Source: Verrucomicrobium sp. BvORR034
GTDB taxonomy: Bacteria; Verrucomicrobiota; Verrucomicrobiia; Verrucomicrobiales; Verrucomicrobiaceae
DNA: 64,000 nt
Direction of reading: 5' to 3'
Assembly: GCF_000739635.1 (NCBI RefSeq)
Contig: NZ_BATQ01000049.1
Coordinates: 1-64,000, forward strand
Under the pieces are notes generated by a model, which was not told the DNA's origin, did not search any database, and saw only the letters and a list, made by a program, of their open reading frames with translations. Shown here piece by piece: positions 1 to 64,000 of this stretch. Every line of letters begins with the position of its first letter. The stretch's first letter is position 1. A program made the translations under genes and the position numbers.

Positions 1-354
1 GGAAAAATGTAACCCCGACATGCGGGTGAAAAGGTCGATTTGGCACTGTTCCGTGACCTCGACGATGCGAATTGCGCCCTCTTCATCCCCAAAGTCATCG
101 AGAGTGAGTTCACTCGCGAATCCTTCGCCTTAGGTGGCAAGGCTTTGAAGCAGACGGTTGATGTTGTCGGGTGCTCCGTTCAAGAGGAGGTCCACGTCTT
201 CAGTCAGACGAACATAGCCGTTTAGGGTGACGGCGACTCCGCCAACAACCACAAACTGCACTCCGGCGTCAATTAGGCGCACCAACAGTTTTTCGAACGA
301 GGGTTCCATCGTTGGAAGGAGGCTGCCACTTGCCACCCCGGAGAAGGAGTGCAT
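1..354 (-). pseudogene. Nucleotidyltransferase-like protein, interrupted by an in-frame TAA
   Basis: The reverse frame starting at 354 encodes an N-terminal segment with the pattern FVVVGGVAVTLNGYVRLTEDVDLLL, typical of small antitoxin-like or AbiEii/DUF6036-type nucleotidyltransferases: a hydrophobic strand, a GG motif, then the D-x-D metal pair. The frame stops after 74 codons at TAA (130-132). The same frame is then open for 43 more codons to the window edge, reading through residues such as SELTLDDFGDEEGAIRI and QIDLFTRMSG, which look like the normal continuation. The stop is therefore probably a nonsense mutation, not a natural end. The gene is also cut by the window start. A shortened functional product or a sequencing error is possible. 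Confidence 0.6.
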
Positions 355-673
355 TACGTTGGAGCATCGCCAACCGGACCAGCGGAGGTAGCTGGGAGAG
401 ACTTCCGCCGACCCTGCGACGGATCGGCTCTTGAAGCTGATTGTTCATGCTCTGCGCTTGCTTGATAGGGTAGCGGCGAGGGGGATCCAGTGCAAGCGCC
501 TGTTGAGACGCGTTGCTGGTTGGGGAGTGCTGCATTCCAAAGGAGTCCGCCTATTTCTGGAGGCGGAGAACTCGGGATGGCGACCAAGCGGGATAGGAAT
601 CCTTTGGCTCTTCCAACCTTGAGAGTCTGAGGGCTTGACGCACTGACGCACCGCCCACGGACGCACTGAGAAG
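355..673. other. Intergenic stretch, no gene recognised
   Basis: No frame here shows a recognisable protein. The only structure seen is a short hairpin at 546-567 (TCCGCCT, 8-nt loop, AGGCGGA) without a T-run, and a twice-occurring GACGCACTGA around 636-670. It separates the broken nucleotidyltransferase from the acyl-carrier-protein gene. Confidence 0.5.
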
Positions 674-937
674 CTACTTCGCCAGGATGGCGGCGGCGAT
701 GGTGTCCACGGAGCGCAGCACCTCGCGGGCGGCGGCGGCATCGGCGAGCTTCAGACCGAAGCGTTTCTCCAGGGCAACAGCGAGCTGCAGGGCGTCCACG
801 CTGTCTAGGCCGAGGCCTTCCGGGCTGAAAATGGCCGCATCGCTGGCGATTTCATCGGCACCCTGAGGGAGCATGAGTTCTTCCACCATGGCTTCTTTGA
901 TTTGCTGCCGAAGGGCGTCGAGGTCGAGGTCTGCCAT
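674..937 (-). CDS. Acyl carrier protein
   Basis: An 87-residue acidic helical protein with the phosphopantetheine attachment motif GLDSVD; Ser46 would carry the 4'-phosphopantetheine arm. Length and motif position fit the ACP family. It would tether the growing acyl chain for the neighbouring ketosynthase and ketoreductase. It is the last gene of a reverse-strand run KS, KS-like, ketoreductase, ACP, and lies 81 nt behind the ketoreductase. Because it sits in a dedicated cluster with a divergent AMP-ligase, it is probably a pathway-specific carrier and not the housekeeping AcpP; that part is inference. Confidence 0.9.
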   Translation of the reverse strand: MADLDLDALRQQIKEAMVEELMLPQGADEIASDAAIFSPEGLGLDSVDALQLAVALEKRFGLKLADAAAAREVLRSVDTIAAAILAK

Positions 938-1018
938 TTTGCTGGGGTCGGATCGGAGTTGGACGAAGAATTTGAAGCAGGTGGGGAGGGCTTTGCTGAG
1001 GGATCGGAGGTGTTGGGC

Positions 1019-1747
1019 TCAGAGGATGCCACCATCGATCTTGAGGGCGGCTCCTGTGATATAGGCAGCGGACGGGGATGCAAGGAAAAGGACGGCGGCG
1101 GCCACTTCTTCCGGCTTGCCCAGGCGGCGCATGGGCACCCGCATGGCGGCAGCCCGCCGCTCCTCGGGAGACATCTGGACGAGGGCATCGGTCTCAATGT
1201 AGCCGGGGCAGACGGCATTCACGGTGATGCCGGCACGAGCCACTTCCTTGGCAAAGCTCTGGGTGAGGCCGATGATGCCCGCCTTGGCGGCGGCATAGTT
1301 GGTCTGGCCGGCGGGGGCCATTAGCGCACTGAGGGAGGAGATGTTGATGATGCGGCCGAAGCGCTGCCCCATCATATGCTTCACCACCGCGCGGCAGCCC
1401 AGGAAGGTCCCGGTCAGGTTGCTCTGCAACACGTCCTGCCAGATGGTATCGGACATGGTGGCCAGCAGTGCATCCTCGTGATGGCCGGCATTGTTCACCA
1501 GTACATCCAGCTTGCCTGACGCGCCGACGATCTCGGCAATGGCCGCGGTCCACTCGGCATCCACGGTCACGTTCAGCGGGATGAGGTGGCAGCGCTTCGG
1601 GTGCTCCTCCGCGAGGGCTTCGGCTTTGTTCCGGCGGTTGCGGACGCCCAGCCAGACGACATTGTCAGGGGCGGCCTGGAGAAAGGCGGTGGCGAGGGCG
1701 ATGCCCAGGCCGCCATTGCCGCCGGTGATGAGAGTGACTGTGGGCAT
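1019..1747 (-). CDS. 3-oxoacyl-ACP reductase (FabG-type SDR)
   Basis: A 242-residue classical short-chain dehydrogenase. The N-terminal TGGNGGLG is the Rossmann cofactor loop, NNAG lies near residue 86, and the catalytic set is Ser138, Tyr151 and Lys155 (YAAAK). The C-terminus ends in ITGAALKIDGG, as in FabG enzymes. It would reduce the ketone made by the ketosynthase to a hydroxyl, using NADPH. It stands between the ACP and the Cys-less ketosynthase homologue, 67 nt after the latter, consistent with one operon. Confidence 0.9.
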   Translation of the reverse strand: MPTVTLITGGNGGLGIALATAFLQAAPDNVVWLGVRNRRNKAEALAEEHPKRCHLIPLNVTVDAEWTAAIAEIVGASGKLDVLVNNAGHHEDALLATMSDTIWQDVLQSNLTGTFLGCRAVVKHMMGQRFGRIINISSLSALMAPAGQTNYAAAKAGIIGLTQSFAKEVARAGITVNAVCPGYIETDALVQMSPEERRAAAMRVPMRRLGKPEEVAAAVLFLASPSAAYITGAALKIDGGIL

Positions 1748-1814
1748 TTAAAAAGATGCTTGAGAAGAAGAGGCAGGAACGAGGTAAAACGATGGAATTT
1801 GCCGGGAGGGGAGG

Positions 1815-2942
1815 TCAGGGCTGGTGAAGCTCTGGTAAAGAACCCTTCAGCATGGCGCCCATGGCCTGCTGGGTGAGCCCCACGGCACTGATGAGGGCCT
1901 GGCTGGCGAGGCCGCGCTGGAGCAGCTCACACGCGAGCACCGTCTGCCAGCCGGAGGTGATGGCAAAGCCCTCGCCCACTACTGGCTTGACGCCGTAGCG
2001 GGAGCCGCCCCAGTCCTGCCAGAGGTCTTGTTCGGTGGTGTCACCTCTGGTGCGAGGGTTGCTGGTGGAGTGGGCGCTGGGGTTCGAGCCATCACACAAC
2101 ACCGTTCCTGGTGCAGTGAGCGGTTCGAGAGTGCGACGCACAGCCGCTGCAGCCTGGGAGCGGTCGCGCCCCTGGCCGTAGGTGAAGGCCTCGGTCACCG
2201 CGTGCAGGGTGACTCCAGGGGCCGATGACGGGGAAGTTGCTCCTTTCTCCAGCAACACCGCCGCGGCACCCTCTGCGGCCACCCCGTGGGGGGCGAAGAG
2301 CAGGAGCGCCTCGTCAGAGATCCAGTCCAGTTCCTCGGCAGCGATCACAAGGCAGGCATCTACCAGACCGTCATCCAGCCACTGGGCGGCCAGATCCAGG
2401 CCAGCGAGGAACTGGGCGGAGTCTCCCACCAGGGTGTAGTTCATCTCCGGCGAGCCGAGGAGCGAGGAAACATGGCTGGCCGGGGCATTGTAAACCGTCT
2501 CAGGAAAGAGGATGGGGCTGGCCAGGAGGGGATTGGCCAGAACTTCCGCGTAGAATCGGCGGCTGAACTGCACGCACCCGCTCATGGTGCAGAAGATGGT
2601 GCCGATGCGGCGTTTGCTGCTGCGGATCGCATCGAGATTGCCTTCGCCCAGAGCCTGCACGGCCGCGTGCACGGCATGGCGCGCGGCTGCGGTGGTGCGG
2701 CGCAGGCGGGGTTGTTTCATCCAGTCCGGCGTGGTGAGCATGGCGGGCACGCGTCGGAACATGCGCTCTGGAGCCTCTGGGACGCGGCGCTCTGCGGCAT
2801 GGGGCAGTGGGGCTCCAGCCAGCACGGCGTTCGCCAGGGCGGCTGCACTCCAGCCTGCGGGGGAAACGGCCCCCCAGCCTGTGAGACTGATCGAAGCGGG
2901 AGATCCTAAAGACGGGGACATGGAGGAAGGCGGCGGTGTCAC
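1815..2942 (-). CDS. Beta-ketoacyl synthase-like subunit lacking the active-site Cys (chain-length-factor type)
   Basis: A 375-residue thiolase-fold protein related to ketosynthases by its overall layout (TGWGAVSPAG start, GAAAVLLEK segment). Where active enzymes have the nucleophilic Cys it reads LVGDSAQF, with Ser175 or its neighbour at that place. The usual HGTGT and KxxxGH motifs are also not evident. This is what is expected of a chain length factor partner in type II polyketide or aryl-polyene systems (for example ApeC with ApeO). Its GTG start overlaps the stop of the intact ketosynthase by 4 nt (GTGA), suggesting coupled synthesis of a heterodimer. An in-frame ATG at 2921 is an alternative start. 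The partner role is inference from context. Confidence 0.75.
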   Translation of the reverse strand: MTPPPSSMSPSLGSPASISLTGWGAVSPAGWSAAALANAVLAGAPLPHAAERRVPEAPERMFRRVPAMLTTPDWMKQPRLRRTTAAARHAVHAAVQALGEGNLDAIRSSKRRIGTIFCTMSGCVQFSRRFYAEVLANPLLASPILFPETVYNAPASHVSSLLGSPEMNYTLVGDSAQFLAGLDLAAQWLDDGLVDACLVIAAEELDWISDEALLLFAPHGVAAEGAAAVLLEKGATSPSSAPGVTLHAVTEAFTYGQGRDRSQAAAAVRRTLEPLTAPGTVLCDGSNPSAHSTSNPRTRGDTTEQDLWQDWGGSRYGVKPVVGEGFAITSGWQTVLACELLQRGLASQALISAVGLTQQAMGAMLKGSLPELHQP

Positions 2943-4243
2943 GGTCTGGAAGGGGGGCGCTGGAGCACCAGGGTGGCATTGGCTCCGCCGAAACCGAAGG
3001 AATTGGTCAGTACGCAGTTGAGCTCCGCCTGACGGGGCTCGCGGACAAGGTCGAAGGTGCAGACCGGGTCCGGGTTCGAGACAGGGGCATTTGGCGGCAC
3101 GAAGCCCTCGCGCAGCGCAATCACGCAGATGGCGGCCTCGACGGCCCCCGCACCCCCTAGCAGGTGACCGATGGCCCCCTTCGTACTGCTGACCATGAGG
3201 CCTGGCGTGTGCGGGCCGGCCCAGCGCTGGATGGCCATGCCCTCCGCCACATCATTGAGCGGCGTGCCGGTGCCGTGGGAGTTGATGTACTGCACCTGGG
3301 AAGGCTCCACAGCGGCCTCAACGCAGGCGCGAGTCATGCTGATGAGTGCGGCGTCCCCCTGCGGGTGGGGCTGCGTCAGGTGGTGAAGATCGGTCGCCGC
3401 GCCGTATCCGGTAACTTCTGCCAGGATCATTGCCCCGCGACTCACGGCGTCTTCATAGCGCTCCAGGGTGAAAACGGCTGCGCCCTCCCCCAGGGCAAGG
3501 CCATCCCGTTGGGCGTCGAAGGGGCGGGGGGAAGTGGTGCTGAGGGCCTGGAGGGAGTCGAATCCCGCAAACACCATCTGAGCGAGCGCGTCGTAGCCGC
3601 CTGCGATGGCCCGGGATGCACGACCCGTTTTGATGAGCCGGAAGGCATGGCCAATCGCATTTGCTCCAGAGGCGCAGGCATTCGAGATCATCGTGACCGG
3701 GCCTTGGACGCCCAGCGCATCCGCCAGGAACTGCGCCTGCGTGTGCGGCTGATACAGGACGACCTTGTGCGGCAGGGTGTGGGCCTCGCCCGGGGTGCCT
3801 ACCTTCTGGCGATAGTAGCTCTCTCCCACGGCCATGGCTCCCGCGCTGGTGCCGAGCACAATGGGGATGTCATCGGCAGGAGCATGGTTCGCATCCTCCG
3901 GTGCCGACCAACCGCTCTGGGCAAAAGCTTCCGAGCCGGCGTGGATCAGCAGGCGGGAGGCTCGATCCAGACGGGCCAGTTGGCGGCGGCCCAGTCGGGT
4001 GTTAGGCAGGGGCTGGTCAAAAACCACCTCGCCAGCACGCTGCACACGCTGGCTGGAGGCATCGAAAAGGGTGATGGGGCGCAGTGCCTGTCGACCCTCG
4101 CGAAATCCGTCGGCATTCTGTCGCCAGCCGATGCCCATGGAGGTGATGATGCCTACACCTGTGACCGCCACGCGAAAGGGCGCACCGGGGGAGGGGGAGG
4201 AGGGATACGGCATGGAGGAATGACGGGTGAAATGAACCTCCAC
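2939..4243 (-). CDS. Beta-ketoacyl-ACP synthase (FabF/KSalpha type)
   Basis: A 434-residue ketosynthase with the full catalytic triad: Cys190 in NACASG, His323 in HGTGTPLND and His360 in KGAIGHLLGGAG. GFGGANA lies near the C-terminus. It would condense an acyl thioester with malonyl-ACP. The annotated start is GTG; an ATG at 4213 (10 codons in) begins MPYPSSPS and may be the true start, since neither has a clear ribosome site. It is the first gene of the reverse-strand cluster and overlaps the Cys-less homologue by 4 nt, as in KS/chain-length-factor pairs. The cluster has no dehydratase or thioesterase in this window. Confidence 0.92.
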   Translation of the reverse strand: MEVHFTRHSSMPYPSSPSPGAPFRVAVTGVGIITSMGIGWRQNADGFREGRQALRPITLFDASSQRVQRAGEVVFDQPLPNTRLGRRQLARLDRASRLLIHAGSEAFAQSGWSAPEDANHAPADDIPIVLGTSAGAMAVGESYYRQKVGTPGEAHTLPHKVVLYQPHTQAQFLADALGVQGPVTMISNACASGANAIGHAFRLIKTGRASRAIAGGYDALAQMVFAGFDSLQALSTTSPRPFDAQRDGLALGEGAAVFTLERYEDAVSRGAMILAEVTGYGAATDLHHLTQPHPQGDAALISMTRACVEAAVEPSQVQYINSHGTGTPLNDVAEGMAIQRWAGPHTPGLMVSSTKGAIGHLLGGAGAVEAAICVIALREGFVPPNAPVSNPDPVCTFDLVREPRQAELNCVLTNSFGFGGANATLVLQRPPSRP

Positions 4244-4567
4244 CTCTAGCGAGGGTGCGAGGGGCGCTCAAGGGGATCTTGGTCAGAGTTCAAGGTTGGC
4301 ACGGGCAGAGGGGGTGCGGGTGCTCGATGGTGTTTCGTCCATGAGGTGTTTGTTGAGTGTGAAGGCTTGGTGACGGGGACAACTGGGAAATTCCGGTGGA
4401 GGCACCTTCTTGGTCCATGACTGGCCTCACATACACACTTGTGGGGGGCTTCGCTGTGGCGACTGCTTGCGAAACCAGGTGGATGGGCCTAGTTAGCGGT
4501 TTGGTTCCGAGCGCGCCTATTCTGGTTGCCTGACACCGGATTCATTTCTTCTTTTTTGCCTATCTTG
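4244..4567. other. Divergent intergenic region of the acyl/polyketide-like cluster
   Basis: About 320 nt between the reverse-strand ketosynthase and the forward-strand AMP-ligase. It must hold the outward promoters of both transcription units. I could not assign -35/-10 boxes or an operator with any confidence, and no gene is visible. Confidence 0.4.
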
Positions 4568-5908
4568 ATGCCCACTCTCCACGAACTCTGGCTGCAGACA
4601 CTGAACCGGCACGCCGATGCCGTGGCGGTGAGAGACGCAGCCACGGGAGCGCAATGGACCTTTTCGGCTCTGCAAGAAGAGGTCACCGCACTGCCTCCAG
4701 TGGCACCCAGGCAGGTCCACGTGGCTTCTGTGCGAGGGGTGGGTGGTGCGCGACAATTCGTGCTGGAGTGTCTGCGGGCTTGGCGGGATGACGCTGTCCT
4801 TTGCCCAGTGGAGGTGGAGACGCCGCCACTCCTGGCGGATGCGGTGGCCCGGGGGACGAGGTTCGCTCCGGAGATCTGCCACCTGAAATTCACCTCTGGC
4901 TCCACGGGGCAGCCGCGTGGCGTGCTCTTTCGCGGCGACCAGCTTGTGGCGGATGCAGAAAATATCCGCCTGACGATGGGGCTGGACCAGGCCTGCCCCA
5001 ACCTGGCGGTGATCTCGCTGGCGCACAGCTACGGCTTCTCCAACCTGATCCTGCCGCTGCTTCTCCAGGGGCACCCCATGGTGCTGGTGCCGGATCCCAT
5101 GCCGTCATCCAAAAGACAGGCGCACGCCTTGGGCATTCGCTACACTGTGCCCGCTGTCCCTGCCATGTGGCGGGCCTGGCATCAGGCTGGCTTGTTGAAG
5201 GACGCTCCCATTGCCCTGGCCATCTCGGCAGGGGCTCCTTTGCCCTTGCAGCTGGAGGAGGAGATTTATGCGGTTGCGGGAATCAAGATTCACAATTTTT
5301 ACGGCTCCAGTGAGTGCGGCGGCATTGCCTACGATGCCAGCCCGGAGCCGCGGGTCGATGCCAGCTATGCGGGGCAAGCCATGCATGGGGTGAGTCTGTC
5401 GCTGGGAGCGGATGGGTGCCTGGGTGTGCACAGTCAGGCGGTGGGGGAGGGCTATTGGCCTGCGGAAACCGAGGAGCGTGCGACCTTGGGTGGCGGGACG
5501 TTCCGCACCAGTGATGTGGTGGACCTTAATGTCGAGACCGGTGGGGTGACCATGCGTGGACGCCTCAGTGACACCATCAATGTTGCTGGCAGAAAGCTGA
5601 ACCCTGCCGAGGTGGAGGCGGCCCTGCTCTCTTGCGACGGTGTTCGTCATTGCGTCGTCTTCGGCGTGCCCAGCGCGGACGAGGTGCGGTGCGAGGAAAC
5701 GGTAGCTTGTGTGAATGTGGACGCCGCCGCCGGAGTGCGGCAGGAGGACTTGGTGCGCTGGATGGGGGAGCGTCTCCCGGGCTGGCAGAGGCCGCGTCGC
5801 TACTGGTTGCGTCAGGATTTGGTGCCCAATGCCCGGGGCAAATTCTCCCGGGCCGAGTGGCGTGGCCGGTTTTTAGAGACCGAGTTGACGGGGTTCTTAA
5901 AGGACTGA
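4568..5908 (+). CDS. AMP-dependent acyl/aryl ligase (acyl-CoA or acyl-ACP synthetase family)
   Basis: A 446-residue class I adenylate-forming enzyme. The P-loop-like FTSGSTGQPRGV comes early, followed by ISLAHSYGFSN, the FYGSSECGG adenine-binding stretch, RTSDVVDL, GRLSDTINVAGRKLNPAEVE (hinge region) and the C-terminal catalytic Lys in NARGKFSR. It would activate a carboxylic acid as the adenylate and load it onto CoA or the nearby ACP. The ATG at 4568 is chosen because the 14 residues before it in the open frame do not look like part of the fold. It is transcribed divergently from the ketosynthase operon; such ligases supply starter units in aryl-polyene-type clusters. The substrate is not predictable from sequence. 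Confidence 0.85.
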   Translation: MPTLHELWLQTLNRHADAVAVRDAATGAQWTFSALQEEVTALPPVAPRQVHVASVRGVGGARQFVLECLRAWRDDAVLCPVEVETPPLLADAVARGTRFAPEICHLKFTSGSTGQPRGVLFRGDQLVADAENIRLTMGLDQACPNLAVISLAHSYGFSNLILPLLLQGHPMVLVPDPMPSSKRQAHALGIRYTVPAVPAMWRAWHQAGLLKDAPIALAISAGAPLPLQLEEEIYAVAGIKIHNFYGSSECGGIAYDASPEPRVDASYAGQAMHGVSLSLGADGCLGVHSQAVGEGYWPAETEERATLGGGTFRTSDVVDLNVETGGVTMRGRLSDTINVAGRKLNPAEVEAALLSCDGVRHCVVFGVPSADEVRCEETVACVNVDAAAGVRQEDLVRWMGERLPGWQRPRRYWLRQDLVPNARGKFSRAEWRGRFLETELTGFLKD

Positions 5909-6297
5909 CTGCCCAGGGGGCAAGTCGCTGAACTGGAGTGAGCGGCGGGGGTGTGGCGTGGCGGCAGTTCTCTTGAAGGTTTTTTGGTGGATTCAATTGC
6001 GTGATCTGGCCGGATCAGGTAATTTCGAGACGATTTTCTCCAAAATCTCGCAGCGTCCTGGATCAACCCCACACGAGTTTCGGGCCAGTTGTGATGTGCA
6101 TTTCCAAAACCACAGCCCCCTGTGTTGGGTCCCTTGCGATTGCGAGCCTCAGGGTATCGCAACCGATGGCGGCAGCTTGTGTTTGTGCGGTGCGGTGCGG
6201 GAGTGAGTGGAAGCTGCTTAGACAGGATTGACAAGATTTTGAAGAATGAACAAGATGGGGAGATGGAGCTTTGAAGGCTGAAACTCGGGTGGAACAA
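5909..6297. other. Intergenic stretch with a dispersed repeat copy
   Basis: No gene is seen between the ligase and the next small protein. The 3' part holds one copy of the 40-bp dispersed repeat (6221-6260). The rest shows no convincing terminator or reading frame. Confidence 0.5.
6221..6260. repeat. Dispersed intergenic repeat, copy 1
   Basis: Reads GACAGGATTGACAAGATTTT followed by GAAGAATGAACAAGATGGGG. It matches four other intergenic copies at 11223, 11976, 17860 and 19617, each with two half-units of the form GATTAACARGAT. All copies lie just downstream of a gene end, or, at 19617, upstream of a reverse-strand start. Confidence 0.75.
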
Positions 6298-6993
6298 ATG
6301 GAATCAAAGTCTCCACTTCAGAAGAGTATGGAGCGCCTCTATGAGGTGTTTGCGAAAGTTCCCAAGCCTGCTCGCATCGACGGATGCCCTTGCTGTATGG
6401 AATCCAAAAGAGTGGACGTGCTGCTCCGCCGTCCTTTGCGACAGTTGACTCCTGAAGAGCTCGCTTCCTACTCGGCCTCAGCATTCCTGACGGCGGGGGA
6501 TGTGGACGACTACCTCTATTTTCTACCTCGCATCATGGAGATCACGATCTCGGAGCTCGGATGGTGGCCGGACTTTGAAGTCACAGGCCGTGCCATCAGA
6601 GACTCGACTCCAGAGAAGTGGCAACCCGAGCAGAGACAGGCGCTGACGGAGTTGTTTGAGGAGGTGATTGAGGAACTCCTGCGGGAAGAGGATTCCGGCT
6701 ATGCGATTGACGGGTGGATCTGCGGGATCGCTCACGCAAACTGGGACGTGCGCCCCTTTTTGCAACGTATCGAGAAGTCCCCTGGGCATGTGATTTCCTA
6801 TTGCGAAATGAATGTTCTGGCTCTGGGGCGAAGGGAGCTTGAGAACCATTTCTGGGAGAGAAAGCTCGAAGGGTATGCGCATGTCCTGGCTTGGTTCGCA
6901 TCTCCATCTGTCCGAGGAATGACGATGGCAGTTCGTGAGGTGAATCTGGATGACAAAACGCGAACTGAAGGTGCCAAAATGGAAGTCGGCTAG
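6298..6993 (+). CDS. Hypothetical soluble protein
   Basis: A 231-residue protein with no signal peptide or membrane segment and no domain I recognise. It has an early Cys cluster (GCPCCMESKR), a helical middle rich in Glu and Leu, and a Trp-rich central part (ELGWWPDF). The ATG at 6298 is preferred over a TTG nine codons upstream that lies just behind the repeat. It opens a row of small unknown genes on the forward strand. The Cys pair could bind a metal, but that is a guess. Confidence 0.6.
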   Translation: MESKSPLQKSMERLYEVFAKVPKPARIDGCPCCMESKRVDVLLRRPLRQLTPEELASYSASAFLTAGDVDDYLYFLPRIMEITISELGWWPDFEVTGRAIRDSTPEKWQPEQRQALTELFEEVIEELLREEDSGYAIDGWICGIAHANWDVRPFLQRIEKSPGHVISYCEMNVLALGRRELENHFWERKLEGYAHVLAWFASPSVRGMTMAVREVNLDDKTRTEGAKMEVG

Positions 6994-7393
6994 CCGATGG
7001 CCGCAATGCAATGTGCAGGCGTTGGAAGGTTGGAAGCCGTTAAGGGTGACAAAGACGCAGACTGGGATGTTCCGGCCTGAGCCGTCGATCCGAACGGCCT
7101 CCGTTCGACCTTGGGGCCTGGGTCCGCTTGGGTGGGCCTTGTATTCAGAGCCGCGGGTGGGAGTGCAGGTCAGCGCACCGAGATATGGTGCGCTGCTTTT
7201 ACAGTACTCGCCATCTTGGTGTGCAACTGAGAAGGAGTTTCTACGTCATCTAGGGAAAGCCAATGAAACTCCAAACGGAGCTTTGGAGCTGACGGACGGG
7301 GGGACGCTGGTGGTTCGATTGCATGAGTCTGGCGTGTCTTCCGGCGTCCGATGAGAGGTGTACTTGCAATTTCGAGATTCAACACTGAAGCAG
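6994..7393. other. Gap between unknown genes; one weak open frame only
   Basis: A 134-codon forward frame spans 6950-7354 but overlaps the previous gene and has no protein-like features, so it is not annotated. The stretch GACGCTGGTGGTTCG (around 7303) is nearly shared with the 3' part of the gene at 9053 (around 9511), so it may hold the decayed end of a related gene. A terminator-like hairpin is listed separately. Confidence 0.35.
7172..7201 (+). terminator. Possible rho-independent terminator
   Basis: Perfect 8-bp stem AGCGCACC / GGTGCGCT with a 7-nt loop, followed by GCTTTTA. The T-run is short, so efficiency is uncertain. It lies about 180 nt behind the hypothetical gene ending at 6993. 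Confidence 0.4.
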
Positions 7394-8080
7394 ATGACTT
7401 GGGCGCAGTTGATGTTTTTTTATTGCGGTGTTGTGGTGGTGTCAGTGACGGCACTGCTGTTTGCAAGAAGCCGATCGCGACAAAAGCGATCTTGGTGGGG
7501 CGGATTCTTGTTTGGGGGAATTGTGACCGCCGGTGTGTGTGCCTTATCGATGGTGTTGGCACGCATTCTTTTCCCTGAGTATCCGGTGCGTCCTACCGAT
7601 GAAAGGGGGGCAGTCGCACTGACTCTGCCAGTTGCTGTCACGGCGCTCTATTTGTTGAAGCGCTCTCATCTGCGAGCATTGGACAAGACCAGGAGAAAAT
7701 CGCGGGCGATGTGGACGGTTGGAGGTGTCTATTTGGCGGGGCTATGGTTGTGCTACCATGCCACGGTTACGCCGTTGCGTGCTGCGCTACCGTGGGGAGC
7801 GTCCAAAATTCGAGAGTGGACCTGGAATGAAGGTTTCCTCCCTGATTTTACGACGTTTTTGAGTGCCCGAGTCAGCCTGGTTCAATTTGAGGAGTACGTG
7901 AAGCGACTGAAGCTGGAGCCTGCAGGCGTGGAGGACGTTTCGTGGTGGAGAGACGATCGCGCTATGTGGTGGCGAGTGCCTAAGGCCCAGGCACCAGTGT
8001 ATCGGCTCACGAATGGGGACTACACCGTAGAGGCGACCTATGTCGATGGAGCCATCTGGGTCAAAGCGTCAGAACAATGA
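7394..8080 (+). CDS. Hypothetical membrane protein
   Basis: A 228-residue protein starting MTWAQLMFFYCG. Four hydrophobic segments fill roughly the first 130 residues (about 1-24, 36-59, 72-88 and 106-126). A polar C-terminal domain of about 90 residues with several Trp pairs follows (SWWRDDRAMWWRVP). A GTG 12 codons upstream is the alternative start. No family is recognised. It is followed by more small exported or membrane proteins on the same strand. Confidence 0.6.
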   Translation: MTWAQLMFFYCGVVVVSVTALLFARSRSRQKRSWWGGFLFGGIVTAGVCALSMVLARILFPEYPVRPTDERGAVALTLPVAVTALYLLKRSHLRALDKTRRKSRAMWTVGGVYLAGLWLCYHATVTPLRAALPWGASKIREWTWNEGFLPDFTTFLSARVSLVQFEEYVKRLKLEPAGVEDVSWWRDDRAMWWRVPKAQAPVYRLTNGDYTVEATYVDGAIWVKASEQ

Positions 8081-8129
8081 GTCACTTTCCCCGAATGTGT
8101 CCGGAGGAAGGCGTTGTGGAATTGAACTC

Positions 8130-8297
8130 ATGAGACCTGTTCAAGGATCCGTACAGTTGGTGCTAGGTGTCGGCTTGGTCTTTGCAGGATCATGCTGCTT
8201 GGTTTGGTTGCGGATGCTCGATTCCTTCCCCTCGAACTGGATGAGGGTGACGCTTAATTTGAGCTTTGCCTTGGTGGCTGTGCGATGGTGGGAGTGA
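8130..8297 (+). CDS. Small hypothetical membrane protein
   Basis: A 55-residue peptide with two hydrophobic segments (VQLVLGVGLVFAGSCCLVWL and LNLSFALVAVRWW), so probably a two-helix membrane protein. The frame is open upstream to 8040, but the part before Met at 8130 is polar and overlaps the preceding gene. Its end overlaps the next gene's start by 13 nt, which favours a real coupled gene. Coding status is uncertain because of its size. Confidence 0.4.
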   Translation: MRPVQGSVQLVLGVGLVFAGSCCLVWLRMLDSFPSNWMRVTLNLSFALVAVRWWE

Positions 8298-8959
8298 CGA
8301 TGGCTTGCTTCTGTCGGCCCCAGAGCATCCGATCCCTTCGGATTCATGCGCTGCTCGGAGTGTTTGTCGCGGCTGGAATGTTCGCGGTGTCACCTCTGAA
8401 CGCCATGGTGAGAGGGGTGCAAACGCGAAATCCGGCACTCTATTCCACCGGGGGCATGATGAGTGGATCTGAACCTCGTGATGTGATCGAAGGGGGGGAA
8501 CCTTACTATTGGAAGCCTGTTGACTCCGTGATGTACTTTCCGTCAGGCAGTTGGCGGATTGCAGCGCCATCCCCTGAACAGGTGTTGCTGGAGCATGTCG
8601 AGATCCGGGGCTTCAAGATCCTGCTCACGGATGCAGTGATTGAAGCCGGAGTGGCCCCGTCTTGGGAGGTCACCAGCGAGTCGTGGCGACAGATGTGGTA
8701 TGGGATGTGTTTGAGGGCTCTGCCCTTCGAACCCGCAAGGACTGAGACCTTGCTTGTCGGCGGTCTTCCGGCTGCGCAAATGCAGATCCCGTCGCGGGAA
8801 CACCGGGCCGGGGTCGGTGGTGGGACTGTTCTAGAGACGTTGTGTCAATTGAAGTCCGGGCACTACACGCGAATCCAGGTGAAATGGCCTGCGGGAGTGG
8901 ATAGTGCCATGATGGAAGCGCAGACCATGGAGATGCTGAGATCCCTGCGGACACGTTGA
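8285..8959 (+). CDS. Hypothetical membrane-anchored or secreted protein
   Basis: A 224-residue protein with one N-terminal hydrophobic stretch (about residues 20-40, ALLGVFVAAGMFAVSP) acting as a signal or anchor. A soluble alpha/beta-looking domain follows, with PSGSWRIAAPSPEQ near residue 85 and a C-terminal helix. An ATG at 8300 is an equally good start. No known domain is seen. It overlaps the small membrane gene by 13 nt. Confidence 0.6.
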   Translation: MVGVTMACFCRPQSIRSLRIHALLGVFVAAGMFAVSPLNAMVRGVQTRNPALYSTGGMMSGSEPRDVIEGGEPYYWKPVDSVMYFPSGSWRIAAPSPEQVLLEHVEIRGFKILLTDAVIEAGVAPSWEVTSESWRQMWYGMCLRALPFEPARTETLLVGGLPAAQMQIPSREHRAGVGGGTVLETLCQLKSGHYTRIQVKWPAGVDSAMMEAQTMEMLRSLRTR

Positions 8960-9052
8960 AGCCGATGCAGGAGAAAGTTCTACTGATTCATCTGCACGAT
9001 TGATAGACAATCTTCTTACAAACAGACGGGGTAACTGGTGTTTCGGTTAAGA

Positions 9053-9592
9053 ATGAAATCAGGAGTGATTGTTGCAGCCCTGACGGGTCTGATTTGTAGT
9101 GTTCCATTGAGAGCCGCGGAGCCGGTGATTGAGTTTGATCCACGGCCGGAGTGGGGCGTTCCGCCAGAGGCACATGATCAGCCGATGGTGAAGGTGGAAC
9201 CAGGGACCACCTTGGCGAAGCTATTTGGGAATGCCATTGAGAAGGTGAAAGTGCGCTATGCCGATGCTAAAGTTTGGCCGGACGTGGATCACCAGAAGGT
9301 GAAGGCGTATTTGGCCAGCATCCTGGCGAGTGAACGCAGCGAGTGCTATTCGTTCCAGATCTGGTCACAGGGCGTGGGCCTGCCGGAGATCGAGTGTCTG
9401 ATCGAGTTCAGCCAGGACTATCAGAAGCAACTTGCTGCAGAAAAGAAAGGCTACAGGACAGGGAGACTCCTTGTCTGGAAAACGGAAGCCTGTTTTCGGG
9501 ACGGAACGGGACGCTGGTGGTTCGTAAACAATTTTCACAACTATCACCGATCTCATCCGCAAGGACAGCGAAACTTGAGCAAGGGACCATGA
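9053..9592 (+). CDS. Hypothetical secreted protein, 3' end possibly frameshifted
   Basis: From the ATG at 9053 the protein has a signal peptide (KSGVIVAALTGLICSVPLRA, likely cut after RAA) and a mature domain of about 150 residues with no recognised family. A GTG five codons upstream is the alternative start. The last residues (HNYHRSHPQGQRNLSKGP) look unnatural. The +1 frame from about 9537 reads TTITDLIRKDSET and stops at 9576, a more protein-like end directly following RWWFVNNF. A one-base indel near 9536 is therefore suspected. Confidence 0.55.
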   Translation: MKSGVIVAALTGLICSVPLRAAEPVIEFDPRPEWGVPPEAHDQPMVKVEPGTTLAKLFGNAIEKVKVRYADAKVWPDVDHQKVKAYLASILASERSECYSFQIWSQGVGLPEIECLIEFSQDYQKQLAAEKKGYRTGRLLVWKTEACFRDGTGRWWFVNNFHNYHRSHPQGQRNLSKGP

Positions 9593-9713
9593 GCTTGAAC
9601 GGAGCGATTCCGGATCGCTGCGTATCGGGCGAATCAGGGTTGTGGTCTTTTTCTCCGTTTGATAGGCTTGTTTATTCTCGTCAATCCATCCCTCTTGGAG
9701 CCCTGTGTGAGTT

Positions 9714-10382
9714 ATGATGCGGCGAACCTTCCTTAAAACCAGCACCCTGTCTATCGTCACATGGGGCGCTGTCGTCCACGCCCGGGCGAATCCCCTTGCA
9801 GTGGCACTTGTCGAGAAGACCTGGGAGCGTTGCCTGATCGGTGTGGGCACGGAGACGGCCACCGTTTCTTGCGCCGTGGGCTACGTGGCAAAAGGGCCTT
9901 TGCAGGATCCGCTATCCTTCTCGGTTCCTGTGATCTGGTCGAAGGCTCTTGCACAAGACCCGGATCAAGTGATCCGGGATGCCGATCCCCGCCTGGAACT
10001 CGAGGGAATTGTCCATCGCCCCAAGGGAGTTCAATTTTCTGAAGATGCCTCGTTGCCTGAAGGGATGAGGCTGGCTCAGTGCCGCTTCAACCTGGGGGGC
10101 TCACCGGCCCCGCAGTTTGCCATTGTGGTGACCTATGAGCAGCCTCTGATCCGCGGTCTGGTGGCGTACCTGCCCCAGTTTGAGGAAGGAAAGAATCCGG
10201 CCTCAGGAAGGGAGTTCAGCATCAGTTTGTTTCCTCAAGGTGGCGGGGAGCTGGCGCTGGTAAGCAAGCATGAGGCGAAGGCGACGACGATGGCCACGCG
10301 CATCACCATTCAACCCCGACACAAAGAACTGGTGCTGGTGAGAAGGGGCGTTTCTGGGGCAGCGTTGAAAGCGGCCCAGTAA
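9714..10382 (+). CDS. Hypothetical Tat-exported protein
   Basis: A 222-residue protein starting MMRRTFLKTSTLS. The R-R-x-F-L-K pattern followed by a mildly hydrophobic stretch and an A-x-A site (HARA) is a good Tat signal, so it is probably exported folded. The mature part is rich in beta-strand-like segments and has no recognised domain. Two adjacent ATGs (9714, 9717) could start it. It lies 13 nt before the next small exported gene. Confidence 0.6.
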   Translation: MMRRTFLKTSTLSIVTWGAVVHARANPLAVALVEKTWERCLIGVGTETATVSCAVGYVAKGPLQDPLSFSVPVIWSKALAQDPDQVIRDADPRLELEGIVHRPKGVQFSEDASLPEGMRLAQCRFNLGGSPAPQFAIVVTYEQPLIRGLVAYLPQFEEGKNPASGREFSISLFPQGGGELALVSKHEAKATTMATRITIQPRHKELVLVRRGVSGAALKAAQ

Positions 10383-10395
10383 TCGATTCCGAGCC

Positions 10396-10797
10396 ATGAG
10401 AACGGACGTTGCTGCCTTGTGTTTGATGTTGATTGTGGGTTGCGCTGCGACGCTGCGGGCCGAGGACAAACTCATCCCCTCTGGGCGCGCAGAAGAACAA
10501 TATCTGAAGGCAGACGTGGTGTTGTATTTCGATGGACCCGACGCGATTCAAATCGAGCGCCCAGTCGGGCAGCGCGAAGCCTTCAAATTGGATGTCCTCA
10601 CGGCCAGGGTGGCCAAGGCTACCAAGGAGCGGAAACTCGCCGTGATCATCATGAGCAAGGTCACAAGGTTGTGGCCCGATGACAAGTTCAAGGCGGCAGT
10701 AGAGGATCTGGAAGCGAGGCTGAAGGCGCAAGGTTTCGCCAAAGTGGCCATTCATCTCGCCAGCGGCACTTTTCCAACACCGATTTACAGGGAGTAA
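10396..10797 (+). CDS. Hypothetical small exported protein, weakly ExbD-like
   Basis: A 133-residue protein with a signal peptide (ALCLMLIVGCAATLRAE) and a compact alpha/beta domain. The order (strand with FDGPDAIQIERP, helix, strand KLAVIIMS, helix, strand VAIHLASG) vaguely resembles the periplasmic part of ExbD/TolR, but there is no transmembrane ExbD core and the likeness may be chance. It follows the Tat-exported gene by 13 nt and is probably co-transcribed. Confidence 0.55.
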   Translation: MRTDVAALCLMLIVGCAATLRAEDKLIPSGRAEEQYLKADVVLYFDGPDAIQIERPVGQREAFKLDVLTARVAKATKERKLAVIIMSKVTRLWPDDKFKAAVEDLEARLKAQGFAKVAIHLASGTFPTPIYRE

Positions 10798-10824
10798 GAG
10801 AGCGACCCTATTCTCCGCATTGCC

Positions 10825-11217
10825 ATGACCATCGACCGTCTTGATCACATCGTTCTCACAGTGCGCGATGTTGACGCATCCTGCGACTTCTATACTCGTG
10901 TGTTGGGAATGGAGGTGGTAACGTTTGCAGGCGGCCGGCGGGCATTGACGTTTGGTCAGCAGAAGATCAATCTGCACTCGGCTGACGCCCCCGTGGCCCC
11001 GCATGCCATGCATCCCACACCGGGCTCGGCCGATCTTTGTTTGATCACGACGTCATCCATGGAAGAGGTGTTGGCTCATCTGGAGGAGCAGGGGGTGTTT
11101 GTCACGGAGGGGCCGGTTCCAAGGACGGGGGCCATGGGGCCGATCATGTCGGTTTATTTCCGGGATCCGGATTTAAATCTGGTGGAGGTGGCGGTGTATG
11201 GGGAGGGGGAAAGTTGA
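10825..11217 (+). CDS. VOC-superfamily (glyoxalase/dioxygenase fold) protein
   Basis: A 130-residue vicinal-oxygen-chelate protein: RLDHIVLTVRDVDASCDFYTRVLG at the start carries the first metal-ligand His, FGQQKINLH lies in the middle, and MSVYFRDPDLNLVEVAVY at the end carries the ligand Glu. This is the standard single-module length. Members include fosfomycin-resistance-like and glyoxalase-like enzymes; the substrate cannot be told. It lies 27 nt behind the small exported gene. Confidence 0.9.
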   Translation: MTIDRLDHIVLTVRDVDASCDFYTRVLGMEVVTFAGGRRALTFGQQKINLHSADAPVAPHAMHPTPGSADLCLITTSSMEEVLAHLEEQGVFVTEGPVPRTGAMGPIMSVYFRDPDLNLVEVAVYGEGES

Positions 11218-11222
11218 TTTTT

Positions 11223-11264
11223 GACAGGATTAACAAGATTTTTTTAAGATTAACAGGATGGGGG
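11223..11264. repeat. Dispersed intergenic repeat, copy 2
   Basis: GACAGGATTAACAAGATTTT, then a T-stretch and AAGATTAACAGGATGGGG. It begins 5 nt after the VOC gene stop and is followed within 10 nt by a second repeat type. Confidence 0.8.
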
Positions 11265-11270
11265 AGAGGC

Positions 11271-11340
11271 AATGGGGAACCGCTAATGGACGCTTATGAC
11301 GCTCATGGAATGCGGATTTACCCACAGAGGTCACGGAGGT
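11271..11340. repeat. Second repeat type, copy 1
   Basis: About 70 nt with landmarks GGGGAACCGCTAATGG, GGAATGCGG and CCACAGAGGTCACGGAGGT. The same landmarks in the same order appear at 12022-12092. In both places this unit follows a copy of the 40-bp repeat by about 7-10 nt. Confidence 0.7.
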
Positions 11341-11381
11341 TCACAGATGGGATCAGTTGGCGAACTCTGTGAACCTCGGTG
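11332..11381. repeat. Imperfect inverted repeat
   Basis: CACGGAGGTTCACAGA (11332-11347) pairs with TCTGTGAACCTCGGTG (11366-11381) at 15 of 16 positions over an 18-nt loop. It overlaps the end of the second repeat type. No T-run follows, so it is not a clear terminator. Confidence 0.6.
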
Positions 11382-11441
11382 GTGATAGAAGTAAACAAAA
11401 ATTTGAACTGCGAACAGGAGCAAGTTAGAGCTGTGGAGTTG

Positions 11442-11945
11442 ATGACCATGATTGAAGCCTCGTATATCCCTACTTCAAAAACCTTGTATGATGCTGGCAA
11501 GGTGATGATGTTGCGCAGTTCGTATCCTTGGTGGATTAAGCTGATAGGGTGGGGATTGTTTCTACTGCTGGCGCAGATGATCATTTCAGGGCAACCGGTG
11601 CGGGTGTCCAATGTCCTGCTTGGTCTGCTGGGACTTGTGATGGCTTTGCAGAAGTGGATCTTTGCTTGGGTCTTGGCGGTCGTCGGAAGCCGTTCTCTGA
11701 AGGGCAAACCGAGTCACATTCGATTTATAGACCAAAGATTGGAAATTGACTCGCCTGGCTGCGAGGTGCGTGTGGACTGGACGACTGAGGCAGAAGTTGT
11801 TCGAGTGCCAAAAGGGATGATGGTCTATATGAATAAAGCCGGAGGTCTCTGGGTGCCGGTGGAGGCCTTTGACTCTGCAGAGAGCTTTGAACAGGCATGC
11901 CGCATCGCGGAGGCCGGTGGCGCCCGGATTACGAGGAGGAAGTGA
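11442..11945 (+). CDS. YcxB-like hypothetical membrane protein
   Basis: From the ATG at 11442, with GGAG six bases upstream, the protein has 167 residues. Two hydrophobic segments lie at about 32-49 (LIGWGLFLLLAQMIIS) and 55-80. The C-terminal part reads RFIDQRLEIDSPGCEVRVDWTT and later VPVEAF, the layout of the YcxB-like domain: a PH-like C-terminal domain after two helices. Upstream codons back to a GTG at 11379 run through the repeat and are unlikely to be translated. Function of the family is unknown. Confidence 0.65.
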   Translation: MTMIEASYIPTSKTLYDAGKVMMLRSSYPWWIKLIGWGLFLLLAQMIISGQPVRVSNVLLGLLGLVMALQKWIFAWVLAVVGSRSLKGKPSHIRFIDQRLEIDSPGCEVRVDWTTEAEVVRVPKGMMVYMNKAGGLWVPVEAFDSAESFEQACRIAEAGGARITRRK

Positions 11946-11975
11946 CTTTGGTGGAAACGGCGAGTGAAATCTTGA

Positions 11976-12012
11976 GACAGGATTAACAGGATTTAGGAAG
12001 ATTAACAGGATG
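11976..12012. repeat. Dispersed intergenic repeat, copy 3
   Basis: GACAGGATTAACAGGATTTA followed by GGAAGATTAACAGGATG. Located 30 nt after the YcxB-like gene and 10 nt before the second repeat type. Confidence 0.8.
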
Positions 12013-12021
12013 TGAGTGAGG

Positions 12022-12092
12022 AATGGGGGAACCGCTAATGGGCGCTGATTGTCGCTTACGGAATGCGGGTTTTGCCACAGAGGTCACGGAGG
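12022..12092. repeat. Second repeat type, copy 2
   Basis: Landmarks AATGGGGGAACCGCTAATGG, ACGGAATGCGG and CCACAGAGGTCACGGAGGT match the copy at 11271-11340. The reading frame of the following membrane-protein gene runs open through this copy. Confidence 0.7.
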
Positions 12093-12607
12093 TGAATCGT
12101 TCGGAACAGAGCTTGTTTGTGGCCGCCATGGTGGTGTCGTTGGTGTGGGTGATCGTGCACACGGCACTCAATCTGGTGCTGGACAATTCGGCGGCGGTGC
12201 TGGCGTCTCTGATGATGGACTTGTTTGCGGGGATGATGGTGGTTTCAGGAGTCGTTCGGGGTGGTACGGTTTTTCGGGCGGTTAGTGGGACGCAGTGCTG
12301 GCGGGGGGCGATGGGAGCAGGGATCGGGGCTGGGCTGTTGTATGCCTTGGTGACCGGGGTGGTTGTGCTGGCGCTGGGATTGAATGGCATGATGGTGCTC
12401 TTCCCGGACAATTTTGGGATACGCACGCCGGCGGATCTGGCGGTGGTGGTGACGACGCTGCTGACTGGTCTGGGGGCGGTGCATGCGGTGGTCTTCTGTA
12501 GCGAGCGCAACAGGTGGGGTTACCTGGTGGTGGGATTGGCAGTGGCGCTGGCCGGTGTGTGTCTGAGGTGCTGGAGACTGCCGGGTGCCAAAGGGTTGAT
12601 GCACTGA
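12092..12607 (+). CDS. Hypothetical polytopic membrane protein
   Basis: About 171 residues with five hydrophobic segments, ending RCWRLPGAKGLMH. The start is uncertain. GTG at 12092, just behind CGGAG of the repeat, gives VNRSEQSLFVAAMVV; an ATG at 12128 would begin inside the first helix. An upstream ATG at 12023 would encode the repeat itself. The repeat may thus provide the ribosome site. No family is recognised. Confidence 0.5.
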   Translation: MNRSEQSLFVAAMVVSLVWVIVHTALNLVLDNSAAVLASLMMDLFAGMMVVSGVVRGGTVFRAVSGTQCWRGAMGAGIGAGLLYALVTGVVVLALGLNGMMVLFPDNFGIRTPADLAVVVTTLLTGLGAVHAVVFCSERNRWGYLVVGLAVALAGVCLRCWRLPGAKGLMH

Positions 12608-12763
12608 GGTGGGGTTAGGGGTTAAGGGTTAAGAGGTGGGACCCGTTCGGCGGGCCCATGGGTCTGCGGGTGATGTGAATGATTTGGCTGGCCAGAATGT
12701 GGTGTCTTGTGCTGGGATGGAGAAATGCCGGAACTGCGAAGCGACCCGAAAGGAATGATGGCG

Positions 12764-13474
12764 ATGATTTCGAGGACGAGGTTTTGCACCTTGGGATTCG
12801 CACTTGCGATGGGGGGACTTCTGTCGGCGGCGGACTTGCCGGAAGGCGGCGTCGGACTTTTGACGAGGGTTCCTGATCTCACGCCATCGCTGACCAAGGA
12901 GGAGGTGGAGCAGGACTTCAAGCCGTGGGCAGATCGGGTCGGACTGGTTACTGCGGGATGGGGCATGCAGCAATTGATTGACTTCAGCCAGGCCCATCAT
13001 GCGCTGTCACCCAAGATTCCCAGGGTGACGAAGATGGTGCTGTACTCTCTGGTGCCGGCGGAGGGGGAGTGGGTGCAGAAGCTGTATCCTGAGCGGGCGG
13101 CGGCGTTTGGTATCTTGCCGAAGTTTCATGGCTATCCGGTGCTGGGCACGGTGGCGATAGAGGCGGACGGGGAGGCGGTGCGATGGGGGGATTTTCTAAG
13201 GAGCCAGATAATTCCGGGGGCATTTTTTGCCTGTGATTTCCGGCCGCGTCATGGCCTGCGCTTTGTCTTGCCGGACGGCGAAATAGACATGCTGATCTGC
13301 TTCGAGTGCAGTGGGTTGGCCATTTATGGTGCGGTGGCGCCGCAGAGCAAGGTCAATCCCTTTCCCAGTCCGGTGGTGGAGTCGCTCATGAACCGGTTGC
13401 TGGACAAGCACAAGGTGGAGCGGGATGACCCGAAGAAGAAGAAGAAGGCGGCGGCGGCGACGGAGGAGGAGTGA
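12764..13474 (+). CDS. Hypothetical secreted protein
   Basis: From ATG 12764 (AAGGA nine bases upstream) the protein is about 236 residues. A signal peptide (RFCTLGFALAMGGLLSAA) leads into a mature domain with no recognised family. The tail is a run of Lys, then Ala, then Glu encoded by simple triplet repeats (13432-13471). Several upstream ATG/GTG codons are possible starts. Its stop overlaps the start of the NlpC/P60 gene (TGATG), indicating translational coupling with a cell-wall hydrolase. Confidence 0.6.
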   Translation: MISRTRFCTLGFALAMGGLLSAADLPEGGVGLLTRVPDLTPSLTKEEVEQDFKPWADRVGLVTAGWGMQQLIDFSQAHHALSPKIPRVTKMVLYSLVPAEGEWVQKLYPERAAAFGILPKFHGYPVLGTVAIEADGEAVRWGDFLRSQIIPGAFFACDFRPRHGLRFVLPDGEIDMLICFECSGLAIYGAVAPQSKVNPFPSPVVESLMNRLLDKHKVERDDPKKKKKAAAATEEE

Positions 13475-14196
13475 TGGAGGGTATGATGCGAAGGTTGGTG
13501 ATTTTGATGACGGTGGGGGCGGTGCTGGCGACGGCGTTGATCTTGATCAATCCCGTGAGCAGCGGAATGCTCCGGCTGGCGTTGGTGGGCGCTATTGGCG
13601 TGGTGTGGCTAGGAGTGCTGATCCTGGTATGGCCGAGCAAAGGGGTTCGCCTCGGGTGGGCGATGCTGCCGGGCCTGGTGGCACTGCCGTTCCTGCTGCC
13701 GGGGCGGAAGATGGACGAAATGGAACTGCGACAACGCTATGTGGAGGCGTTGACGGGGTTCGAGGGCTCACCCTATCATTGGGGAGGGGAAGCGCGTCGA
13801 GGAATTGATTGCTCGGGCCTGCCGCGTCGGTCTTTGCGTCAAGCGTTGATCGCCTATGGGACGGGGCACGCTGATGGCGGCGCGTTGCGCATGGCGCTGG
13901 AGCACTGGTGGTATGACGCTAGCGCGAAGGCCTTGAGTGAAGGCTACCGGGGCTACACGGTATCACTGGGGCGCAAGGGCACCGTGAAGGAGATGGACTA
14001 TACCGGACTGAAACCGGGAGATCTGGCAGTAACTCAGGGTGGAGCTCATGTGCTTGTCTATGTGGGTGGGAATCGCTGGATCCAGGCGGACCCTGGACTG
14101 GAGAAGGTCGCGACACTGGATGGAAGGCGGGATGAGAACCATTGGTTCGGAGCCAAGGTGACGTTGCATCGATGGGGAGTCTTGGCGGATCCGTAG
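13474..14196 (+). CDS. NlpC/P60-family peptidase with N-terminal membrane segments
   Basis: A 240-residue protein. Three hydrophobic stretches lie within the first 75 residues, followed by an NlpC/P60-type domain: YHWGGEARRGIDCSG with the nucleophile Cys113, then AHVLVYVG with His192 and a third polar residue at about Asp206. Such enzymes cleave peptide cross-links of peptidoglycan, usually D-Glu-meso-DAP bonds. The helices would anchor it in the inner membrane facing the wall. ATG 13474 has GGAGGA just upstream. A L,D-transpeptidase gene follows, making a likely wall-remodelling pair. Confidence 0.8.
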   Translation: MEGMMRRLVILMTVGAVLATALILINPVSSGMLRLALVGAIGVVWLGVLILVWPSKGVRLGWAMLPGLVALPFLLPGRKMDEMELRQRYVEALTGFEGSPYHWGGEARRGIDCSGLPRRSLRQALIAYGTGHADGGALRMALEHWWYDASAKALSEGYRGYTVSLGRKGTVKEMDYTGLKPGDLAVTQGGAHVLVYVGGNRWIQADPGLEKVATLDGRRDENHWFGAKVTLHRWGVLADP

Positions 14197-14265
14197 TCTG
14201 CGCAGTGCCGGTCAAAGGACAGAGAAGCGGTTGCAGGAACGCAGCGACCGGTCAGTTTGGAGATC

Positions 14266-14796
14266 ATGTCGTTTTTCAAAGTTGGATTGCGAGCCGTTTT
14301 GGCTGGCTCAGGCATAGTGGTCCTCCTTCTGGTGTGGGCCAACTGGCCAGCCTCCCAGTTGCCCAAGGGTACCAGGGCTGACCGGCTCGTGGTAAGCAAG
14401 TCGCAACGGACGCTGACGGTGTGGAAACATGACAAGGTCTTGGTGGTGTATCCAGTGTCCTTGGGCGGGCAGCCAGTGGGGGCAAAATCCACAGAAGGCG
14501 ACCAGCGGACGCCAGAGGGAGCCTATCGGATCTCCCAACACAAGGCCGACAGCACATGCTATCGCGCGCTTCGCATCTCTTATCCCAGTGCTCAACAGGT
14601 TGCCAGATCGAAGTCAGAACAGAAGAGTCCGGGCGGAAACATCATGATTCACGGCTTGAAAAACGGGTGGGGATGGCTCGGCCGCTGTCATCGCTGGTTG
14701 GACTGGACCGCGGGATGTGTCGCGGTGACCAACTCGGAGATGGACAGGCTTTGGCAAGCCGTGCCCGATGGCTCAGTGGTGGAGTTGAGGCCGTGA
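14266..14796 (+). CDS. L,D-transpeptidase (YkuD domain)
   Basis: A 176-residue protein with an N-terminal hydrophobic anchor (about residues 8-25). The YkuD catalytic domain follows: RLVVSKSQRTLTVW at the start, STEGDQRTPEGAYRI in the middle, and IMIHGLKNG then TAGCVAVTNSEMD at the end, which hold the catalytic His and Cys. Family members form 3-3 peptidoglycan cross-links or attach lipoproteins to the wall. GGAG lies just before ATG 14266. It is 69 nt behind the NlpC/P60 gene on the same strand. Confidence 0.88.
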   Translation: MSFFKVGLRAVLAGSGIVVLLLVWANWPASQLPKGTRADRLVVSKSQRTLTVWKHDKVLVVYPVSLGGQPVGAKSTEGDQRTPEGAYRISQHKADSTCYRALRISYPSAQQVARSKSEQKSPGGNIMIHGLKNGWGWLGRCHRWLDWTAGCVAVTNSEMDRLWQAVPDGSVVELRP

Positions 14797-14842
14797 TGGA
14801 TCAAGGGCTAAACTCAGGCACTCATTCAACGTTTCCAACACG

Positions 14843-15769
14843 ATGTTGATCACCCACGCCAAAGTAAGTTCTGCCTCCGCAACCGCGTTCCATCCGGCGA
14901 TGGCAGATGTGTCTGTTGCAAAACTTCGCTCGACCGTGGAGCAGCTGAGCTATCCACGTCACTATGTCGCCAATCGCGCCGCCAACGAGCAGGCTCGGGA
15001 CTGGCTCGTCGAGGAATTGCGCTGCCTGGGGTATGAGGTGCGTTTGCAAGGGCAGTACGACAATGTCATTGCTGAATCGCGAGGAAAGGCATCTGGCCCG
15101 CGAGTGTTGTTGGGCGCGCACTATGACACGGTGCCGACGACCCCTGGAGCGGATGACAACAACAGTGCCATTGCGGTGTGCCTGGAGGTGGCACGGGTGC
15201 TGGCGGCGAAGGGCACCGGCCTGGAAGACACGATGGTGCCGCTGACCATCGCGATTTTCAACCGCGAGGAAGACGGACTTTTGGGGAGCACGGAATACGT
15301 GGGAGGCCTGGGGGCTGAGGAGCGCAAGCAACTGCGGGAGGCACACATCTTTGAGATGGTGGGCTACTTTACGACGGCACCGGGATCACAGGGCAAGCCG
15401 AAGGGGCTGCCTGTCTCCCTTCCGGATCAAGGAAACTTTATCGGCCTCGTGAGCAACTCCAAGTCCAACCGGATCGCCTCTAAAGTGTTGCGCGCGGTGG
15501 GCACATGGGGCAGCCACACGCCCCTTGTATCGCTGAAGGTGTTGTTCGGCCTGGAGAAGGTCTTTGGCGATCTGTTGCGGAGTGACCATACTCCTTTTTG
15601 GAAAGCAGGACTGCCGGCGCTCATGTGGACAGACACCTCCAATTTTCGCAATCCCCACTACCATCTGCCGAGCGATCTTCCGGAAACGCTGGACTATGAG
15701 GCAATGGCGGACGTGACAAAAATGGTGGTGGGGTATTTGGTGGGAGCCGCGGGTGGCAGCGCAGGTTAA
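14843..15769 (+). CDS. M28-family zinc aminopeptidase
   Basis: A 308-residue peptidase with the two-zinc M28 motifs: LLGAHYDTVPTTPGADDNNS (His93 and bridging Asp104), NREEDGLLGS (general-base and ligand Glu142/Glu143), RSDHTPFWKAG with an Asp ligand and NPHYHLPSD with the last His. No signal peptide is obvious, so it may be cytoplasmic, or start at a later Met (residue 20). It lies 46 nt behind the L,D-transpeptidase; a role in peptide recycling is possible but not shown. Confidence 0.88.
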   Translation: MLITHAKVSSASATAFHPAMADVSVAKLRSTVEQLSYPRHYVANRAANEQARDWLVEELRCLGYEVRLQGQYDNVIAESRGKASGPRVLLGAHYDTVPTTPGADDNNSAIAVCLEVARVLAAKGTGLEDTMVPLTIAIFNREEDGLLGSTEYVGGLGAEERKQLREAHIFEMVGYFTTAPGSQGKPKGLPVSLPDQGNFIGLVSNSKSNRIASKVLRAVGTWGSHTPLVSLKVLFGLEKVFGDLLRSDHTPFWKAGLPALMWTDTSNFRNPHYHLPSDLPETLDYEAMADVTKMVVGYLVGAAGGSAG

Positions 15770-15807
15770 GTTAAGTTCATAGTGCAGAATTGGATGGGAG
15801 AAAAAAC

Positions 15808-16422
15808 ATGGGGCGCATCTTGATCATTTTATCCGGTCTTGCGGTGCTATGGATCGGCATTTCTGAGTTGCAGTTGAGGTGGGAAAGTCGATCCGAGCCG
15901 ACAGAATATTCTTTGGCCGCCCTGGAGGAGGGGGCGGCGGTGTCAAACCTGAACGGAAGGCTTGATTCACACTGGGCCCTGTTTGATGCCATGGTGTTCA
16001 CGTATCAGACGAGGCGGGGCAAACCTCCCGAAGAAAATGATACCGTTTCCGGGTATTGCTACCCAGTAGTTTCTAAACTGCCCGCTGCGCCCGGTGAAAA
16101 TTTGGAGTTTCGAGTAGTGGTCAGGGATCACCGGGCTCGTAAAGTCAGCGATCTGCCATCGGGGGTTGAAAAGCAGCCTGCTGTCTCAGGCCTGTTTTTG
16201 CGCGGAGTGAAGGGCAAAGATCGGGAGCTATTGCAGGCTGGGTTTCCCCACGTCGATTTCCACAAGGTGCTTTTGTTCGAGGTCGGGCGCAAAAAAAAGA
16301 CGGTCTGGGACCTTCTGTTCTGCTTTCTTGCAGGGCCAGCATTGATCTACGGGGCCGTCCGATTCAAAAAGACGGAAAAGGTCAAAGTGACTCGAATCGA
16401 CAATCGCTCCCCGGGGGTCTAG
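15808..16422 (+). CDS. Hypothetical membrane protein
   Basis: A 204-residue protein with a hydrophobic segment at each end (about 4-18 ILIILSGLAVLWIGI and 165-183 LLFCFLAGPALIYG). The long middle domain is probably extracytoplasmic. ATG 15808 has GGGAG seven bases upstream, better than a TTG at 15790. The central part (EEGAAVSNLNGRLDSHWALF, FTYQT) recalls bacterial membrane proteins with two terminal helices and a beta-rich centre, but I cannot name the family. Confidence 0.6.
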   Translation: MGRILIILSGLAVLWIGISELQLRWESRSEPTEYSLAALEEGAAVSNLNGRLDSHWALFDAMVFTYQTRRGKPPEENDTVSGYCYPVVSKLPAAPGENLEFRVVVRDHRARKVSDLPSGVEKQPAVSGLFLRGVKGKDRELLQAGFPHVDFHKVLLFEVGRKKKTVWDLLFCFLAGPALIYGAVRFKKTEKVKVTRIDNRSPGV

Positions 16423-16753
16423 CCGGGCTCGTGAGAAAGCTGATCACGATGTGAGACCTTTTGCGGCCCTGATCCGGGGAGGGCCGTGACCCTCTCTTTC
16501 AGGAGAAAAAGTTAGATCATGAACCGCCGCTTGGCGTCATCGAGACCGTCCCCCCGGGTTCTGGCAGGGTGAGTCGGCACCAGGAGCCTGAAGAGAAAAA
16601 GAAGCGCTTTGGGATGATGGAACGGGTAAAAGTGTTGCGAGAGGGTGGACAACAGGGAGTTCGGGTGATATGGCGGGGCGGTCGGGGGCAGGAGCAGCGG
16701 GCTCACCCTGATATTCTTGCGTTCGCCAAAAAAAATATTTCATCAATTACCCC
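16423..16753. other. Intergenic stretch, no gene recognised
   Basis: No convincing reading frame. A short frame at 16518 (17 codons) and one at 16569-16757 are highly basic and overlap the next gene. An A-rich stretch ending AAAAAAAATATTTCATCAATT (16729-16749) lies directly before the next start and may contain promoter elements. An imperfect GGCCCTGATCC/GGGAGGGCC hairpin lies near 16466-16488. Confidence 0.4.
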
Positions 16754-17167
16754 ATGACCTCGCTCAGAGACGCCGTTGGCCATTTGTATCAAGCCCTTGA
16801 AGATCTGGCCCAAGATCACGAGGAGCTGACCGATACGGATGTGCGGGAGGCGCTCGCGGAGACGCTGAACCACTACTTCACCTGGGAGCAGCCGCAGGAG
16901 ACCATGCCGGAGACCTACTTCATGTTCAGCGCCAAGGGCGACCGTGGCGTGGCCCATGCGGTGGCAGAATTCCTGGCAGAAGCCCTGCCAGCGGCGCATG
17001 CGGAGGGCGTGGGCCCTGGGCAGCCCCGGCATGATGTGCTGCAGGATGACTCCATCTCTACGGACAACGGGGAGACCTATGACCTGTTCATCGGCCAGAG
17101 CGACGAACCCCGCCCGGTGACGGCCCTCCATGCCATCCGGTTTGAGCCGGGCGAGTATGACGAATAG
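16754..17167 (+). CDS. Hypothetical acidic protein
   Basis: A 137-residue, strongly acidic soluble protein (many Asp/Glu, few Lys) without signal peptide. The N-terminal helix carries LYQALEDLAQDHEELTD; the rest has no known motif. Base composition and codon use match the surrounding housekeeping genes more than the preceding unknown block. No function is proposed. Confidence 0.6.
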   Translation: MTSLRDAVGHLYQALEDLAQDHEELTDTDVREALAETLNHYFTWEQPQETMPETYFMFSAKGDRGVAHAVAEFLAEALPAAHAEGVGPGQPRHDVLQDDSISTDNGETYDLFIGQSDEPRPVTALHAIRFEPGEYDE

Positions 17168-17372
17168 AAGGGAAGAGCGGGAAAGGGATAAGGGAGAAGG
17201 GGCTGAGGCACATTGAGCCCCGTTTGAGCTGGCATCGACGTGTGTCACCTGCCATTACCGGTGTGAGGAATCACGCTGATGAGAGTCGCCGGGAATGGCT
17301 GATGGCCGGCTGACTCTGGATCGGGCTTGAAAAGGCGTGCTTCAGAGGGAGATAGCTGGTAGGCTGAATCGC

Positions 17373-17846
17373 ATGAAATGGGTTGTTGCAGCGCTCTTCA
17401 TGATTCTGGCGGACGTGTCGATGGTCCGGGCGGCGGAGGGCGACAAGGTCTATCTTCTGGAGGAAGGCGAGGATGCGACGAGTACGCACTACTACTTTTT
17501 GTACTGCACGGGGGATTCGGTGCAGCGGGTCCGGTGGATTTGGAACGGAGAGGCGCAGAATGATCCTACCGTGACGGAGTATGTGATAAAAGGCGGCACC
17601 GTCAGGGTGTCGCACCTCAAAGGGGAAAGGGATCAACTGGCGGACCTCTTGGCGGGAAAGGAACCGTCGCTCAAGACGGTGTCGAGCTATGTGCTGGGTC
17701 CGGAGAAGGGCTATGACAAGGAAGGCCAGATCCTGGCTCCCGCTGGCAAGGCTGAACAGGCCCTGACGGCCCAACAGCGGGTGGACCTGTCCAATCTCCT
17801 GGAGATCCTGGCGCGGGAGCGGCCGGCGGAGGCGGTCGTGCGGTGA
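17373..17846 (+). CDS. Hypothetical secreted protein
   Basis: From ATG 17373 it has 157 residues: a signal peptide (KWVVAALFMILADVSMVRAA) and a mature domain of about 130 residues starting EGDKVYLLEEGED. No recognised family. The upstream codons back to 17337 would put basic residues ahead of the signal and are less likely. A copy of the dispersed repeat starts 14 nt behind the stop. Confidence 0.6.
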   Translation: MKWVVAALFMILADVSMVRAAEGDKVYLLEEGEDATSTHYYFLYCTGDSVQRVRWIWNGEAQNDPTVTEYVIKGGTVRVSHLKGERDQLADLLAGKEPSLKTVSSYVLGPEKGYDKEGQILAPAGKAEQALTAQQRVDLSNLLEILARERPAEAVVR

Positions 17847-17859
17847 GTTGGCGATTTTT

Positions 17860-17899
17860 GACGGGATTAACAGGATTTGAGAGAGATTAACAAGATGGG
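17860..17899. repeat. Dispersed intergenic repeat, copy 4
   Basis: GACGGGATTAACAGGATTTG then AGAGAGATTAACAAGATGGG. Same two-half structure as the other copies. Confidence 0.75.
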
Positions 17900-18029
17900 A
17901 AGGGAAGGCTTGGCTAAAAACGCAGGCCGGGGATTGCGGTAACTTGTGAGCGCCTGCAGAGGTTCGAGGAAGGAGATGGTATCGTAGCCGTGGGTTGTCA
18001 GATGGGCGCTCCTATGCAAGGATTGCGGC

Positions 18030-18785
18030 ATGTTGAAGGGTGTGATCAAGACGATGGCAGGCCGTTTGGGCTATACGATCTCAAAAACTCCTCGTGTGCG
18101 AGAAGCTGGGGGGAAGTCGGCGATGGGGGAGCTGAAGCGCCTGATGAAGGGGGTGGTGGAGCCGGTGGTATTTGATGTGGGCGGGCACCATGGAATGATG
18201 GTGAAGGCGTTTCGCGAGTTGTTGCCGGACTGCCGGGTGTACTCTTTTGAACCCTTCCACGAGTCGTTTGAAGTGCTGAAGGCGGAGGTGGCGGGGGACC
18301 CAAGGGTTCGCGTGTTTAACTATGGTCTGGGGGAGGAGAACGGGCCCCGGACGTTCCACGTGAACGCGCATGAGCAGACGAATTCACTGCTGCCAACAGA
18401 TGGCGAAGGGGCGGTGACCTGGGGCGAGGGGCTGCTTACGACCCAGAGGACGATGACGGTGGAGATCCGGACGCTGGATTCGGTGATGAAGGAGCTGGAG
18501 GTGCCGCGGATAGACGTGCTCAAACTGGACGTGCAAGGGGCGGAGCCGCTGGTGATGGAGGGCGCCCGGGCAGCCTGCGAGATGGGAAATATCGAGGTGC
18601 TGTACTCCGAGATCATCACCCGGCCGACTTACCAGGGACAGAAGCGCCTGGACGAGGCGCTGATGTTCTATCACGAGTTGGGGTTTGAGCTGCACAATTT
18701 TTACAATGCCTCTCTCACCAAGGAGAATCAGTTGCGTCAGGTGGATGCGATTTTTGTGAAGAGGGGGAGAAGTATTCGTTCGTAG
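18030..18785 (+). CDS. FkbM-family SAM-dependent methyltransferase
   Basis: A 251-residue class I methyltransferase. VVFDVGGHHGMMVKAF is the SAM-binding glycine loop, RVYSFEPFHESFE the acidic ribose-binding strand, and RIDVLKLDVQGAEPLVMEG the LKxDVQGAE signature of the FkbM family. FkbM-type enzymes O-methylate sugars or secondary metabolites, often in glycan or polyketide pathways. Here it stands alone, so its substrate is open. A bidirectional terminator separates it from the convergent DUF1080 gene. Confidence 0.88.
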   Translation: MLKGVIKTMAGRLGYTISKTPRVREAGGKSAMGELKRLMKGVVEPVVFDVGGHHGMMVKAFRELLPDCRVYSFEPFHESFEVLKAEVAGDPRVRVFNYGLGEENGPRTFHVNAHEQTNSLLPTDGEGAVTWGEGLLTTQRTMTVEIRTLDSVMKELEVPRIDVLKLDVQGAEPLVMEGARAACEMGNIEVLYSEIITRPTYQGQKRLDEALMFYHELGFELHNFYNASLTKENQLRQVDAIFVKRGRSIRS

Positions 18786-18831
18786 AAGGTGGACGACTGA
18801 ATCCGGTTGGAAGCCGGTGGCGTTTGTTCGC

Positions 18832-18864
18832 AAAAAAAGGCAGCCGGTGAGGGCTGCCTTTTTT
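18832..18864. terminator. Bidirectional rho-independent terminator
   Basis: Seven A residues, stem GGCAGCC, loop GGTGAG, stem GGCTGCC, then TTTTTT. The A-run and T-run make it work on both strands, between the convergent genes ending at 18785 and 18899. Confidence 0.85.
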
Positions 18865-18898
18865 ATTGGATCAGATGGGTCGTTCGACTGGTCTTGGA

Positions 18899-19540
18899 TC
18901 AGGGGAGGGGTTTGATCTCAAGATCCTTGTAGAAGGCGACGCTCTTTGGGTCGTGGCCCTGGATGGCGATGGTGCCTTCGCTCAGACTGCGGCCGGGCAT
19001 GCCTTTGAGGGACTTTGCGGGATCCCAGTCATCGGGCTGCGTCCAGTCCACGGTGGTTTTGCCGTCGATTTTGATCGTGATGTGTTTGCCTTCGACCTTG
19101 ATGTAGTAGTCCGACCAGACGTTGTCCTTGTTGGGAGCGTTGTCGAGCACGTCCTGCACAGCGTAGAGGCCGCCCGTCTTCTTGCGGTCGGTATGAGTGG
19201 CGTTCACCTGGCACTCATAGCCTTTTTCCGGCCAGCCCTTGTCTTGGTAGGTGGTGTGGATGTAGATGCCGCCGTTGGCACCGGGGGTGGTCATGAACTT
19301 GGCCTTGAACTCGAAGTTCTTGAACTTGGCGTTGCCATCGGCACCGACAAAGAAGATGTGGGCGCGCCCGCCGGACACCTTGAGCTTGCCGTCTTCTACA
19401 GTGAAGGAGCCGGGAACTTCTTCGTTGGACTTCCAGCCGGAGAGGTCCTTGCCGTTGAACATGCTGGTCCAGCCGTCTTCGGCGAGGGCGACGGCGCTCA
19501 GGGCGACGACGCTGAGGAGGGTGAGAAACGTGGTTTTCAT
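18899..19540 (-). CDS. DUF1080 / 3-keto-disaccharide hydrolase-like secreted protein
   Basis: A 213-residue protein with a signal peptide (KTTFLTLLSVVALSAVALAE) followed at once by the DUF1080 hallmark GWTSMFNGKDLSGW and, further on, NGGIYIHT, KGYECQVNATHTD and the C-terminal GTIAIQGHD. The fold is a concanavalin-like jelly roll. The family was first a domain of unknown function and is now often labelled 3-keto-disaccharide hydrolase; activity of this copy is not shown. ATG 19540 gives a clean signal peptide; an upstream GTG at 19558 is unlikely. Very common in Verrucomicrobiota and Planctomycetota. Confidence 0.88.
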   Translation of the reverse strand: MKTTFLTLLSVVALSAVALAEDGWTSMFNGKDLSGWKSNEEVPGSFTVEDGKLKVSGGRAHIFFVGADGNAKFKNFEFKAKFMTTPGANGGIYIHTTYQDKGWPEKGYECQVNATHTDRKKTGGLYAVQDVLDNAPNKDNVWSDYYIKVEGKHITIKIDGKTTVDWTQPDDWDPAKSLKGMPGRSLSEGTIAIQGHDPKSVAFYKDLEIKPLP

Positions 19541-19616
19541 CGGACGCGGATTTTGCACGAGGGCAGGTGGTTGTCACCCAAATTCGGTCGGGCAGGGCTG
19601 GCTGGGTGCGGGTGGA

Positions 19617-19656
19617 GACAGGATTAACAAGATTTTTTGAGGATTTACAAGATGGG
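19617..19656. repeat. Dispersed intergenic repeat, copy 5
   Basis: GACAGGATTAACAAGATTTT then TTGAGGATTTACAAGATGGG. Lies 77 nt upstream of the DUF1080 start, in the divergent gap before the DUF167 gene. Confidence 0.8.
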
Positions 19657-19819
19657 GAAGGGAGGGGATGACTTGTACGGAACGGACGTGAGTGAATCTT
19701 GCCGGGCCCGTGTGATGGGGGTGACTGCCAAGGAAGTTGCATCGCCAAGAGCTCCGTCGAATCCGGCACGCGATTCAGGCCTGGAGTCTTGAGCGAGGCC
19801 GTTCTACTGTCAGCCTCTG

Positions 19820-20098
19820 ATGGGAGATGACTCAGTGAATCTGGCTTGCAAGGTGACGCCGAATGCGCGTCGCAGTGAGATCATCGGCTGGGGAGCGGAT
19901 GAGCAGGGGCGGCGGGTATTGTTGGTCAAGCTGGCCGCTCCAGCGCTGGAGGGGAAGGCGAACAAGGAATTGGTCCGCTTCCTGGCAGAGTGGCTGGGCT
20001 GTGCGAAGGGTGAGGTCAGCCTTTTGAGGGGTGATACCAGCCGCACCAAACTTCTGCGGGTGCCAGGCAAGGCTCACGAGAGGCTTCAGGCGTTGTAG
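19820..20098 (+). CDS. DUF167 (YggU-family) protein
   Basis: A 92-residue single-domain protein with the family pattern LACKVTPNARRSEI at the start, LLVKLAAPALEGKANKELVRFLA in the centre and GDTSRTKLLRVPG near the end. Length matches YggU. The biochemical role of the family is unknown; it often accompanies YggT or proline-synthesis genes, which are absent here. Confidence 0.9.
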   Translation: MGDDSVNLACKVTPNARRSEIIGWGADEQGRRVLLVKLAAPALEGKANKELVRFLAEWLGCAKGEVSLLRGDTSRTKLLRVPGKAHERLQAL

Positions 20099-20159
20099 AT
20101 GCAGTTGGTCCCAGTCGGGAAGCATCAACGATGCGTTGGCGTGCCTCCAGCCAACGAAA

Positions 20160-20206
20160 AACCCCAGCCCTGTCGTCGCTTGATTGCGGCGGCGGAGGAT
20201 GGGGTT
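20160..20206 (+). terminator. Terminator-like hairpin
   Basis: An imperfect 20-bp stem: AACCCCAGCC... pairs with ...GGATGGGGTT around a TTGATT loop, with GCG/CGC at the inner end. It lies 60 nt behind the DUF167 gene. Only a weak T-tract follows (TTTGCTTC). Confidence 0.4.
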
Positions 20207-20363
20207 TGCTTCAGGTCAGGTGCCTGGAGATATTTCGTTTTGAGTGCGGGATTCCCCCCAATGGGGTGCCCTGGTACAGGGTGATTTGGAGGGAATCCCA
20301 GCGATCAGATCGCGGCTGGATTACTCACGGCAGGCCAGCACACAGGCGCTGGCCCGCAGCAGG

Positions 20364-20825
20364 TTAACCTTTGATCTTGGAGACTGCCTTTTTGCGGCAC
20401 TCGACGGCAAGTTCCCAGGCCTTGTCGAGGCCGAGCTTGGCGACGGAGAAGGACTTCTTCACCACTTTGCCGGGTTCGGGGCTCCAGGAAGCCTCAACGT
20501 GCTCATAGACATACTTTTTGTCGTCTTTGGTCACGATGGTCTTGCGGAGACGGACGCCACGGTAGCCGGAAGTGTTGCGGGCGGAGATTTTTTCCGCGAG
20601 TTCACGCCGGGTGTAGGGCTTGAGTTTCTTCTCCATCTTGTCGCGAACGGTGCGAGCCTGCTCCAGGGCGCCCTTCTTGCCGCCATGGGCGGAGTCAGAG
20701 AAGAACTGGTTGAAGCGTTGTCCGCGACGATAGATGCGGACTTCGAAGCCGCGCACAGGGCGCTTGCCTTCACCACCGGTGTTTTCAATCCGGGTGATGT
20801 TGCGGTTGTTTGGATCTTTGGCCAT
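20364..20825 (-). CDS. Bacterial AP2/ERF-domain protein
   Basis: A 153-residue basic protein. The C-terminal half reads NTSGYRGVRLRK, YVYEHVEASW and KSFSVAKLGLDKAWELAVE, matching the AP2 DNA-binding domain: G-x-R-G-V, a central W in the beta-sheet and an amphipathic helix after F-x-V. The N-terminal part (RGFEVRIYRRGQRFNQFFSD) looks like a second, integrase-N-like strand set. AP2 domains occur in plant transcription factors and in bacterial homing-type and small stand-alone proteins. Here no nuclease motif (HNH) is seen, so a DNA-binding role is inferred. Confidence 0.75.
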   Translation of the reverse strand: MAKDPNNRNITRIENTGGEGKRPVRGFEVRIYRRGQRFNQFFSDSAHGGKKGALEQARTVRDKMEKKLKPYTRRELAEKISARNTSGYRGVRLRKTIVTKDDKKYVYEHVEASWSPEPGKVVKKSFSVAKLGLDKAWELAVECRKKAVSKIKG

Positions 20826-20919
20826 AGTTAGTTGGTGGGTTAGGGTTTCTTGGTTGTTTTACTGGGGTTCTCCACGATGCCTTGGTTTGGCAGATGGGCT
20901 TGTTTTTGGAACGAGCGTT

Positions 20920-21780
20920 TCACGGGTCAGTGTGAGCGCTGATGAGCTTCCTGAACAAGCCCCTCAATTGGAGGCTTTTTGGGCCAGGGCATAGGGAAAG
21001 GGGAATGTCGTCCACATGCGAAATGGGATGGATTTCGCGGATGGATGACGTCAAAAAAGCTTCTTCTGCCTCGCGCAGGGCAGAGACGGGAAGATTGTCT
21101 TCAAACACGGGGATCTGGTGCTCGCGGCAGAGCTCCAGCACCAGTTCACGCGTGACGCCTGGGAGACAGCCAGAGCTGAGCCGCGGGGTGTGCAGGCCGC
21201 CTTGATGAACAAGAAAAATGTTCGTCGTGGCACCTTCGCAAAGATGACCGGCCGTATTCGCAAAGATGGGTTCGCCAGCTCCGTGGGCACGGGCGTGGTT
21301 CAGGGCGATAACATTCTCGCCGTACGATATGGATTTCACCCCGGCCAGAGCGCCCCGCTCGTTGCGGGTCCAGGGGACGATTGCTACACGCTCAGCCTCT
21401 CCCCGCTCGATCACCTTCGCCGCCGTGCAGACCATCGTGGGCTCCACTGAGCCTCGCGGAGCCCCCAGCGGCCCTTCACCGGCGGTCACGGTCACTCGCA
21501 CACGTGCATCCGCATCCTCCAGATGGTTGGCGGCGATGGTTTGCTCGATCATGTCTTTAAATGCGATGAAAGTCGGAGTTTGGACGTATATTTTTTGGCA
21601 GGAATTCACCAGTCTATTCCAATGACGCATAAGGGAAAAAGGTTTTCCCTTATAGGCCTTTAAGGTTTCGAACACGCCGTCACCCACTGAGAACCCTTGA
21701 TCCTGTGGTGACACGTGAGCTTCGCTGTGCGGCACCACCTTGCCCCGAATCCAAACGAGGGGTTCAGCAGATGACTTCAT
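20920..21780 (-). CDS. Class IV PLP aminotransferase / aminodeoxychorismate lyase-like
   Basis: A 286-residue fold-type IV PLP enzyme. FSVGDGVFETLKAYKGKPF is the family's N-terminal signature, the PLP Lys lies in GVKSISYGENVIAL, and EGATTNIFLV and GCLPGVTRELVLEL form the C-terminal cofactor pocket. Members include IlvE, D-amino-acid aminotransferase and PabC; the size and the YxxN-like motif do not decide between them. ATG 21780 is chosen over an upstream Met at 21807. No pab or ilv genes are nearby. Confidence 0.85.
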   Translation of the reverse strand: MKSSAEPLVWIRGKVVPHSEAHVSPQDQGFSVGDGVFETLKAYKGKPFSLMRHWNRLVNSCQKIYVQTPTFIAFKDMIEQTIAANHLEDADARVRVTVTAGEGPLGAPRGSVEPTMVCTAAKVIERGEAERVAIVPWTRNERGALAGVKSISYGENVIALNHARAHGAGEPIFANTAGHLCEGATTNIFLVHQGGLHTPRLSSGCLPGVTRELVLELCREHQIPVFEDNLPVSALREAEEAFLTSSIREIHPISHVDDIPLSLCPGPKSLQLRGLFRKLISAHTDP

Positions 21781-21989
21781 GTAGTTGTGACTGGAGCACG
21801 GAACCATCGTTCACGGAAAAACTGGGTGGATCAAACCTATCATGCATTAGGGTGGTGGAGTAGTGGACGGAAAAACTGGATTGGGCCGAGCGGGGTCTGG
21901 TCGGAGAAAATACCCGGCCCTTCGTTCTCGCGCGAAGAGAGGGGTGATGCGGCTTGCTTGTCCTCACGTCACTGCTAACGCATGGGGGC

Positions 21990-22940
21990 ATGCTGCCCGC
22001 CATTCTCACTGCCATCTTGTTTGCCGGTTCGGGCATATGCGGGCAGAGGGCCGCAGTGGGCCTGGGGGCGCTGAAAGCCAACGCCCTGAGGCTGTTGCTG
22101 GCGACCCTGGCATTGGGAAGTTTGGCGTATTGGACGGGGCCGGTGGATCTCACTACGTGTACGGCGCAACGATTGTTCTACAGTGGCGTTGTAGGATTTG
22201 GGGTGGGGGATGTCGCGCTTTTTCTTGCCTATCCGAGACTGGGGGCACGCCTTACCCTGCTCCTGTATTTGTGCAGTGCGCCGTTGTTCGGTACCATAGG
22301 GGATATTTGGCTGGTTGGTACTTTTCTGACGCTGCATCAGGCCTTGATGGGCGGAGTTATTTTGTGCGGCGTGGCGGTCGCCTTGAGTGCAGGGCTGCGA
22401 TTGCCTCCTGCATTGCGCGGTGCGGGTCACCGTTCAGCCGTTCGTTGGGGCGTATTGCTGGCATTGCTGGCAGGTTGTGGGCAGGGCTTTGGGGCCGCTT
22501 TGAGTCGTCTGGCTCAAGCAGAAGCGGTTCGAGAGGGACTGGTCATCACCGGCATCGGGCAGGCTTTTTTGCGCGTGCTGCCCGGGATGGGCTTTGCCAT
22601 GCTGACGTGGTACTTCTCGATGAAACTACCCAACTGGCTAGTTGGAGGAAATCGGGCAGATGAACGAAAATTTATTCGAGGTGCAAACAAGGTTATGAAT
22701 CGAAGGGTGTGGCTCTGGCTGCTTTCTGCCGCCTGTTGCGGGCCCATTGGGGGAGTCAGTTGTTTTCAGTGGGCCCTTGGTGAGTTGCGCAGCGGGGTGG
22801 TGCTGTCCATCACCGCCACGACGCCGTTGCTGGTCATGCCCCTTTCTTATTGGCTGGAGCAGGATCGTCCTGGCTGGCGCGGCGTCCTCGGCGCGATCAT
22901 CGCGGTGGCTGGCGTGATTGGCATGGTTGTGGCAGCGTGA
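21990..22940 (+). CDS. EamA-family (DMT superfamily) transporter
   Basis: A 316-residue integral membrane protein with about ten hydrophobic segments in two repeats, the typical 5+5 layout of EamA drug/metabolite transporters. SAITATTPLLVMPLSYWLEQDRPGWRG-like sequence near the C-terminus (ITATTPLLVMPLSY) is the usual last-repeat motif. ATG 21990 begins directly at the first helix (LPAILTAILFAGSG). Substrate unknown. Transcribed divergently from the aminotransferase. Confidence 0.82.
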   Translation: MLPAILTAILFAGSGICGQRAAVGLGALKANALRLLLATLALGSLAYWTGPVDLTTCTAQRLFYSGVVGFGVGDVALFLAYPRLGARLTLLLYLCSAPLFGTIGDIWLVGTFLTLHQALMGGVILCGVAVALSAGLRLPPALRGAGHRSAVRWGVLLALLAGCGQGFGAALSRLAQAEAVREGLVITGIGQAFLRVLPGMGFAMLTWYFSMKLPNWLVGGNRADERKFIRGANKVMNRRVWLWLLSAACCGPIGGVSCFQWALGELRSGVVLSITATTPLLVMPLSYWLEQDRPGWRGVLGAIIAVAGVIGMVVAA

Positions 22941-23060
22941 GTCGTGCCTGGAATCCGTATGACTGTATAAATAAGAGAGTAGAGCAAGGGTTGGTGTCGC
23001 TACCCAACGCGACAAAAACATCACTCGCCTTGCCCCCATTCTTGCTATGGTCTTCTGCGC

Positions 23061-25127
23061 ATGAGTTCTCCTTCCCCACGGCACTACGACGTTTTGATTC
23101 TTGGCGGCGGATTCGCAGGTGTGTACTGCGCCCAGCGGCTGGTCAAAAAGCTAAAGGGGACCGGTAAATCAGTGGGGGTCATAGCTCGGGAGAATCACAT
23201 GGTCTTCCAGCCGATGCTGCCGGAGGTGGTGGGAGGCTCTCTGGCCCCCCGGCATGTCGTGAACCCCATTCGCCTCATCTGTGACGGGGCGGATGTCTTC
23301 CGCGGCCTGGTAAAATCGGTGAACCTGCCTGGCAAGCGGCTGCTGTTGGACGGCGGCGTGACCGCAGGCACGGTGGAGTTCACGTTCGATCACATCGTCT
23401 TTGCCCTGGGTGCGGAGGTGGATTTGACCCGCATCCCCGGGATGAGCGAGCACGCTTATCTGGTGCGGAACTGCGGCGATGCCATGAAGCTGCGGGCCAC
23501 CATCATCGGCCGGATGGAGGAGGCCAACTTGATCTCGGATGCGGCAACGCGTCGCCGCCTGCTCAGCTTTATTGTGGTGGGCGGCGGTTATTCAGGGGTG
23601 GAAACGGCCGGCCAGATGATCGATCTGCTGCACTCCATGTGTCGCTTTTATGAGCAGGTGCAGCCGGAGGACTTCAGCGTCACGCTGGTGCACAGCGGTG
23701 AGAAGGTGCTGCCCATGCTCTCGGCGAAGCTGGCGGACTACACTGGCACCCAGTTGCAGAACATGGGGGTGAAGATCCTCTTTAAAGCCCGGGTGAAGGC
23801 GGCCACCGCCCGGACGGTCATTCTGGATGACGGGCGGAAGATCGACGCGTACACGGTGGTCTGCACCGTGGGGAATGCGCCCCATCCGCAGATTTTGGCC
23901 CTCGGTGCCTCCGGGGACCTGCCGCTGGAAAAAGGCCACGTCGTGGTGGAGGCCACTGGCCAGGTGAAGGGGCTCACCCATGTCTGGGCAGCGGGAGATT
24001 GTGCCTCCTTCCCGAAATCAGGCGGGGGAAAGTGCCCCGAGACCGCACAGTTTGCCTACCGTCAGGGTCTGTTGGTCGGAGACAATCTCGTGGCCAGTCT
24101 GCAAGGGCGCGCTCTCACGCCGTTCGCCTTTACCGGGCTGGGCGAGTTGGCCTCCATTGGTCACCGCAAGGCGGTGGCGGAGATCTTTGGCTGGCACTTT
24201 TCCGGCATCATTGCCTGGTTCATGTGGCGGACGATTTATCTGATGAAGCTCCCGGGGCTGGACCGCAAGCTCAGGGTGATGTCGGAATGGACCTTCGACC
24301 TCTTCTTCCCACGGGATATCAACCTCCTGACGCCTCAGTATTCCTCGCCCATGGAGGAGATGCACCTGGAAGCCGGGGATCCCTTGTTTCATCGGGGAGA
24401 GCCCGCCTTCTCCTTCTACGCCGTGAAAAATGGGAGGGTGGACATCACTGACGAAAGCGGTGAGGTGGTGAAGTCTGCTGTGGCTGGCGATCATTTTGGC
24501 GAGAGGGCGCTGCTGGAGGACCATATCTGGCGCTACACTGCGACGGCCAAGGAGCCCAGCACCCTGGTGGCCATCGATGAGCGCACCTTCCAGAAACTGG
24601 TCAGCTCGATTGGCTCCCTCAGCACGCTCTTCCGCCGCACGGCAGAGACCTATGACAGCGCGCAGGAGATTGAGCATGTGATGGCCAAGCTGCCCCAGCG
24701 CGCCCGCAGCGGCACGGCGGGTGACCTGATGGTGCGCCAACTGGCGTCGCTCAATGAAGACGACCGCCTCGACAAGGCGCTGGACCTTTTCCACCGGGAG
24801 CGGCATAGCACCTATCCAGTATTGGACGCAGAAGGGCGGGTGCGTGGCCTTCTGCGCCGGGCCGACTGCTACGAATGGCTGAAACACAATGCCATGGACC
24901 CCGACACCTTGGTGAAGGATCTGCCGATCAAGCGCGCCATGGTCATCGCCACTCACATGCCGCTGCCGGAAGTGTTCGAGCTCATGATTCGCACGGGGGC
25001 GAGCAAGGCCGTGGTGTGCGATGCAGATCAGAAACTGGTGGGCATGCTCACGCTCTTTGACCTGCTCACTGCTCCTACGGAGCCTGCCCCCACCCCGGAC
25101 GAGCTGGCGGCGGTGCCTGCGATGTAG
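23061..25127 (+). CDS. Type II NADH dehydrogenase-like flavoprotein fused to a cyclic-nucleotide-binding domain and two CBS domains
   Basis: A 688-residue fusion. Residues 10-400 are an NDH-2-like oxidoreductase: FAD-binding GGGFAG (15-20), NADH-binding VVGGGYSGVETAG (172-184), AAGDCA (310-315), and an amphipathic membrane-binding region (about 378-420). Residues about 430-525 form a cNMP-binding (CRP-like) barrel with GDHFGERALLED and RYTATA at the phosphate-binding cassette. Residues about 553-671 form a CBS pair (AGDLMVRQLASLNEDD, TYPVLDAEGRVRGLL; then VIATHMPLPEVFELM, KAVVCDADQKLVGML). NDH-2 oxidises NADH and reduces quinone at the inner membrane. The two C-terminal modules could tune it to cAMP/c-di-AMP-like and adenylate ligands; that is inference. 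Confidence 0.85.
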   Translation: MSSPSPRHYDVLILGGGFAGVYCAQRLVKKLKGTGKSVGVIARENHMVFQPMLPEVVGGSLAPRHVVNPIRLICDGADVFRGLVKSVNLPGKRLLLDGGVTAGTVEFTFDHIVFALGAEVDLTRIPGMSEHAYLVRNCGDAMKLRATIIGRMEEANLISDAATRRRLLSFIVVGGGYSGVETAGQMIDLLHSMCRFYEQVQPEDFSVTLVHSGEKVLPMLSAKLADYTGTQLQNMGVKILFKARVKAATARTVILDDGRKIDAYTVVCTVGNAPHPQILALGASGDLPLEKGHVVVEATGQVKGLTHVWAAGDCASFPKSGGGKCPETAQFAYRQGLLVGDNLVASLQGRALTPFAFTGLGELASIGHRKAVAEIFGWHFSGIIAWFMWRTIYLMKLPGLDRKLRVMSEWTFDLFFPRDINLLTPQYSSPMEEMHLEAGDPLFHRGEPAFSFYAVKNGRVDITDESGEVVKSAVAGDHFGERALLEDHIWRYTATAKEPSTLVAIDERTFQKLVSSIGSLSTLFRRTAETYDSAQEIEHVMAKLPQRARSGTAGDLMVRQLASLNEDDRLDKALDLFHRERHSTYPVLDAEGRVRGLLRRADCYEWLKHNAMDPDTLVKDLPIKRAMVIATHMPLPEVFELMIRTGASKAVVCDADQKLVGMLTLFDLLTAPTEPAPTPDELAAVPAM

Positions 25128-25211
25128 CTTGCCTTCCCCGGCAGGGTGACTAATGGGTGTGGCCCGCTTTGCAGGGAGCTCTGCCCTGCGTTTGTCTCAG
25201 CCCCTTTCCGA

Positions 25212-26153
25212 ATGCCCGCTACGCTCGCCTACTACCTCCACGATCTTAATCCTGAAGTCATCCGCTTCAGCAAAAGCCTGGCGATCCATTGGTATGGGCT
25301 GGCGTACGTGCTGGGTTTCTACTGCTGCTATCTGGTGATGGTGCGGCTGGCGCGCCGGGGCTACGGGGAGTTGAAGGCGGAACAGGTGGGGGACTTCATC
25401 ACCTATGCTGCTTTGTTTGGCGTGGTGGCGGGGGGAAGGCTTGGCTACATGCTGCTGTACAACTTCAGCGAGTTCATTCGCAATCCGCTGATCATTTTCA
25501 AGCTCTGGGACGGTGGCATGGCCAGCCACGGTGGCATTGCGGGTCTGGCTTTGTTCACCCTCTACTGGTCGTGGCGACACAAGATCTCCTGGACCGGGCT
25601 GGGGGACAACCTCGTGGTCGGTGCACCGCTGGGTATCCTGTTCGGCCGCATCGCGAACTTCATCAACGGCGAACTCTACGGCCGCCCCACAGATGTGGCT
25701 TGGGCCATGAAGTTCCCCACCGAGCTTCATCAGATGGACATCCGCCCGTCCGACTGGGGTTTGCAGGCAGCTGGGGACGTTTTTCCCCAGCATAGTCCGG
25801 ACATCATTGCCCTGGTGAACCAGGCGCCCGATGGCATGCAAAAGCTCGAGGCGGCACTGCACCCGGTTCACCCGTCCCAGCTCTATGAGGGTTTCGCAGA
25901 AGGGGCCGTGCTTTTCACGGTGCTCTATCTGGTCCGCACCCAGGTGAAGAACCTTCCCAATGGCATCCTCACGGGCATCTTCTTCATCCTCTACGCCATA
26001 GCCCGCATCGTCTGCGAGACCTTCCGCGAGCCTGATTCCAGCCTCATCATTGGCATCACCAAGGGGCAGTTCTACTCCTTGTTCATGATCTTGATCGGGT
26101 TGGCGTTCATTGCCTGGGCCTACTTCGTGAACCGCAAAAAGATCCCGACCTAG
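25212..26153 (+). CDS. lgt: Prolipoprotein diacylglyceryl transferase
   Basis: A 313-residue inner-membrane enzyme with about seven helices. Lgt signatures are present: SHGGIAGLALFTLY, GRIANFINGELYGRPT and HPSQLYEGFAEGAV. It transfers diacylglycerol from phosphatidylglycerol to the lipobox Cys of preprolipoproteins. The start at 25212 (MPATLAYYLHD) fits the family; the open frame upstream is not conserved-looking. A loop insertion between TELHQ and HPVHP (about 55 residues) is longer than in E. coli. The LysM lipoprotein at 35135 would be one of its substrates. Confidence 0.93.
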   Translation: MPATLAYYLHDLNPEVIRFSKSLAIHWYGLAYVLGFYCCYLVMVRLARRGYGELKAEQVGDFITYAALFGVVAGGRLGYMLLYNFSEFIRNPLIIFKLWDGGMASHGGIAGLALFTLYWSWRHKISWTGLGDNLVVGAPLGILFGRIANFINGELYGRPTDVAWAMKFPTELHQMDIRPSDWGLQAAGDVFPQHSPDIIALVNQAPDGMQKLEAALHPVHPSQLYEGFAEGAVLFTVLYLVRTQVKNLPNGILTGIFFILYAIARIVCETFREPDSSLIIGITKGQFYSLFMILIGLAFIAWAYFVNRKKIPT

Positions 26154-26228
26154 GATCCGCTGGTTGAGAAGGCGAAGTTTGCGGTTTGAATTTTGAAGTT
26201 TTGCGAAAGCGTTGGGTCTCATGCTAGC

Positions 26229-27443
26229 ATGTCAGCCATGATCCCCCGACGCCTCTTTGCTGCTGCCGCTGTGGCAATCCCTCTGCTACCAGCGTTGCTG
26301 GCGGCTGATCCGGCTGCGAAGTCCGGCCCATCGGTCGGCGTATCTCCCACGGCCCAAGTCGCTCCCGCCGTTCCAGCGCCTGCTGGCACGGACTTTGTCC
26401 GTTTTGTGGAGGACGATGCTGGCGCCCGCCTCCAGACGGGCATCGCGTCCTATCGGAACAAAGAAGGCGTGGTCGTGGATCTGATCGGGGCGATCCATGT
26501 GGCGGACCAGGCTTACTTCGAGAAGCTCAATGAGGCGTTCAAAGGCTACGAGGTCGTCCTCTATGAGATGGTGGGCGGCCCTATCGGCCAGCGAGAGCGC
26601 CGCGAGCTGGCTGCGGAAAAGGCCCGGCAGAAGCCGCAGAATCTGAAGAAGAAGCCTGAGACCGAGGCGGCCACACCTCCAAAAGCTGCGCCAGCACCTG
26701 CGGAAAAGAAAGATTCCACTCCCAAGTCGGCCTCCACTGCCCTCAGCGTTGAGGAGCGTGTCGCTGATCTGGAGGCTTACATGAAGGGCAAAACCGGGCT
26801 CACGCCTGAGCAAGATGCATTTGAGGCCGAAGAGGAGGCCGCCGCGGGCAAGCTCTCCTGGCTTCACGGCCTGCATGCCACCATCCAGAACACCCTGTCT
26901 CTCTCCGGGCAGCTCGATGTCATTGACTATCACGCGGCCAATTTCGTCCATGCAGACATGAGTCTGGCGGAGTTCGCTGCCATGCAAAATCAGCGCAATG
27001 AGGGATTCATTGCCCTGTGGCTCAAGGCGGTGCAGGTGCAGATGAATCAGCCGCAGTCGAATGCCAACCAGCCGGGCTTGCTCAAGATCCTGGAGATTCT
27101 TTGCCGTAAAGATAGCGCCACGGAGCTCAAACGTCTTTTCGGTCGGACGTTTGACAGTGTGGAGACGGTCATGACCGGCATGGAATCCGGCGACGGCACC
27201 GTCATCGTCTCGGAGAGAAACAAGGTGGCGCTTCGCGTGATGGAGCAGCAGATCAAGGCGGGGAAAAAGCACATCGCCATCTTTTATGGTGCGGCCCACT
27301 TGCCCGATATGGAGAAGCGTCTGCTGGCGAGGGGCTTCACCCTTCAGAAAGATGAGTGGGTGACCGCATGGGATCTGCCGCCTCCTCCTCCTCCGGTGGA
27401 GGCATCCGGAACAAAGCCCAAAGACGAGCGACAGAATCCTTGA
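26229..27443 (+). CDS. TraB/GumN (TIKI-like) domain secreted protein
   Basis: A 404-residue protein with a signal peptide (PRRLFAAAAVAIPLLPALLAA). The first part of a TraB-type domain follows (DLIGAIHVADQAYFEKLNEAF, EVVLYEMVGG), then a low-complexity Lys/Pro/Ala linker (about residues 125-170) and the second part (MEQQIKAGKKHIAIFYGAAHLPDMEKRL), which has the GxxH-type motif of the family. TraB/TIKI proteins are Erzincin-clan putative metalloproteases. The long linker splitting the domain is unusual. ATG 26238 is an alternative start. Confidence 0.72.
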   Translation: MSAMIPRRLFAAAAVAIPLLPALLAADPAAKSGPSVGVSPTAQVAPAVPAPAGTDFVRFVEDDAGARLQTGIASYRNKEGVVVDLIGAIHVADQAYFEKLNEAFKGYEVVLYEMVGGPIGQRERRELAAEKARQKPQNLKKKPETEAATPPKAAPAPAEKKDSTPKSASTALSVEERVADLEAYMKGKTGLTPEQDAFEAEEEAAAGKLSWLHGLHATIQNTLSLSGQLDVIDYHAANFVHADMSLAEFAAMQNQRNEGFIALWLKAVQVQMNQPQSNANQPGLLKILEILCRKDSATELKRLFGRTFDSVETVMTGMESGDGTVIVSERNKVALRVMEQQIKAGKKHIAIFYGAAHLPDMEKRLLARGFTLQKDEWVTAWDLPPPPPPVEASGTKPKDERQNP

Positions 27444-27508
27444 AGTGCCTCGTTCCCAAGGGCGGCAAGTTATTGCCACTCCGATCCCCACACTGACATC
27501 TCTTGTTC

Positions 27509-28561
27509 ATGGCCGTCTCCCTGTCTCTGACCCGCTGCATCCTTAGTCTCCTGTCATTGAGCCTTCTGCCCCTGGGAACCCATTGCTCGCCTTCGTCCAA
27601 GCAACCCACAGGGCCCAAGAACACCTCCAAGACTCCCCCTGGAGCGACTCCGGCCGGCATGGTTTGGATTCCTGGTGGCGAGGCGTTGATGGGCGACAAT
27701 GTGAGGCGGGAGGAGAGCCCTGTGCATGAGATTGCTGTGGACGGCTTCTGGATGGACGAGCATGAGGTGACCAACGCCCAGTTCGAGGAATTTGTGAAAG
27801 CGACGGGCTACGTCACGACTTCAGAACGGGTCCCGAAGGTGGAGGATTTTCCGGAACGATTGCGTCCTATGATCAAGGCGGATCAGCTCAAGCCGGGTGC
27901 GGTGGTGTTTACGCCTCCTGCCGTGGCTCCGCCCAACCTGGACAACTTCCTGGAATGGTGGCGCTACATTCATGGGGCCGACTGGAGACATCCAGAGGGC
28001 CCCAACTCCAGCATCAAAGACCGCATGAACCACCCGGTGGTGTGTGTGTCATGGAAGGATGCCGAGGCTTATGCCAAGTGGGCGGGCAAGCGGTTGCCTT
28101 CAGAGGCTGAGTGGGAGTATGCCGCGCGTGGGGGCGTGGGGCCCACCAAGCGAAACACCTTTACCTGGGGTGAGAATGGTGAGCAGAGGGTGAAGATGGC
28201 CAACACTTGGACAGGTTCCTTTCCGGTGGAGGATCGCGCTGTCGATGGCTTTAAAGGCACTGCTCCCGTGAAGAGTTTCCCGCCCAACGAATTTGGCCTC
28301 TACGACATGGCGGGGAACGTTTGGGAATTCGTCGCAGACTGGTTCCATCCAGACTACTTCCGCAACAGTCCGAAGCTCAACCCTCCTGGTCCCACCTCAG
28401 GGTATGATCCGAATGAACCGGATCTCCCCAAGAAGGTGATCAAAGGGGGATCCTTTCTGTGCAGCCCTCTCTACTGTACGGGCTACCGGCCTGGGTCGAG
28501 GATGTTCAATGATCCCGACAGCAGCGCGGATCACACTGGCTTCCGGTGTGTGAAGAATTAG
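27509..28561 (+). CDS. Formylglycine-generating enzyme (SUMF1/FGE family) with both catalytic cysteines
   Basis: A 350-residue protein with an N-terminal hydrophobic export signal. The FGE-sulfatase domain starts at MVWIPGGEALMGDN, then VDGFWMDEHEVTNAQFEEFV, HPVVCVSWKDAEAYAKWAGKRLPSEAEWEYAARGG-like stretches and GLYDMAGNVWEFVADWF. Near the end it reads KGGSFLCSPLYC with Cys318 and Cys323, followed by DSSADHTGFRCV. This is the copper-binding Cys pair of true FGE (human Cys336/Cys341), absent in most family members. It would convert Cys to formylglycine in sulfatases; none lies in this window. An exported FGE is compatible with folding-coupled sulfatase export. Confidence 0.82.
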   Translation: MAVSLSLTRCILSLLSLSLLPLGTHCSPSSKQPTGPKNTSKTPPGATPAGMVWIPGGEALMGDNVRREESPVHEIAVDGFWMDEHEVTNAQFEEFVKATGYVTTSERVPKVEDFPERLRPMIKADQLKPGAVVFTPPAVAPPNLDNFLEWWRYIHGADWRHPEGPNSSIKDRMNHPVVCVSWKDAEAYAKWAGKRLPSEAEWEYAARGGVGPTKRNTFTWGENGEQRVKMANTWTGSFPVEDRAVDGFKGTAPVKSFPPNEFGLYDMAGNVWEFVADWFHPDYFRNSPKLNPPGPTSGYDPNEPDLPKKVIKGGSFLCSPLYCTGYRPGSRMFNDPDSSADHTGFRCVKN

Positions 28562-28582
28562 GGAAGGGTTATGGGGTTAGAT

Positions 28583-28668
28583 GTTATGGGTTATGAGCTG
28601 GTGAGGACGGGATTGCCGACGATGGAACTTGAGATCGTGAACTTTCCACCTAACGCATAACCCATAAC
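28583..28668. repeat. Perfect 13-bp inverted repeat between FGE and TatD genes
   Basis: GTTATGGGTTATG (28583-28595) and CATAACCCATAAC (28656-28668) are exact reverse complements, 60 nt apart. They fill most of the 123-nt gap. No T-run follows the second arm (TCTTCACTC). Confidence 0.7.
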
Positions 28669-28684
28669 TCTTCACTCTTTCCCA

Positions 28685-29476
28685 ATGCTCACCGATACCC
28701 ATGCCCATCTTGCCAGCCGGCAGTTCGCCACTGATCTGCCTGAGATCATCGATCGTGCGCGGGCGGCGGGAGTGAAGCGGATCGTGTGCATTGGCACTAC
28801 GCTGGAGGATTCCAAGCGAGTGCTGGAAATTGCCGACATGTATCCCGAGGTGGAGGCGACAGTGGGCATTCATCCATGCGACGCAGACACTGTGAAGGGA
28901 GACGCCTTCGTGGAAGAGCTGAAAGAACTCGCCCAGCACCCCAAAGTGGTCGGCATTGGGGAGATCGGCCTCGACCATTATCACCAGCCCCCGGAGGGCT
29001 TCACGCTGGATTCATGGAAAGAACAGCAGGCGTTCGTTCTGGAACGTCAGTTGGAACTGGCCGCGGAGCTGAAGCTCAACGTGGTGTTGCACAACCGCGA
29101 AAGCTTTGAGGATCTGGTGGCCCAGGTCTTGCCCTGGTCCGACCGTCTGCGTGGGGTGTTTCATTGTTTCACCGGTGGCAGTGAGCAGGCGTTGCCATTG
29201 ATTGAGCGTGGACATCTCGTGTCGTTCACCGGGATTGTCACCTTCAAGAACGGGCAGGTGATCCAGGAGTGTGCCCGTGCTGTGCCATCGGGTGGATTCA
29301 TGCTGGAGACAGACTGCCCCTATCTAGCCCCCATGCCTTTCCGGGGCAAACGTAATGAACCTGCCTATGTGGCGAATACGGCGGAGTTCGTGGCCTCACT
29401 CCGTGGGATGCGATTGGAGGATTTGGTGAGCGAGACTGGGGCGACGGCAGCGGCGTTCTTTCGGAAGCCGGCTTAG
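28685..29476 (+). CDS. TatD-family metal-dependent hydrolase
   Basis: A 263-residue TIM-barrel amidohydrolase-like protein. DTHAHL supplies the first two metal His, GIGEIGLDHYH the bridging Glu and neighbours, VVLHNRE and VFHCFTGG further His ligands, and LETDCPYLAP the catalytic Asp. TatD proteins are 3'-5' DNases or D-aminoacyl-tRNA-deacylase-like hydrolases. Length matches the family. It starts 123 nt behind the FGE gene. Confidence 0.92.
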   Translation: MLTDTHAHLASRQFATDLPEIIDRARAAGVKRIVCIGTTLEDSKRVLEIADMYPEVEATVGIHPCDADTVKGDAFVEELKELAQHPKVVGIGEIGLDHYHQPPEGFTLDSWKEQQAFVLERQLELAAELKLNVVLHNRESFEDLVAQVLPWSDRLRGVFHCFTGGSEQALPLIERGHLVSFTGIVTFKNGQVIQECARAVPSGGFMLETDCPYLAPMPFRGKRNEPAYVANTAEFVASLRGMRLEDLVSETGATAAAFFRKPA

Positions 29477-30034
29477 TTTGTGGCTCCTGCGAAGGGAGCC
29501 TCTGGAGACGGAGCCCGTAGACTCGCTTAGAGCACGTCCAACGTTGGACTGTGTTACAATTCCCCCCCCAGCGTCTCGCGCGTGGAGGACCAGGGTCTGT
29601 TGAAACCTGGTGACATCGGCGAGAAGGCGAAGCCTGTAGACGCTTCAGCTAGTGCCTCCTCACGCCGACAACTACCGGGGCGCTGGGTGGTTGGGGATCA
29701 AACACCAGTGGGTGAGAGGAAAGGCGTGAGCCATGGAGGTGTTTGCCGATACAAAAGGTGTTTGAAGATTCCTTCGGCTGAGTGACCGCCAACGTCGCTC
29801 GTAGCTGTCGACGTGAGGAGGCACTAACTTCCTGGTATGCGATGTTTTCCCGTGGAGTGCGACCAAGTGCCCAAGGTGTGCTCCACGGCCGCGAGGCGAG
29901 GCAGGATCAAGTGCCCAGACATCTGCTTCCCGTTGAGGGATCAGTTGCGGAATGAAGTAGTATCGCTGGCTGGGTCTCCTTGGATGGCACTCCGAGCGCG
30001 GCGATCGGTCTGCTGTCCTCCCTCGGCAGCAACC
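29477..30034. other. Gene-free region with palindromic structures
   Basis: About 560 nt between the TatD gene and the convergent cytochrome-like gene. No plausible protein is seen. It holds a perfect palindrome GTCCAACGTTGGAC (29536-29549), a C-run (29563-29570) and a long inverted repeat (29648-29828) described separately. Confidence 0.5.
29648..29828. repeat. Inverted-repeat element of about 180 bp
   Basis: The left arm GCTAGTGCCTCCTCACGCCGACAACTAC-like stretch (29648-29675) pairs with the right arm at 29801-29828 at 25 of 28 positions. Key shared core: AGTGCCTCCTCACG. The 125-nt interior has no gene. Size and structure suit a non-autonomous mobile element or a large regulatory/stability hairpin; no flanking target duplication was identified. 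Confidence 0.65.
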
Positions 30035-33000
30035 TCACTGCTTCCTCGCCAGGAGGTACTCCAGCAGATCATTGAGGGCCTGTCCCGCCAGCACCTCGTT
30101 CAGGCCCATGGGCATGAGGGAGTAGGGGGACTCCTGGTCTTCGGCAATGTCGGCCTTCTTCACGGCATGCTCCTGACCGGCGGCATCGGCAAAGATGAGC
30201 TGGTCATCCTGCTCCCGTCGCAAAAGGCCTCCCAGCACACCGCCGTCGCGCTTCTTCACAAAGTGCATCCGGAACGCCGGGTCTACGGCGCGGTTGGGGT
30301 CGAGAATGTCCTCCAACAACCGCTCGGCACCCCGTGCACCGATGCCGTCGAGCTGGGGACCCACCAGGTTGCCTTTCACCCCGATACGATGGCACACGGC
30401 ACAGTTCGTTTGAAACAACTGTTCGCCTGCCGCGGCGTTGCCCCGTTCACGAGTGAACGCGGTGAGGCGGTTTTTGAGCACCTCATCCAGTCCGGTGTTT
30501 GCAGGTGGCAGGGCGCGGGTGATTTCATCCAATCGGCGGGTGATGTCTGCCTGGTTCAGCGCTTGAAGTTTCCCGGTGACCACAGGGTCGGCCAGGACGC
30601 GAGGGGGCGCCAGTTTTAGCAGTTGGGCGCTCTGTTCCGGGGTGGCGGCCATGGCGGTCGCCAGTTTAACCTGGGTGCGGTAAGGCTGTTCTTTGAAGGC
30701 CTTGTCGAGGAGTGCGGCCGTCTGGGACGGCTGAGCGAGGAGGCTGAAGAGCAGCGGTGCCAGTTCCGCCTCCCGCGCCAGTCCTGCCAGGGGCTGGAGA
30801 GAGGGATGGGCAGTGACGAGAGCTTCTGCGATATGCCCCCGGGTGGCAGGGGCAAGTGACCCAGTGGGGGCAGCCACCTTCTGCAACTGACTCAGTCCGT
30901 CCGGTGTGGGGAAGTCTCGCACCAGTTGAGCCAGGGACGCGATGCGCCGGTTCAAGCTCTGTGCATCGTCATCGGGGTAGGCCACTGGTTGTGGCGTGAA
31001 TCGTCCCGCCGCGAGCCAGGCGTAGGCGGTGCCACTGTCGCCATCCACGAGTTCGAGGTAAACGCGAGGCAAGGCCTGTCCCAGGGTTTTCAGAGCTTCT
31101 TTCTGTCGGGAGAACGTCCAGGTCACGGGGAGTGCACGGTCCTGGCGGGGTGGCCAGGCGGAGGCCAGGGTTTCATGGCTGAGCGCATCTCTCAACCTTA
31201 CGACGTTTCGCTCGTGAGGTGGTTGGTTGGGCGGGCCGCTGTGTCCGGCGATCCAGAACTCAAGCTGATCCGGCAGTTCAAAATCTGGAGATCGAAGCGA
31301 GCCCGTGAGCTTTTCCCCGCCTGGCGGCAGACTTCCCAGGAAACTGCCCTCGCTCCCGTCTTCACAGGGGCGCTGCTGGAGCACCCAGGGGTTGTTTCCT
31401 GTGCCCGTGCGCACCCAGCCCGATTGTTTCGCCTGAGAGAGCCATGACTGCAGGGCGGATTGCAGGCTTCCGGCCCATCTCTCCACAGCGCGGCCAGCTG
31501 GTTGCCCCGCCCGCTTTCTGCCCTCTGTGATGGCGGCATAGAGTTCCAACTGGGCATCCAGATCGCCGGGGTGGCATTTTTCCACCAGTTCCACCAACTC
31601 GGTCTCGAGCTCTGGACCTGCCTGTCTGGCGACATGGGCCAACAAAGGACCCGCGCCACCCACTGCCTGGAAGTAGGCAGGGGAAGCGAACTGCTGCAGC
31701 CGCTGCAGGATCCATCGGGCGGAGTCAGGAGAGGGAATGCTACAGGCCACGAGCAAGAGTTCCCGCTCGATGGGGGCAGCCAATTGCTCCCTGGCTAGCG
31801 AGTTCCAGTCGGTGGGGGACTGACGTCGTAACACGCTTTGCACGGCCAGTCGCCAGGCGTATTGCATGCGCAGATCACCTTCAGGCAACCGGGCGCGAAG
31901 GGCGAGGAGTTGTCCGACTTCCGGCACGTGATCTCGATACGGGACAGTTTCCAGAGCGACAGAGAGGAGGTGTGGATCGGTCTGGGTCCAATCGAACGTG
32001 TTCTTTTCCGCGAGCGAGCGAACACGATGAATCGCTTCCAGCGGATCGACGCCAGAGGGTGTTGTCTTACGGGCTGCTTCCAGCCAGACCATTGAAGCCC
32101 TTTGCAGGGCATTCTCTGGGGCGACTCTCTCCAGTATCTGTTGCGCCTCGCTTGCCGCAGGCCCGCTGAGCCGCTCTTTCAGCTCTGCCACCGCCAGGCC
32201 CCGCAGAGTCAGGCTGGCGTCTCCAAGTCTGGTGATGACGTCTTCCTTGGTCATCTGGTGCAGGGCGGTCTGCCGCAACGCACGGGTGGCATCCTTCTTC
32301 ACCACTCGCCAGATGCGTCCGCTGGCACGGTCCCGGCCTGGGTGATCCAGCGGCACCTCGTAGTGACCGATGATGCGATTGTAAAAGTCCGCGATGTACA
32401 GCGCGCGATCCGGGCCCAGTTGCAGATCCACCGGGCGGAACCACGGATCTGTGCTGGTGAGGAAATCAGGCTTCTCATTCGCCTTCGGCGTGCTGCCCGT
32501 GAAGGTGATCAGGTCCTGGTTCACCCTGGAGGTGACGGGATTGCCCACCAGCATGTGGTCGTTCCATTCGGGCCCCCACACGTCCTGATCCAGGTACACC
32601 ACGCCGGCGATTCCTGTGGAGCCATGGGCATGCTCACACATGACCGGAGCGAAGCCCAAGCCATCGTGCGGGCGGCCAAAGCTGGGATACGACGCTCCAG
32701 GGATGAGCTGGTAGATGGGGGAGCTGTGACAGTCTGCTGAGTAGAGATTGCCACGCGAGTCCCAGCACAGGCCAAAGGGGTTCACCTGGCCGGTGGTCCA
32801 GCGTTCCACCCTCGAACCATCGGGTTTGAACCGGAAGACGTTGCCGCTGCTGAGATCCAGGGTGGAGCCATCCTTCGCCTTGAAGTGGGAGGTGTTGGAG
32901 AAGCCGTGCGTGGCATAGATCCAGCCGTCCAGCCCGAGGCGCAGGCTGGAGATCATGCCGTGGGTGTCCTTCTCGTAGCCCAGCGGTCCAAAGAGGATCG

Positions 33001-33502
33001 TGCGCCGGTCGCAGACACCGTCTTCATCCGTGTCCTCGAAATAGACGATGTTTGGGATGCTCCAGGCGATGCAGCCTTTGCCGTACGGCAGTACGCCGGT
33101 GGGGATGTTCAATTCATTGGCAAAGACGGTGGAGCGGTCGGCCCGACCATCGCCGTCCAAGTCTTCCAAGATGCGAATGGAATCGCGTCCTCCTTTGGCA
33201 TGCACGCCCCCGTTTTCCCATCTCTCTTTGGGCACGGCATAGGGGTACTCCAAGGTGCTCGTGACCCAGAGCCTTCCGCGCCGGTCAAACCCGAGGTTGA
33301 TGGGCTTCCCGCCCAGTTGGGCGTCATCGGCGAAGAGTTGCACCTCAAATCCTGGCGGGACCTGAAGGGTAGCCTGTTCCTGTACTGCACTGAGCGGCTC
33401 CGTGTCCCGGACCAAGCGGTCCCTGGATTCCTGGCCGTAGGTGCCTGCGCCCCAGCCACTGGCGAAGATCAGGGACAGGTAGAGAGCTCGAGGAAGGTGC
33501 AT
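30035..33502 (-). CDS. PVC-type heme-binding CxxCH protein (membrane-bound dehydrogenase-like)
   Basis: An 1155-residue exported protein. After a signal peptide (LYLSLIFASGWGAGTYGQ) comes a beta-propeller of the putative membrane-bound dehydrogenase type (VPPGFEVQLFADDAQLGG, FDRRGRLWV, DLDGDGRAD, DTDEDGVCDRR), then a long helical HEAT-like middle, and a C-terminal cytochrome c module with the heme site CAVCH near residue 1035 and an axial Met candidate (LMPMGLNE). This is the standard architecture of very large PVC-specific paralogous families. Electron transfer linked to sugar or polysaccharide oxidation is the usual guess. It converges with the TatD gene. Confidence 0.88.
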   Translation of the reverse strand: MHLPRALYLSLIFASGWGAGTYGQESRDRLVRDTEPLSAVQEQATLQVPPGFEVQLFADDAQLGGKPINLGFDRRGRLWVTSTLEYPYAVPKERWENGGVHAKGGRDSIRILEDLDGDGRADRSTVFANELNIPTGVLPYGKGCIAWSIPNIVYFEDTDEDGVCDRRTILFGPLGYEKDTHGMISSLRLGLDGWIYATHGFSNTSHFKAKDGSTLDLSSGNVFRFKPDGSRVERWTTGQVNPFGLCWDSRGNLYSADCHSSPIYQLIPGASYPSFGRPHDGLGFAPVMCEHAHGSTGIAGVVYLDQDVWGPEWNDHMLVGNPVTSRVNQDLITFTGSTPKANEKPDFLTSTDPWFRPVDLQLGPDRALYIADFYNRIIGHYEVPLDHPGRDRASGRIWRVVKKDATRALRQTALHQMTKEDVITRLGDASLTLRGLAVAELKERLSGPAASEAQQILERVAPENALQRASMVWLEAARKTTPSGVDPLEAIHRVRSLAEKNTFDWTQTDPHLLSVALETVPYRDHVPEVGQLLALRARLPEGDLRMQYAWRLAVQSVLRRQSPTDWNSLAREQLAAPIERELLLVACSIPSPDSARWILQRLQQFASPAYFQAVGGAGPLLAHVARQAGPELETELVELVEKCHPGDLDAQLELYAAITEGRKRAGQPAGRAVERWAGSLQSALQSWLSQAKQSGWVRTGTGNNPWVLQQRPCEDGSEGSFLGSLPPGGEKLTGSLRSPDFELPDQLEFWIAGHSGPPNQPPHERNVVRLRDALSHETLASAWPPRQDRALPVTWTFSRQKEALKTLGQALPRVYLELVDGDSGTAYAWLAAGRFTPQPVAYPDDDAQSLNRRIASLAQLVRDFPTPDGLSQLQKVAAPTGSLAPATRGHIAEALVTAHPSLQPLAGLAREAELAPLLFSLLAQPSQTAALLDKAFKEQPYRTQVKLATAMAATPEQSAQLLKLAPPRVLADPVVTGKLQALNQADITRRLDEITRALPPANTGLDEVLKNRLTAFTRERGNAAAGEQLFQTNCAVCHRIGVKGNLVGPQLDGIGARGAERLLEDILDPNRAVDPAFRMHFVKKRDGGVLGGLLRREQDDQLIFADAAGQEHAVKKADIAEDQESPYSLMPMGLNEVLAGQALNDLLEYLLARKQ

Positions 33503-33706
33503 GACCTTCTCATACGCAGGCAGGGTGGGGAAACTTCAGAGTGGGTGTTCTGAGATGCCTCCGGTATGGGCAGGTCCATTAGGCATCATTCATCTCAACT
33601 CAAAGGACGGAATATTGACGGGTGGGGTGGTTTGTGCTGTGATTTGTCGAATTTTCTGCGCGGCCTTCCGGCCAACAACCTCCAATCCACTTTCAATACC
33701 TTCGCT

Positions 33707-34108
33707 ATGAGTCTAGGAATCTATCCCGTCTTCCATCCTCCTGTGTCAGATGCCAGCTTCGACAGCCATGGGGAAGACTTGGCCATGGAGTTTGAGGCAT
33801 TGGATGAACTGGCGGAGGAATATGAAATTCCGGCGCTTTCTTCATTCGGTGACACCCGTGAGATTCCTGAGGACTTCGAAGGAGGCCCGGACGAATTGGA
33901 TGAGCTGCTGGGACCGTGTGAAGAATGGTTTGACTGTTCCCAAGGCATCGCCGCGTTCGAGTCACTGGCGAGGGTTATCCTTCAGAATCCCGATGCAGCA
34001 GAGGCTCTGGAGACCCCCGAAGCTGTGGCTGATGACCTGATGGCTCTGGTAGAGGTGCTCAAGATCGCAAAAGCTCAAGGGGCTCAGTTCCGTCTGGAGA
34101 TGAGCTAG
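33707..34108 (+). CDS. Hypothetical acidic protein
   Basis: A 133-residue protein starting MSLGIYPVFHPPV, soluble and acidic, with EFEALDELAEE, REIPEDFEGGPDELDELLG and a C-terminal FRLEMS. It resembles a small family of similar length (SLGIYPVF... start, PDELDE centre) that I recall as uncharacterised in several phyla, possibly immunity-type; this is memory and not a search result. The open frame continues upstream to 33566 but that part looks non-coding. Confidence 0.6.
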   Translation: MSLGIYPVFHPPVSDASFDSHGEDLAMEFEALDELAEEYEIPALSSFGDTREIPEDFEGGPDELDELLGPCEEWFDCSQGIAAFESLARVILQNPDAAEALETPEAVADDLMALVEVLKIAKAQGAQFRLEMS

Positions 34109-34173
34109 GTGCCGCTGCTCTCGTCCAGTCTGCAAGGGTTCAAGGAAATGGAGAGGCTTGTGACGCAGAGGGA

Positions 34174-34962
34174 TCAGGCGATGTGATGCACCAGCCCACC
34201 ATCTACGCGGAGTGCGGCTCCGTTGATGGCAGAGGCGCGAGGGCTGGAGACAAAGGCGACCAGATCGGCGATCTCCTGCGGTTTGATGAGTCGACCAATG
34301 ATGGAAAGCGGGCGGTCGCGTTTCATGAACTCGCGTCCTGCTTCCTCAACACTCAGGTCCGGGAAGAGCCCTTGCACCATCTTGGCCACTCCTTCTGTCT
34401 CGGTAGAACCGGGCAGGATGGTGTTGACGGTCACTTGCGTGTTCTTAGTCAATTCTGCCAGACTGCGGGAAAGAGAGAGCTGCATGGACTTCGTGGCCGC
34501 ATAGGCAGCCATGTCGGTTGGCGGGGAAAGGGCCGCCTCGCTGGCAATGAAGATGACGCGACCGTCGTTTCTGGCGATCATCCGCTCCAGATAGTGACGG
34601 GAGAGACGCACACCGCTGAGGATATTGACCTCGAACAGCCGCCGCCAGGTCTCATCGCTTTCTTTGAAAAACGAGTTCACTTCATAGATGCCGAGATTGT
34701 TTACGAGAATGTCCACCTCTGGGTAGGCCGTGATCGTCTGCTCTGCCCCTTCGAGCGTGCCGTTGTCTGCCACGAGAGGAAGGAGCGTGGCCTCTGGGAT
34801 TTCGGCTTTGAGCTTGGCGATGGCGGCTTCCACCACCGCCGGCGTGCGTCCATTGAGGATGACGCGTACGCGGTCCTGCGCCAGCGTGCGGGCGATTTCC
34901 AAACCAATGCCTCCGGTGGAAGCGGTGACGAGGGCGGTCTTGCCGGAGAGATGCAGATTCAT
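34174..34962 (-). CDS. SDR-family oxidoreductase
   Basis: A 262-residue short-chain dehydrogenase: TASTGGIGLEIA cofactor loop, NNLG near residue 89, catalytic Ser in FIASEAA, YAATK with Tyr and Lys, and a C-terminal INGAALRVDGG. It is close in form to 3-oxoacyl-ACP reductase-like and gluconate-dehydrogenase-like SDRs; the substrate is unknown. It is a single gene on the reverse strand. Confidence 0.88.
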   Translation of the reverse strand: MNLHLSGKTALVTASTGGIGLEIARTLAQDRVRVILNGRTPAVVEAAIAKLKAEIPEATLLPLVADNGTLEGAEQTITAYPEVDILVNNLGIYEVNSFFKESDETWRRLFEVNILSGVRLSRHYLERMIARNDGRVIFIASEAALSPPTDMAAYAATKSMQLSLSRSLAELTKNTQVTVNTILPGSTETEGVAKMVQGLFPDLSVEEAGREFMKRDRPLSIIGRLIKPQEIADLVAFVSSPRASAINGAALRVDGGLVHHIA

Positions 34963-35068
34963 GGCTGGCTGATTTCGGTTGGCGGGAAGGGGGAGTGCTG
35001 GGGGGTACCCAATTGGGAACGTTCGCGGGAGGAGAGTGGACGAGAGGTTCGGAGTCGGTGAGTGGACA

Positions 35069-35104
35069 CAAAAAAGCCAGGCTCCGTCTCAGCGGAGCCT
35101 GGCT
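35069..35104 (-). terminator. Strong rho-independent terminator behind the LysM gene
   Basis: Perfect 12-bp stem AGCCAGGCTCCG / CGGAGCCTGGCT with a 6-nt loop. On the reverse strand it is followed by a T-run (the A-run at 35069-35075 on the forward strand). It lies 31 nt behind the LysM gene stop. Confidence 0.88.
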
Positions 35105-35134
35105 GGAGGTGTCTTGAGACCTCTATGGGAGAAC

Positions 35135-35662
35135 TTATGGGATCTTAAGCGTCATGCCGGGACGGATCACGTCCGAAGTCAGGCCGTTGACGCTCTTCAG
35201 CTTGCTCACGGTGGTCTTCTTATTGAGGGCGATGCGGTAGAGGGTGTCACCCTGCTTCACCGCGTAGGAGCCGCCCTTGGCGACGGGCTTCTTCGCCGCC
35301 GGTTTTGCCGGGGACTTCTTAGGCGTGGTCTTGCTGGCCACCGTCTTCTTCTTGGCAGGAGGAGGGGTGTAGCTCGGCTGAGGCGGCGGGGTGTAGGTGG
35401 GTTGTGGTGGCGGCGTGTACTGCTGGTACTGGGGCGCGCTGTTTGACGCGTAGGACGGGGTCGGCTGCGGCTTGGTCTTGCTCGGAGCCGTGTACTCCTG
35501 ATAGCCCGGCTGCCCGGGATAGGGATTGTAGCCGCCATCAGCGCCCGCGCTGGTGTACTCCTGGTAGTCTGAACCGCCACCAGCGGCACCCTTGGTGGTT
35601 TTGCAGGATGTTGCGGCGACGCAGAGGGCTGCGGCGGCAGCCAGGATCAGAGCGGGCTTCAT
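35135..35662 (-). CDS. LysM-domain lipoprotein
   Basis: A 175-residue precursor. The signal peptide ends in a lipobox-like ATSC (Cys20). A flexible Tyr/Pro/Gln-rich segment with repeated PPPQPTYT/PPPQPSYT motifs and a Lys/Ala-rich stretch follow, then a C-terminal LysM (YAVKQGDTLYRIALNKKTTVS... ending PGMTLKIP). It would sit in the outer or inner membrane and bind peptidoglycan. Such proteins link envelope layers or recruit wall enzymes. A strong terminator follows. Confidence 0.88.
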   Translation of the reverse strand: MKPALILAAAAALCVAATSCKTTKGAAGGGSDYQEYTSAGADGGYNPYPGQPGYQEYTAPSKTKPQPTPSYASNSAPQYQQYTPPPQPTYTPPPQPSYTPPPAKKKTVASKTTPKKSPAKPAAKKPVAKGGSYAVKQGDTLYRIALNKKTTVSKLKSVNGLTSDVIRPGMTLKIP

Positions 35663-35858
35663 GGAAAGGAGTGGTGAGGGGTGGAGGTGGAGATGCTGGT
35701 GAAACCTGCAGCCAGCGCAAGCGAAAGATGATTAACAGGGGTTAACTATCGCTGTGATGGGAATCGTTGCAAGCGCCTTTGCCTTGTCTGATTTCGCATA
35801 CATTTTCACGCACGGCGGAGTTGCGTCTCCCGCGGGGACTCCCTAGTCTCGCAGTCCC

Positions 35859-36713
35859 ATGAAAATCGGATTCAACCTGCTGCTCTGGACCGGTCACGTG
35901 ACCGAAGAGAATTTTTCCCTGTTCCCCAAACTCAAGGCCGTGGGTTATGACGGTCTGGAAATTCCCATTTTCGACACGAGCAATCCCGCTCATTTCAAGA
36001 CCATCGGGCAGGCGCTGAAGGACAACGGCCTGGAAGCCACCGCCGTGACCGTGCTTCCAGACGAGGCGCACAACGCCATCAGCCCGGACGCCAAGAACCG
36101 CCAGGGAGCGATCGATCACCTCAAGTCCGTCTTCGAATGCGCCCACAACGCAGGCGTGCAGGTGCTTTGCGGTCCCTACTACCAGGTGCTGGGCCAGTTC
36201 ACGGGTCGTTTCCCCACAGAAACGGAACTCGAACACGCCGCTGAGGTGCACCGCGCGGTCTCGCCTGTGGCTGAAGCCGCCGGAGTGAAGTGCGCGATCG
36301 AAGCCCTGAACCGCTTCGAGTCCCACCTGCTGAACACGATGGAGCAGGCCGCCAGCTATGCCAAGCGGGTCAACCACCCGAACTTCGGCACCATGTACGA
36401 CACCTTCCACGCCAACATCGAGGAGAAGGACCCGCTTGGAGCCATCGACACGGTGTTCAACTCCGGCAAGCTGAACCACGTCCATATTTCTGAGAATGAC
36501 CGCGGCACTCCCGGACGTGGCCACGCCCCCTGCCGTGAGGCGATCCGCAAGCTGAAGGGGCTGGGCTACGATGGCTGGCTCACGATTGAAGCCTTTGGTG
36601 GCTCCCTGCCAGACCTCGCCGCTGCCACCCGCGTGTGGCGTGACTTCTTCTCCTCCCCTGAGGAAGTTTATACGGAAGGCTACGAACTGATCAAGAGCAC
36701 GCTGGCTGAATAG
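35859..36713 (+). CDS. Sugar isomerase/epimerase (xylose-isomerase-like TIM barrel)
   Basis: A 284-residue AP-endonuclease-2-fold protein of the D-tagatose/D-psicose 3-epimerase or hydroxypyruvate isomerase type. Metal-binding residues are visible: CAIEALNRFE (Glu), TMYDTFHANIEE (Asp, His), VHISENDRG (His) and LTIEAFGG (Glu). The start MKIGFNLLLWTG is typical of the family. It is followed after 40 nt by a Gfo/Idh/MocA oxidoreductase. In Verrucomicrobiota and Planctomycetota this pair often belongs to keto-sugar catabolism. Confidence 0.87.
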   Translation: MKIGFNLLLWTGHVTEENFSLFPKLKAVGYDGLEIPIFDTSNPAHFKTIGQALKDNGLEATAVTVLPDEAHNAISPDAKNRQGAIDHLKSVFECAHNAGVQVLCGPYYQVLGQFTGRFPTETELEHAAEVHRAVSPVAEAAGVKCAIEALNRFESHLLNTMEQAASYAKRVNHPNFGTMYDTFHANIEEKDPLGAIDTVFNSGKLNHVHISENDRGTPGRGHAPCREAIRKLKGLGYDGWLTIEAFGGSLPDLAAATRVWRDFFSSPEEVYTEGYELIKSTLAE

Positions 36714-36753
36714 AACGGCGTGAAGTGCACGTTAAAGTGAACCTGTTCCAACC

Positions 36754-38118
36754 ATGACTACGCACGAATCCAACCACCATGCCATCTACGTGCCTGAAAA
36801 GGCGTCGCGTCGTGGCTTCCTCCGCGGGGCTCTCGCCGCGGGCACTGGCGTCGCTCTCAGCAACGCCACTCACGCCTTCGCCGCCTCCGGCAAGGAGATC
36901 AAAATCGGCCTCATCGGCAGCGGCGGTCGTGGATCCGGCGCGGCGGACCAGGCGCTGAGCAGCCCTAACAGCGGCTTTAAGCTGTGGGCCATGGCAGATG
37001 CCAGCAAGGAGCGTCTCGACGGCTCCTACAGCAACCTGAGCAACAAGCACGCCGACAAGGTGGCCGTGACCGACGACCGCAAGTTCGTGGGCCTCGATGG
37101 CTATGAGAAGGTGATCAAGGAGTGTGATCTCGTCATCCTGGCGACCCCTCCTGGGTTCCGCCCCTATCACTTCGAAGCAGCAGTGAACGCGGGCAAAAAC
37201 GTGTTCATGGAGAAGCCCGTGGCCGTGGACGCTCCGGGCATCCGCAAGGTGCTGGAGATGGCCAAGGTGGCTGATCAGAAGGGCCTCAAAGTGGCGACCG
37301 GCCTTCAGCGTCGCTACCAGAAGTGCTATCGTGAAGCCCTCAAAGAGGTGAAGGAAAACAACATCATCGGCGAGATCGTCAGCGGCCAGGTTTACTGGAA
37401 CGACGGTGGCGTCTGGGTGAAGGACCGCCTCGATGGCATGACTGAGATGCAGTACCAGATGCTTAACTGGTACTACTTCAACTGGCTTTGCGGCGACCAC
37501 ATCTCCGAGCAGCACGTGCACAACATCGACATCGCCAACTGGTTCATCGGCAGTGCGCCGATCAGTGCCCAGGGCATGGGCGGCCGTGAAGTGCGCAAGG
37601 AGAAGAAGGGCGACACCCCCGGCAAGTACGGTGAAATTTACGACCATCATTTCGTAGAGTTCACCTACCCCAACGGCGTGCGTGTGAACAGCCAGTGCCG
37701 TCACCAGAAGGGCTGCTTCAACCAGATCCGCGAAGAGTTCCACGGCACCAAGGGCATCTTGTACCTCAAGAACGACAACAAGTGCTACGCCACGGACTAC
37801 AAGGGCAACGTCATCTGGAAGTACGACTTCCGCCAGAAGGATGAGAACCCCTACCAGGTGGAGCACAACGAGCTTCAGGACGCCATCCTGAACAACAAGC
37901 CCAAGAACGACGCCTACTACACCGCAGAGAGCACCATGACCTCCATCCTCGGACGCATGGCCACCTACGGCGGCAAGGAAGTGAAGTGGGATGATGCGAT
38001 CAAGAGCGAGATCCAGCTCATGCCTGCCAAGGTGACGTGGGAAACCGTGCCGCCGAGCAAGCCGGATGAGTCGGGCAACTACCCGATCGCCATCCCAGGC
38101 GTGACGAAGGTGGTGTAG
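36754..38118 (+). CDS. Gfo/Idh/MocA-family oxidoreductase with Tat signal
   Basis: A 454-residue protein. SRRGFLRGALAAG (from residue 15) is a clear twin-arginine signal ending at THAFA. The NAD(P)-binding domain follows (IKIGLIGSGGRGSGA), with the catalytic EKPVAVD near residue 150 and the C-terminal sheet domain (HNIDIANWFIG, NSQCRHQKGC). Export with bound cofactor by Tat is characteristic of the PVC-type members. It probably oxidises or epimerises a sugar in the periplasm and is likely co-transcribed with the upstream isomerase. Confidence 0.9.
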   Translation: MTTHESNHHAIYVPEKASRRGFLRGALAAGTGVALSNATHAFAASGKEIKIGLIGSGGRGSGAADQALSSPNSGFKLWAMADASKERLDGSYSNLSNKHADKVAVTDDRKFVGLDGYEKVIKECDLVILATPPGFRPYHFEAAVNAGKNVFMEKPVAVDAPGIRKVLEMAKVADQKGLKVATGLQRRYQKCYREALKEVKENNIIGEIVSGQVYWNDGGVWVKDRLDGMTEMQYQMLNWYYFNWLCGDHISEQHVHNIDIANWFIGSAPISAQGMGGREVRKEKKGDTPGKYGEIYDHHFVEFTYPNGVRVNSQCRHQKGCFNQIREEFHGTKGILYLKNDNKCYATDYKGNVIWKYDFRQKDENPYQVEHNELQDAILNNKPKNDAYYTAESTMTSILGRMATYGGKEVKWDDAIKSEIQLMPAKVTWETVPPSKPDESGNYPIAIPGVTKVV

Positions 38119-38140
38119 TCCATCCCTCCAGCCTTATTCT

Positions 38141-38176
38141 CGAGACCCCGGTTTGCTATGGCAGGCCGGGGTCTCG
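38141..38176 (+). terminator. Terminator-like hairpin behind the oxidoreductase gene
   Basis: Perfect 11-bp stem CGAGACCCCGG / CCGGGGTCTCG with a 14-nt loop, followed by TATTTC. It lies 22 nt behind the Gfo/Idh/MocA gene. Confidence 0.65.
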
Positions 38177-38236
38177 TATTTCAGGGGGCGCAGAACAAGC
38201 GTCTTTTCATCCTCCTACATGGTGGTAAGTTCCGCC

Positions 38237-38644
38237 ATGGCCGCTCCTGATGACAACGCCCTCCACCAGCGCATGCTCAAACTGGGCATTCGGGAGGAAG
38301 ATCTGGAGGAGACCTTCATCCGTGGCACTGGTGCGGGTGGGCAGAAAATCAACAAAACCTCCTCCACCGTGGTGCTCACGCATATTCCCACGGGGTTGGA
38401 AGTTCGCTGTCAACGGGAGCGATCCCAAAGCCTGAACCGACTGGTTGCGCGAGAGGAACTCTGCGCCAAGCTGGAGGAGAAGCTGGCCGCCGTGAAGCTG
38501 GAAAAGCGGAATGCGGTGGAGAAAAAGAAGCGCCAGAACCGCAAGCGGCCCCGGGGGCTGAAGGAACGGATCTTGAAAACCAAACACCAGCGCAGTGAGG
38601 TGAAGAAGCAGCGCACCCGGGTTCGGTCGGCGTCCAGCGACTGA
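38237..38644 (+). CDS. Release-factor-like peptidyl-tRNA hydrolase (RF-1 domain, GGQ)
   Basis: A 135-residue protein with the catalytic GGQ at residues 34-36 (RGTGAGGQKINKTSS), the RF-1 domain core THIPTGLEVRCQRERSQSLNR and a long basic C-terminal tail (RKRPRGLKER, KKQRTRVR). It lacks the codon-reading domains of RF1/RF2. Homologues such as ArfB, PrfH and mitochondrial C12orf65 rescue stalled ribosomes or repair-related ribosomes. ATG 38237 begins MAAPDDNALHQRML; the frame upstream contains the terminator and is not used. Confidence 0.85.
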   Translation: MAAPDDNALHQRMLKLGIREEDLEETFIRGTGAGGQKINKTSSTVVLTHIPTGLEVRCQRERSQSLNRLVAREELCAKLEEKLAAVKLEKRNAVEKKKRQNRKRPRGLKERILKTKHQRSEVKKQRTRVRSASSD

Positions 38645-38756
38645 GGGAGAGGGGAATTTTTCGTGGTGCCCAAAAGTTTGTTTGGGAAACTGCGAGCATT
38701 CGGGACATGGTGCCGTCAAATCGTTGCAACCTTAGCCCACCTGTGCACTCTTACTC

Positions 38757-39551
38757 ATGCTCGAATATCAACGCCTGTTGAAGAAAGTTTTGGAGCATGG
38801 CAGCTTCCGCCAGGATCGCACCGGCGTGGGGGCCTATTCCGTGTTTGGCGAGCAGTCCCGGTACGACTTGAGCTCCGGGTTTCCCGTGCTGACCACCAAG
38901 AAGCTGCACCTGCGGTCCATCATTCATGAACTGCTGTGGTTCCTGAAGGGGGACACAAACATCAAGTACCTTCACGAGAACAAGGTCACTATCTGGGACG
39001 AGTGGGCGGATGAGGAGGGCAATCTGGGACCGGTCTATGGGGCCCAGTGGCGTCGCTGGCAGGGGGCGGATGGGCTGGTGCACGACCAGATCGCGGACGT
39101 CATCGCCAGCATCAAGAAGAACCCCTATTCCCGCCGTCACATCGTCAGTGCCTGGAATGTGGCCCGGATTGGGGAGATGGCTCTGCCGCCCTGCCATCTG
39201 ATGTTCCAGTTCTTTGTGGACCAGGGCCGCCTGAGCTGCCAGCTCTACCAACGGAGCGCGGATCTTTTTCTGGGGGTGCCTTTCAATATTGCCTCGTACG
39301 CGTTGCTCACCATGATGGTGGCGCAGGTTTGTGATCTGCAGCCCGGAGAGTTTGTGCACACCTTTGGCGATCTCCATCTTTATGCCAATCATCTCGATCA
39401 GGCGCGATTGCAGCTTGAGCGCGAGCCGCGTTCCCTGCCGGTGATGAAGATCAATCCAGAGGTGCGCGACATCGATGGCTTCAAGTTCGAGGACTTTACC
39501 CTGGAAAACTACGACCCGTGGCCGGCCATCAAGGCCGAGATCGCCGTTTAA
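38757..39551 (+). CDS. thyA: Thymidylate synthase
   Basis: A 264-residue enzyme, the same length as E. coli ThyA, with the nucleophile Cys146 in [10 protein letters not shown], the phosphate-binding Arg in [15 protein letters not shown], and [19 protein letters not shown]. It methylates dUMP to dTMP with methylene-tetrahydrofolate. No dihydrofolate reductase gene follows in this window; the next gene is a PQQ-propeller protein 30 nt on. Confidence 0.97.
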
Positions 39552-39581
39552 CTCATCTGCCAGAGCCGACCCTGCCCGACT

Positions 39582-40853
39582 ATGACCTTCATCCGCGCTG
39601 TGCTCACCCTCTCCTTCGTCGCCGGCACTTCGCTGGCCTGGTCAGCACCCGCCGGGGAGGCCAGTTGGCCTGAGTTCCGCGGGCCCACCCGACAGGGCAG
39701 TTCCGATGCCATCGGTCTGCCGGTGAAGTGGTCCGCCACGGAAAACATCGCGTGGAAGGCTGACCTGCCCGGCAGGGCGTGGTCATCCCCTGTGGTGGGA
39801 GATGGGGTGGTGTATCTCACCAATGCCGTGGGGGCCAAGGACTCCACGGATCCGCACGATACCTTCTCGCTCCGGGTGATGGCTCTGAACGCCACGGATG
39901 GCAAAGTGATCTGGGATCAAGAGGTGTTCGTCATCAAGGATCCGCATACCTTTGGCATTCATGGGAAGAACAGTTATGCCAGCCCCACGCCTGTCCTGGA
40001 GGGCGACCGGATCTACGCCCACTTTGGACACTTCGGCACCGCCTGCCTGAACACGAAAGGGGAGGTTCAATGGAAGAACCAGCAGGTCACCTACAGCCCG
40101 GTACACGGTGGTGGAGCCTGCCCGGTGCTGGTGGATGATCTGCTCATCTTTCCTGCGGATGCAGCCAGCAACCCCTTTGTCGTGGCGTTGGACAAGCGCA
40201 CTGGCAAGATGAAGTGGAAGACGGATCGCACGGCCGGGGCGAAGAAAACGTTCTCCTTTTCCACCCCGCTGCTCATTGAGGTGAAGGGGGAGAAGCAACT
40301 CGTCTCTCCTGGCAGCAATGTGGTGAGCGCGCTGAATCCCAAGGACGGGAGCGAGATCTGGAAGGTCAGTTACGAAGGCTACTCCGTGGTGCCACGGCCC
40401 ATCTATGCGCAGGGCCTGGTGTTCCTCAGCACGGGCTACGACAGGCCCACTGGTCTGGCCATTCGTCCGGATGGCAAGGGCGACGTCACCGGAACCCACG
40501 TGGTCTGGCGCATGGAGAAAGGGGCTCCGCTGACGCCCTCCATGCTGGCAGTGGGGGAGGATCTCTTCTCTGTCGCGGACAATGGCATCGTGTCGTGCTT
40601 CGAGGCCAAGACCGGCAAGCTCTTCTGGCAGGAGAGGGTGGCCCGGGCGACTTCCGCCTCGCCCTTGTACGCGGATGGCAAAATCTACATTCAGGATGAA
40701 CTGGGCAATGGCTACGTGATCAAGGCCAGCCGCCAATTGGAGCTGCTTTCCACCAATGCGCTGGGCCAGAAGTCGCTGGCCTCCTACGCGGTGAACGGTC
40801 GGCAGCTTCTCATCCGCACCCAGAACGCGCTTTATTGCGTGGGCACCCCATGA
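39582..40853 (+). CDS. PQQ-like beta-propeller secreted protein
   Basis: A 423-residue protein with a signal peptide (RAVLTLSFVAGTSLAWSA) and the typical start WPEFRGPTRQG. Repeated blades of PQQ-type follow, for example NATDGKVIWDQE, NPKDGSEIWKV and EAKTGKLFWQE. This form is very common in Verrucomicrobiota and Planctomycetota and usually lacks demonstrated enzymatic activity. Its stop overlaps the start of the phosphoesterase gene (ATGA), so the two are translationally coupled. Confidence 0.9.
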   Translation: MTFIRAVLTLSFVAGTSLAWSAPAGEASWPEFRGPTRQGSSDAIGLPVKWSATENIAWKADLPGRAWSSPVVGDGVVYLTNAVGAKDSTDPHDTFSLRVMALNATDGKVIWDQEVFVIKDPHTFGIHGKNSYASPTPVLEGDRIYAHFGHFGTACLNTKGEVQWKNQQVTYSPVHGGGACPVLVDDLLIFPADAASNPFVVALDKRTGKMKWKTDRTAGAKKTFSFSTPLLIEVKGEKQLVSPGSNVVSALNPKDGSEIWKVSYEGYSVVPRPIYAQGLVFLSTGYDRPTGLAIRPDGKGDVTGTHVVWRMEKGAPLTPSMLAVGEDLFSVADNGIVSCFEAKTGKLFWQERVARATSASPLYADGKIYIQDELGNGYVIKASRQLELLSTNALGQKSLASYAVNGRQLLIRTQNALYCVGTP

Positions 40854-41731
40854 ACGCGGATCCTCGAACCCCCTTGAGCGAAAAGCGACGCGCCTTCCTG
40901 AAGCGGTTTCGGCTGCTGGCGGCCCCCTCCATGATCATGGGCGGAGGTGCGACCTACGGGTACTCGTCTCTCATTGAGCGCCATCGCGTGACGGTGGACC
41001 ACCATGATGTGCGCCTGGCTTTGGGCAGTCGGGCTCCGGCAAAGTTCCGGGCCGTGAGCCTGACGGACTTTCACTTCGACCCCCTGTTTGAGGAGGAATA
41101 TCTCGCGGAGGTGGTGCGGCGGACGAATGCCCTCAAGCCGGACATCATCATGCTGACGGGAGACTACATCTCCAGCACCAGCCGCAGGTTCGAGGAGTTT
41201 GGCCAGGTCGTGGCCGGGTTTCAGTCCGCCTGCGGCGTCTTCGCCTGCCTGGGCAATCATGATCACTGGCACCAGCCGAGTCGCATTCAGAACATCCTGG
41301 TGAAACAGGGCATCGACGTGCTGGTGAACCGGCACACGCGGGTGCCTTGCGCTGGAGGCGAGGTGGTGCTGACCGGGCTGCAGAGCGTCTGGGGTGGTCG
41401 CCCCAACTGGGCAGTTGCCTCCCAGGGGTTGAAGCCGGATGACCGCACCCTCATGCTGGTGCATGAGCCAGACTACGCCAGCCATCTGGCGGGGGAGAAA
41501 CAAATCGTCTTCCAGGCCTCTGGCCACACGCATGGTGGCCAGATCCGCCTCCCGGGCATTGGTGCCCTTCGTCTTCCAAGCTGGGGGGTGAAGTTCCAGG
41601 CAGGATTCTATGACGTGGACAACATAAAACTCTATGTGAACCGGGGGATCGGCACGATCCAGTACCATGTGCGGTTCATGTGCCCGCCGGAGATCGCCTG
41701 CTTTGACGTGGTGAACACGGATGTGGTTTAG
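40850..41731 (+). CDS. Calcineurin-like metallophosphoesterase
   Basis: A 293-residue phosphoesterase with the dimetal motifs in order: LTDFHFDP, LTGDYIS, CLGNHDHW, LVHEPDYA and GHTHGGQIRLP. The N-terminus has a basic stretch and a weak hydrophobic segment (LLAAPSMIMGGGATYG), like YkuE-type enzymes exported or anchored at the membrane. Related proteins hydrolyse UDP-2,3-diacylglucosamine or phospholipids. The ATG at 40850 lies in the ATGA overlap with the propeller gene. Confidence 0.9.
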   Translation: MNADPRTPLSEKRRAFLKRFRLLAAPSMIMGGGATYGYSSLIERHRVTVDHHDVRLALGSRAPAKFRAVSLTDFHFDPLFEEEYLAEVVRRTNALKPDIIMLTGDYISSTSRRFEEFGQVVAGFQSACGVFACLGNHDHWHQPSRIQNILVKQGIDVLVNRHTRVPCAGGEVVLTGLQSVWGGRPNWAVASQGLKPDDRTLMLVHEPDYASHLAGEKQIVFQASGHTHGGQIRLPGIGALRLPSWGVKFQAGFYDVDNIKLYVNRGIGTIQYHVRFMCPPEIACFDVVNTDVV

Positions 41732-42041
41732 GGGTTCTTGGTTCTTTCCTGCGCGAGTTGTCTCAGGAACCCCCCGGGTCCGGGTTTGCCGGGACGAACA
41801 CAAAGGTGGATGATTGACTCATGAACCTGGAGGGCTCACCTGCCCATGGTTTGCGGGCGGGCGAAATCTACCGCGGGGAGGTGGACCCATGACGACCAAG
41901 GCCTGAGTGGATGCCATCTCGGAAACTCTGGCAAGACGTTCGTGGACGGTGGCTTGGTGGTAGCGGTAGAGGGGCGTTTTTGGCGGTTGCTCCGCCGCCA
42001 GAAGGCGTATCTTAGAGGGACGGCTTTTCGTCCCAACACCC
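41732..42041. other. Intergenic stretch, no gene recognised
   Basis: About 310 nt without a plausible protein. Short hairpins are present (GGGTTC...GGAACCCC near 41732-41774) but none followed by a T-run. It should carry the promoter of the kinase-etherase gene. Confidence 0.45.
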
Positions 42042-43892
42042 ATGAGCACTGCTGCGAGCCGCCTCCCAGGTCCTGTTTGGCTGGGCATTGAAACCGGAGC
42101 CACGCACACCACGGTGCTTTCAGTCCGGGGGGAGAATGAAGTGGTGGACCGCTTTGATCTCGGCCCGGCGAACATCCGGCTGGCCACGTCCGCAGAACTC
42201 ATTCACCTGTTTGAGTCGATTCGTGACCGACTCACCCTCGCTCCTTCCGCCATTGGCGGCGGGTTCGCCGGGTTGCGCAATGAAGACGACCGTCGGCGGG
42301 TGGTGAATCTGGTTCAAGGCATCTGGCCTGACACGCCTTTTCTAGCCAGCGATGACCTTGAGACCGCCTTGGAAGCCGCTGGCGACTGGCCTGATGATGC
42401 GGAGGCCCGTGTGCTTCTGCTGAGCGGCACCGGCTCCTGTGCCTATGGTCGGAATTCCGAGGGGCGGGTGGTCAAGGTGGGAGGGCGGGGGCACATACTG
42501 GGAGACCAGGGCAGCGCCTCAGACATCGCGCTGCAGGCTCTCCGCGCTGTGGTGTACCAGCATGATGTCAACGGCCGGTTCCCGGCTTTGGGTGAGGCCA
42601 TTTTGCAGGCTCTGCTACTGAATCACCCTGATGACCTCATCCCCTGGACTCAGGAGGCGGAGAAACAGGAGATCGCCCGGCTGGCGATCACCGTTTTCAC
42701 TGAGGCGGGCCGGGGTGACGATCTGGCTGCTCAGCTCGTGCACGATGCGGCGCAGAAGCTGGCCGACATGGCGGCCCGATGCACGAACCATCTGGTGCAT
42801 GCTGACGCCAAGGTGCAGTACATTCTGGCGGGCAGCACCCTGCTCAAGCAGCCCCGTTTTTCTGGCGAAGTGTCCAGCCTGCTGTCTATTCATCGACCCC
42901 AATCAAGCATCAGTCCCCTGGAGCGCGAAAGCGTGTGGGGGGCGGTGGCGCTGGCCCGATCACTGGCTCCTGTGTCGCAGACTGGGCGGCCTCTGCGTCC
43001 GCGAGGCACCACGCCGTTGCCTGCCGAAGTGGAGGTGGTCGCTCTGGCCTCGCTGGCAAAGTCTCCGACCGAGCAGCGCAATCCTGCCTCCATGCATCTG
43101 GACACCATGCCGCTGTCGGAGGCGGTGCGCCTCATGATCCGGGAGAATGAAGCGTCCTGCGCTGCAGTGTTGGAGGTCGCCGAGGATTTGGAGTGGCTGG
43201 TCGAGCAAACCGTGAGTGCCTTCAACGCGGGGCGGCGGCTCTACTACGTGGGTGCTGGCACCAGCGGCCGCCTGGGCGTGCTGGATGCCAGCGAGTGTCC
43301 TCCTACATTCCGCGTGCCTCCGGATCAGGTTCAAGGAATCATGGCCGGGGGCCGGCGGGCCATCTGGTCGGCAGTCGAGGGGGCGGAGGACAACACGGCG
43401 GCGGGTGCGGATGCGGTACGGCATCGCGGCGTCCGTCGTGGAGATGTGGTGCTGGGCATTGCTGCGAGTGGTCGCACGCCGTTTGTCTGGGGGGCTTTGC
43501 ACGAGGCCCGTCGCCTCGGTGCGGTCACGGCCATGTTGTGCTTCAATCCCGCGCTGGAGGTGGCTCCAGAGCACACTCCTGATCGCATCCTGAGGATCAA
43601 TACGGGGCCGGAAGTGCTCACGGGTTCCACGCGATTGAAGGCTGGCACAGCCACCAAGGTGGTGCTCAATACGCTGACCACCCTGGCCATGGTGCACACC
43701 GGCAAGGTGGTGAGCAATCTCATGGTGGACCTGAACGCGAGCAATGTGAAGCTCAAGGATCGGGCGGTACGTCTGGTGCAGGAAATAACTGGATGCGGGG
43801 CCGCGACGGCGCTGGCGATGCTGGAGACCGCTGGCTGGCGGGTGAAGGAGGCGGTCCAGCTGGTGCAGGAGCAGCAGGCGCGGGGCGTCTGA
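42042..43892 (+). CDS. murQ: Bifunctional amino-sugar kinase / N-acetylmuramic acid 6-phosphate etherase (MurK-MurQ-like fusion)
   Basis: A 616-residue fusion. Residues about 10-310 are a BadF/BcrA-type sugar kinase: GIETGATHTTVLS phosphate loop, LSGTGSCAYGRN (about 127-138) and GGRGHILGDQGSASDIAL (147-164). Residues about 335-616 are MurQ: NPASMHLDTMPLSEAV, VGAGTSGRLGVLDASECPPTF with Glu418 and VEGAEDN with Glu449, equivalent to the catalytic Glu83 and Glu114 of E. coli MurQ, then TGSTRLKAGTATK. Kinases of this family phosphorylate GlcNAc or MurNAc (MurK). The fusion would phosphorylate MurNAc and then remove lactate to give GlcNAc-6-P in peptidoglycan recycling. Confidence 0.88.
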   Translation: MSTAASRLPGPVWLGIETGATHTTVLSVRGENEVVDRFDLGPANIRLATSAELIHLFESIRDRLTLAPSAIGGGFAGLRNEDDRRRVVNLVQGIWPDTPFLASDDLETALEAAGDWPDDAEARVLLLSGTGSCAYGRNSEGRVVKVGGRGHILGDQGSASDIALQALRAVVYQHDVNGRFPALGEAILQALLLNHPDDLIPWTQEAEKQEIARLAITVFTEAGRGDDLAAQLVHDAAQKLADMAARCTNHLVHADAKVQYILAGSTLLKQPRFSGEVSSLLSIHRPQSSISPLERESVWGAVALARSLAPVSQTGRPLRPRGTTPLPAEVEVVALASLAKSPTEQRNPASMHLDTMPLSEAVRLMIRENEASCAAVLEVAEDLEWLVEQTVSAFNAGRRLYYVGAGTSGRLGVLDASECPPTFRVPPDQVQGIMAGGRRAIWSAVEGAEDNTAAGADAVRHRGVRRGDVVLGIAASGRTPFVWGALHEARRLGAVTAMLCFNPALEVAPEHTPDRILRINTGPEVLTGSTRLKAGTATKVVLNTLTTLAMVHTGKVVSNLMVDLNASNVKLKDRAVRLVQEITGCGAATALAMLETAGWRVKEAVQLVQEQQARGV

Positions 43893-44093
43893 ACCGCGGC
43901 CGGTGCGGAAGCGCATCTTCAAGTTGTTGCGGATGACAAAGCGGACCCGTTCTGCAGACCCCAGGTAACGATGGGGCAGTCATGAGGTGAAGCCAGCTTT
44001 TCACGCCAAAACAAGCGCCGACACTGTAGTGTTTCATTTTGCACCTGAAATTCTGTTGAACAGTTTCACTTCATCACTAGTCTTACTGGGACC

Positions 44094-44543
44094 ATGATCC
44101 GCTTCGTCAAGCTTCTGCTACCTCTCCTGGCCGTTCTGGCCGTGGGGTATGCACAAGTTTATGGAATGAAGCATGGCTTCCTGTGTGAACACCTGGGTCA
44201 GGCGATCGAAATCCAGGCAGAGCATTGCCACAATGTCGGGTTGGGCCCTTCCGGCTACACCCCATGTGAAAAAAAGGCTGGTGAGGCTTGCCCAAGCAAT
44301 AGCGGCACGCAGCATCACGAATCGGTCTCACTGGATCTGAAGTCAGGGGCGACAGCGTTCAACAACGTCTCGATCCCTCCCCTTTACGCCATCTTCCTGA
44401 GTGAGGTGCCATTCTTTGAATGGCCCGCGATCCAGGTCAAGGCTGAAGCCGAGGCAGGGATCAATCGCGCATCTGCGGATCCAGGCCACAAAAACCTGAC
44501 CTCAGCGGTCCAGGTGGCCAAGTGCATGGTGCTTTTGGTTTGA
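44094..44543 (+). CDS. Small periplasmic protein at the head of the metal efflux block
   Basis: A 149-residue precursor with a signal peptide (FVKLLLPLLAVLAVGYAQ). The mature part has scattered Cys and His (FLCEHLGQ, EHCHNVG, TPCEKKAGEACPS, QHHES), suggesting metal contact or disulfides. No known domain. Position directly upstream of a TolC/adaptor/RND set suggests a role as a metal-binding accessory. It ends 141 nt before the next start. Confidence 0.6.
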   Translation: MIRFVKLLLPLLAVLAVGYAQVYGMKHGFLCEHLGQAIEIQAEHCHNVGLGPSGYTPCEKKAGEACPSNSGTQHHESVSLDLKSGATAFNNVSIPPLYAIFLSEVPFFEWPAIQVKAEAEAGINRASADPGHKNLTSAVQVAKCMVLLV

Positions 44544-44683
44544 TACTAGAGGCCGGGCGGCATGATCCGCTCATGGCTCCCTAGTGGAATGCGAGGCCTG
44601 AATGTGCCTGCACTTCCGCCGTGACTCGTGGCGATACTTCGCTCCCACGGAATCCTTCAATCGACCAAACTTTTGTTTTGCTT

Positions 44684-45934
44684 ATGCGTACGTGTTTTTT
44701 TGCTCTATTGGTTATCACTGCGCCTGCGGCTTTTGCCGGGAATGTCTCAGTCTCGCTCTCAGAGACTCCCCGCTATGTCAAAAGGCACAATCCCGACTTG
44801 GTTGCCGCAAGGCTACGGATCGACGAGGCCAAAGGAAGATTGCTTGGATCTGGTCGCCTGTCGAATCCTGACCTCGGCCTGAACCTCACTCATGACCGGC
44901 GCTTTGAAGAAGGTACTGTGGGCGTTTCATTTGATCAGAAATTCCCGCTGACCGCGCGCCTCCGACTCGAGAAAACAATCTCCCAGAAGCTCGTTAGTGC
45001 CGCTGAACTAGAGGTGAGGGAGATGGAGCGCCAGGTGATCGCGGAGACGCAGTCACTGGTCGTAAAACTGCTTTCCATCGACCAGCAAAGAGCCCTTCGT
45101 CAGCAACAAACCGAGCTTGCGCAAAAGCTCTCCACATTCGCTGCTGATCGCTCAAACAAAGGGGAGATCTCCCCTCTGGATGCCGCCCAGGCGCAGGTCG
45201 ACAGCCAGCGCCTGGTGCTGGAAGGTCGGAAACTGGAAGCCGAAAGGGTAAGCATTCTGGGGGAGCTCAAACCCAAACTCGGGGCCGCAGCCAATGATAC
45301 TCTGGTGGTTGCCGGAGGGCTCCCCGTCACGGCACTGCCGGCGAAAGGAGAGTGGACTTCACGCCCTGACTACCAGCTTTCCCGGACCTACGCCGATGTT
45401 GCTCTCGTTGAAGTTGACCTCGCCAAAGCAAAGAAATGGGATGACGTCACTGCGGGTGTGATGTGGGAGGGGGAGCGCATGGAGGATGCTCCTGACGGTC
45501 TCGAACGCACCGGCTTCTTTGGATTCCGCGTTTCGGTTCCGCTTCCATTCTGGAACAAGAACCAGGGCGAGATTGCAGAGAAGAATGCAGCAGCCCTCAG
45601 GGCGTCCCTTGAAACCAAGGCGCTTGCCGCAGGCATCACGAATCAAGTCGCTGCTGCTCGTGCCGAAATGGCCGCCAATGCCGCGCTTGCAATGGAAACA
45701 AGGGGGAAGCTGCTCCCCCTGGTTGTCGAACAAACGGACAAGCTGGAGAAGGCCTACGAGACCGGTCAGGTTGACCTTCTCACCATCCTGAGAGCGCGTG
45801 AGCAACGGCTGCAACTTGAAGCCGCTGTGCTTGACGCGACGCGTGACTTTCATCTTGCGCGCATCCGCTACGAGGCCGCGACAGCCAGGCATGCGCCCGC
45901 ATCTGCACAACACAACTCCGCAGCGGGAAAATAG
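44684..45934 (+). CDS. TolC-family outer-membrane efflux protein (CzcC/CusC-like)
   Basis: A 416-residue protein with a signal peptide (TCFFALLVITAPAAFAG) and the two OEP repeats: long coiled helices (VSAAELEVREMERQVIAETQ, EKAYETGQVDLLTILRARE) and beta segments (LGLNLTHDRRFEEGTVGVSF, FGFRVSVPLPFWNKNQGE). It forms the outer-membrane channel of a tripartite metal pump with the next two genes. ATG 44684 gives a clean signal; codons upstream do not. Confidence 0.9.
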   Translation: MRTCFFALLVITAPAAFAGNVSVSLSETPRYVKRHNPDLVAARLRIDEAKGRLLGSGRLSNPDLGLNLTHDRRFEEGTVGVSFDQKFPLTARLRLEKTISQKLVSAAELEVREMERQVIAETQSLVVKLLSIDQQRALRQQQTELAQKLSTFAADRSNKGEISPLDAAQAQVDSQRLVLEGRKLEAERVSILGELKPKLGAAANDTLVVAGGLPVTALPAKGEWTSRPDYQLSRTYADVALVEVDLAKAKKWDDVTAGVMWEGERMEDAPDGLERTGFFGFRVSVPLPFWNKNQGEIAEKNAAALRASLETKALAAGITNQVAAARAEMAANAALAMETRGKLLPLVVEQTDKLEKAYETGQVDLLTILRAREQRLQLEAAVLDATRDFHLARIRYEAATARHAPASAQHNSAAGK

Positions 45935-45966
45935 AGCGCCAGTTTCTCAACTCTCCATTCAACAGT

Positions 45967-47139
45967 ATGACAAATCTCACAAAGCTCCTTCTCGCCGCAT
46001 TGGCAATTCCTGTGGCTCTGCAAGGGGCTGATGCCAGGCGAGCCGCCAACACGGTGGTTCTTGATGATACAGGAGTGAAAAATCTCCGGATCGAAACCGT
46101 CGAGGTCGAAGAAACAACCTTTGAGGAAACGATCTTCTCCCTGGGCCGCATCGAGCATATTCCGATCCGCGCCGGGGCTGTGAGCAGCCGCATCTCCGGC
46201 CGGGTGGTGGATCTCAAGGTTAGCGTGGGAGACCATGTTCAAAAAGGATCTGAGGTGGCCCGTATCGAAAGCCGTCAGCCGGGCGATCCGCCGCCCGTCA
46301 TATCAGTGGTGGCACCCCTCAGCGGACTGGTCACCTCCACAGCCATGCAGCTGGGCAAACCCGTTGAACCGGAAAACTCCCTGCTCGAGATCACGGATCT
46401 TTCGGAAGTGTATGCCGTCGCTCGTGTGCCTGAACATCAGGCCGGCAAGATGAAGCCCGGAACCGTTGCCCACATCAGGGTAACCGCCCTTCCAGACGAG
46501 AAATTCGACGGTGAATTGCTGAGGTTTGGTACAGCCGCTGACGCAAAAAGCGGGACCATTGACGCCATCTTTCGGTTGCCCAATCCAGACCTCCTGCTCC
46601 GTCCCGGCATGCGTGGAGAGTTCAGCATCGTTCTAGGAAAGCGCGACAACGTCACAAGCGTGCCTCGCAGTGCGATTCAGGGAGATGCCGCGAGCCGATT
46701 CGTCTATGTAAAAGATTTCGACCTCAAGAATGCGTTCGTAAAAACGGCTGTGACTGTCGGATCGATGAACGACCGCTTTGGCGAGATCCTCAGTGGATTG
46801 CTGCCCGGTGACGAGGTGGTGACTCAGGGAAGCTACTCGCTCGCCTTCGCGGGTGGCGGCAGCGTCAGCCTCAAGGAGGCTCTCGATGCCGCTCATGGTC
46901 ACGAGCACGCTGCAGATGGATCGGAACTCAAGCCCGAACAGAAGGGGGCCAAAGGAGGCGAAGGTGGAGCGCATGCCAATGAAGAAAGTGGCTCAGGCGG
47001 AGGCCCGCTGGCCATGTTCTCATACACCGTGAATGTGATCCTGCTGTTCCTGCTGGTGGTCGCGATGCGCCGCAAACCGGTGGCTGATTACCCCCAGGTC
47101 GCCGCCAAAAAAAGCGAACCCAAGAAGGAGGCAGCGTAA
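45967..47139 (+). CDS. RND efflux periplasmic adaptor (CzcB/CusB-like) with a C-terminal membrane helix
   Basis: A 390-residue membrane-fusion protein with signal peptide, the barrel-sandwich halves (SSRISGRVVDLKVSVGDHV and VVAPLSGLVTS), a beta-barrel (VYAVARVPEHQAG) and a membrane-proximal domain (GLLPGDEVVTQGSYSL). Unusually, after a His/Glu/Gly-rich linker (HGHEHAADG) it ends in a hydrophobic helix (YTVNVILLFLLVVAM) and a Lys-rich tail, so it may be anchored at both ends. It bridges pump and outer channel. The RND gene starts 3 nt after its stop. Confidence 0.9.
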   Translation: MTNLTKLLLAALAIPVALQGADARRAANTVVLDDTGVKNLRIETVEVEETTFEETIFSLGRIEHIPIRAGAVSSRISGRVVDLKVSVGDHVQKGSEVARIESRQPGDPPPVISVVAPLSGLVTSTAMQLGKPVEPENSLLEITDLSEVYAVARVPEHQAGKMKPGTVAHIRVTALPDEKFDGELLRFGTAADAKSGTIDAIFRLPNPDLLLRPGMRGEFSIVLGKRDNVTSVPRSAIQGDAASRFVYVKDFDLKNAFVKTAVTVGSMNDRFGEILSGLLPGDEVVTQGSYSLAFAGGGSVSLKEALDAAHGHEHAADGSELKPEQKGAKGGEGGAHANEESGSGGGPLAMFSYTVNVILLFLLVVAMRRKPVADYPQVAAKKSEPKKEAA

Positions 47140-47142
47140 GCG

Positions 47143-50100
47143 ATGCTGAACAAACTCATTCACTGGGCCCTGGCAAGCCGGGCCCTGATCATCGGGTTGG
47201 CGCTTCTCCTCATGGCTCTTGGCGCACAGTCTGTGCGTGAACTGCCCGTTGAGGTCCTTCCAGACCTCACGAAACCTACGGTCACCATCTTGACTGAGGC
47301 ACCAGGCCTGGCCCCTGAAGAAGTTGAGACCTTGATCACCCAGCCCATTGAGAGCTCGCTCATGGGAGTGGCGGGGCTTAGTCGCATGCGTTCAAAGTCT
47401 GACGTCGCGCTGTCCCTCATCTATGCAGAGTTCTCATGGGGAACTGACATCTATCGGGCGCGGCAGTTCGTGCAGGAAAGACTGCAAGGCTCTCGTGGGT
47501 CGCTTCCGGAAGGCACTGAACCGTTCCTGACTCCCGTAGCTTCGCTGATGGGGGAGATCTTGCTCGTCGGAATTCGCAGCACCGATGGAACTATCCCGCC
47601 GCGGGATGTGCGAACCATCGCTGACTGGACAGTGCGCCGACGGCTGCAATCGATCCCTGGCGTTGCAGAGGTGCTCAACATGGGTGGAGGCGTGAAGCAG
47701 GTTCAGATTCAGCCTGACCCCTACCGCATGCAGGCGAACGAGGTTTCGATCGAGGAACTTGAAAAGGCGGCGAAGGAATCCGCGAGCAACAGTACCGGCG
47801 GTTTCCTGCAAACAGGGCCGAAGGAGATCATGGTGCGAAATCTCGCCATGACTGTGAATCTTGACGAGATCGCCCGCACGGTCATCAAGAAGATCAACGA
47901 CCGCCCGATCAGCATCGCTGACGTGGCCAAGGTCGATTGGGGTGTCGAGCCCATGCGCGGCGATGCCAGCGTCAATGGAATGAAAGGAGTGATCATGAGC
48001 ATCACCAAAGCTCCTGGCTTTGACACGATGACCCTCACCACCAAGATCGAGGAAGCGATCAAGGAACTCCAGCCCACCCTCCCCGCTGGGGTCGAGGCAG
48101 TGCTCTTGTTTCGTCAAGCGGACTTCATCGAGCATGCCATCGGAAACCTCAAAGAGGCGATCCGGGACGGGGCAATAATGGTCACCATTGTCCTCTTCCT
48201 GTTCCTCCTCAATTTCCGCACGACCTTTATCACCCTGATGGCCATGCCGCTGTCATTTGCGATCACGTTGCTGACGTTCAAATGGTTCGGTATCTCGGTC
48301 AATTCCATGACCCTGGGCGGCCTTGCTGTCGCTATCGGGATGGTCGTGGACGATGCCATCGTCGATGTCGAGAACGTCTATCGACGTCTCAGGGAAAATG
48401 CCGGCCTGCCTAAACCGCACCCAAGGCTTCATGTGATCGCCCAGGCATCCGGCGAAGTGCGGAATTCCATTCTCTACGCCACGATCCTCATCATCCTGGT
48501 ATTCATGCCCCTCCTGGGGCTCAGCGGAGTCGAAGGACGCCTGTTCGCACCCATCGCGATCGCTACCATTATTTCCATGATCGCATCGTTCGTGGTGTCT
48601 CTCACCGCGATCCCCGTCCTGTGCTCTCTCCTGCTGAATCCCAAGCACGGGCATGAACATAAAGATGGCCTCATCACAAGAGGGATGAAGTGGGTGCTCA
48701 AAAACACCCTCCTCAAGTTTGGCCTCAGCCAGCCTTTTCTTCTTCTGGGCCTGGTCGCAATGGTTGTGGTTGGCGCATTCCTGCTCTACCCCCAAATGGG
48801 CAAGGACTTCCTTCCGGCATTCAAGGAAGAGACTGCCCTTGTCTCAACTACCGCAGCGCCAGGTACCTCTCTTGAGGAAATGAACCGGATCTGCGATGTC
48901 GTAGAACAGCAACTGCTCTCCATCCCAGAGGTCAGCAAAGTTGGACGAAGACTCGGACGCGCTGAACGCGGGGACCACGTCGTACCCGTAAGCACGGCCG
49001 AGTTCGATGTGGACTTCCGGAAGGAAACTGGCGGCGGACCGGTTCGCAGCCGTGCCGAGATCTTGGACGACATCAAAGCAAAGATCAAAACCGTGCCGGG
49101 TACCTTCAGTGTGCTGACTGGACCGCTGGCAGACCGCATTGGGCACATGTTGAGCGGTGTGTCTGCTCCAGTGGCGGTCAAAGTATTTGGGCCTGACCTC
49201 GACAAACTCCGCGAGATTGGGACTGAGGTTCAGCAGATAGCCAAAAAGATCCCCGGGTTCGAGGATGCAAAGCTGGATCAGCAATCGCCCATCCCGCAGC
49301 TACGGATCGAAGCCGACAGAGACAGATCACAAGCCTACGGGATAACGCCGGGGCATCTCAACGAGCAGCTTTCCATGCTGATTGGCGGAAAAGAAGTGGC
49401 AGAACTCCGCGAGGGCCAGAGAAGTGTCGATCTCACGATCCGTCTTCCTATCGAATGGCGCGACTCTGTCGACAAGCTGGCAGAACTCCCCATCCAGGTG
49501 GACGACGAACAGCGCATACCGCTGAACCTTGTTGCAGAGGTGCGAGAGGCGAAGGGGCCAAACCTGATCAACCGGGAGAACACCCAGCGTATCTTCACCA
49601 TCGCCATCAAACCGACGGTGCGTGATGTTGGAACGGTAGTCCATGAGTTGCAACAGAAGGTCTCGGAACGGGTGAAGCTCCCCGAAGGTTATTTCATCAG
49701 CTACGAAGGGGAGTTTCAGGCGCAGAAGGATGCATCCCAGCGGATCGCGATCCTAACTGGCGTGGTCTTCGTTGTGATCGCATTCCTGCTCTACGGATAC
49801 TTTCGCACACCCTTCTTCGCCGTGCAGGTTCTGCTCGACATCCCGCTGGCGCTGGTGGGGGGGCTCGTGTTCACCTACTTCAAGCTCAACAACATCAGCA
49901 TAGCAACTCTCGTGGGATTCATCGCGGTGGCTGGGGTGGCTGCAAGAAACAGCATCATGCTGATCTCCCACTATCTGCACCTGATGCAGCATGAGGGGGA
50001 AGGCTTTACCAAGGAAATGGTGGTGCGCGGAACGCTGGAAAGGCTCGTGCCGGTGCTCATGACCGCTCTCAGCGCCGGTATCGGCCTCATTCCCCTTGTC

Positions 50101-50274
50101 CTGGCGGGCGACTCGCCTGGCAAAGAAATTCTCCATCCGGTGGCAGTCGTGATCTGTGGGGGGCTTGTCACCAGTACACTGCTCGGGCTGGGCGTGACAC
50201 CCACTGTGTTCTACACGTTTGGCCGCAAAGCGGCAGCAAATGCGATCGAGAGGGACGCGCCTGCATCTCACTAA
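47143..50274 (+). CDS. Heavy-metal efflux RND transporter (CzcA/CusA family)
   Basis: A 1043-residue inner-membrane proton/metal antiporter with 12 helices in two halves and two large periplasmic loops. Start LIHWALASRALIIGLALLL, APGLAPEEVETLITQPIE and the TM4 motif MVVDDAIVDVEN are typical of the heavy-metal (HME) subfamily. The DDA version differs from the classic CzcA pattern D-G-A, so the ion is uncertain; Cu/Ag or a broad divalent range are possible. A His-rich loop (PKHGHEHKDG) lies in the cytoplasmic linker near residue 505. Third component of the tripartite pump. Confidence 0.93.
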   Translation: MLNKLIHWALASRALIIGLALLLMALGAQSVRELPVEVLPDLTKPTVTILTEAPGLAPEEVETLITQPIESSLMGVAGLSRMRSKSDVALSLIYAEFSWGTDIYRARQFVQERLQGSRGSLPEGTEPFLTPVASLMGEILLVGIRSTDGTIPPRDVRTIADWTVRRRLQSIPGVAEVLNMGGGVKQVQIQPDPYRMQANEVSIEELEKAAKESASNSTGGFLQTGPKEIMVRNLAMTVNLDEIARTVIKKINDRPISIADVAKVDWGVEPMRGDASVNGMKGVIMSITKAPGFDTMTLTTKIEEAIKELQPTLPAGVEAVLLFRQADFIEHAIGNLKEAIRDGAIMVTIVLFLFLLNFRTTFITLMAMPLSFAITLLTFKWFGISVNSMTLGGLAVAIGMVVDDAIVDVENVYRRLRENAGLPKPHPRLHVIAQASGEVRNSILYATILIILVFMPLLGLSGVEGRLFAPIAIATIISMIASFVVSLTAIPVLCSLLLNPKHGHEHKDGLITRGMKWVLKNTLLKFGLSQPFLLLGLVAMVVVGAFLLYPQMGKDFLPAFKEETALVSTTAAPGTSLEEMNRICDVVEQQLLSIPEVSKVGRRLGRAERGDHVVPVSTAEFDVDFRKETGGGPVRSRAEILDDIKAKIKTVPGTFSVLTGPLADRIGHMLSGVSAPVAVKVFGPDLDKLREIGTEVQQIAKKIPGFEDAKLDQQSPIPQLRIEADRDRSQAYGITPGHLNEQLSMLIGGKEVAELREGQRSVDLTIRLPIEWRDSVDKLAELPIQVDDEQRIPLNLVAEVREAKGPNLINRENTQRIFTIAIKPTVRDVGTVVHELQQKVSERVKLPEGYFISYEGEFQAQKDASQRIAILTGVVFVVIAFLLYGYFRTPFFAVQVLLDIPLALVGGLVFTYFKLNNISIATLVGFIAVAGVAARNSIMLISHYLHLMQHEGEGFTKEMVVRGTLERLVPVLMTALSAGIGLIPLVLAGDSPGKEILHPVAVVICGGLVTSTLLGLGVTPTVFYTFGRKAAANAIERDAPASH

Positions 50275-50355
50275 ACAGATTTCCAATGCGGGGCATGGGA
50301 AAATGCTCCGCTGCGGCAAGCCAGAACCCAAACCAAGCTCAAACTATAGGATCCA

Positions 50356-50835
50356 ATGAAAACAAAATTCGTCACCACTCTCATCGCACTCGCCATGGCA
50401 ATCACTGTCTCGGCGGCAGACAAGCATGACCATGACCACGCAGCAAAAGCGGGCCCAACCGGCGGCAAACTTATCACCGAGGTTGAACCCCACGTGGAGT
50501 TCTTCGTCAACAAGGACAAGAAGGTGGAGATTCGCTTTGTCGATGACGACAACAAGGTCGTTGCGCCTGGATCCCAGGTGATAAGTGTGGTCCTTGGCGA
50601 CCGCTCAGCTCCTACAAAGCTTGCCTTCACCAAGGAAGGGGACAAGCTGATCTCCGACAAGACGATACCTGAAGGCAATGATCTTCCCACCGTCGTGCAG
50701 ATCCGTGAAAAAGAGGGGGCAAAAGCGGTCAATGAGAAGTTCAACCTGAACCTCAATGACTGCCCCACCTGCAAGAACAAGGAATACGCCTGCACTTGCG
50801 AGCATGGTGATGACCTCAAAAAGGAGAAGAAGTAA
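50356..50835 (+). CDS. Small periplasmic metal-associated protein
   Basis: A 159-residue precursor with a signal peptide ending at VSAAD. A His cluster at the mature N-terminus (KHDHDHAAK), a beta-rich centre (EVEPHVEFFVNKDKKVEIRFVDDDNKVV) and C-terminal CPTCKNKEYACTCEHGDD with a CxxC and a CxC could bind metal. Found between the RND gene and the P-type ATPase, so probably a periplasmic metal buffer or sensor of the pump. No named family. Confidence 0.65.
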   Translation: MKTKFVTTLIALAMAITVSAADKHDHDHAAKAGPTGGKLITEVEPHVEFFVNKDKKVEIRFVDDDNKVVAPGSQVISVVLGDRSAPTKLAFTKEGDKLISDKTIPEGNDLPTVVQIREKEGAKAVNEKFNLNLNDCPTCKNKEYACTCEHGDDLKKEKK

Positions 50836-50854
50836 CCCCGCAACCTTCACCCTG

Positions 50855-50879
50855 TGCAGCCGCGTTTCACGCGGCTGCA
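50855..50879. other. Perfect intercistronic hairpin
   Basis: TGCAGCCGCG, loop TTTCA, CGCGGCTGCA: a 10-bp perfect stem 20 nt behind one gene and 12 nt before the next start. No T-run, so probably an mRNA-processing or stability element, or a weak attenuator inside the efflux operon. Confidence 0.6.
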
Positions 50880-50890
50880 TCCCCCGAACC

Positions 50891-51385
50891 ATGAAGATGC
50901 CCGCCCTGTTCCTTATCGCCCTCTTGCTGGTGCCGCATGCAACTGCTGTTGCATCGGATTCGGTTCGAGTTGAAGCCAGGCTCGCTACAGAGCATGACGA
51001 TCCCAAAGAGGGGGTTGAGGAGGTCATCAAGAAGCAGCTGGTCGTCACCATCTCCGGGGCGCCCAAACTCGCTTCTGATCGCCTCACTGTAAGAGCCAAA
51101 TTTTATGCCGATGATCTGACCGCAGTCCAGGTGGTCGTCGAAAAGGAAGTTACGGTGTCAGCGAGTTTGGATAGGGGACGGGCAACTCTGGAGCTTCCCG
51201 AGGTCACATTCCGGCATACTCCTGCGCATGGGCAGACCTCAGGCACAGGGCGGAGCACAAAAAGCAAGCGCATCCCTGCTGCGGGACGCCGCTATCATGG
51301 CTGGTCGGTAGAGGTTTTGGACGGAGAGAAGCTGCTGGGAGAAGCTTATAGCATCATCTCTCTAAAACCTGGTGCCCAGCGCTGA
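50891..51385 (+). CDS. Hypothetical secreted protein of the metal block
   Basis: A 164-residue precursor with a signal peptide (PALFLIALLLVPHATAVAS) and a beta-sandwich-looking domain (VRVEARLATEHDDPKEGVEEVIKKQ, RLTVRAKFYADDLTAVQVVVEK). No known family. Starts 12 nt behind the intercistronic hairpin and is followed by the P-type ATPase gene after 96 nt. Role unknown; association with metal export is by position only. Confidence 0.6.
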   Translation: MKMPALFLIALLLVPHATAVASDSVRVEARLATEHDDPKEGVEEVIKKQLVVTISGAPKLASDRLTVRAKFYADDLTAVQVVVEKEVTVSASLDRGRATLELPEVTFRHTPAHGQTSGTGRSTKSKRIPAAGRRYHGWSVEVLDGEKLLGEAYSIISLKPGAQR

Positions 51386-51481
51386 GCGATATATTGCCGG
51401 GATGAATGATGCGTCCCGCTATCGGCGATCAACTGACCAGATGAATTTTTTGTCCGTTAATCGACACAAGCAATTACATCT

Positions 51482-53443
51482 ATGAGTGAAGAGCACACAA
51501 ACGGTCACGGCACGAAACATGCAGGGTGTGAGCACGGCCATGATGACACGAAACTGCCACGCGGGTTTCTGGTCGGTGCTTCCGGCGCCCTCACTGGTGC
51601 CGGTCTGGTGATTGAATGGTTCACCCCACTTTCCTCTTACATCGCCACGATCGCTTTTGCCCTCGCCACAATCGCGGGAGGTCTCCTGGTGTTCCCTGCG
51701 GCCTGGAAGGCACTGCTTGGGAAGCGACTGGACATGAATGTCCTCATGACTGTAGCCGTCGTCGGAGCATGGCTGATCGGAGAAGGGGAAGAAGCCGCCA
51801 GTGTTGTATTCCTGTTCGCGTTGTCGGAGCTTCTGGAATCGTGGAGTGCGGGTCGCGCACGTAGGGCTATCGCTTCGCTGCTCGAACTGGCTCCAGACAC
51901 GGCTGACGTCATCCAGCCTGACGGAAGCACAAAAGAAACGCCCGTGGCTGAGCTGAAAATCGGTTCCGAGATCCTTGTTCGCAGCGGCAGTCGTGTGCCG
52001 GTGGACGGAGAGGTAACAAAGGGCTCCTCCGCAATCAATCAGGCCCCCATTACCGGTGAATCAGTGCCGGTCGACAAACAACCAGGAGACAGAGTGTTTG
52101 CCGGGACGATCAATGGGGAAGGATCACTCACTGTCAAAGTGACCAAGCTCGCCAATGAGTCGACTCTGGCGCGGATCATCCAGCTGGTCGGCGAGGCCGA
52201 GGAACAGAAAGCTCCAACGCAAAGATTCGTTGATCGCTTCGCAGCATTTTACACCCCCGCGACCTTTGTGGTAGCGCTGCTGATTGCGCTGGTTCCACCG
52301 CTCATGTTCCAGCAGGGCTGGGATGTCTGGACCTATCGCGCGCTTGTATTGCTTGTGATCGCATGTCCATGCGCACTGGTGATCGCCACCCCAGTCTCCA
52401 TCGTGTCTGGTCTTACGGCGCTCGCCCGCAGGGGAGTCCTGGTGAAAGGTGGTGCCTACCTGGAAGCGATCGGAAAATTACGCGCACTCGCCGTAGACAA
52501 AACCGGTACCATCACTCAGGGGCGTCCCCAGGTCGTGGACATCGTCCCCATGGATGGCAATTCGGAGGACGAAGTGCTCGCAAAAGCAGCATCGATTGAC
52601 GCGCACTCTGAACATCCAATTGCGAAAGCCGTCGTTGCAGAAGCAACGAAACGGGGCGTCCGTTTCATGCGCGCTGATGCCTACGCTTCAAAAACAGGAC
52701 GTGGCGCAGAAGGTACGATCGAAGGTCACCTTTACTTTGTCGGCAACCATCGCATGGCACATGAACTCGGCGCGTGTACGCCAGAACTTGAGAGCCAACT
52801 GCACGAGATAGAAGCCAAGGGGCTTTCGCTCGCGATCATCGGACACCGCCAGCACTCTGACTGCAAGCCTTCGGTGGTGGGGATCATCGCCATCGGTGAT
52901 ACCCTGAGACCCGAGACCAAGGAGGCGCTCCAACTCCTTCACGAATCTGGTCTTGAGAAGGTCGTCATGCTCAGCGGTGACAATCAGAGGACCGCAAAAG
53001 CGATCGCTGCCCAGGCAGGGATCGATGAGGCGATCGGCGACCTGCTTCCTGAAGACAAGGTCGAACGGGTCCGCGAACTGGTGAAGCGCTACCAATATGT
53101 CGGCATGATCGGCGATGGTGTAAACGATGCACCGGCTCTTGCAATCGCAAGCGTCGGCATCGCAATGGGAGCGATCGGGAGTGATACGGCGATCGAAACA
53201 GCCGACATGGCTTTGATGAAAGACGATCTTCGCCGGGTCGCGGAAGCCATCCATCTTGGGCGCCGCACGGTTCGCATCATCCAGTTCAACGTCACATTTG
53301 CCCTTGTGGTGAAGGCGGTCTTTCTGCTGCTCGCCTTTACAGGTCACGCCAGTCTTTGGATGGCGATCCTTGCCGACACGGGAGCGACCCTCCTCGTGAT
53401 TATGAATGCCCTTCGCCTGCTGAAGGTCCGCTCCGATATATGA
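51482..53443 (+). CDS. P1B-type heavy-metal translocating ATPase (ZntA/CadA-like)
   Basis: A 653-residue ATPase without an HMA domain; instead the N-terminus is short and His-rich (HTNGHGTKHAGCEHGHDD). Core motifs: TGES (191-194), the membrane CPC (295-297), phosphorylation site DKTGT (Asp339), the P1B HP motif SEHPIAK (His378-Pro379) and GDGVND (544-549). The CPC motif fits export of Zn/Cd/Pb or Cu/Ag. It complements the tripartite pump by moving metal from cytoplasm to periplasm. The stop overlaps the start of a decayed small gene. Confidence 0.94.
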   Translation: MSEEHTNGHGTKHAGCEHGHDDTKLPRGFLVGASGALTGAGLVIEWFTPLSSYIATIAFALATIAGGLLVFPAAWKALLGKRLDMNVLMTVAVVGAWLIGEGEEAASVVFLFALSELLESWSAGRARRAIASLLELAPDTADVIQPDGSTKETPVAELKIGSEILVRSGSRVPVDGEVTKGSSAINQAPITGESVPVDKQPGDRVFAGTINGEGSLTVKVTKLANESTLARIIQLVGEAEEQKAPTQRFVDRFAAFYTPATFVVALLIALVPPLMFQQGWDVWTYRALVLLVIACPCALVIATPVSIVSGLTALARRGVLVKGGAYLEAIGKLRALAVDKTGTITQGRPQVVDIVPMDGNSEDEVLAKAASIDAHSEHPIAKAVVAEATKRGVRFMRADAYASKTGRGAEGTIEGHLYFVGNHRMAHELGACTPELESQLHEIEAKGLSLAIIGHRQHSDCKPSVVGIIAIGDTLRPETKEALQLLHESGLEKVVMLSGDNQRTAKAIAAQAGIDEAIGDLLPEDKVERVRELVKRYQYVGMIGDGVNDAPALAIASVGIAMGAIGSDTAIETADMALMKDDLRRVAEAIHLGRRTVRIIQFNVTFALVVKAVFLLLAFTGHASLWMAILADTGATLLVIMNALRLLKVRSDI

Positions 53444-53824
53444 GCAAGAAGAAGCAAGGCCCGACGGGGCTTCTCTCCCGCGGTGATCCTCCTAGGGGAC
53501 AAGCTGAAGGTTCTCTCTGTGGCCTTCGTGGGAGGTGCCATTGTCATCTGGCTGTTCATTCTCTCCTGTATCAAGCAGTAGCCTTTCGCCCTAAACAAGC
53601 AGCTTGAAAAATGGAAAGTGAGTTACCATCTCACCGATGAGCAGGTGTCACAGCTAAGGGCGATCGAACTTTCATTTCACGGGAACGGCAACCCGTTTAC
53701 AGATTTTGCAATCCATACCGCTTAGGAGACCTTCAAGCATCATCAGTACATGAGCACCCTGATGAGCCGCGAAGATGGAGCGCGTTTCCTGGCGGACCTG
53801 GAGAAAACTCCTCGCTCCTATTGA
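53440..53824 (+). pseudogene. Decayed single-helix membrane protein gene (one frameshift, two amber codons)
   Basis: ATG 53440 overlaps the ATPase stop (ATATGA) and opens MSKKKQGPTGLLSR. After a one-base shift near 53480 the frame reads VILLGDKLKVLSVAF and then GGAIVIWLFILSCIKQ, a membrane helix, to TAG at 53579. The same frame continues PFALNKQLEKWKVSYHLTDE and QVSQLRAIELSFHGNGNPF to a second TAG at 53723, then ETFKHHQYMSTLMSREDGAR to TGA at 53822. Both TAGs would be CAG (Gln) before a single C-to-T change. The whole looks like one protein of about 125 residues. No family recognised; sequencing error cannot explain three lesions easily. Confidence 0.65.
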
Positions 53825-54183
53825 TCAAACCGTTCTTCCAGCAGCCTGTTCTGTTGATGCATGGCCTTGGTGTTGTTTTTCCTGGAATGGTGAGCGGGAT
53901 TCTTCCCGCTCCATTCTCATGGCGTGGATCTATGGCAGGTCGTTCCACAAGATCCTGTTTGATCTCACTGTTGGTCATTGATGGCGACCTCCGCGCCGCT
54001 ACGGGCTACTTGGCGTTTTCGATCTCCGCCTGTCCGTCACCGGCTCAATGGTGGCCTGAGGTCTGAAGCTCGGGTTGTGCTTCATCAACTTTCACAGCCT
54101 TGGTTCGGCCCCATAACGAATTCAGCCGGGCTCTAAAGCGAGCCCGGCTGAAGGAAACGAGATGCGAATGAATCCGCCTGACG
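53825..54183. other. Gene-free end of the metal block
   Basis: No convincing gene. A forward frame ends SILMAWIYGRSFHKILFDLTVGH at 53979, which looks like a protein C-terminus and may be another remnant. An 8-bp hairpin GAGCGGGA / TCCCGCTC (53892-53911) has no T-run. The strong hairpin at 54121 is listed separately. Confidence 0.4.
54121..54152 (-). terminator. Strong hairpin, probable terminator of the reverse-strand gene
   Basis: Perfect 13-bp stem TTCAGCCGGGCTC / GAGCCCGGCTGAA with a 6-nt loop. It lies 32 nt behind the stop of the reverse-strand secreted-protein gene. The T-tract on the reverse strand is weak, so termination is inferred from position and stem strength. Confidence 0.6.
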
Positions 54184-55242
54184 CTAAGTTTGAGGAGCAG
54201 CCGGGGCAGGCTCGGTGGAGGTCGGCGTGGTCGGGATCTGGGTCTGGTTGACCGCCTCGCGAAGTTGTTTCACCCAAGCGCCAGCCTTGGGATGAGTGGG
54301 GTTCTCACGGATGATCTTGAGCATGTCGGCCATCGCCAGAATGGGGGTGATTTTGTGCTGGAGGAGGAAGTTGGCCTTGCCCCACTGGAGGTCGGGAGCT
54401 TCTTCCTTGTAGTACTGGGCGAACTCCGTCTCGCTCATGGTCCCTTTTCGCATAGCCAGCTCAGCGTTGATCATCGCATCATACTGGGCGGGGACTTCAG
54501 CTGGCTTCTGGTCGAGGTAGTAGGGGAGGATGACATTCTTGTAGATGCCATTGATGTTGAGCGGGGAGTATTCCCAATCCTGCCTGTTCAGCATCTGGTC
54601 CAGCGTGTAAGCCTGGCTGAAGATGGTGCCTTTCACGGGCTGGCGGAGCGTCTGCCCCAAACTGCCGCCACCGCCGCCGCGGGGGCCACCGCCGCCACCT
54701 CTGGGGCCGCCATTGCCGCGGCCAGGATTCTTCTCCTCAATCGCCCCAGAAGCACTGTGCTTCATGGTGGATTGCACGGCATTGACCGCCTTAGGAATGA
54801 AAGCCTGAAGCGCGGCGACCGTCGGTCCCATTTTCTCGATATCCTTGATGTCTTGAGCCTGGATGCTCAGGACCAGGTACTCCAGCTGGAGACGCAAACC
54901 GATGGGGAAATCAGGGTCCTTTACCCGGTTTTCCTGGCCGTCCTTCCAGGCCTGGAAGTCAGTGGCCTTCAGATCCTTCTTGTCATAGTTCTCAAGTTTA
55001 TTGCAGGCAAACCAGAGATCGATCGCTTCCTTGTCGCCGTTCATGGCGGCACGGAAGCGGGTCAAGGCTGCGCCGAGCGCGTCGCCGCGGTTCTTGGTGA
55101 TCTGCCCCTCGATCTGTTCGAGTTGCTTCATGATGCTCGCGGTCTGCTCGGGAGTGAGGGCGGGAGCTTCCTGGGCGGAAGCGGTCGGACAGAAGGCCAG
55201 CACCGGAGCGCAGAGCAATGCGGGAGTGAGAAACCGTTTCAT
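54184..55242 (-). CDS. Hypothetical secreted protein with a Gly-rich spacer
   Basis: A 352-residue protein with a signal peptide (FLTPALLCAPVLAFCPTASA). A helical N-terminal half (TPEQTASIMKQLEQIEGQI) and a C-terminal helical half are joined by a PRGGGGG-type repeat at about residues 180-200; the C-terminal tail is Pro/Thr-rich. No known domain. Proteins like this are frequent in Verrucomicrobiota. A Met six codons upstream is possible but gives a worse signal. Confidence 0.65.
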   Translation of the reverse strand: MKRFLTPALLCAPVLAFCPTASAQEAPALTPEQTASIMKQLEQIEGQITKNRGDALGAALTRFRAAMNGDKEAIDLWFACNKLENYDKKDLKATDFQAWKDGQENRVKDPDFPIGLRLQLEYLVLSIQAQDIKDIEKMGPTVAALQAFIPKAVNAVQSTMKHSASGAIEEKNPGRGNGGPRGGGGGPRGGGGGSLGQTLRQPVKGTIFSQAYTLDQMLNRQDWEYSPLNINGIYKNVILPYYLDQKPAEVPAQYDAMINAELAMRKGTMSETEFAQYYKEEAPDLQWGKANFLLQHKITPILAMADMLKIIRENPTHPKAGAWVKQLREAVNQTQIPTTPTSTEPAPAAPQT

Positions 55243-55289
55243 GGTGTCGTGCAGGGACATGTTGCCGTAACGTGCGGTCGCGATTAAAC

Positions 55290-56078
55290 TTAGTTGGGGG
55301 TGGCAAGTTGCGAAGCTTTTTGGCAGGAACGCAAAGAAATGTCAGGCTGCCAGGAAGATGAGGGAGAGTCAAGCCGTCGGAGGAAGCGTTGTCCAGCCTT
55401 CAGGGTGAGGCGGACAAATTCCCCTTGGCCGACGCCTAGTGACCTCAAGAGTCGACGGTGATCCCAGGCCACGATGGTAGCGGTGATTCGATGGCATGCT
55501 CTGAAGCCCGAGCGCCACAATCTCCGGAGCGGGCGGGGCATGCTGGCGAGCCGCTCTCGGAAAAAGCTGGTGTGGAAGGCGATATGGCGCATTTCGTCCC
55601 GCAGGATTTTATGGCAGCATGACCTGACCGCCTCATCTGTGGTCTTCCGGTAAATCATGCCGTAGTAGGCCTCGGCGATGAGTTCGGCGGTGAGGAGGAT
55701 CTGAATGTTGAACTCCATGCCGAAGAGCGTGCGGAGATTCCGGAAGACGGTGTTCGTCCAGTGCTTCTGCAACAAGGTGCCGCCTAGGTAGATTACCAGC
55801 TTTTCCAGCAGCTGGGCGTGGCGCTGTTCCTCCGCTACAAACAGCCGGACTGCCAGGTCGTACCCCTCAAGATCTTCCGGCTGGTGACGGAGGGTTTGTC
55901 TCACGTAACGCATGAGACGGGTGCCACCACCGGTCTCGCCGAGCTGGAAAACGGCCAGTGAATCGGCCAGGGGCAGGCGTAGGCCATCTGGCAGAGGGCT
56001 CGCGTCCGGGTCGAGCGGAGGTTCGTCAAAGTTGGAGCGATTGCGTTCGAAGTACTGGATCCAGCTGGGAATGTTCAT
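55290..56078 (-). CDS. Ferritin-like diiron protein
   Basis: A 262-residue helical protein with carboxylate-bridged diiron signatures: EEQRHAQLL (EExxH-type), a Glu in TAELIAEAYYG and DEMRHIAFH (DExxH-type). These match the four-helix ferritin-like oxygenase/desaturase fold (AurF- or acyl-ACP-desaturase-like). It is likely an O2-dependent oxidase or hydroxylase, substrate unknown. It lies 41 nt behind ispH on the same strand. Confidence 0.75.
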   Translation of the reverse strand: MNIPSWIQYFERNRSNFDEPPLDPDASPLPDGLRLPLADSLAVFQLGETGGGTRLMRYVRQTLRHQPEDLEGYDLAVRLFVAEEQRHAQLLEKLVIYLGGTLLQKHWTNTVFRNLRTLFGMEFNIQILLTAELIAEAYYGMIYRKTTDEAVRSCCHKILRDEMRHIAFHTSFFRERLASMPRPLRRLWRSGFRACHRITATIVAWDHRRLLRSLGVGQGEFVRLTLKAGQRFLRRLDSPSSSWQPDISLRSCQKASQLATPN

Positions 56079-56119
56079 GGCATTTTTTTAGGGGCTGAGT
56101 TTGGGGGAGGGAGTAGAGA

Positions 56120-57010
56120 TCAGCTTTTCTGCTTTAGAAGACTGTGGAAGAGGCCGGGTTGGGGCAGTTCGGCGGCGATGCTCTTCAGGCGATCCACCAC
56201 CTCGCGAACGGTCTCGTCCAGAGTGGAGGTGCCGGCGGTCACGCCGACTTCCTGCCCTCGCGAAAACCAAGCGGGATCTATCTCAGAGGGGCGCTCGATC
56301 TGATGGGCTGTGCAGCCGAGCTGGCGGGCTGCTTCCGTGAGCTGGCGGGTGTTGTTGCTGTTGCGACCGCCGACCACGATGATGACCTGGCACTGTCCGC
56401 AGAGGTCTTCCAAGGCGCTCTGACGCTGTTTCGTCGGGTGGCAAACGGTGTCCACAAAGCGCACTTCCGACTGGGGATGCTGCTGTTTCAGAGCCTCCAC
56501 CAAGTGCAGCACACGAAGCAGAGGCTGAGTGGTCTGGCTGATGACGCCGTAGCGGCGATGGTGGGGCAGATGATCCAGGTCGCTATCTTCCAGCACGACT
56601 TGGGCATGAGGGAAGTCTCCTACCAGTCCTCTTACTTCCACGTGCGTGGCTTGACCGATGACCACGGGGAAGTAGCCACCTTCCACCAGGGTGGCCAGGG
56701 CATCGTGGGCCTTGCGGACCAAGGGGCAGGTGGTGTCTGTGACTTGATGACCGATGTCCTTCCAGGCAGACCTGTCGCGGTCGGATGCTCCGTGGGCGGA
56801 GATGATGACCTCCCGCGTGGGAGCACTGCCGGGGCTGTCCAAGGTGCCCTGTTGCACTCCGAGCGTGCGCAGGTGGGCATCCACCAGAGGATTGTGGACC
56901 AGTTGGCCCAGCAGGGTGACGGGGCCGCGTTTGGCGGCGTCGTGCGTGGAGCGCAGGGCCTGGCGGACGCCGAAGCACATGCCGTGATGTTTGGCCAAGG
57001 TGATGTTCAT
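56120..57010 (-). CDS. ispH: 4-hydroxy-3-methylbut-2-enyl diphosphate reductase (LytB/IspH)
   Basis: A 296-residue enzyme with the three Fe-S cluster Cys: Cys12 (HGMCFGV), Cys95 (DTTCPLV) and Cys190 (DTVCHPTKQRQ), close to the E. coli spacing (12, 96, 197). GQATHVEVRGLVGD and GGRNSNNTRQLTE are the substrate-site motifs. Last step of the non-mevalonate isoprenoid pathway. ATG 57010 matches the family start. A palindrome ACTTTG-N5-CAAAGT lies 31 nt upstream, behind the regulator gene. Confidence 0.95.
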   Translation of the reverse strand: MNITLAKHHGMCFGVRQALRSTHDAAKRGPVTLLGQLVHNPLVDAHLRTLGVQQGTLDSPGSAPTREVIISAHGASDRDRSAWKDIGHQVTDTTCPLVRKAHDALATLVEGGYFPVVIGQATHVEVRGLVGDFPHAQVVLEDSDLDHLPHHRRYGVISQTTQPLLRVLHLVEALKQQHPQSEVRFVDTVCHPTKQRQSALEDLCGQCQVIIVVGGRNSNNTRQLTEAARQLGCTAHQIERPSEIDPAWFSRGQEVGVTAGTSTLDETVREVVDRLKSIAAELPQPGLFHSLLKQKS

Positions 57011-57040
57011 ACTGCAGATGGGGTTCGTGGGGGTGGTTTT

Positions 57041-57057
57041 ACTTTGTGTGGCAAAGT
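57041..57057 (-). promoter_or_regulatory. Putative operator palindrome in front of ispH
   Basis: ACTTTG, spacer TGTGG, CAAAGT. The 12 palindromic bases and the 5-nt spacer length are identical to the site at 58094-58110. It lies between the regulator gene stop (57074) and the ispH start (57010). Confidence 0.6.
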
Positions 57058-57073
57058 TAGTGGGCAAAAAAAC

Positions 57074-57382
57074 TCAAGAGGGACGCGATTGCTTCACGAT
57101 GGCTTCCAGCACTTTGAGGTAAGCATTGAAGGCGCTCTTCCCGGCCCCGGAGATCTCGTAGCTGGTGCAGGGGCGTGAGCTGTCCGCGGCGGTGGTTTTG
57201 AGTTCGCGGACGTAGCCCTCCTTGGTCAGGGTTCGCAGGTGGGAGATGAGGTTGCCATCGCTCATGCCGAGTTCAGATTTGAGGTCTTGGAAGGCCCGCG
57301 GGCTCCGGGAGGCCAGCACGGTCATGATGGCGAGTCGCCCCTTTTCATGGATGACGCGGTCAAGCTGGGAGAAGTCGATCAT
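57074..57382 (-). CDS. Winged-helix DNA-binding regulator
   Basis: A 102-residue wHTH protein: DRVIHEKGRLAIMTVLASRS, then FQDLKSELGMSDGNLISHLRTL as the recognition helix region and YVRELKTTAADSSRPCTSYEIS as the wing. This is the small transcriptional regulator type often labelled winged helix DNA-binding domain (MarR/ArsR-like), usually paired with a membrane protein gene. Here the membrane gene is directly upstream (27-nt gap). The flanking palindromes are candidate binding sites. Effector unknown; no metal-binding Cys pair is evident. Confidence 0.85.
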   Translation of the reverse strand: MIDFSQLDRVIHEKGRLAIMTVLASRSPRAFQDLKSELGMSDGNLISHLRTLTKEGYVRELKTTAADSSRPCTSYEISGAGKSAFNAYLKVLEAIVKQSRPS

Positions 57383-57409
57383 TATTCCTTGGCGGGCGGC
57401 GGGCTGGGC

Positions 57410-58087
57410 TCAGACAAGCGGGCCGGTGGCGGTGGACGACTTGAAGAAGACGGCCACGGCATAGATGACATGAAAGAGGCCAAACGTCAGCCCTAGAAAT
57501 GCGGAAGCGACCGCGCCATTCCAGATGGCCAGACCGGGTCCGCCGAAGGCGAACCAGAGAAGGGTGAGAACCTGGCCCGTGATGAGAAAGGCCCGGGCTA
57601 GATGGATGATGGAACGCGGGGCGAAGCTGACCGTGGCCTGGAGGGCGAGTCCGTAGCAAAGAATCCATACCAGGGCTGCCAGCTCAATTTGCCGGACATA
57701 AACAATGAGGCAGATCCCCAGGACGCCTCCTGTCAGCAGAGGTGGCACGACGGCCCGCAATGCCATTTTCAACCCATCGGTAACAACCGGTTCGCCTTTG
57801 TCAGTGGATTCCCTCATCAAGAGGAACAGATTGATGACGCTGGCCAGAACCAGCAGCACCAGCCAAACCACAAGGAAACGCGTCCCGCGAAAACCAGGAT
57901 CCCCGCCAGTGACTGCCTCCCGCAGGTACTCCTGCCAGATGCCGTAGCCGCTGACGAGGAGGGCCAGGACGCCGCCAATCAAGGCCGCGGGGGCGGAGAC
58001 GGCCCGGTAGATGTGGGAGCGCTCCATCAGGGTCCGGATGATCCGGAGATGTTCCAAGGCAGTGTCGTGGGAAGACGCGGAGGCCAT
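57410..58087 (-). CDS. Polytopic membrane protein co-transcribed with a winged-helix regulator
   Basis: A 225-residue protein starting MASASSHDTALEHLRIIRTL, with about six hydrophobic segments in two groups (SAPAALIGGVLALLVSGYG, FLVVWLVLLVLASVINLFLL, and four more to the C-terminus). ATG 58087 is chosen because an open frame further upstream runs into the deoC gene region and looks non-coding. The palindrome at 58093-58111 ends 6 nt before this start. No family name known; membrane/wHTH pairs of this form are widespread. Confidence 0.75.
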   Translation of the reverse strand: MASASSHDTALEHLRIIRTLMERSHIYRAVSAPAALIGGVLALLVSGYGIWQEYLREAVTGGDPGFRGTRFLVVWLVLLVLASVINLFLLMRESTDKGEPVVTDGLKMALRAVVPPLLTGGVLGICLIVYVRQIELAALVWILCYGLALQATVSFAPRSIIHLARAFLITGQVLTLLWFAFGGPGLAIWNGAVASAFLGLTFGLFHVIYAVAVFFKSSTATGPLV

Positions 58088-58092
58088 GGGCT

Positions 58093-58111
58093 CACTTTGT
58101 ATCACAAAGTG
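58093..58111 (-). promoter_or_regulatory. Putative operator palindrome in front of the membrane/regulator operon
   Basis: CACTTTGTATCACAAAGTG: perfect 7-bp arms around a 5-nt spacer, 6 nt upstream of the membrane-protein start. The core repeats in front of ispH. Its position close to the start codon fits a repressor site. Confidence 0.65.
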
Positions 58112-58286
58112 GTTTGGGGAGGCAAACGGATTTTGATGTTTTTCAGCGGCTTGGGTACGGAGGTTGACCTGCTCCCACGAAAATGAACCGGGGGCCAGCG
58201 AGACAGACCGCCAGAACTCCTTCGAGTGCTTGTCGGAGCAGGTCGAGCGCGGGTTGGGGGCGATTCTCCTGCCCTTTGGCTTCGCC

Positions 58287-59081
58287 TCAATACCCGCCTG
58301 CGCCGAGCACACCCGTGGTGGGGATGGGGGCGACGCCAGCTCGCTCGGACTTTTCTCGGCGGCGGAACTCGTCGAGCATCGCCTTGGTGGCGGAGGCTCC
58401 ACAACGGGTCGCTCCAAGGTCGCGTACTTTGATCAGTGCATCCAGATCACGAACGCCGCCGGCTGCTTTCACCTGTACCTTGTCGGACACGCTGGCGCGC
58501 ATCAGTTCCAGGTCATGCTCGGTGGCACCACAGTAGTTGTAGCCGCCGCCAGGCTGCTTTACGAAACCGAAGCCGGATGAGGTTTTCACCCAGTCGGCTC
58601 CGGCATTTTCTGAAAGCTGGCAGAGTTTGGCGATCAATTGGTCTCTGGAAAGTCCGGCACCGCCTGTGCGGAGGTAGTCGGTTTCCAGAATGACCTTCAC
58701 CTTGGCATCATGCTGGTGGGCGGTGTCGCAAATGGTGCGGATCTCCTGTTCCACCTCCTCCCAAGCGCCACCGATGGCCTTGCCGGGATTGATGACCATA
58801 TCGATCTCCACAGCCCCATCGCGGCAGGCGAGTTCGGTCTCGTAACGTTTGACCTCAGTGAGGCTGTTGCCGTGGGGAAAACCGACCACGGTGCCCACCT
58901 TCACATCGGTCCCGGCGAGCCAGGCTGCAGCCTGTTTCACGGCGTGGGGTTTGATGCAGACGGAAGCCACGTGGTATTCCGCAGCGAGTTTGCAACCCGC
59001 CTCCAGCTCAGCGTCCGTGAGCGTGGGATGGAGCAGCGAGTGGTCAATCATCCCGGCGAGGTCTTCGTAGCAATATTTCAT
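58287..59081 (-). CDS. deoC: Deoxyribose-phosphate aldolase
   Basis: A 264-residue class I aldolase. CIKPHAVKQA, VGTVVGFPHG, EIDMVINPG and the Schiff-base region ADWVKTSSGFG (Lys166) with the second Lys in VKAAGGVRD (Lys205) are the DeoC signatures. It splits deoxyribose-5-phosphate into glyceraldehyde-3-phosphate and acetaldehyde. ATG 59081 is preferred to a start nine codons upstream. The C-terminal 20 residues (VAPIPTTGVLGAGGY) form an extra tail. Confidence 0.94.
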   Translation of the reverse strand: MKYCYEDLAGMIDHSLLHPTLTDAELEAGCKLAAEYHVASVCIKPHAVKQAAAWLAGTDVKVGTVVGFPHGNSLTEVKRYETELACRDGAVEIDMVINPGKAIGGAWEEVEQEIRTICDTAHQHDAKVKVILETDYLRTGGAGLSRDQLIAKLCQLSENAGADWVKTSSGFGFVKQPGGGYNYCGATEHDLELMRASVSDKVQVKAAGGVRDLDALIKVRDLGATRCGASATKAMLDEFRRREKSERAGVAPIPTTGVLGAGGY

Positions 59082-59297
59082 GGTGAAAAGTGGTGGGGCT
59101 GCGGACAAACTTGGGGCCAGGACGGAGCGGGCGATACCTAGGGTGGCAAAAGCTGGGGGTCAAGGTGGTTTCGTGAGGGAGCCGTGTACTCGCAGTGGAG
59201 GGGAGAGGGCGCGGAGCCGCTGCTTTGCGGTTGTCAAACGGAGCGGCGCGGCTATAACATCGCGCCCCTTTCCGCCAGACAGCAGTTCTTCTCCCAC

Positions 59298-60302
59298 ATG
59301 GTCATTCGTAAAAAAGCACACGCGCGCGCCGGCTTGGTCGGCAATCCATCCGACGGATATTTTGGGAAGACCATCTCCTTTGTGATCCGGAACTACGAGG
59401 CGGAAATCGTCCTGTTCGAAACACCGGAACTGACGATTGAGCCGAGTGACCGTGACCATTCGGTCTTTCCCAGCATCGGTCAGCTGGCGCGAGACGTGGC
59501 CCAGTTTGGTTACTACGGTGGCATCCGCCTGCTCAAGGCGACGGTGAAGCGCTTCCACGACTACTGCTCGAAGGAAGGCATCGCCCTGCATGACCGCAAC
59601 TTCACCCTTCGCTACAGCAGCAACATCCCTCCGCAGGTGGGCATGGCAGGCAGCAGCGCGATCATCTGCGCCTGCCTGCGCGCGCTCATGGAGTTCTACG
59701 GAGTCGAGGAGCAGATTCCCAAGCACATTCAGCCCAGTCTGGTGCTCAGTGTGGAGAATGACGAACTGGGGATTCCAGCCGGCCTGCAGGATCGCGTCAT
59801 CCAGGTGTATGAGGGGGTGGTCTTCATGGACTTCAACCGCGGCCACATGGAAACCTATGGCCACGGCATCTACGAGGAGCTGGATCCGACCCTCCTGCCG
59901 AACGTGTATGTGGCCTACACAAAGCGCCTGAGCGAGGGGACGGAGGTCTTTCACAACGACATCCGCAGTCGTTGGAATCGCGGAGAACGGGAAGTGGTGT
60001 CTGCCATGTACCAGTGGGCAAATCTTGCCGAACGGGTGAAGGAGATGCTGCTCGCGGGAAGAGGGCGGGAAATCGGACCGCTTCTCAACGAGAACTTCGA
60101 TCTGCGTCGCCGGCTCTATAAGATCAGTCCGGGAAATCTGGAAATGGTGGACATCGCCCGCGACGTGGGGGCCAGCGCCAAGTTCACCGGGAGCGGTGGA
60201 GCGATTGTCGGCACCTTTGAGGATGAAGCCATGTTTGGCAGGCTGGTGGAGGCATTCCGCAGCCGGGACATTGAGGTGATCAATCCTCAAATCCTCCCCT
60301 GA
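59298..60302 (+). CDS. GHMP kinase, glucuronokinase-like
   Basis: A 334-residue GHMP kinase. HARAGLVGNPSDGYFGKTISF at the start, NIPPQVGMAGSSAI (ATP loop), ELGIPAGLQDRVIQVYEG in the middle and GASAKFTGSGGAIVG near the end closely follow the plant glucuronokinase (GLCAK) sequence pattern as I recall it. That enzyme makes glucuronate-1-phosphate from glucuronate. The next gene, 39 nt on, is a UTP-sugar-1-phosphate uridylyltransferase, which fits a UDP-glucuronate salvage route. Other GHMP sugar kinases are possible. Confidence 0.75.
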   Translation: MVIRKKAHARAGLVGNPSDGYFGKTISFVIRNYEAEIVLFETPELTIEPSDRDHSVFPSIGQLARDVAQFGYYGGIRLLKATVKRFHDYCSKEGIALHDRNFTLRYSSNIPPQVGMAGSSAIICACLRALMEFYGVEEQIPKHIQPSLVLSVENDELGIPAGLQDRVIQVYEGVVFMDFNRGHMETYGHGIYEELDPTLLPNVYVAYTKRLSEGTEVFHNDIRSRWNRGEREVVSAMYQWANLAERVKEMLLAGRGREIGPLLNENFDLRRRLYKISPGNLEMVDIARDVGASAKFTGSGGAIVGTFEDEAMFGRLVEAFRSRDIEVINPQILP

Positions 60303-60341
60303 TTCCAGCAACCTTTCACGTCAGACCGAGAACGATTCATC

Positions 60342-61223
60342 ATGACTGCTAAAGTGCGCAAAGCCGTGATCCCGGCCGCCGGGTTCGGCACCCGTTTCCT
60401 CCCCATCTCCAAAGCGGTGCCCAAGGAGATGCTCCCAGTGGTGGACAAGCCGGTGATCCAGTATGTGGTGGAGGAAGCTGTCGCGAGTGGCATCACTGAC
60501 ATCCTGCTGATCATCAGCCGCGGCAAACGGTCGATCGAGGAGCACTTCATCGCCAACCCCGAACTGGAAGCAGATCTGGAGGCGAAGGGGCGTCACGAGA
60601 CGCTGGCGGAACTGCGGCAACTGCAGTCCCTGGCGCGGATCCATTACGTGTTTCAGCCCAAGATGGGCGGTCTGGGGGATGCGGTGCGCTGCGCCCGGGA
60701 GCATGTGGGGGCTGAACCCTTCGCGGTGCTGCTGGGGGACGCGCTGGTCTCGCCTACGGATGGCGCGAAGCCAGTGCTGCGGCAGTTGCTGGATGTGCAT
60801 GAGCGCCATGGCGGCTCCACCGTTGCGCTGGAAGAAGTGCCGGCAGAGAAGGTAAGCCGGTATGGCATTCTGGGTGGCGCTGAGATCGAGCCCGGGGTGT
60901 TTAAAGCGGACAAATTTGTGGAGAAGCCCAGTCCTGCGGAGGCTCCCTCCCGGCTGGCGGTGTCGGCCCGCTACATCCTTTCGCCTTCCATCTTCGAGCA
61001 ACTGGAGCAGACCCCGACCGGCAAGGGCGGAGAACTGCAACTGACCGATGCCATGGCGGCACTGATGCAGCGGGAGGCTCTCTACGGCGTTCGCTACGCG
61101 GGGCGGAGGCATGATATCGGCAACAAGCTCGATTTCGTGAAAGCCAATCTCTGGTGGGGCCTGCAGCGGGAGGATATGCGCGAGGAACTGAAGCGTTATC
61201 TGGCCGGATTGCTCGAACAGTAG
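60342..61223 (+). CDS. galU: UTP--glucose-1-phosphate uridylyltransferase (GalU)
   Basis: A 293-residue nucleotidyltransferase: IPAAGFGTRFLPISKAVPKEMLP (UTP loop and metal site), DKPVIQYVVEEAVASGI, LLGDALVSPTDGAKP and VEKPSPAEAPS are GalU motifs. It makes UDP-glucose, or another UDP-sugar if selective. Located 39 nt behind the glucuronokinase-like gene and upstream of the oxidoreductase/lpxB pair. Confidence 0.93.
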   Translation: MTAKVRKAVIPAAGFGTRFLPISKAVPKEMLPVVDKPVIQYVVEEAVASGITDILLIISRGKRSIEEHFIANPELEADLEAKGRHETLAELRQLQSLARIHYVFQPKMGGLGDAVRCAREHVGAEPFAVLLGDALVSPTDGAKPVLRQLLDVHERHGGSTVALEEVPAEKVSRYGILGGAEIEPGVFKADKFVEKPSPAEAPSRLAVSARYILSPSIFEQLEQTPTGKGGELQLTDAMAALMQREALYGVRYAGRRHDIGNKLDFVKANLWWGLQREDMREELKRYLAGLLEQ

Positions 61224-61296
61224 GGGGATAGGCGGCCTTTCGCCGCACCCCTTTTCACTTGCGGCTGCATCCCCCGCTGGCCAACATGCGCGACAC

Positions 61297-62235
61297 ATGA
61301 GTGATCGTATCAAAGTTGGAGTCGCCGGAGTCGGTGCCATGGGGAAGAACCACGCCCGCGTGCTGTCTGGTCTGCCCGGGGCGCAACTGACGGCGATCTA
61401 TGATCTGGACCGGGCTCGCGCCGAAGAGCTGGCGTCCCTCTACGGTGCCAAGGCGGTGACCACTCTGGAAGAACTCGCCGCGGAAGTGGACGCTGCGGCG
61501 GTGGCGGTTCCCACCATTGCCCACCGTCAGGTGGCGGGCTTCCTGCTCGAGCAGGGGAAGCACGTGCTGGTGGAAAAACCGCTCAGCGAGTCCCTCACCG
61601 AGGCTCAAGAACTGGTGGCTTTGGCGGATGCAAAGGGGCTGGTGCTGCAGGTGGGGCACATTGAGCGATTCAACCCGGTGATGAAGCAACTGGAGAGCCG
61701 GATGCAACAGCCGCGCTTCATTGAGGCCACCCGGCTTTCTCCTTTCCCGAACCGGAGCATGGACATCGGCGTGGTGCTGGATGTGATGATCCATGACCTT
61801 GAGATCATTCTGCACCTTGTGCGCTCGCCCGTAGTAAGCGTGGATGCTGTGGGAGTGCCGGTGCTGACTCGGCGGGAGGATATTGCCAATGCGCGCCTGC
61901 GCTTCGCCAATGGCTGTGTGGCCAACGTCACCTCCAGCCGCGTGAGTGACAAGAAGATGCGGAAGATTCAGGTCTTCCACGGGGAAGGCTACATCTCGCT
62001 CGACTACCAGGAGCAGTCCGGGCACATGTATCGCCGCGAGGGCATGGGGATCGCCCGTGAGGATGTGCCGGTGGAGAAGGATGAGCCCCTCAAGCTGGAA
62101 CTCGCCGCCTTCGTGGATTGTGCCCGGCAGGGCGCGACGCCGGTGGTGAGCGGGCAGCAGGGAACAGAGGCGCTTAAGCTGGCGATTTTGATCACGCAGG
62201 CCATTGAGAAGAACGAGCCGGTGCACTTGTCATGA
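61297..62235 (+). CDS. Gfo/Idh/MocA-family oxidoreductase coupled to lpxB
   Basis: A 312-residue cytosolic enzyme: VGVAGVGAMGKNHARVL (NAD loop), VEKPLSESLTEAQ (catalytic Lys region), GHIERFNPVMKQL and DVMIHDLEIILHLV. No signal peptide, unlike the member at 36754. Its stop overlaps the lpxB start by 4 nt (ATGA), implying a role in lipid A or UDP-amino-sugar synthesis. Homologues near lpx genes include GnnA, which oxidises UDP-GlcNAc at C3; a GnnB aminotransferase is not in view, so the exact reaction is open. Confidence 0.88.
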   Translation: MSDRIKVGVAGVGAMGKNHARVLSGLPGAQLTAIYDLDRARAEELASLYGAKAVTTLEELAAEVDAAAVAVPTIAHRQVAGFLLEQGKHVLVEKPLSESLTEAQELVALADAKGLVLQVGHIERFNPVMKQLESRMQQPRFIEATRLSPFPNRSMDIGVVLDVMIHDLEIILHLVRSPVVSVDAVGVPVLTRREDIANARLRFANGCVANVTSSRVSDKKMRKIQVFHGEGYISLDYQEQSGHMYRREGMGIAREDVPVEKDEPLKLELAAFVDCARQGATPVVSGQQGTEALKLAILITQAIEKNEPVHLS

Positions 62236-63380
62236 GAAAGCTTTTTCTCCTGGCGGGCGAGATCAGCGGGGACACGCACGGCTCCGGATTGATGCGCAGT
62301 CTCCTCGAACTTTCGGGTGGGGAAGAGGTGCGGTTCTACGGCTACGGTGGCCCCCAGATGAAAGAGGTGGGCGGTGACGCCATGCTCGACTGGGTGGAGG
62401 ATGCCGGTGTGGTGGGCCTCTGGGAGGTCCTCAAGGTTTACGGCTGGTTCAAGCAGAAGATGGCCGATGCCCTGGCCATTGTGGCCCGCGAGAAACCGGA
62501 TGCGGTGATCCTGGTGGACTATCCCGGCTTCAATCTGCGTCTGGCAAAGTCTCTCCGCGACGCCGGCTACGACCGCCCGATCATCTACTACATCAGCCCG
62601 CAGGTGTGGGCCTGGAAGAAGGGCCGCGTGAAGACGATGGCTCAACTGCTGGATCTGATGATCTGCATCTTCCCGTTTGAGAAGGAGCTATATGAGAAGA
62701 GTGGTCTCAAGACGGAATTTGCCGGGCATCCCATGGTGGACCGCGTCAAATCCCTGACCAAAAACATCTCGCGTCAGCTGGACCTGGTGGGGTTCTTTCC
62801 CGGAAGCCGCGCCAATGAAGTGCGGCGCCTTTTCCCGACCTTGATCCAGACGGCCCAACGCCTGCAATCGCAGCGGCCGGGGACACGGTTCGTGGTAAGT
62901 GCAGCCAATGCCAGGCTGGCAGGTCTCATGCAGGAGCTGGCGGACGCTGTGGGCTTCCCGGAAGCGAAGGAGTGGATCGAGATCGGCACCGTGTATGATC
63001 TCATGCAACAGGTGCAGGTGGGCGTGGTGGCCAGTGGCACGGCGACACTGGAGTCTGCCTGTTTTGGCATGCCTTACATTCTGGTGTATCAAGTCAACCC
63101 GCTCACTTACGTGGTGGGCAGGGCGGTGATGCGTATCAAGTTCCTCGGCATCGTGAACATCCTGGCGGGACGTCAGGTGGTGAAGGAGATGGTGCAGGGC
63201 GACTTCCGCCCCGAGCCGCTGGCCGCAGGCGTGCTGGAACTGATGGACGAGGGCGAGGCCCGGAAAAGCCTGCTCCAGGACCTGCGGGAGACCGTGGGGC
63301 GACTGGGAGAGGGCGGTGCCTACCAAAGGGCTGCGCAGGCCGTCTGGGAGCAGGTGGCGCAGGCCCCAGTCAAAGCGTAA
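62232..63380 (+). CDS. lpxB: Lipid-A-disaccharide synthase
   Basis: A 382-residue GT19 glycosyltransferase. LLAGEISGDTHGS at the start, VDYPGFNLRLAK, ISPQVWAWKKGRV, FAGHPMVDR, GFFPGSRANEVRRLFP and ASGTATLESACFGMPYILVY are the family motifs. It joins UDP-2,3-diacylglucosamine with lipid X to form the lipid A disaccharide. Its presence shows a lipopolysaccharide-bearing outer membrane. Confidence 0.95.
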   Translation: MRKLFLLAGEISGDTHGSGLMRSLLELSGGEEVRFYGYGGPQMKEVGGDAMLDWVEDAGVVGLWEVLKVYGWFKQKMADALAIVAREKPDAVILVDYPGFNLRLAKSLRDAGYDRPIIYYISPQVWAWKKGRVKTMAQLLDLMICIFPFEKELYEKSGLKTEFAGHPMVDRVKSLTKNISRQLDLVGFFPGSRANEVRRLFPTLIQTAQRLQSQRPGTRFVVSAANARLAGLMQELADAVGFPEAKEWIEIGTVYDLMQQVQVGVVASGTATLESACFGMPYILVYQVNPLTYVVGRAVMRIKFLGIVNILAGRQVVKEMVQGDFRPEPLAAGVLELMDEGEARKSLLQDLRETVGRLGEGGAYQRAAQAVWEQVAQAPVKA

Positions 63381-63416
63381 GATAAGAATGTCCTTGCAGC
63401 GAGCATCCTCGAATCC

Positions 63417-64000
63417 ATGAACCAGGAAGAATCAGATCCAGCCTCCCAGATCACCCCTTCAGGACGTCTGGTGCGTCTTTTTGTCAGCGGATTGCCCTGG
63501 GGGCTGGTGTTGATGGGGGCTTTGTCTTTCGTGTTTTACTTCAACAAGAAGAACAAGCCTGAGGTGCAGCCCTCGCAGTTTGCGGCCATTCTCCGGCGCG
63601 ACCTGAACACGCCTGATTTTGAGCGGTACCAGCGCATCTTGGGCAGGGATCTGGGGGAGCGTTCCCTGCGTCACGCCGAGAACCTGGAGGCGGCTGCCGC
63701 GTTCATGGAGTCCACCATGGGCCCGGACAACATGGGACACGGAGTGGTGAGACAGGAGTTCACGGCGGGAGACAAGACGATGGAAAACATCATGGTGCCG
63801 CTGATGGGCAAAGCCAAAGCGGAGGAGGCGGTGCTGGTGCTGGCACCGCTGGACACCACCGAGGCCAACGCTCCTGATGAAGCGGCCCCGCCTGCCGCCC
63901 TCCTCGGCATTGCTCACAGCTTCGCAGGTGATCCTCAGCCCCGCACGATTGTCTTTCTGGCCGCGCCCAATGGACTGTCCACCCGCGATGATGCGAACGG
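63417..64000 (+). CDS. Membrane-anchored M28-like protein, partial
   Basis: An open frame from ATG 63417 to the window end (at least 194 residues). It has an N-terminal membrane helix (LPWGLVLMGALSFVFYF) and a periplasmic domain beginning RYQRILGRDLGERSLRHAENLEAA. The part AVLVLAPLDTTEANAPDEAA then ALLGIAHSFAGD and RTIVFLAAPNG follows the M28 aminopeptidase fold, but the metal-binding H-x-D reads PLD and the bridging Asp is not clear. It may be an inactive M28-like domain. The 3' part is missing. Confidence 0.6.
   Translation, partial: MNQEESDPASQITPSGRLVRLFVSGLPWGLVLMGALSFVFYFNKKNKPEVQPSQFAAILRRDLNTPDFERYQRILGRDLGERSLRHAENLEAAAAFMESTMGPDNMGHGVVRQEFTAGDKTMENIMVPLMGKAKAEEAVLVLAPLDTTEANAPDEAAPPAALLGIAHSFAGDPQPRTIVFLAAPNGLSTRDDAN

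Follow-up and report, generated by a model that had tools for sequence, protein, structure and literature searches.

Organization of the kinase-galU region

The window, i.e. the whole 64,000-nucleotide stretch of DNA analysed here, contains two ORFs on the + strand separated by 39 nt. The features of this region are:

59231..59260, + strand: weak sigma-70-like promoter pattern (9/12 matches), 37 nt upstream of the kinase start
59298 (ATG)..60302 (TGA), + strand: kinase ORF, 334 aa, a probable glucuronokinase of the GHMP superfamily (from Pfam domains, family alignments, tree and AlphaFold model)
60342 (ATG)..61223 (TAG), + strand: GalU-type uridylyltransferase, 293 aa, of a kinase-associated clade (from TIGR01099, clade and residue pattern)
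61297-62235, + strand: Gfo/Idh oxidoreductase gene, downstream of galU
62232-63380, + strand: lpxB (TIGR00215, 246.8 bits, above the cut-off), after the Gfo/Idh gene

Upstream of the kinase gene lies deoC, on the opposite strand (TIGR00126, 186.7 bits, above the cut-off). The promoter pattern was observed once against 0.3 occurrences expected from shuffles. A longer kinase frame with a GTG start at 59184 is available; the family alignment starts at the ATG instead. The Gfo/Idh gene overlaps the start of lpxB and its product best matched the NCBIfam model for UDP-N-acetylglucosamine 3-dehydrogenase (238.2 bits, below the cut-off of 450); it may belong to a GnnA-type step of lipid A synthesis. 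Both genes were sought beside GalU at the loci of the window's own taxonomic family and neither was present there.

The kinase contains the GHMP_kinases_N (PF00288, 43.3 bits) and GHMP_kinases_C (PF08544, 26.8 bits) domains, both above the Pfam cut-offs, and the motifs GNPSDGYFGKTIS, AGLQDRV and AKFTGSGGA. The second protein matched the NTP_transferase domain of Pfam (107.6 bits) and the NCBIfam model TIGR01099 galU with 334.9 bits (cut-off 326.8), the sole such match in the genome. Its phmmer score against YngB of B. subtilis (PDB 7b1r) was 292 bits.

The kinase family and its probable kinship to glucuronokinases

No NCBIfam equivalog model was matched by the window kinase above its cut-off. 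The top curated-model and PDB sequence matches were mevalonate and heptose kinases, with 50.6 bits for the mevalonate kinase model TIGR00549 (cut-off 163.05) and 39.6 bits for the heptose 7-phosphate kinase HddA model NF049969 (cut-off 600); galactokinase models gave 20.0 bits (cut-off 509) and 18.9 bits (cut-off 443).

The kinase was searched for in 288 genomes sampled from the phylum and matches at E 0.001 or better were obtained in 126 of them. They fell into two groups: close relatives with 44-81% identity, nearly all full-length (98 loci in 97 genomes, the window's genome included), and remote GHMP kinases with 22-36% identity over partial length. One genome carried the close-relative gene in two pieces (47% and 39% identity). 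A scan of named species genomes yielded at least 567 relatives among at least 586 matched stretches, and 80 named loci were kept. Their titles cover Verrucomicrobiota, Planctomycetota, Hydrogenedentota, Kiritimatiellota, Lentisphaerae, Chloroflexota, Acidobacteria, Chitinivibrionales, KSB1 and one Actinomycetota MAG; since many named loci derive from MAGs, a phylum represented by one bin is uncertain. Among the viral contigs scanned, 21 stretches matched and none was a relative. The window kinase thus belongs to a wide, sharply separated bacterial family.

The plant enzyme was represented by a provisional Arabidopsis GLCAK1 sequence (362 aa) that was entered by hand rather than from a database record; it was the sole eukaryotic row. 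Over 306 residues this provisional GLCAK1 shared 45% identity with the window kinase. It kept 54 of the 60 near-invariant positions of the family, and its score against the profile built from 54 family members was 349.8 bits, in comparison to 63.9 bits for the best of 15 other GHMP kinases from the phylum. A rapidly searched ML tree set these 15 kinases apart from 70 family rows together with the plant row, the dividing branch having a length of 5.8 changes per column and an SH-aLRT of 99, the sole support measure used; 14 of the 84 family rows had been removed as near-copies and the program issued a long-branch warning. The bacterial family as one side without the plant row had a support of 74; the plant row may fall either inside or beside the bacterial rows.

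The residue following the presumed catalytic Asp165 is Arg in 84/84 family rows and Gln in 15/15 other GHMP kinases. Arg166 of the window kinase is proposed as a ligand of the substrate carboxylate. The AlphaFold model of the kinase (pLDDT 91.6, pTM 0.89) gave the heptokinase WcbL and mevalonate kinases as first Foldseek matches, and galactokinases came first when ranked by Z (about 31, many tied). Such matches reflect one superfamily fold and say nothing on substrate. The HddA/WcbL heptose kinases and the galactokinases share this fold and the GHMP motifs, but they are 12-21% identical to the window kinase among the structure alignments listed and their curated cut-offs are far from being reached. 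Identity as a heptose, galactose or mevalonate kinase was rejected on these model scores and on the separation in the tree and the profile. Judged from its homology and gene context, the window enzyme is very probably a glucuronokinase.

The first-pass annotation had described a GHMP kinase with a uridylyltransferase 39 nt downstream, and the ORFs, strand, gap, Pfam domains and TIGR01099 confirm this. The kinase motifs that it quoted are present, the SKFTGSGGA-type ending reading AKFTGSGGA. It had also named a firm place among heptose or galactose kinases in a phylogeny as an outcome that would speak against its assignment; no such place was obtained, the family together with the provisional plant row splitting from the 15 other GHMP kinases. 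The name "plant-type glucuronokinase" agrees with the grouping with that row and is too narrow for a family so wide in bacteria. According to PMC3938481 such enzymes occur also in fish and frog.

Pairing of the kinase with GalU-type genes

A GalU-type gene was present within 400 nt on the same strand at 65 of the 98 kinase loci of the phylum sample. It was placed just downstream of the kinase at 61 loci, in 21 of the 24 kinase-holding taxonomic families, and just upstream at 4 loci, all of family f33; 29 loci had no adjoining GalU-type gene and 4 ended at a contig edge. The same arrangement was found at 52 of the 80 named loci (50 downstream and 2 upstream, both Chloroflexota), with 24 loci showing none and 4 being contig-cut; the two sets have genomes in common. 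Adjacency as a peculiarity of the window genome is ruled out by these linked loci, and the pairing of kinase and GalU is not accidental. In the window's five same-family relatives (G066, G187, G190, G199, G231) the kinase has no adjoining GalU and GalU is encoded elsewhere in the genome, and ten Verrucomicrobiaceae-like named loci (L165-L174) have no GalU near the kinase. The window's arrangement is therefore common in the phylum and an exception within its own family.

Other genes of nucleotide-sugar metabolism recur at these loci. At 5 of 7 loci of family f21 (G103, G109, G123 and the two G170 copies) the 3' end of a nucleotide-sugar dehydrogenase gene lies no more than 20 nt from where the kinase begins, and three loci have an epimerase gene after the kinase; the best scores of the G170 neighbours were to UDP-glucose 6-dehydrogenase and a GalE-like epimerase, both below equivalog cut-offs. 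Among the 80 named loci an epimerase gene follows GalU at 14, all with Planctomycetota-type titles, and in 5 of these (one contig-cut) a dehydrogenase gene precedes the kinase. At one of the named loci, L198, the dehydrogenase had UDP-glucose dehydrogenases as its closest solved structures and the epimerase was closest to 5u4q, 6zl6 and, fifth, MoeE5 (6kv9). 6zl6 is the UDP-glucuronate 4-epimerase of Bacillus cereus. MoeE5 is described as a UDP-glucuronate 4-epimerase in PMC7984243, and the stretch matching the carboxylate-binding Ser/Thr run given there reads SSSSVYG in 12 of 13 Planctomycetota epimerases (L227 is not among the 13, and L200 came out in another frame) and also in the f21 one.

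The pair was also found in another phylum, on mobilizable plasmid 1 of Rufibacter tibetensis (Bacteroidota):

L295:12001-13939, + strand: "GHMP kinase", then galU 70 nt on

Its presence on a mobilizable plasmid is a sign of transfer as a unit. In this one annotated record the RefSeq name of the family member is "GHMP kinase" and nothing more.

Several further gene arrangements were noted. At the f36 loci L083 (G107), L053 (G133) and L113 (G212) a related gene, hexokinase-like by eye, lies just upstream of the kinase. A non-GalU nucleotidyltransferase of 246 aa follows the kinase in G179 of family f32 (L115:3001-3738, + strand; best NCBIfam match AglF, 90.7 bits, cut-off 400); in size it resembles the transferase part of the zebrafish protein discussed below. 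A fusion of 640 aa, starting with a GHMP kinase and ending with a GalU-type uridylyltransferase, is encoded at L148:699-2618 (+ strand), with similar ones at L149 and L150 (three genomes), and the PDB matches of its kinase half were all galactokinases and a homoserine kinase. Other genomes, kinase-free ones included, have frames of about 640-700 aa that scored 130-197 bits as GalU and may be the same fusion. In G259 (L058) a fusion-like frame of 686 aa lies between a nucleotide-sugar dehydrogenase gene and a GalU-glucuronokinase pair.

Co-occurrence of GalU and the kinase

Two sets of 50 genomes, picked by hand from the 97 with the kinase and the 191 without it, were searched in full with TIGR01099. 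A match above 250 bits was obtained for 37 of the 50 kinase-bearing genomes, 25 of which exceeded the curated cut-off, in comparison to 0 of the 50 kinase-free ones, whose best score was 196.5 bits. The Fisher value of 2e-16 is no fair probability because the compared genomes are related. Within single families, of which there were few cases overall, GalU was present in kinase-bearing vs kinase-free genomes as 6/6 vs 0/4 (f16), 2/2 vs 0/4 (f21) and 1/1 vs 0/1 (each of f24 and f31); in f21 GalU tracks the kinase though the two genes are unlinked. The 13 kinase-bearing genomes with no GalU above 250 bits belong to f32 (seven), f33 (four), f36 (G107) and f19 (G244). The contig of G244 stops 345 nt past the kinase, and three f33 loci carry a shorter GalU-like gene of about 250 aa just upstream of it.

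Kinase-free genomes of family f2 encode a UGP2-type PF01704 protein (about 390-400 bits) in place of GalU, so that some of the co-occurrence could reflect one UDP-glucose enzyme being swapped for another. In f16 and f21, PF01704 matches of 100-130 bits were found in tested genomes both with and without the kinase, and GalU there is thus not a simple replacement for the PF01704 family. The swap explains the co-occurrence in part at most.

Properties of the kinase-associated GalU proteins

The kinase-linked GalUs (121 rows) were compared with 13 outside GalUs, i.e. two PDB chains and eleven plasmid copies; among the linked rows some genomes are counted twice, as present in two collections, and some GalUs lie more than 400 nt from the kinase. 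Between the outside and the linked proteins column 113 changes from His to Asp (98/121), column 134 mostly from Asp to Thr (107/121) and column 228 mostly from Ala to Lys or Arg (102/121), and Ala occupies column 208 in 109/121 linked GalUs. Further changes were from Arg to an aromatic residue at column 104, from Leu to Phe at column 15 and from Thr to Ile at column 58. There are exceptions on both sides: 10 linked GalUs retain His113, including the f33 and Chloroflexota ones shown, and 2 of the 13 outside GalUs have Arg228. The linked pattern extends to nine unlinked GalUs of kinase-bearing genomes (D113 in 8, K228 in 9). The window GalU resembles canonical GalU, such as YngB, in passing TIGR01099, but it has D113, A134, S208 and K228 where canonical enzymes have mostly His, Asp, a larger residue and Ala.

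In a quick-search tree of 71 of the 143 rows, with SH-aLRT as the sole support, 45 of 58 GalUs from kinase genomes formed one clade (SH-aLRT 97) that included the window, unlinked and Rufibacter copies, and 12 of the 13 outside GalUs formed another group (SH-aLRT 93), in which the window GalU was not placed. GalUs of kinase genomes thus fall mostly in a clade separate from canonical GalU. The 13 that lie outside it (f33, Chloroflexota and a few more) suggest more than one recruitment.

The changed residues and the clade fit a specialised substrate site. If the kinase is a glucuronokinase, its product is likely to be a substrate of the GalU protein. That the GalU clade is dedicated to glucuronate-1-phosphate is a more tentative proposal, which we are inclined to doubt somewhat.

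Other relevant enzymes in the genome of the window

Two nucleotide-sugar dehydrogenases of the genome scored above the TIGR03026 subfamily cut-off, and salvage as a substitute for a missing UDP-glucose dehydrogenase was rejected on these two matches. The one encoded at L155 best matched the UDP-glucose dehydrogenase TuaD (512.1 bits, below the cut-off of 700). The other, at L156, adjoins a heparinase-like gene, a glycosyltransferase gene and an O-antigen-ligase-family gene, which suggests the use of a UDP-uronate in surface polysaccharide. By these matches the genome probably encodes a UDP-glucose dehydrogenase. It also encodes a glucuronate isomerase of the UxaC family (638.6 bits), so uronates are probably met as nutrients; this enzyme competes with the kinase for glucuronate. 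As for sources of glucuronate, myo-inositol oxygenase (PF05153) had no match in the window genome or in any of 14 control genomes, and GH115 was not found in the window genome, with a control match in 2 of the 14.

A PF01704 search of 58 genomes gave matches in 45 of them and none in the window's genome. No UDP-glucose pyrophosphorylase candidate other than the window GalU was recognised in its genome; since a source of UDP-glucose is needed, a dual role of GalU is likely there. A nucleotidyltransferase of 304 aa (G000:C35; L160:3578-4489) is conceivable as another source of UDP-glucose; its Pfam match is weak (27.5 bits), and at 1e-8 it matched no NCBIfam model.

Proposed pathway and alternative explanations

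The kinase-GalU pair is, on the comparative sequence evidence, probably a module for UDP-glucuronate salvage, a reading that we favour with some reserve. From its homology and context the GHMP kinase would use ATP to phosphorylate free D-glucuronate at C1, giving glucuronate-1-phosphate. The GalU-type enzyme would then convert glucuronate-1-phosphate and UTP into UDP-glucuronate and pyrophosphate; this step, suggested by linkage, co-occurrence and changed residues, is less sure than the first. Several observations speak against the module: the 29 kinase loci with no adjoining GalU-type gene, the 13 kinase-bearing genomes with no GalU above 250 bits, the probable need for the window GalU to make UDP-glucose, the competing UxaC, and the extremely low activity of the pyrophosphorylase half in zebrafish (PMC3938481). 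Six UDP-glucose pyrophosphorylases tested elsewhere were moreover specific for glucose-1-phosphate (PMC12203929). Salvaged UDP-glucuronate would join the pool filled also by UDP-glucose dehydrogenase and could feed surface polysaccharide synthesis, and the window GalU may additionally supply UDP-glucose to that dehydrogenase. The salvage claim of the first-pass annotation is backed by the separation of the kinase family, its closeness to the provisional plant sequence, GalU linkage in two gene orders and the dehydrogenase and epimerase neighbours; its idea of a route dispensing with UDP-glucose dehydrogenase gives way to an additional route, as such an enzyme is probably present. The choice of GalU as the partner agrees with the recurrent linkage, but the sole UDP-glucose pyrophosphorylase candidate may not be dedicated to glucuronate-1-phosphate.

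A bolder proposal is that the GalUs accompanying the kinase constitute a distinct, unrecognised UTP:glucuronate-1-phosphate uridylyltransferase, the missing bacterial counterpart of the plant UDP-sugar pyrophosphorylase, which would co-evolve with the kinase even when unlinked. Their pairing with the kinase would have arisen repeatedly (in the main clade, in f33 and in Chloroflexota), and the two would have spread together from phylum to phylum, plasmid carriage included. On the sequence patterns we regard this as finely balanced, tilting a little against.

The most serious alternative, which we nevertheless hold unlikely, accepts the glucuronokinase and assigns to GalU the synthesis of UDP-glucose only: the two genes would stand together since both supply the UDP-glucuronate pool, and another enzyme would use glucuronate-1-phosphate. 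The window GalU does pass the curated GalU model and is the sole GalU of a genome with no PF01704 match, and a dehydrogenase is encoded in the genome and in some kinase operons. Against this explanation, GalU goes with the kinase inside four taxonomic families and also where the two genes lie apart, PF01704 proteins occur on both sides of the comparison in f16 and f21, and the GalU residues depart from the canonical ones.

A different uronic acid or sugar as the kinase substrate, e.g. galacturonate, is improbable; the module would then salvage that compound, and its product could still reach the UDP-glucuronate pool with the help of a 4-epimerase. Substrates of GHMP kinases vary, and a context of UDP-glucuronate/UDP-galacturonate epimerases cannot distinguish the two acids; however, the window kinase is close to the provisional plant glucuronokinase sequence. 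According to PMC3938481 the galacturonate kinase of plants has a sequence far removed from that of glucuronokinase, and galacturonate is not used by the zebrafish enzyme. A heptose, galactose or mevalonate kinase standing by chance beside a housekeeping galU is hardly credible: the top curated-model and PDB sequence matches are indeed mevalonate and heptose kinases, but these lie far below cut-off, the tree and the profile separate the family, and the linkage recurs in two orders and several phyla.

Relation to known systems and significance

The proposed salvage module shares with the plant glucuronokinase (GLCAK, EC 2.7.1.43) and UDP-sugar pyrophosphorylase (USP) a kinase homologous over most of its length and the two-step logic, but the bacterial second enzyme is of the GalU type, not USP, and the bacterial genes are often adjacent. 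In zebrafish DrGKUP, too, a glucuronokinase is coupled with a bacterial-type nucleotidyltransferase; as described in PMC3938481, however, this is one fused protein with the transferase first, of about 260 aa and of another type. The window pair consists instead of two ORFs, with the kinase first and a GalU-type protein of 293 aa, and so is not such a fused protein. The same source reports that the zebrafish enzyme used glucuronate only, of nine sugars, with a Km of 31 uM, that the pyrophosphorylase activity of its N-terminal nucleotidyltransferase on its own was extremely low, and that bacterial and archaeal members of that transferase type are stand-alone according to the authors (PMC3938481). 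The window pair is best read as a bacterial variant of the known plant and animal glucuronate salvage pathway, the variant itself being new.

An experimentally studied bacterial glucuronokinase was not found among the matches listed in the open full-text literature. KEGG K16190 (GLCAK) has been reported from a gut metagenome (PMC10687571), which indicates that genes of this kind are already labelled in microbial sequence sets by automatic annotation. In vitro synthesis of UDP-glucuronate has relied on enzymes from Arabidopsis (PMC6888640, PMC11868170), and bacterial enzymes would be on offer for the same purpose if the salvage reading is correct.

If the proposed pathway is true, a large family named just "GHMP kinase" in the annotated record would gain a function, and the naming of some GalU proteins would become open to direct test. 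A salvage route shown by experiment in plants and partly in fish would then prove to be common among bacteria, most of all in Verrucomicrobiota and Planctomycetota.
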